Source: Methanobacteriota archaeon (GTDB lineage Archaea > Hydrothermarchaeota > Hydrothermarchaeia > Hydrothermarchaeales > SZUA-236). Taken from it: a stretch of DNA of 11,963 bases. This document shows positions 1-11,963 of this stretch, piece by piece. The stretch's first letter is position 1. Each line of letters starts with the position of its first letter. Location of the stretch: assembly GCA_003695745.1 (NCBI GenBank), contig RFHW01000145.1, positions 1-11,963 on the forward strand, given 5' to 3'. Below the pieces are notes generated by a model that made no database searches, was not told the DNA's origin, and saw only the letters and a program-made list of their open reading frames with translations. A program made the position numbers and the translations under genes.

Positions 1-60
1 CCCCCTTTTTATAAAGGGGGTCCCTTATCCGTCACACGGATAATATTAGCAAAGCTAATA
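1..60. repeat. Three perfect hairpins in tandem
   Basis: Three inverted repeats follow one another almost without spacing. The first, 1-20, pairs CCCCCTTT with AAAGGGGG around a 4-nt loop. The second, 25-43, pairs TTATCCGT with ACGGATAA around CAC. The third, 44-60, pairs TATTAGC with GCTAATA around AAA. All stems are perfect Watson-Crick, so the transcribed strand cannot be told. The first also contains a TATA-like TTTATAAA core. The window edge cuts off whatever lies upstream. Confidence 0.7.
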
Positions 61-71
61 AGACCCATCCT

Positions 72-102
72 AAACCCGATTCTCCCTCTCAGCCGAATCT
101 CC
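72..102. repeat. Dispersed hairpin motif, copy 1 (degenerate)
   Basis: Starts AAACCCGATTC and ends GAATCTCC, the two conserved edges of the motif family. The stem is reduced to 5 bp (GATTC 78-82 with GAATC 95-99) around a pyrimidine-rich loop. It is assigned by its edges and near-constant length to the same family as copies at 217, 382, 5322 and 5505. Confidence 0.55.
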
Positions 103-216
103 ATGCGATTGTAAAGAGCATGAGCCGGAGTGGAACGCACTTCGCCCACGGCAAATTCCAGATGGAAAGAAGGGGCAGAGCCTCCTGGGTTGTGGAAGAA
201 AGATCTGCTGCAAAAA

Positions 217-246
217 GAACCCGATTTCGGCGAAGCCGAAATCTCC
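217..246. repeat. Dispersed hairpin motif, copy 2 (perfect 9-bp stem)
   Basis: GATTTCGGC (223-231) pairs exactly with GCCGAAATC (235-243) around GAA. The motif is edged by ACCC upstream and TCC downstream. Compared with the copy at 5322, one stem pair changes from G-C to A-T on both sides, so pairing is kept. A T-rich run follows on both strands (TATTTTTC on plus; GGGTTCTTTTT on minus), so either strand could make a hairpin plus U-tract. Confidence 0.75.
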
Positions 247-315
247 AAATGTATTTTTCGACCACGTTTTTGCGGCAGTCAAATCCCTTGGGATGAAGAC
301 TGGCGGAAAAGGGTG

Positions 316-340
316 GAGGGTTCAAATCCCATCCTCGGCG
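316..340 (+). pseudogene. tRNA 3'-end-like fragment (T-arm plus acceptor, Ser-like)
   Basis: GAGGG-TTCAAAT-CCCAT (316-332) has the shape of a T-arm, with three good pairs, one A-A mismatch and one G-T wobble. It is followed by CCTCGGC and G, which would be the acceptor 3' strand and discriminator. From memory this ending resembles archaeal tRNA-Ser. The matching 5' acceptor strand GCCGAGG is absent from positions 1-315, and no CCA follows, so a complete tRNA is not present. It could be a relic left by an element that integrated at a tRNA gene, a degraded tRNA, or chance. The homologous site near 5425 is less tRNA-like. Confidence 0.35.
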
Positions 341-348
341 CTGCAATC

Positions 349-366
349 CACCTTTGTGTAAAGGTG
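349..366. repeat. Perfect 7-bp hairpin
   Basis: CACCTTT (349-355) pairs with AAAGGTG (360-366) around GTGT. It lies between the tRNA-like fragment and motif copy 3. Function unknown; strand cannot be assigned. Confidence 0.55.
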
Positions 367-381
367 TCTTGCTCACCCACC

Positions 382-411
382 AAACCCGATTTCGCCTTCG
401 ACAAATTCTCC
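382..411. repeat. Dispersed hairpin motif, copy 3 (degenerate)
   Basis: Starts AAACCCGATTTCG and ends AAATTCTCC. The stem is imperfect, with GATTT and AAATTC able to pair only with bulges. Its 3' edge CTCCGTTT (408-415) instead pairs perfectly with AAACGGAG (428-435). The following CTGGACGAAAACGGAGCGG resembles the CTGGCGGAAAAGGGTGG stretch at 299-315, so this copy may be a shortened version of unit A. Confidence 0.5.
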
Positions 412-494
412 GTTTGAGTCTGGACGAAAACGGAGCGGAGGTAGCACGCTAGGAGGTGGAACCTCCTGCGTAGTCGCTCGACACCGGTTTTTTT
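408..494 (+). ncRNA. Candidate structured RNA ending in a T7 tract
   Basis: Two hairpins stand in series. The first, 408-435, is a perfect 8-bp stem CTCCGTTT/AAACGGAG with a 12-nt loop. The second, 446-471, pairs ACGC-AGGAGGT with ACCTCCT-GCGT, 11 bp with one bulged T at 450 and a GGA loop. A run of seven Ts follows at 488-494, as expected for archaeal termination on the plus strand. I see no convincing TATA element at the right distance, and I cannot match the fold to a known RNA class. The hairpins may simply be terminator structure or mobile-element debris. Confidence 0.3.
488..494 (+). terminator. T7 tract
   Basis: Seven consecutive Ts on the plus strand, 17 nt after the 446-471 hairpin. 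Oligo-T on the non-template strand is the usual archaeal termination signal. It would act on plus-strand transcripts, not on rad50, which is read from the minus strand. Confidence 0.35.
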
Positions 495-496
495 AA

Positions 497-520
497 TCCA
501 ATCGCTGAAAGGCGGTTGGA
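497..520 (+). repeat. 10-bp hairpin with GAAA tetraloop
   Basis: TCCAATCGCT pairs with GGCGGTTGGA around GAAA, a GNRA tetraloop. Two of the ten pairs are T-G wobbles, which are stable only in RNA made from the plus strand (they become A-C mismatches on the other strand). This argues for a plus-strand transcript or for chance, not for a rad50 terminator. Confidence 0.5.
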
Positions 521-577
521 GCGGGGTGAGTGGCTTAGCGAAGGATGGGAGTGGGAATTTCCTCTGGTTCACTTCCT

Positions 578-2932
578 TTAGCTCACCACGCTCAGGCCGT
601 TCACTTTCTTCACTTCGATGATCCGGTCTGCCGATTCCTCGAACTCCTTGTCGTGGGTGACGACTATGGTCTGCGGTATGGTGGCCAGGCGTTTGATGAT
701 GTCCACAAGCTCTCTTCGGCGCTGGCTGTCGAGGTGGATGGTGGGCTCGTCGAGGATGATGAGCTCCATCACCGGTCCGCTGAGGGCCTTTGAGAGGCCG
801 ACGCGGAGTGCGAGGGCCGCTGCTATGCGCTCGCCGCCGCTGAGCATGTCGATGGACTCCTCGCCGTCTGGGCCGTGGACCTTGAGGCTGAAGTCCTCTG
901 TGAGGGTCACATCAGAATAGGGGAGGTTGAAGTGGAGGAAGACCTCCCGTGTGTACTCCTCGATAAGCGGTTTGGCCTCAAGGCGAAGCCTTTTTTGCAG
1001 CCTGTCCTTGTGGAAGATGTCCCGTATCTTTTCAAGAAGCCCTTTGAAGCGCAGCAGGTCTTTTCTCTCCCTGAGCAGGGCCTTTTTTCTGGCCATCTCT
1101 TCTTTTAGCTCGGAGATGCGCCTCTCCTTCTCCTCTGCCGATGACCTGAGGGCCGCCATCCTCTCCCTTAGGTCTGTGAGGGCGGACTGGATCCTCTTCT
1201 CCTCCCTTCGGGCATCTTCGATCTCTGCGTCTACGGAGCCGGCTGTCAGGCCGAGCTTGGCCGCCTCTTTATCTGCCTCTACTCTGAGGGTCTTCACCTT
1301 CTCCTCCAGACTGGCGGCCCTGGAGAGGAGCCCTTCCTTCTCGGGCAGGTTCTTTCGCAGGAAACCGAGGGCCTCCTTATATGTGTCCCTCACCTTCTCG
1401 AGGCTGGAAAGCCTCTTTTCAAGGGCCTGCATCTTCTCCAAGAGCGGCGGGAGCCCGGCAAGGGCTGAGCGGTCTTTCTTCAGCCTTTCGCTGAGCTCTG
1501 AGATCTTTTTCTCCCCCTCGGCCAGCCACCGCTCTCGGTCCCTTGCAGCCTCCACGTTTATCTTCCCAATGGAGCCCCTTCTCCCTTCAAGCTCCCTTGT
1601 CCTCCTCTTCCATCCTTCAAGCCTTTCTGCCGCGGCCTCAAGGGCCTTCTCAAGGGATGCGGCCTCGGAAGAATAGCTGCTCATGAGCTCTTTTCTATGC
1701 CTCTCTGTAAGCTCCCTCCCGCAGACCGGGCATGTGCCAGAGGCCTCCTCAAGCTCTGAGATGGCCTTTCTCAATGACTCAAGGGCGGCCTTCTTCTCAG
1801 CAGCCTCCCTCTGGGCCTTCTCAACCTCCTCCCTTGCCTCTGTGAGCAGCCTTTCAACCTCCTCTGCAGCAGATGTGGCGGCCTTCTCAAGCTCATCGAG
1901 CGTGGTGATGGGCTTCCCATGGACTTCTGCCGCGGCGGCAAAGACATGCTCAAGCTCCTTTCTCAGCGAGGCGAGCCTTTTCCTTTCATCTTCGATCTCC
2001 TTCTCTGTCTGCGCCGCCTGTTTCTTGAGGAGGTCATATCCATGGACCTTCTCCCTCAGCCCGGCGATCTCCTTTTCCAGGCGGCCGGCCTCCTTCGCCC
2101 CCTCCTCCGACGCCTTGAGCTCTTGCTCATAGGCCCTGATCCTTTCAAGACGGTCCCTAAGATGCTCAAGCTCAAGGGAGGCCCTCTTCAACCTCTCCAT
2201 CCTCTCCCTGATCCCTTCAATGGCCCTGATCCTCTGGCCCGCCTCCACCGCCTTCCTCTCCACCTCCTTCACCTCCCCCTCCATGGCTGAGAGCCTGGAG
2301 CGTATCTCCTTTACGGCCTCTCTCTCCCGTTCCATGGCCGCCTTTTTCTCCTCAAGCTCCTCTGGCACCCGTGAGAGCTCGTCAGCCTTCCTCTCAAAGG
2401 GCCTGATCACCTCAAGAAGGCCGCGGTAGGCCCTCTCCACATCCTCGGCGCCGATGAGCCTGCCTATATGCCTTTTTCGAGTTGAGGCGTCAGCTGCAAG
2501 AAGACTGTCAATCTCTCCCTGCTTGATATAGACGGCGCTTGTGAAGAGCTCGCCGTTCATCCCGAGGATGGACTCCACCTCGCCTGTGACCTCCCTCTCA
2601 CCCTTGGCAAGGAGCCTCTCCCCATCGCCTTCCAGGAGATAGAGATAGGATTCTGCCCCCCGTTTCACATCACGCCTTCGCCTGACCCGGTAGCCTCTTC
2701 CGTTGGAGTGAAAGGTCACTGACACCTCTCCCTCCGTCTTCCCCAGGGATATGAGCTCGTCCACGCCAACGCCGTCGGGCTTCTCCTTGAAGAGGGCGAA
2801 GCTCACGGCCTCAAGGATCGATGTCTTCCCGGCTCCGTTATCGCCTATGATTACGGTTGTGCCCTGCCCCAGGCTGAGCCTTGTGTCCCTGTGGCTCCTG
2901 AAATTCCTGAGGCGCACCTCATCGATAATCAT
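578..2932 (-). CDS. rad50: DNA double-strand break repair ATPase Rad50
   Basis: SMC-like ATPase that, with Mre11, tethers and processes DNA ends. Numbering from the ATG at 2932 (784 residues), the N-terminal lobe has Walker A GDNGAGKT (30-37) and a Q-loop in YIKQGEI. A long Lys/Glu-rich coiled coil runs to a zinc hook CPVC (Cys401, Cys404) almost at mid-protein, then returns to the C-terminal lobe with signature LSGGE (697), Walker B LIILDEP (Asp728, Glu729) and switch histidine in VTHD (760). It is somewhat shorter than Pyrococcus Rad50 (about 880), implying a shorter coil. The start is chosen because ATGA overlaps the mre11 stop, GGGG lies 7 nt upstream, and family members begin a few residues before the RLRNFRSH strand. 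A GTG at 2953 would add 7 residues. Confidence 0.96.
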   Translation of the reverse strand: MIIDEVRLRNFRSHRDTRLSLGQGTTVIIGDNGAGKTSILEAVSFALFKEKPDGVGVDELISLGKTEGEVSVTFHSNGRGYRVRRRRDVKRGAESYLYLLEGDGERLLAKGEREVTGEVESILGMNGELFTSAVYIKQGEIDSLLAADASTRKRHIGRLIGAEDVERAYRGLLEVIRPFERKADELSRVPEELEEKKAAMEREREAVKEIRSRLSAMEGEVKEVERKAVEAGQRIRAIEGIRERMERLKRASLELEHLRDRLERIRAYEQELKASEEGAKEAGRLEKEIAGLREKVHGYDLLKKQAAQTEKEIEDERKRLASLRKELEHVFAAAAEVHGKPITTLDELEKAATSAAEEVERLLTEAREEVEKAQREAAEKKAALESLRKAISELEEASGTCPVCGRELTERHRKELMSSYSSEAASLEKALEAAAERLEGWKRRTRELEGRRGSIGKINVEAARDRERWLAEGEKKISELSERLKKDRSALAGLPPLLEKMQALEKRLSSLEKVRDTYKEALGFLRKNLPEKEGLLSRAASLEEKVKTLRVEADKEAAKLGLTAGSVDAEIEDARREEKRIQSALTDLRERMAALRSSAEEKERRISELKEEMARKKALLRERKDLLRFKGLLEKIRDIFHKDRLQKRLRLEAKPLIEEYTREVFLHFNLPYSDVTLTEDFSLKVHGPDGEESIDMLSGGERIAAALALRVGLSKALSGPVMELIILDEPTIHLDSQRRRELVDIIKRLATIPQTIVVTHDKEFEESADRIIEVKKVNGLSVVS

Positions 2933-4047
2933 CTCAAAGCCCCTTCCTTCCACCGCCCATAGAAATCCTCCGCCAGACTGACGGCGCCATCGCCATCACC
3001 CCTTGAAAGACTCCTGAAGAGGTCGTAGGCAAAGGCCTTCTCAGCCTCGTCCAGCCCCTCGGCAGCATCGTAGATGAGCTCCCTTATGTCCAGGACAGGT
3101 GTTCTTGGACGGGCCTCCTCCACCTTGAAAAGACCTCTCTTCACAGCAAGATGGAGCGTCATCCCTGAGACCTCCCTTTTCAGCCTGTCATAGAGTACGC
3201 TGAAACCCTTCTCTGACTGGATGGTGACAGATGCAACAGGCCGTTTATGGCCAAGGCCTTCAAGAGCTTTTTTCAGCGCATCCACATCCTCCTCTGAGGC
3301 GACCTCGGTCCTCACGAAAGGACGGACACCGCCGAGGCTCATCCGACGCGGCTCCATGTCATCGGTATCAACAAGAAGGAACCCTTTGCCCTCTCTCTCC
3401 CAATCCCCGGCCTCCTCGATCCGCCATATCTCTGTGGACCCCGGATAACAGACCCGTGTACCCTTCACATCCTCCTCGATGCGGCTGTGCACATGCCCAA
3501 GGGCAAGGTAGTCAAACCCCATGGGGAGCTCGCCTGCAGAGAGCTCGTGTCCAAAGGGCAGATACCTGTCAACGCCCTGATGGAGCATGAGCAGACGCCT
3601 CTTATACTGTGCCGCCTCTTTTTCCAGGCCCGCCATGTTCTCAAGGAGCACGGCCCGATAGCTCCTGGGAAGATAGGGCACGCCGCCTATGAAGACATCG
3701 TCAACGACCACGCTGGGGTTCTCCATGGTAAGCACCGAAACACCGTCGAAGATGGCATGAGGCGCCATGCTACCACGGCGCATGATCATGTCATGGTTGC
3801 CCGGTATCATCACCACCCTGACACCCTTCTCAAGGAGGCGTTTGATCCCCTTCTTCGCCTCCACAAGGGCCCTGATAGGCGGCCGCGGCTCGTCAAAGAG
3901 GTCGCCAGAGTGCACCACAAGCTCCACGCCTTCGGTGATCATCAGCTCCACAGCCTCATGCCAGGCGCGGTAGAAATCCAGCTCCCTCTCCTCAAGATTG
4001 AACTGCCTGTAGCCGAGATGGGTGTCAGCGATGTGGGCGAAGAGCAT
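2929..4047 (-). CDS. mre11: DNA double-strand break repair nuclease Mre11
   Basis: Manganese-dependent exonuclease/endonuclease partner of Rad50. The phosphoesterase motifs are all present in order: ADTHLG (Asp8, His10), SGDLFD (Asp49), PGNHD (Asn84, His85, Asp86), MLHQG and GHVH. The C-terminal half would hold the capping domain and the Rad50-binding region. At 372 residues it is of ordinary length for archaea. It is the first gene of a two-gene minus-strand operon, its TGA overlapping the rad50 ATG. A TATA-like element lies about 30 nt upstream of the ATG, so the mRNA is probably leaderless. The herA and nurA genes often linked to it are not in this window. Confidence 0.96.
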   Translation of the reverse strand: MLFAHIADTHLGYRQFNLEERELDFYRAWHEAVELMITEGVELVVHSGDLFDEPRPPIRALVEAKKGIKRLLEKGVRVVMIPGNHDMIMRRGSMAPHAIFDGVSVLTMENPSVVVDDVFIGGVPYLPRSYRAVLLENMAGLEKEAAQYKRRLLMLHQGVDRYLPFGHELSAGELPMGFDYLALGHVHSRIEEDVKGTRVCYPGSTEIWRIEEAGDWEREGKGFLLVDTDDMEPRRMSLGGVRPFVRTEVASEEDVDALKKALEGLGHKRPVASVTIQSEKGFSVLYDRLKREVSGMTLHLAVKRGLFKVEEARPRTPVLDIRELIYDAAEGLDEAEKAFAYDLFRSLSRGDGDGAVSLAEDFYGRWKEGALR

Positions 4048-4055
4048 AAGTGTAA

Positions 4056-4065
4056 AACTGCAGTT
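4056..4065. promoter_or_regulatory. 10-bp palindrome between mre11 TATA and start
   Basis: AACTGCAGTT is a perfect palindrome between the TATA-like element and the ATG of mre11, over the expected initiation zone. A second short inverted repeat, GCATAA/TTATGC (4044-4049 and 4064-4069), surrounds it. The position suits a repressor site, but short palindromes arise by chance and no regulator is known here. Confidence 0.25.
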
Positions 4066-4070
4066 ATGCG

Positions 4071-4080
4071 TTAAAAATAT
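4071..4080 (-). promoter_or_regulatory. TATA-like promoter of mre11-rad50
   Basis: On the minus strand this reads ATATTTTTAA, 24-33 nt upstream of the mre11 ATG at 4047. That spacing puts initiation at or next to the start codon. No Shine-Dalgarno sequence precedes the ATG, consistent with a leaderless mRNA. Confidence 0.5.
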
Positions 4081-4100
4081 TCACATAAGGCGGGGGAAAT

Positions 4101-4110
4101 CTTTTTTATC
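4101..4110 (+). promoter_or_regulatory. TATA-like promoter of the glycosyltransferase gene
   Basis: CTTTTTTATC, preceded by a purine-rich GGGGGAAAT that could serve as BRE, lies 24-33 nt before the ATG at 4134. Initiation would fall at or close to the ATG. It is back-to-back with the mre11 promoter in an 86-nt divergent spacer. Confidence 0.5.
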
Positions 4111-4133
4111 CCTCCACAGACAGAATCGTCTCC

Positions 4134-5132
4134 ATGGACATCTCGGTCATCGTGCCCACCCTCAACGAGGAGGAGAACATAGAGGCATGCCTCGCATCCA
4201 TATACTCACAGGAAACAGACCTTGAATATGAGGTCATCGTGAGCGACGGGGGGAGCGAGGACCGGACGGTGGAGCTGGCAAGGAACTTCACAGACCTCAT
4301 CGTGGTCTCAGACCGCCGGGGCACAGGGATACAGCGCAATGAAGGCGCAACGCTTGCATCGGCCGACCACCTCCTCTTCCTGGACGCCGACACCCTCCTC
4401 CTCTCTGACTACCTGGAAAGGGCGCACAGAAAGTTCGTGGAGGACCCCGGGCTCCTGGCCTTCAGCGGGAGCTTCATCTTCCCAAACCGCACGCCCAAGC
4501 TCATCTTCACAGAGAAGGTGATGAACAGCTATTTCCGCGCCAGAAGCAGGCTGGGAAGAGCGACCCTCCCAGGATTCAACATCAACATCAGAAAAGAGGT
4601 CTTTGAAAGGATCGGAGGTTTCAGGGACGTCCCCCTTGAGGACATCGAGCTCTCCATCAAACTGAGAGATGCCGGCACGATCAGATACTTCCCGGACCTC
4701 TATGTAATCACCTCGTCGCGAAGACTCGAGAAGATGGGGCTTCTTGGCTCCATCAGATACTACATCGAGATGGATCTGGCCCGGAGGGAGCCCTTCTTCA
4801 GAGACGCCCTCCTCTACGGCGGCTACTTCTCCTGCAGGGTCAAAGGCTCAGACATCCAGCAGATCTTTGAAAAGGCCTTCACAGACATAGAGAGAGAAAG
4901 ACACCTGGATTTCTCTGTAAAAGAATACATCAAGCAAAAGCTGGACCTCCTCCCCGAGATAAAAAGCATCTCACCAACAGGCCTCCTCAAAGACACCCTC
5001 GCCACATCCACATCCATAGCAGACATCGGCTTCAGAGAAAGGATAGAGAGGATCGACGCAGACAGGGCGGTGGCCATGATCAAGGAAAAGATCAGGGCGC
5101 TCAAAGAAAAAACCCAGATCAAAAACCGATAG
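4134..5132 (+). CDS. Family 2 (GT-A) glycosyltransferase
   Basis: Probably transfers a sugar from a nucleotide-sugar or dolichyl-phosphate sugar to an unknown acceptor. The GT-A fold motifs are clear: IVPTLNEEENI (6-16) for nucleotide binding, VSDGGSEDRT (36-45), the metal-binding DxD as DAD (84-86), and a downstream LEDIELSIKLRDAG (168-181) whose acidic pair suits the catalytic base region. The conserved GT domain ends near residue 235. The last 100 residues are charged, mostly helical and unfamiliar to me, with no transmembrane segment. The protein therefore looks cytosolic or peripherally membrane-bound. It is a single-gene unit facing away from mre11 and followed by tRNA-Glu; context does not reveal the substrate. 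Confidence 0.88.
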   Translation: MDISVIVPTLNEEENIEACLASIYSQETDLEYEVIVSDGGSEDRTVELARNFTDLIVVSDRRGTGIQRNEGATLASADHLLFLDADTLLLSDYLERAHRKFVEDPGLLAFSGSFIFPNRTPKLIFTEKVMNSYFRARSRLGRATLPGFNINIRKEVFERIGGFRDVPLEDIELSIKLRDAGTIRYFPDLYVITSSRRLEKMGLLGSIRYYIEMDLARREPFFRDALLYGGYFSCRVKGSDIQQIFEKAFTDIERERHLDFSVKEYIKQKLDLLPEIKSISPTGLLKDTLATSTSIADIGFRERIERIDADRAVAMIKEKIRALKEKTQIKNR

Positions 5133-5156
5133 AAAAGAGAGGCCACGCCACCCTCG

Positions 5157-5170
5157 TTAAATATAAATAA
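5157..5170 (+). promoter_or_regulatory. TATA box of tRNA-Glu
   Basis: TTAAATATAAATAA is a strong AT-rich box A element 34-47 nt before the mature tRNA 5' end. Initiation about 25 nt downstream would leave a short 5' leader for RNase P to remove. Confidence 0.7.
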
Positions 5171-5203
5171 GACCCAGCCAAGCCACAAACCACCTTACTT
5201 CGG

Positions 5204-5278
5204 GCTCCGGTAGTGTAGCACGGCCAATCATATCGGACTTTCAATCCGATGACTCGGGTTCAAATCCCGACCGGAGCA
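5204..5278 (+). tRNA. tRNA-Glu (anticodon UUC)
   Basis: The 75-nt sequence folds as a full cloverleaf. The acceptor GCTCCGG pairs perfectly with CCGGAGC (5271-5277) and A is the discriminator. The D-arm starts GTGT with three pairs, as usual for Glu. The anticodon stem TCGGA/TCCGA holds loop CTTTCAA, with TTC at 5240-5242. The T-arm is TCGGG-TTCAAAT-CCCGA, perfectly paired. CCA is not encoded, and no intron is present. It has its own TATA box and a T-rich tract just downstream, so it is an independent unit. Confidence 0.97.
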
Positions 5279-5284
5279 CTGCAC

Positions 5285-5295
5285 TTTTTCTTTTA
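5285..5295 (+). terminator. T-rich terminator of tRNA-Glu
   Basis: TTTTTCTTTTA begins 7 nt after the discriminator base. Oligo-T directly after a tRNA gene is the usual archaeal stop signal. Confidence 0.65.
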
Positions 5296-5310
5296 TGGAA
5301 AAGAAAACCT

Positions 5311-5445
5311 GCGCTAAAAGAAAACCCGATTTCAGCCGAAGCTGAAATCTCCAACATATATTTTTCCGGCCGCGCTTTTGCCGAAGCTGCAGCGAATAAG
5401 CGCACAGCGAGGTAAAAGGGCGGAGGCTTCAAGCTCCCAGATGGA
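5311..5445. repeat. Long dispersed repeat unit B, homologous to 211-340
   Basis: Same order of parts as unit A: A-rich lead-in, ACCCGATTTC hairpin (5328-5349), AT-rich run TATATTTTTCC, a GC-rich block leading to CTTTTGCCG, a diverged middle, and AAAAGGGCGGAGGCTTCAAG (5415-5434). A GAAGACTGG word occurs just after this unit (5451-5459) but before the GGAGG block in unit A (293-301), hinting at rearrangement. It starts 33 nt beyond the tRNA-Glu 3' end. Confidence 0.6.
5322..5352. repeat. Dispersed hairpin motif, copy 4 (perfect 9-bp stem, UUCG loop on minus)
   Basis: GATTTCAGC (5328-5336) pairs exactly with GCTGAAATC (5341-5349). Read from the minus strand the loop is TTCG closed by C-G, the very stable cUUCGg tetraloop, and the sequence continues GGGTTTTCTTTT, a U-rich tail. 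On the minus strand it therefore has intrinsic-terminator form. Confidence 0.75.
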
Positions 5446-5504
5446 GCGCCGAAGACTGGAAAAAGGTGGATCGCTCGAGACACGATTAATCTGTCCCCCA
5501 AAGA

Positions 5505-5533
5505 AAACCGATTCTCCCCTTTGGTCGGTCTCC
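5505..5533. repeat. Dispersed hairpin motif, copy 5 (degenerate)
   Basis: Starts AAACCGATTC and ends GGTCTCC, with near-constant length. A 5-bp stem ACCGA (5507-5511)/TCGGT (5525-5529) competes with CCAAAG (5498-5503)/CTTTGG (5519-5524). Membership of the family is the least certain of the five. Confidence 0.4.
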
Positions 5534-5663
5534 GGGGATGTGTCTGTCAGGGTGTGAGACCGCTTTTATGATGTGCCAGCCAAGGGTATCGTCTTTATCG
5601 ATTGATGAGCTATGAAGGTGGGATTCCCAGTCACAGGCCTCTCCTCAAAGGAGGTGCAAAAGC

Positions 5664-5670
5664 TTATTAA
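5664..5670 (+). promoter_or_regulatory. TATA-like promoter of the response regulator
   Basis: TTATTAA, preceded by purine-rich GTGCAAAAGC, lies 30-36 nt before the ATG at 5700. Initiation would fall within about 10 nt of the ATG, leaving little or no leader. Confidence 0.5.
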
Positions 5671-5699
5671 CAATGCCGCCAAGGTAAGCTTCGGTTTCA

Positions 5700-6074
5700 A
5701 TGGGAAAGAAGATCCTCCTTGTTGACGATGAGCCAGAGATACGCACCCTCTACAAGAAGATGCTGGAAAAAGAAGGCTACACTGTCTCAACTGCCAAGGA
5801 CGGGAGGGATGCCCTTGAGAAGGTTGCCGCTGACAGGCCGGATCTCATTATCCTGGATATTATGATGCCTGGGATGGATGGCTGGGAGGTGTCCAAAAAG
5901 ATAAAGACAGACCTTGCCACAAAGGACATACCTGTGGTCATCCTCTCTGTTAAGGCTGGGATCACTGAGAAGGTGAAAAGCATTGAAGAGTCCCTTGCAG
6001 AGAGGCATCTTGGAAAGCCTGTGGGGCGCTCTGAGCTGATCAGCACTGTTAAGGCCCTTCTAGGCGAGTTCTAG
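5700..6074 (+). CDS. Stand-alone response regulator receiver protein
   Basis: A single REC domain of 124 residues with no output domain. The acidic pocket Asp9-Asp10, phospho-acceptor Asp53 in ILDIMMPGMDGWE, Ser83 at the switch Thr/Ser position and Lys106 in GKP are all present, so it should be phosphorylated. His103 sits near the usual aromatic switch residue. Such proteins signal by protein-protein contact, like CheY or archaeal PAS-kinase partners. No histidine kinase is in the window. Its TAG stop shares the CTAG tetranucleotide with the stop of the convergent small gene. A T-rich tract 24 nt further on may end its transcript. Confidence 0.93.
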   Translation: MGKKILLVDDEPEIRTLYKKMLEKEGYTVSTAKDGRDALEKVAADRPDLIILDIMMPGMDGWEVSKKIKTDLATKDIPVVILSVKAGITEKVKSIEESLAERHLGKPVGRSELISTVKALLGEF

Positions 6075-6217
6075 CCCTCCTCCATCCTCTTTGAGAGTTT
6101 TCTTTTTATCTCTTCCAGGCTCTTTGGCTCTTCTTCTGTAAGCTCTCCCAGCTCGTCTTTTACAGGGGCCATGTCTTTGAAGGCCTTTTTCTGTTTTTTG
6201 AACACCGGGTCTTCCAT
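6071..6217 (-). CDS. Small charged protein, 48 residues, unknown function
   Basis: Starts ATG 6 nt after the stop of the HTH-CBS gene and begins MEDPVFKKQKKAFKDM. It is rich in Lys and Glu, has no Cys, no hydrophobic segment, and is predicted mostly helical by composition. A GGTGA 11 nt before the ATG, inside the end of the upstream gene, could be its ribosome binding site. Evidence that it is real is the tight operon spacing, the neat stop overlapping that of the response regulator, and the lack of another use for the space. I do not recognise a family. It could be a small partner of the HTH-CBS protein, but that is a guess from position. Confidence 0.6.
   Translation of the reverse strand: MEDPVFKKQKKAFKDMAPVKDELGELTEEEPKSLEEIKRKLSKRMEEG
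6098..6108 (+). terminator. T-rich tract after the response regulator
   Basis: TTTTCTTTTTA lies 24 nt past the response regulator stop on the plus strand. It is inside the minus-strand small gene, where it encodes a Lys-rich stretch, so it may be only coding sequence. Confidence 0.35.
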
Positions 6218-6223
6218 GGGGTC

Positions 6224-6787
6224 TCACTTCACCAGCTTCAGCACGTCGGCCTTTGTCACGATGCCTGAGAGCCTTTCCCGATCCACTACGAGGACGCAGG
6301 GGTTATGCTCCACCAGGTTTGAGAGCGTCTCCACATCTGTGTCGGCTGTGACGATGGGGAATCCGCTGCCCATTATATCTGCCACCTTCATGGATGAGAG
6401 CTCTGATAGGTCCTTACCGGAGGTCAGCTCATGAATGACCTGCGTCTCTGATATGCTCCCTACCTGCACCCCCTTTCTGACAACTGGCATCTGGGAGATG
6501 TTGTGCTCCTCCATGAGCTTGGAGGCCTTCTTCAGGGAGTCTTCGGGGGAGACCGTTATCACCGGGGCGCGCATAAGCTCCCGTGCAGTGACCCTCTCTG
6601 TTTTCTCGCCCTCTTTTAAGGCGCCGAGGATCTTTTTCAGTGTTGAGAGCCTTGGGTCTATGGCCCCTTTCTCTATCCTCGCGATCAGGGACTGGCTCAC
6701 CTTTGCCTTCCTGGCAAGCTCGGTCTGGGTCAGCCCTATCCTGAGCCTGTACTGCCTCAGCTCTTCAGGCGAGGGGACGTTGTACAT
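6224..6787 (-). CDS. HTH (XRE-type) transcriptional regulator with CBS pair
   Basis: Residues about 10-60 form a Cro/CI-type helix-turn-helix (LRIGLTQTELARKAKVSQS is the core). Residues 70-122 and 136-187 are two CBS domains, each opening with a typical RELMRAPVITV or VADIMGSGFPIV strand. CBS pairs usually bind adenine nucleotides or S-adenosylmethionine, so this is likely a ligand-controlled DNA-binding protein. The architecture is common in euryarchaea, mostly uncharacterised. It starts at an ATG about 24-30 nt downstream of a TATA element, so the mRNA is probably leaderless. A 9-bp inverted repeat lies just upstream of that TATA and could be an operator. The 48-residue gene follows at 6 nt. 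Confidence 0.92.
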   Translation of the reverse strand: MYNVPSPEELRQYRLRIGLTQTELARKAKVSQSLIARIEKGAIDPRLSTLKKILGALKEGEKTERVTARELMRAPVITVSPEDSLKKASKLMEEHNISQMPVVRKGVQVGSISETQVIHELTSGKDLSELSSMKVADIMGSGFPIVTADTDVETLSNLVEHNPCVLVVDRERLSGIVTKADVLKLVK

Positions 6788-6810
6788 GGGGCGACATTAT
6801 ACTTTAACAG

Positions 6811-6817
6811 ATATAAA
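6811..6817 (-). promoter_or_regulatory. TATA box of the HTH-CBS gene
   Basis: On the minus strand this reads TTTATAT, preceded by TTAAA, and is 24-30 nt before the ATG at 6787. Initiation would coincide with the ATG. Confidence 0.6.
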
Positions 6818-6822
6818 TTTAA

Positions 6823-6862
6823 TCCAGGATATGCTCCATGGTCATAGCTATTTTATCCTGGA
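6823..6862. promoter_or_regulatory. 9-bp inverted repeat upstream of the HTH-CBS promoter
   Basis: TCCAGGATA (6823-6831) and TATCCTGGA (6854-6862) are perfect inverted copies 22 nt apart. The distal arm includes the last codons of the zinc-ribbon gene. In the minus direction the repeat is followed by TTAAATTTATAT. It may be a hairpin that helps end the larB transcript, an operator for the HTH-CBS protein, or both. Confidence 0.45.
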
Positions 6863-8101
6863 CTCGATGGTCTCTGCATATCCCTTCACCTCAGCCTCGT
6901 CCAGGCCCCTTCCGATCTTGGACACGGAGAGGCTCACAAAGACATCCTGCTTGTAGAAGAACACCCTGTATGTGACCTCCACCTCATAGTCCGGATGAGG
7001 CTTCACGCTCTTGCCCATGACCCCTGACTCGTTTATCTCAAGGTCGATGAGCTTGTATCCCTCGCCCTTCATCTCCGCTTCAAGGCCCCGGAGCCTGTCC
7101 TCAAAGTATTTCTTGGATGTCCTGTTGGCATCGTATTTGGAGATGGAGCTGGATATCTCCTTCTCCACCAGGGTAGCGTTCTTTCCAGCCGCCTCGAAAT
7201 CCTTTTTCAGCACAATGCGGTGGTTCTCAAGCCATCCCTGTCTCTCAAGCTCCTCTGCAAGGGAGGAGTTGCCTGCGGCAAACTCCAGAGGGTCTTTGAT
7301 TGTGCCTGAAAGAAGGGGGTCGAGATAGAAACCGCCGCCCAGGTCGCCTGCCTTCAGGTTCATCTCCGCAGGGGTCCTGTTGGTGGGGGTGATCGGCTCT
7401 GATTCAGAGAGGCTTGAGCCGTCCCCCTCATCCACACCTGCTATGACGATCTCCTTCGGAGGCTCCGCCTTTTTTTCAAAGGGCCAGAGGCTCTGGCTCT
7501 TCAGATAAAAGCCGCCCGCCCCAGCTGTGACCACAAGGCTCACAAGACCGATGGCGAGCATCTTCTTGGCATTTTCCTCATCCACGCCTTTAATGGAGAA
7601 GTATGCCACGACGCCGCCCAGGATGTTGAAGAGAACTGGGACGATGAACCAGTATTTTGAGAAAGGCGGCTCATCGGCGCGTCTCAGCGGGCGGTAGAGC
7701 TCGCCTGAGGGTTCCGGAGGTGGCCGAGGCGTTATTGACGGACCGGGGGCTGTGGGTCTTGAAGGAGGTGGTGGCGGAGCCGCCTTCTCCACCTTCTCAG
7801 CTGCCTGCGCTCCGGACTGGTCAAAGGCCCCGGACCGCGCCTTCTCCACAAGGTCTTTCTTGATACTCTGGAACTCCTCAAGGGATATCTCACCCCTTTT
7901 GAAGGCCTTTAGCGCCTGCTCAAGCTCGGCCTTGACCTTCCTTTTGACCTCTTCCGAAAGCTCGATTGTGCCCTCTTTTTTAGGTGGGCCCGGTCTCTTT
8001 GCCTTCTCAGCCGGCTCAGATGCAGGGATCCTGGCCCCGCATTTGCCGCAGAAGAGATCGCCCTTCCTGTATTTTTCGCCACACTTCTCACAAACTCCCA
8101 T
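6848..8101 (-). CDS. Zinc-ribbon, SHOCT-like membrane protein
   Basis: The N-terminus is a zinc ribbon (Cys4, Cys7, Cys18, Cys21). A helical segment at about 55-90, containing [21 protein letters not shown], looks like a SHOCT short C-terminal-type domain. A proline-rich linker follows (108-132). Two hydrophobic helices (about 150-170 and 181-200) with a short charged turn between them put both ends on the same side of the membrane. The last 215 residues form a soluble domain I cannot identify. No enzyme motif is visible. Its ATG overlaps the larB end by 14 nt, so the two are co-transcribed. Archaea have many zinc-ribbon membrane proteins of unknown role, and a link to nickel-cofactor synthesis is not supported by the sequence. 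Confidence 0.85.
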
Positions 8102-8822
8102 GGTTCTTCCTCTTTTTCATTGAAATGCGCCTGCATATGAGGTATGCCGCTGCAGCCGCTCCAAAGCCGTTGTCGATGTTCACCACCGTTACACCCGGTG
8201 AGCATGACTGGAGCATTGCCATGAGCGCCGACTCGCCGCCGCCGCCATATCCGTAGCCCACAGAGGTCGGGACCCCTATAACCGGGATGTCCACAAGGCC
8301 CTTGACCACAGAGGGCAGCGCCCCTTCCATGCCGGCCACCACGATGGCCACGTCCGCATCCTCCTCGGCCATCCTCTCCAGACAGGGGAAGACCCGGTGA
8401 AGCCCTGCAACGCCCACGTCATAGCCTGTTATAACAGCGCAGCCCAGCTCCTCCAGGACCAGGCGCGCCTCCTCTGCCACAGGGATGTCTGATGTGCCTG
8501 CCGCAAGGAGGCCCACCCTCCCAATGACAGCGGTCCTCCCAGGCTCTTTTTTCAGGATGGCCGTCCCCGCCTTTCTGTTGAGGTTTTTATGCGCCTCTAT
8601 CCCCTCCAGCCTCTCAAAATGCCCTTCCCCTGCCTTGGTGACTATGACCCTGCCTTTTTTCTCCAGAAGCCTCCTGGCAAGGAGCTCCACGTCCTCAGGG
8701 CTCTTTCCCTTTGCAAGAATCACCTCAGGTATGCCTGTGGCAAACTCCCTTTCAAGGTCCAGTTTTGCGACGCCGCCCACATGGAGCGTCCGTCTCTTCA
8801 GCGGGTCTTTTGAGCCCTTCAT
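8088..8822 (-). CDS. larB: LarB, pyridinium-3,5-biscarboxylic acid mononucleotide synthase
   Basis: LarB carboxylates and hydrolyses nicotinic acid adenine dinucleotide to make the first precursor of the nickel-pincer cofactor. The C-terminal PurE-like domain has the family blocks: [13 protein letters not shown] (107-119), [11 protein letters not shown] (133-143), [18 protein letters not shown] (183-200) and [15 protein letters not shown] (209-223). Cys207 in LQSCSPG sits where the LarB catalytic cysteine is expected, which separates it from true PurE. At 244 residues its length is normal. The start is about 25 nt downstream of a TATA box. larC, larE and a LarA-type racemase are not in the window. 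Confidence 0.93.
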
Positions 8823-8846
8823 CCCTTTAGGTTATGGACAGGGAGG

Positions 8847-8854
8847 TTTATAAA
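8847..8854 (-). promoter_or_regulatory. TATA box of larB
   Basis: TTTATAAA, which reads the same on both strands, is 25-32 nt upstream of the larB ATG at 8822. Initiation would be at or next to the ATG. It is divergent from the rpo7 promoter in a 160-nt spacer. Confidence 0.6.
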
Positions 8855-8911
8855 GTTGATTAAACACATCTGTCCATGAGAGGGTCGTCATATGCCCCTT
8901 CCAACCCCCCA

Positions 8912-8926
8912 AAATATATAAATATA
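8912..8926 (+). promoter_or_regulatory. TATA box of the rpo7-kae1 operon
   Basis: AAATATATAAATATA follows a run of Cs and As. Initiation about 25 nt downstream (near 8945) would give a leader of roughly 40 nt with a Shine-Dalgarno site. This contrasts with the leaderless-looking genes around it. Confidence 0.6.
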
Positions 8927-8970
8927 ATGAATTTGAGTATGGAGCGTCTGTTTATCTTGGATTTATAACA

Positions 8971-8975
8971 GGAGG
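8971..8975 (+). promoter_or_regulatory. Shine-Dalgarno site that fixes the rpo7 TTG start
   Basis: GGAGG lies 7 nt before TTG at 8983. No in-frame ATG is nearby, and the Rpo7 family begins MYK or similar, so this site decides the non-ATG start. Confidence 0.75.
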
Positions 8976-8982
8976 ACTGTCG

Positions 8983-9627
8983 TTGTATAAAACAATAAAG
9001 ATTGAAGATGTGGTAAGGGTGCCACCGCACCGTTTTGGAGAGCCGCTGAAAGAGGTGATAGAGGATATCCTCAGGCACGGCTATGAGTATAAAGGTGGCG
9101 TCGTCGGGGGCTATGAAGGCCTTCTGGACAGGGATCTTGGAGTGATACTTGCTGTCACCGACGTGGAGTCCATTGAGGAGGGCCGGATCATCCCAAATGA
9201 CGGGGCCTCATACCATAAGACCGTCTTCAACGCCATCGTCTTCAAACCCGAGCTTCATGAGGTGCTTGACTGCGAGGTTGTGGACGTGGTGGAGTTCGGC
9301 GCCTTTGTGCGCTTCGGCCCCATAGACGGTCTTGTCCATGTGTCGCAGATCGCAGATGACTACATATCCTATGATGAGAAGAGGGCGGCGCTCATCGGCA
9401 AGACCACCAACAAGGTTTTGGAGGTGGGTGACAGGGTGCGGGCGAGGATTGTGGCCATGAGCGCCAGCCCTGAGGGCCAGCGCGAAGGCAAGATAAACCT
9501 CACCATGAGACAGGCCAATCTGGGTAAGTTCGAGTGGATCGCCGAGGAGAAGAAGAAAAAGGAGGAGAAGGCCCCAAAGGAGAAGAAAGGGGAGAAGAAG
9601 GAGAAAGAGGTAAAGGATGAAGCTTAA
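8983..9627 (+). CDS. rpo7: RNA polymerase subunit Rpo7 (RpoE1)
   Basis: Stalk subunit that pairs with Rpo4 and contacts nascent RNA; homologue of eukaryotic RPB7. The N-terminal half has the expected MYKTIKIEDVVRVPP opening and the tip-domain Gly-rich strand. An S1 RNA-binding domain covers about 92-180 (VVDVVEFGAFVRFGPIDGLVHVSQI). It uses a TTG start fixed by GGAGG. The last 26 residues (189-214) are almost all Lys and Glu, so at 214 residues the protein is longer than the usual 185-195. Its end overlaps spt4 by 11 nt. It heads a six-gene operon. Confidence 0.97.
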   Translation: MYKTIKIEDVVRVPPHRFGEPLKEVIEDILRHGYEYKGGVVGGYEGLLDRDLGVILAVTDVESIEEGRIIPNDGASYHKTVFNAIVFKPELHEVLDCEVVDVVEFGAFVRFGPIDGLVHVSQIADDYISYDEKRAALIGKTTNKVLEVGDRVRARIVAMSASPEGQREGKINLTMRQANLGKFEWIAEEKKKKEEKAPKEKKGEKKEKEVKDEA

Positions 9628-9799
9628 TGCCTGTAAGGAGTGCAAGAAGCTAACAGAGCTTGACATCTGCCCCGTGTGCAAGGGGCGCACCACCCCCCAC
9701 TGGGTCGGTTTTGTGGCTGTGGCTGATCCTGAGAGGTCTGAGATCGCGAAGAAGATGGGGATCGCTACCAAAGGAAAATTTGCGCTGAAGGTCAGGTAA
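9617..9799 (+). CDS. spt4: Transcription elongation factor Spt4 (RpoE2)
   Basis: Small zinc protein that binds the NGN domain of Spt5 and helps close the RNA polymerase cleft. Sixty residues with the four zinc ligands Cys6, Cys9, Cys18 and Cys21 and the family strand HWVGFVAVADPERSEIAKKMG. The ATG lies inside the end of rpo7 with GAGG 6 nt upstream. The rpo7-spt4 pair is a long-conserved archaeal linkage. Spt5 is not in the window. Confidence 0.96.
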   Translation: MKLNACKECKKLTELDICPVCKGRTTPHWVGFVAVADPERSEIAKKMGIATKGKFALKVR

Positions 9800-10294
9800 G
9801 TGAAGGACATTAAACTCCCTGAGGAGATGAGAGCCACATTGAAAAAGCCCCTTGGGCAGCTCATCAAAGGCGATGGCAAGGCGGCGGCAGAGGAGGTGAA
9901 GCGGCTCTTAGGCGGTGCGCGGGCGATTGTTGTTGGCGACGCCTCCTATGAGAACCTCCTTGAGGTGGGTGTGAAGCCCCATGTGGCGATCCTTGACTTC
10001 AAGGTGAAAAGAAAGCCCTATAAGGAATATCCTGCAGATCTGTCTGTCCAGAACCCGGCAGGCTTCATCACATCTGCCATGTGGGAGGCGGTGGAGAAGA
10101 TCCTTGAGTCAGGCGGGATCATAGGCGTGGATGGGGAGGAGGATCTGGCTGTGATACCTGCGGTGCTTGAGGCCGACTTTGGGGATGTGGTGCTCTACGG
10201 CCAGCCTGATGAGGGGATGGTATTTATAAAGGTGGATGAGGAGGTCAAGCAGAGAACAGCAATGCTTTTAAAGATTATGGGCTCATTAGGGTGA
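9800..10294 (+). CDS. GTP-dependent dephospho-CoA kinase (DUF359 family)
   Basis: Phosphorylates dephospho-CoA with GTP, the last step of archaeal CoA synthesis; the family was assigned by work on the Thermococcus kodakarensis enzyme. Conserved blocks are VVGDAS (44-49), DFKVKR (66-71), NPAGFIT (85-91), GEEDLAVIPA (112-121) and YGQPDEGMV (133-141). At 164 residues its length is typical. It starts with GTG directly after the spt4 TAA (no spacer), with AGG just upstream. It lies between transcription and ribosomal genes, as in many euryarchaea. Confidence 0.93.
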   Translation: MKDIKLPEEMRATLKKPLGQLIKGDGKAAAEEVKRLLGGARAIVVGDASYENLLEVGVKPHVAILDFKVKRKPYKEYPADLSVQNPAGFITSAMWEAVEKILESGGIIGVDGEEDLAVIPAVLEADFGDVVLYGQPDEGMVFIKVDEEVKQRTAMLLKIMGSLG

Positions 10295-10301
10295 AGATGC
10301 T

Positions 10302-10808
10302 ATGAAGATCGATGTTATCAGCGAGAAGGAAAACCCCCTCCTGGAGCGTAAGGAGGTTGTTGTGAGGATCAGCTACAAAGGCGCAACGCCGAAGAGAGAG
10401 GAGATCAGGAGCAAGGTGGCGGCTACGCTCGGCGCCGATGATGACAGGCTCATCCTTGACCCGCTGCAGCAGAGGTATGGCGCTTCCGAGGCGGTTGCCA
10501 AGGTGAAGATCTATTCCTCAAAGAAGAGGGTTGGGGAGATTGAACGCCCCCATATTATCAGGAAGAACTTTCCGGAGGGTGAGGCCCAAAAGCCGGAGGT
10601 GAAAGAGGAGCCCGCTAAAGAGGGCGGTGAGGAGGCTGAAAAAGAGGCTGTGGAGAAGGAAGCCGAAAAGACCGGTGAGGAGAAGCCGCAGGAGATGAAG
10701 GAAAAAGCCCCGAAAGCCGAAGAAGAAACAGTAAAGGAAAAGGAACCTGAAAAAGAAAAGCCTGCCAAAGAGGCTGAAAAGGATAAATCTGGAAAGAAAG
10801 AGGGATAG
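10302..10808 (+). CDS. rps24e: Small-subunit ribosomal protein eS24 with a long charged tail
   Basis: Residues 1 to about 91 match the S24e fold: MKIDVISEKENPLLERKEV opening, then RLILDPLQQRYGASEAVAKVKIYSS and a basic ERPHIIRKN end. Family members are about 100 residues. This one has a further 75 residues made almost wholly of Lys, Glu, Ala and Pro with no hydrophobic core, presumably disordered. The ATG is 7 nt after AGGGTGA, which overlaps the upstream stop. The tail stays in frame up to the next gene with no sign of frameshift. Confidence 0.94.
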   Translation: MKIDVISEKENPLLERKEVVVRISYKGATPKREEIRSKVAATLGADDDRLILDPLQQRYGASEAVAKVKIYSSKKRVGEIERPHIIRKNFPEGEAQKPEVKEEPAKEGGEEAEKEAVEKEAEKTGEEKPQEMKEKAPKAEEETVKEKEPEKEKPAKEAEKDKSGKKEG

Positions 10809-10811
10809 ATA

Positions 10812-10988
10812 ATGGCAAAGTACCAGAGATATGAGGTCAAGGACGGCAAGGTGGTCCGGAAGAACAGGGCATGCCCCAGGTGCGGCGGCGGCGTCTTCCT
10901 CGCAGAGCATAAAGACAGGTTTTCCTGCGGCGCCTGCGGATACACTGAGTGGAAGGAGAAGCCTAAAGAGCCCGAATCCGGAAAATGA
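10812..10988 (+). CDS. rps27ae: Small-subunit ribosomal protein eS31 (S27ae)
   Basis: A 58-residue zinc ribbon protein, 3 nt after rps24e. It opens [20 protein letters not shown], then has Cys21, Cys24, Cys39 and Cys42 as zinc ligands, with [12 protein letters not shown] typical of the family. It is the archaeal form without the ubiquitin fusion of eukaryotes. GAGGG upstream is a suitable ribosome binding site. The rps24e-rps27ae-kae1 order is a familiar euryarchaeal linkage. Confidence 0.95.

Positions 10989-11963
<975 letters not shown>

What the first reader, a model, noticed from the sequence alone, without database searches (positions are those of the whole stretch)
72..5533. Dispersed hairpin-motif family restricted to the two gene-free regions
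Five same-orientation copies (72-102, 217-246, 382-411, 5322-5352, 5505-5533) share an ACCCGATTY start and a TCTCC end at near-constant spacing of 29-31 bp. None falls inside a gene. I do not recognise the family. It could be a non-autonomous mobile element, a structured RNA family, or transcription-boundary elements.
Basis: partly seen in the sequence, partly recalled or inferred. Interest (0 to 1): 0.7.

Follow-up and report, generated by a model that had tools for sequence, protein, structure and literature searches.

The report
Triple-helix elements behind archaeal tRNA genes
The five small hairpins are parts of an apparently undescribed family of folded DNA or RNA elements that sit mostly right behind tRNA genes in one group of archaea and whose sequences change in step as a three-stranded helix would require.

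Summary
The repeat is real. Its motif has 17 matches in the 1.28 Mb genome, against 1 for the reversed pattern. It is the distal hairpin of a ~70-nt module ("A") that starts at tRNA 3' ends. Copy 4 directly follows tRNA-Glu (5204-5279); copy 3 follows a 23-nt tRNA 3' fragment (318-340). A covariance model finds A in 7 of 20 genomes of the order. In the three genomes of this family, 45 of 86 hits start within 20 nt of a tRNA 3' end.

On the strand antisense to the tRNA, a third pyrimidine tract matches A's second hairpin as a canonical triple helix (T·A-T, C·G-C) at 290 of 292 positions in 40 parsed copies. Wobble pairs and fold energies point to the same strand. The distal module B has a similar plan on the opposite strand, so the folds face outward.

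Units are exchanged between orthologous tRNA loci, and tRNA 3' fragments separate units. I favour small tRNA-3'-end-targeted mobile cassettes with folded ends (0.42). RNA boundary elements are a strong rival (0.33). No candidate enzyme was found in this genome. I found no match in Rfam and no report in the papers searched.

The parts
1..102 (-). Module A, copy 1, cut by the contig start; holds an insert of two small hairpins (about 23-65); hairpin 2 at 74-102
   Evidence: not hit by the covariance model at E 0.1
173..246 (-). Module A, copy 2; hairpin 2 at 219-246; the proximal part is irregular
254..316 (+). Module B (third tract TTTTTCG, purine arm AAAAGGG)
318..340 (+). 23-nt fragment equal to the 3' end of the tRNA gene at G000:C108:207-351
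341..411 (-). Module A, copy 3; hairpin 2 at 384-411 (imperfect)
432..472 (.). Module D (tRNA-like D-arm and anticodon-arm look, by eye)
473..486 (-). Right half of module E (GTCGCTCGACACCG)
498..519 (.). Module C hairpin (CCAATCGC..GCGGTTGG)
5204..5279 (+). tRNA-Glu (TTC), the host tRNA gene of copy 4
5280..5352 (-). Module A, copy 4, complete; hairpin 2 at 5324-5352; third tract TTTTCTTTT pairs with AAAAGAAAA
   Evidence: 65.4 bits
5361..5423 (+). Module B (third tract TTTTTCCGG, purine arm AAAAGGG)
5501..5533 (-). Copy 5: degenerate hairpin 2 with a purine tract, no proximal hairpin
   Evidence: not hit

Best explanation
[quoted passage not shown] SHOWN by sequence: the tRNA-side end (module A, or alternatively E) folds on the strand antisense to the tRNA. 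In A that strand has a hairpin and a third pyrimidine tract that matches the second hairpin, position by position, as a parallel T.A-T / C.G-C triple helix. The distal end (module B) has a similar plan on the opposite strand, so the two folds face outward. Fragments of 17-28 nt of tRNA 3' ends stand between successive units. Orthologous tRNA genes can carry different units. INFERRED: the triple helix really forms. INFERRED: these are small non-autonomous mobile or exchangeable cassettes; the folded end part of each strand, as single-stranded DNA or as RNA before copying, is what an enzyme recognises; and the tRNA 3' end is the docking site, partly duplicated on insertion. The enzyme is unknown.
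For: Motif 17 matches vs 1 reversed. 45 of 86 model hits in three genomes start within 20 nt of a tRNA 3' end. Hairpin covariation: 13 of 13 pairs changed on both sides. Mirror tract in 26 of 35 informative copies, direct in 0, at most 20 in 20,000 swaps. 290 of 292 triplet positions, 33 of them C.G; swap maximum 242 against 286. Strand bias: hairpin mispairs A.C 19 vs G.T 3 seen from the tRNA strand; E antisense 15 of 15, B sense 30 of 32; E of G007 antisense 12 of 12. Third strand of B follows its purine arm in 34 of 36 strings. Exchange: two tRNA genes identical between G001 and G002 carry A in one and E in the other; orthologous A copies are hardly more alike (0.749) than any G001-G002 pair (0.727). 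tRNA 3' fragments between units.
Against: No TnpB or Y1 transposase in 6 of 6 genomes; phage integrase absent from G000, G001 and G007, present in G002, G008 and G013; reverse transcriptase and other transposases were not searched. In G001:C147 and G002:C167 the fragment comes from another tRNA than the one in front, which a simple target duplication does not predict. In 4 of 11 ortholog pairs the ortholog is the closest copy, so part is inherited in place. No filled/empty site pair inside one species was available. The triple helix itself was not measured; a purine-motif triplex on the tRNA strand would give the same mirror rule.
Confidence: 0.42

Rival explanations
1. RNA boundary elements. 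The folds act in transcripts: A or E at the end of RNAs that run toward the tRNA gene, B at the end of RNAs that run away from it. They stop transcription at U tracts or cap the 3' end with a triple helix against exonucleases, and so insulate tRNA genes.
For: The far fold is the active one in each direction. A and B hold U tracts after a hairpin. Nine tRNA genes in three orthologous operon settings carry no unit (by reading the flanks). Near protein genes, A lies on the mRNA strand just after a stop codon (L334) or just before a start codon (L338, L346).
Against: E has no U tract. In all three family genomes A stands between a tRNA-Leu and a close co-directional gene. It does not explain the tRNA fragments or the exchange of A for E. 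No conserved antisense promoter was established; I only looked by eye. Downstream genes lie on both strands.
Confidence: 0.33
2. Passive spread by ectopic recombination or gene conversion between tRNA loci, which share T-arm sequence, without any function or enzyme.
For: tRNA 3' ends share sequence, units are exchanged, and arrays are mosaic.
Against: Compensatory change in three strands and the strand bias need selection on the fold. The shared homology is only about 17-28 nt.
Confidence: 0.07
3. Trans-acting or cis-regulatory RNAs with a 3' tail antisense to tRNA 3' ends, or riboswitch-like leaders.
For: A is followed on its own strand by antisense tRNA sequence. In L338 and L346 A plus GGGTGACAA abuts an ATG.
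Against: Only two leader cases were seen. The conserved structure of A lies outside the tRNA part. No transcript data.
Confidence: 0.1

Closest known systems
REP palindromes and RAYT transposases (PMC3733652, passages seen)
   Same: Many small intergenic hairpins per genome, strand-specific fold, G.T pairs on one strand, no gene of their own
   Different: Docked at tRNA 3' ends, larger modules, third-strand covariation; no Y1 transposase found in six genomes
Integrase elements in archaeal tRNA genes (PMC8371274, passages seen)
   Same: tRNA 3' end as the site; a tRNA 3' fragment on the far side
   Different: Units of roughly 70-300 nt without genes; folded ends; no phage integrase found in G000 or G001
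ENE-type RNA triple helices such as MALAT1 or PAN (recalled; only listings seen)
   Same: U.A-U and C.G-C major-groove triple helix near an RNA 3' end
   Different: Here the third strand lies 5' of its own hairpin in the same ~70-nt module; archaeal, many copies, tRNA-linked
BOX-type modular repeats of pneumococci (recalled, no call)
   Same: Mosaic of interchangeable small modules between genes
   Different: tRNA docking and outward folds

Membership tests
REP / RAYT elements | Y1 tyrosine transposase in the genome | tested here: not met
   PF01797: 0 of 6 genomes, 5 of 14 controls ring; the genomes are drafts
REP / RAYT elements | GTAG or CGTC tag beside the hairpin | not tested
   no count made
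IS605/TnpB with guide RNA | TnpB protein | tested here: not met
   PF07282: 0 of 6 genomes, 6 of 14 controls ring
tRNA-integrated tyrosine-recombinase element | tRNA 3' fragment repeated at the far border | tested here: inconclusive
   Present in several arrays, but in two of them from another tRNA
tRNA-integrated tyrosine-recombinase element | Integrase gene | tested here: not met
   PF00589: none in G000, G001, G007; hits in G002, G008, G013
MITE | Terminal inverted repeats in sequence | not tested
   The two ends share a fold plan; sequence inversion was not measured
Known RNA family (Rfam 15) | Match at gathering score | tested here: not met
   Only tRNA, SRP RNA and RNase P RNA matched in the stretches given
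Nucleic-acid triple helix | Third strand covaries with the Watson-Crick hairpin | tested here: met
   B
Nucleic-acid triple helix | Physical third-strand contact | not testable with these tools
   needs probing or melting
CRISPR array | Near-identical repeats at regular spacing | tested here: not met
   Starts 145, 165 and about 180 nt apart, copies differ
Intrinsic terminator | U tract after a hairpin on the folded strand | tested here: inconclusive
   A and B yes, E no; termination not measured

The most novel reading that the evidence does not exclude
A new kind of genetic element: gene-free cassettes that live mainly behind tRNA and tRNA-like 3' ends. Each outward end is built as a hairpin plus an intramolecular pyrimidine triple helix that is the recognition structure for movement, and a tRNA-like module (D) offers new docking sites so that cassettes stack into arrays.
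Probability: 0.37. Interest if true: 0.88.

Novelty: categorically new. Interest (0 to 1): 0.76.

Why it matters
Natural nucleic-acid triple helices are known mostly one by one. Here a family with tens of copies per genome gives position-by-position evolutionary evidence for one, including C.G-C triplets and a switch to G next to terminal G-C pairs. It also shows exchangeable folded elements at tRNA 3' ends in five families of one archaeal order, so the question of what guards or colonises tRNA flanks becomes directly testable.

Tried and rejected
Set aside:
(1) CRISPR or tandem array: irregular spacing, different modules.
(2) A known RNA family: no Rfam match beyond tRNA, SRP and RNase P RNA.
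(3) Plain tRNA terminators on the tRNA strand: the pyrimidine arm is often CCCCTTT or CTTTCTT, and the fold evidence is for the other strand.
(4) Direct instead of mirror repeat: 0 of 35.
(5) Terminators of convergent genes only: the next ORFs lie on both strands.
(6) TnpB guide RNA and RAYT.
(7) Exact-pattern scans of viral contigs and genome contigs: 0 stretches; they may leave out near genomes.
(8) Naming the organism by TsaD: 17 loci, the archaeal ones 50-61% identical with mixed labels; no name is given.
(9) A hairpin wobble tally over whole arrays: A.C 55, G.T 22 at 7 or more Watson-Crick pairs; the control flank gave 9 and 6 at that setting (24 and 38 at 6 or more), so I rest on hairpin 2, E and B apart.

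Limits. One search parsed 50 copies; 9 of 35 informative ones failed the mirror test, which I put down mainly to inserts that misled the parser, but I did not recount them. One search includes one misparsed hairpin (4 A.C, 1 G.T); without it 15 and 2. One search uses a strict pattern that already demands a purine tract, so the informative part is where C stands among T, and the swap control; it used 40 of 41 parsed copies (C77:4296 dropped as false). Alignment A1 used 38 of 41: besides C77:4296, C51:7761 and G001:C97:2797 were left out without a reason. In one search hairpin 2 without flanks is less one-sided (29 antisense, 10 sense of 39). B strings overlap or are near-identical in part. Copies are related; no tree correction was made. 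In one search at most 150 candidates per genome were scored, so absences are soft. ORFs and classes are mechanical and contain errors. Modules D, C and the tandem G.A motif were judged by eye.

Literature: 8 searches answered (listings and abstracts seen) and passages of PMC2864571, PMC8371274 and PMC3733652. No whole paper was read.
Full report
WHERE IT IS. The window is contig C180 of a 1.28 Mb archaeal draft genome (197 contigs, about 90% complete). Its proteins include Rad50, Mre11-like, Rpb7/RpoE-like and TsaD homologues. The two gene-free stretches hold the five reported copies; four are exact and the fifth is degenerate.

MORE THAN CHANCE. The pattern has 17 matches in the genome against 1 for the reversed pattern. 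A stretch around copies 2 and 3 gives 16 matches in the genome, itself included, in pieces. The family is modular.

BEHIND tRNA GENES. tRNA searches and the printed flanks show that the hairpin is the distal part of a ~70-nt module, A, that begins at the tRNA 3' end. In the window, copy 4 follows tRNA-Glu directly. Copy 3 follows a 23-nt fragment (318-340) equal to the 3' end of a tRNA in contig C108. Two more genomes of the family, G001 and G002, show A or an alternative module E (TTGTCACCCTC...GCTCGACACC) behind many tRNA genes. A rough mechanical classing put A and/or E behind 67 of 94 tRNA genes with enough flank in the three genomes, with some false calls.

A covariance model from 38 copies finds A in 7 of 20 genomes of the order, from five families: 19, 31 and 36 hits in the family's genomes, 6 in G008, 4 in G007, 2 in G011 and 2 in G005 (one of them, 21.3 bits, doubtful). 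The other 13, ten of them of family f2, gave none; at most 150 candidates per genome were scored. Of the 86 hits in the three family genomes, 45 begin within 20 nt of a listed tRNA 3' end, 17 within 400 nt, and 24 do not. I fetched 13 of these 24. One has an intron-containing tRNA in front by Rfam and one by eye, two a tRNA-like fragment, one starts at a contig end, three abut protein ORFs, and five stayed unresolved.

In G007 all four A hits follow tRNA-Leu genes. E-type hairpins directly follow 12 of 31 tRNA genes in G007 and 7 of 26 in G008. The E pattern has 13 matches in G007 against 0 reversed, 11 of them within 60 nt behind a tRNA gene. In G013 (family f2) I saw neither A nor E behind the 31 of 47 tRNA genes whose flanks I printed.

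THE FOLD. Read on the strand antisense to the tRNA, A is GGAG, hairpin 2, a G-rich joint, a pyrimidine tract Y3, a short linker, then hairpin Y2-loop-R1 ending at the tRNA. The two hairpins covary: 13 of 13 pairs have two-sided changes and 92.2% of cells are paired; no shuffle of 500 reaches either value. Y3 is the mirror image of Y2, hence parallel to R1. In a loose parse, 26 of 35 informative copies have the exact mirror tract and none a direct one; 20,000 swaps between copies reach at most 20. In 40 strictly parsed copies, 290 of 292 positions are T.A or C.G triplets, 33 of them C.G. The score is 286, against at most 242 in 500 swaps and 242 for the antiparallel reading of the same copies. 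Where the hairpin ends in G-C pairs the third strand goes on with G instead of C, as the known difficulty of neighbouring protonated C would favour (general knowledge). The covariation is shown; the triple helix is inferred from it.

WHICH STRAND. In 32 parsed hairpins, mispairs seen from the tRNA strand are A.C 19 times and G.T 3 times (15 and 2 without one misparse), that is G.T on the antisense strand. tRNA acceptor stems as control give 20 G.T and 1 A.C on their own strand. Hairpin 2 with flanks folds better antisense in 33 and sense in 2 of 40; without flanks 29 and 10 of 39; E antisense in 15 of 15; B sense in 30 of 32; whole tRNAs sense in 72 of 98. E-type of G007 is antisense in 12 of 12, of G008 in 6 of 7. 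RNA and single-stranded DNA are not separated by these data.

TWO OUTWARD ENDS. B has a pyrimidine tract and a TTTTT:AAAAA stem. Its third strand follows the purine arm: GGG with CCG 13 times, GG with CG 12, GG with GG or GC 9, and 2 others, of 36 strings that are partly near-identical. The tRNA-side fold and the distal fold thus point outward on opposite strands.

EXCHANGE AND ARRAYS. Two tRNA genes that are identical between G001 and G002 carry A in one and E in the other; the window's tRNA-Glu (A) and its G002 partner (E) are a third case at 97%. Among 11 ortholog pairs with A in both, the ortholog is the closest copy in 4; mean identity is 0.749 against 0.727 for all G001 x G002 pairs. At one site G002 keeps only a remnant of the unit found in G001. 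Arrays hold several units separated by tRNA 3' fragments, often behind a tRNA-like module D. In contig C65 the last 28 nt of tRNA-Lys recur about 285 nt downstream. In G001:C147 and G002:C167 the fragment belongs to another tRNA than the one in front.

MECHANISM. I judge a docking, exchangeable cassette most likely (0.42): outward folds on opposite strands, fragments of the docking site between units, and turnover at orthologous sites. Against it, no TnpB or Y1 transposase was found in six genomes and no phage integrase in G000, G001 or G007, and reverse transcriptases were not searched. A boundary RNA (0.33) would explain why nine operonic tRNA genes lack units, but not the fragments, nor the A that stands between tRNA-Leu and a close co-directional gene in all three genomes. 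Both readings share the structural finding, which I hold at about 0.9.

COMPARISON. It works partly like REP/RAYT hairpins and partly like integrase elements at tRNA genes, and its fold recalls ENE triple helices. A defining feature of each was not met or could not be tested (see the membership table). Eight literature searches and passages of three papers gave no report of it.

Noticed in passing
L338 (G002:C99:846-914) and L346 (G001:C120:6145-6217): Module A followed by GGGTGACAA stands directly in front of an ATG of a protein ORF on the folded strand, like a leader with a ribosome-binding site.
   Followed up: partly
L334 (G001:C127:2236-2306): Module A starts 7 nt after the stop codon of a protein ORF on the folded strand.
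   Followed up: partly
G013, behind tRNA genes at C2:515126, C13:4988, C14:20206, C8:94783: Another repeat (AGGGGAGGGGAATACCCCTCCCC...GACAGGGATA-like) follows four tRNA genes of a family without A or E.
   Followed up: no
L189 (G011) and G008:C124 flank: On the tRNA strand TTTTCTTTTCCCCGGGGTTTTCTTTTTTTAAAAGAAAA-like sequence follows module A, a possible B counterpart with an inner C.G-C triplet.
   Followed up: no
G001:C99:21829-21913 flank: The loop of the first hairpin reads ACAC on the tRNA strand instead of GTGT, as if that hairpin were inverted.
   Followed up: no
Hairpin 2 of G000 copies (e.g. window 74-102) and E of G007: On the antisense strand both show a stem interrupted by GA opposite GA (by eye), a motif common in folded RNA.
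   Followed up: no
G000 C108, C127, C180, C196, C124, C69: Contigs often end inside or next to these arrays, so copy numbers are likely lower bounds.
   Followed up: no
G000:C51:7761-7891, G002:C44, G001:C44: tRNA genes with long introns were missed by ARAGORN or by the genome-wide tRNA search and found by Rfam or by eye.
   Followed up: partly
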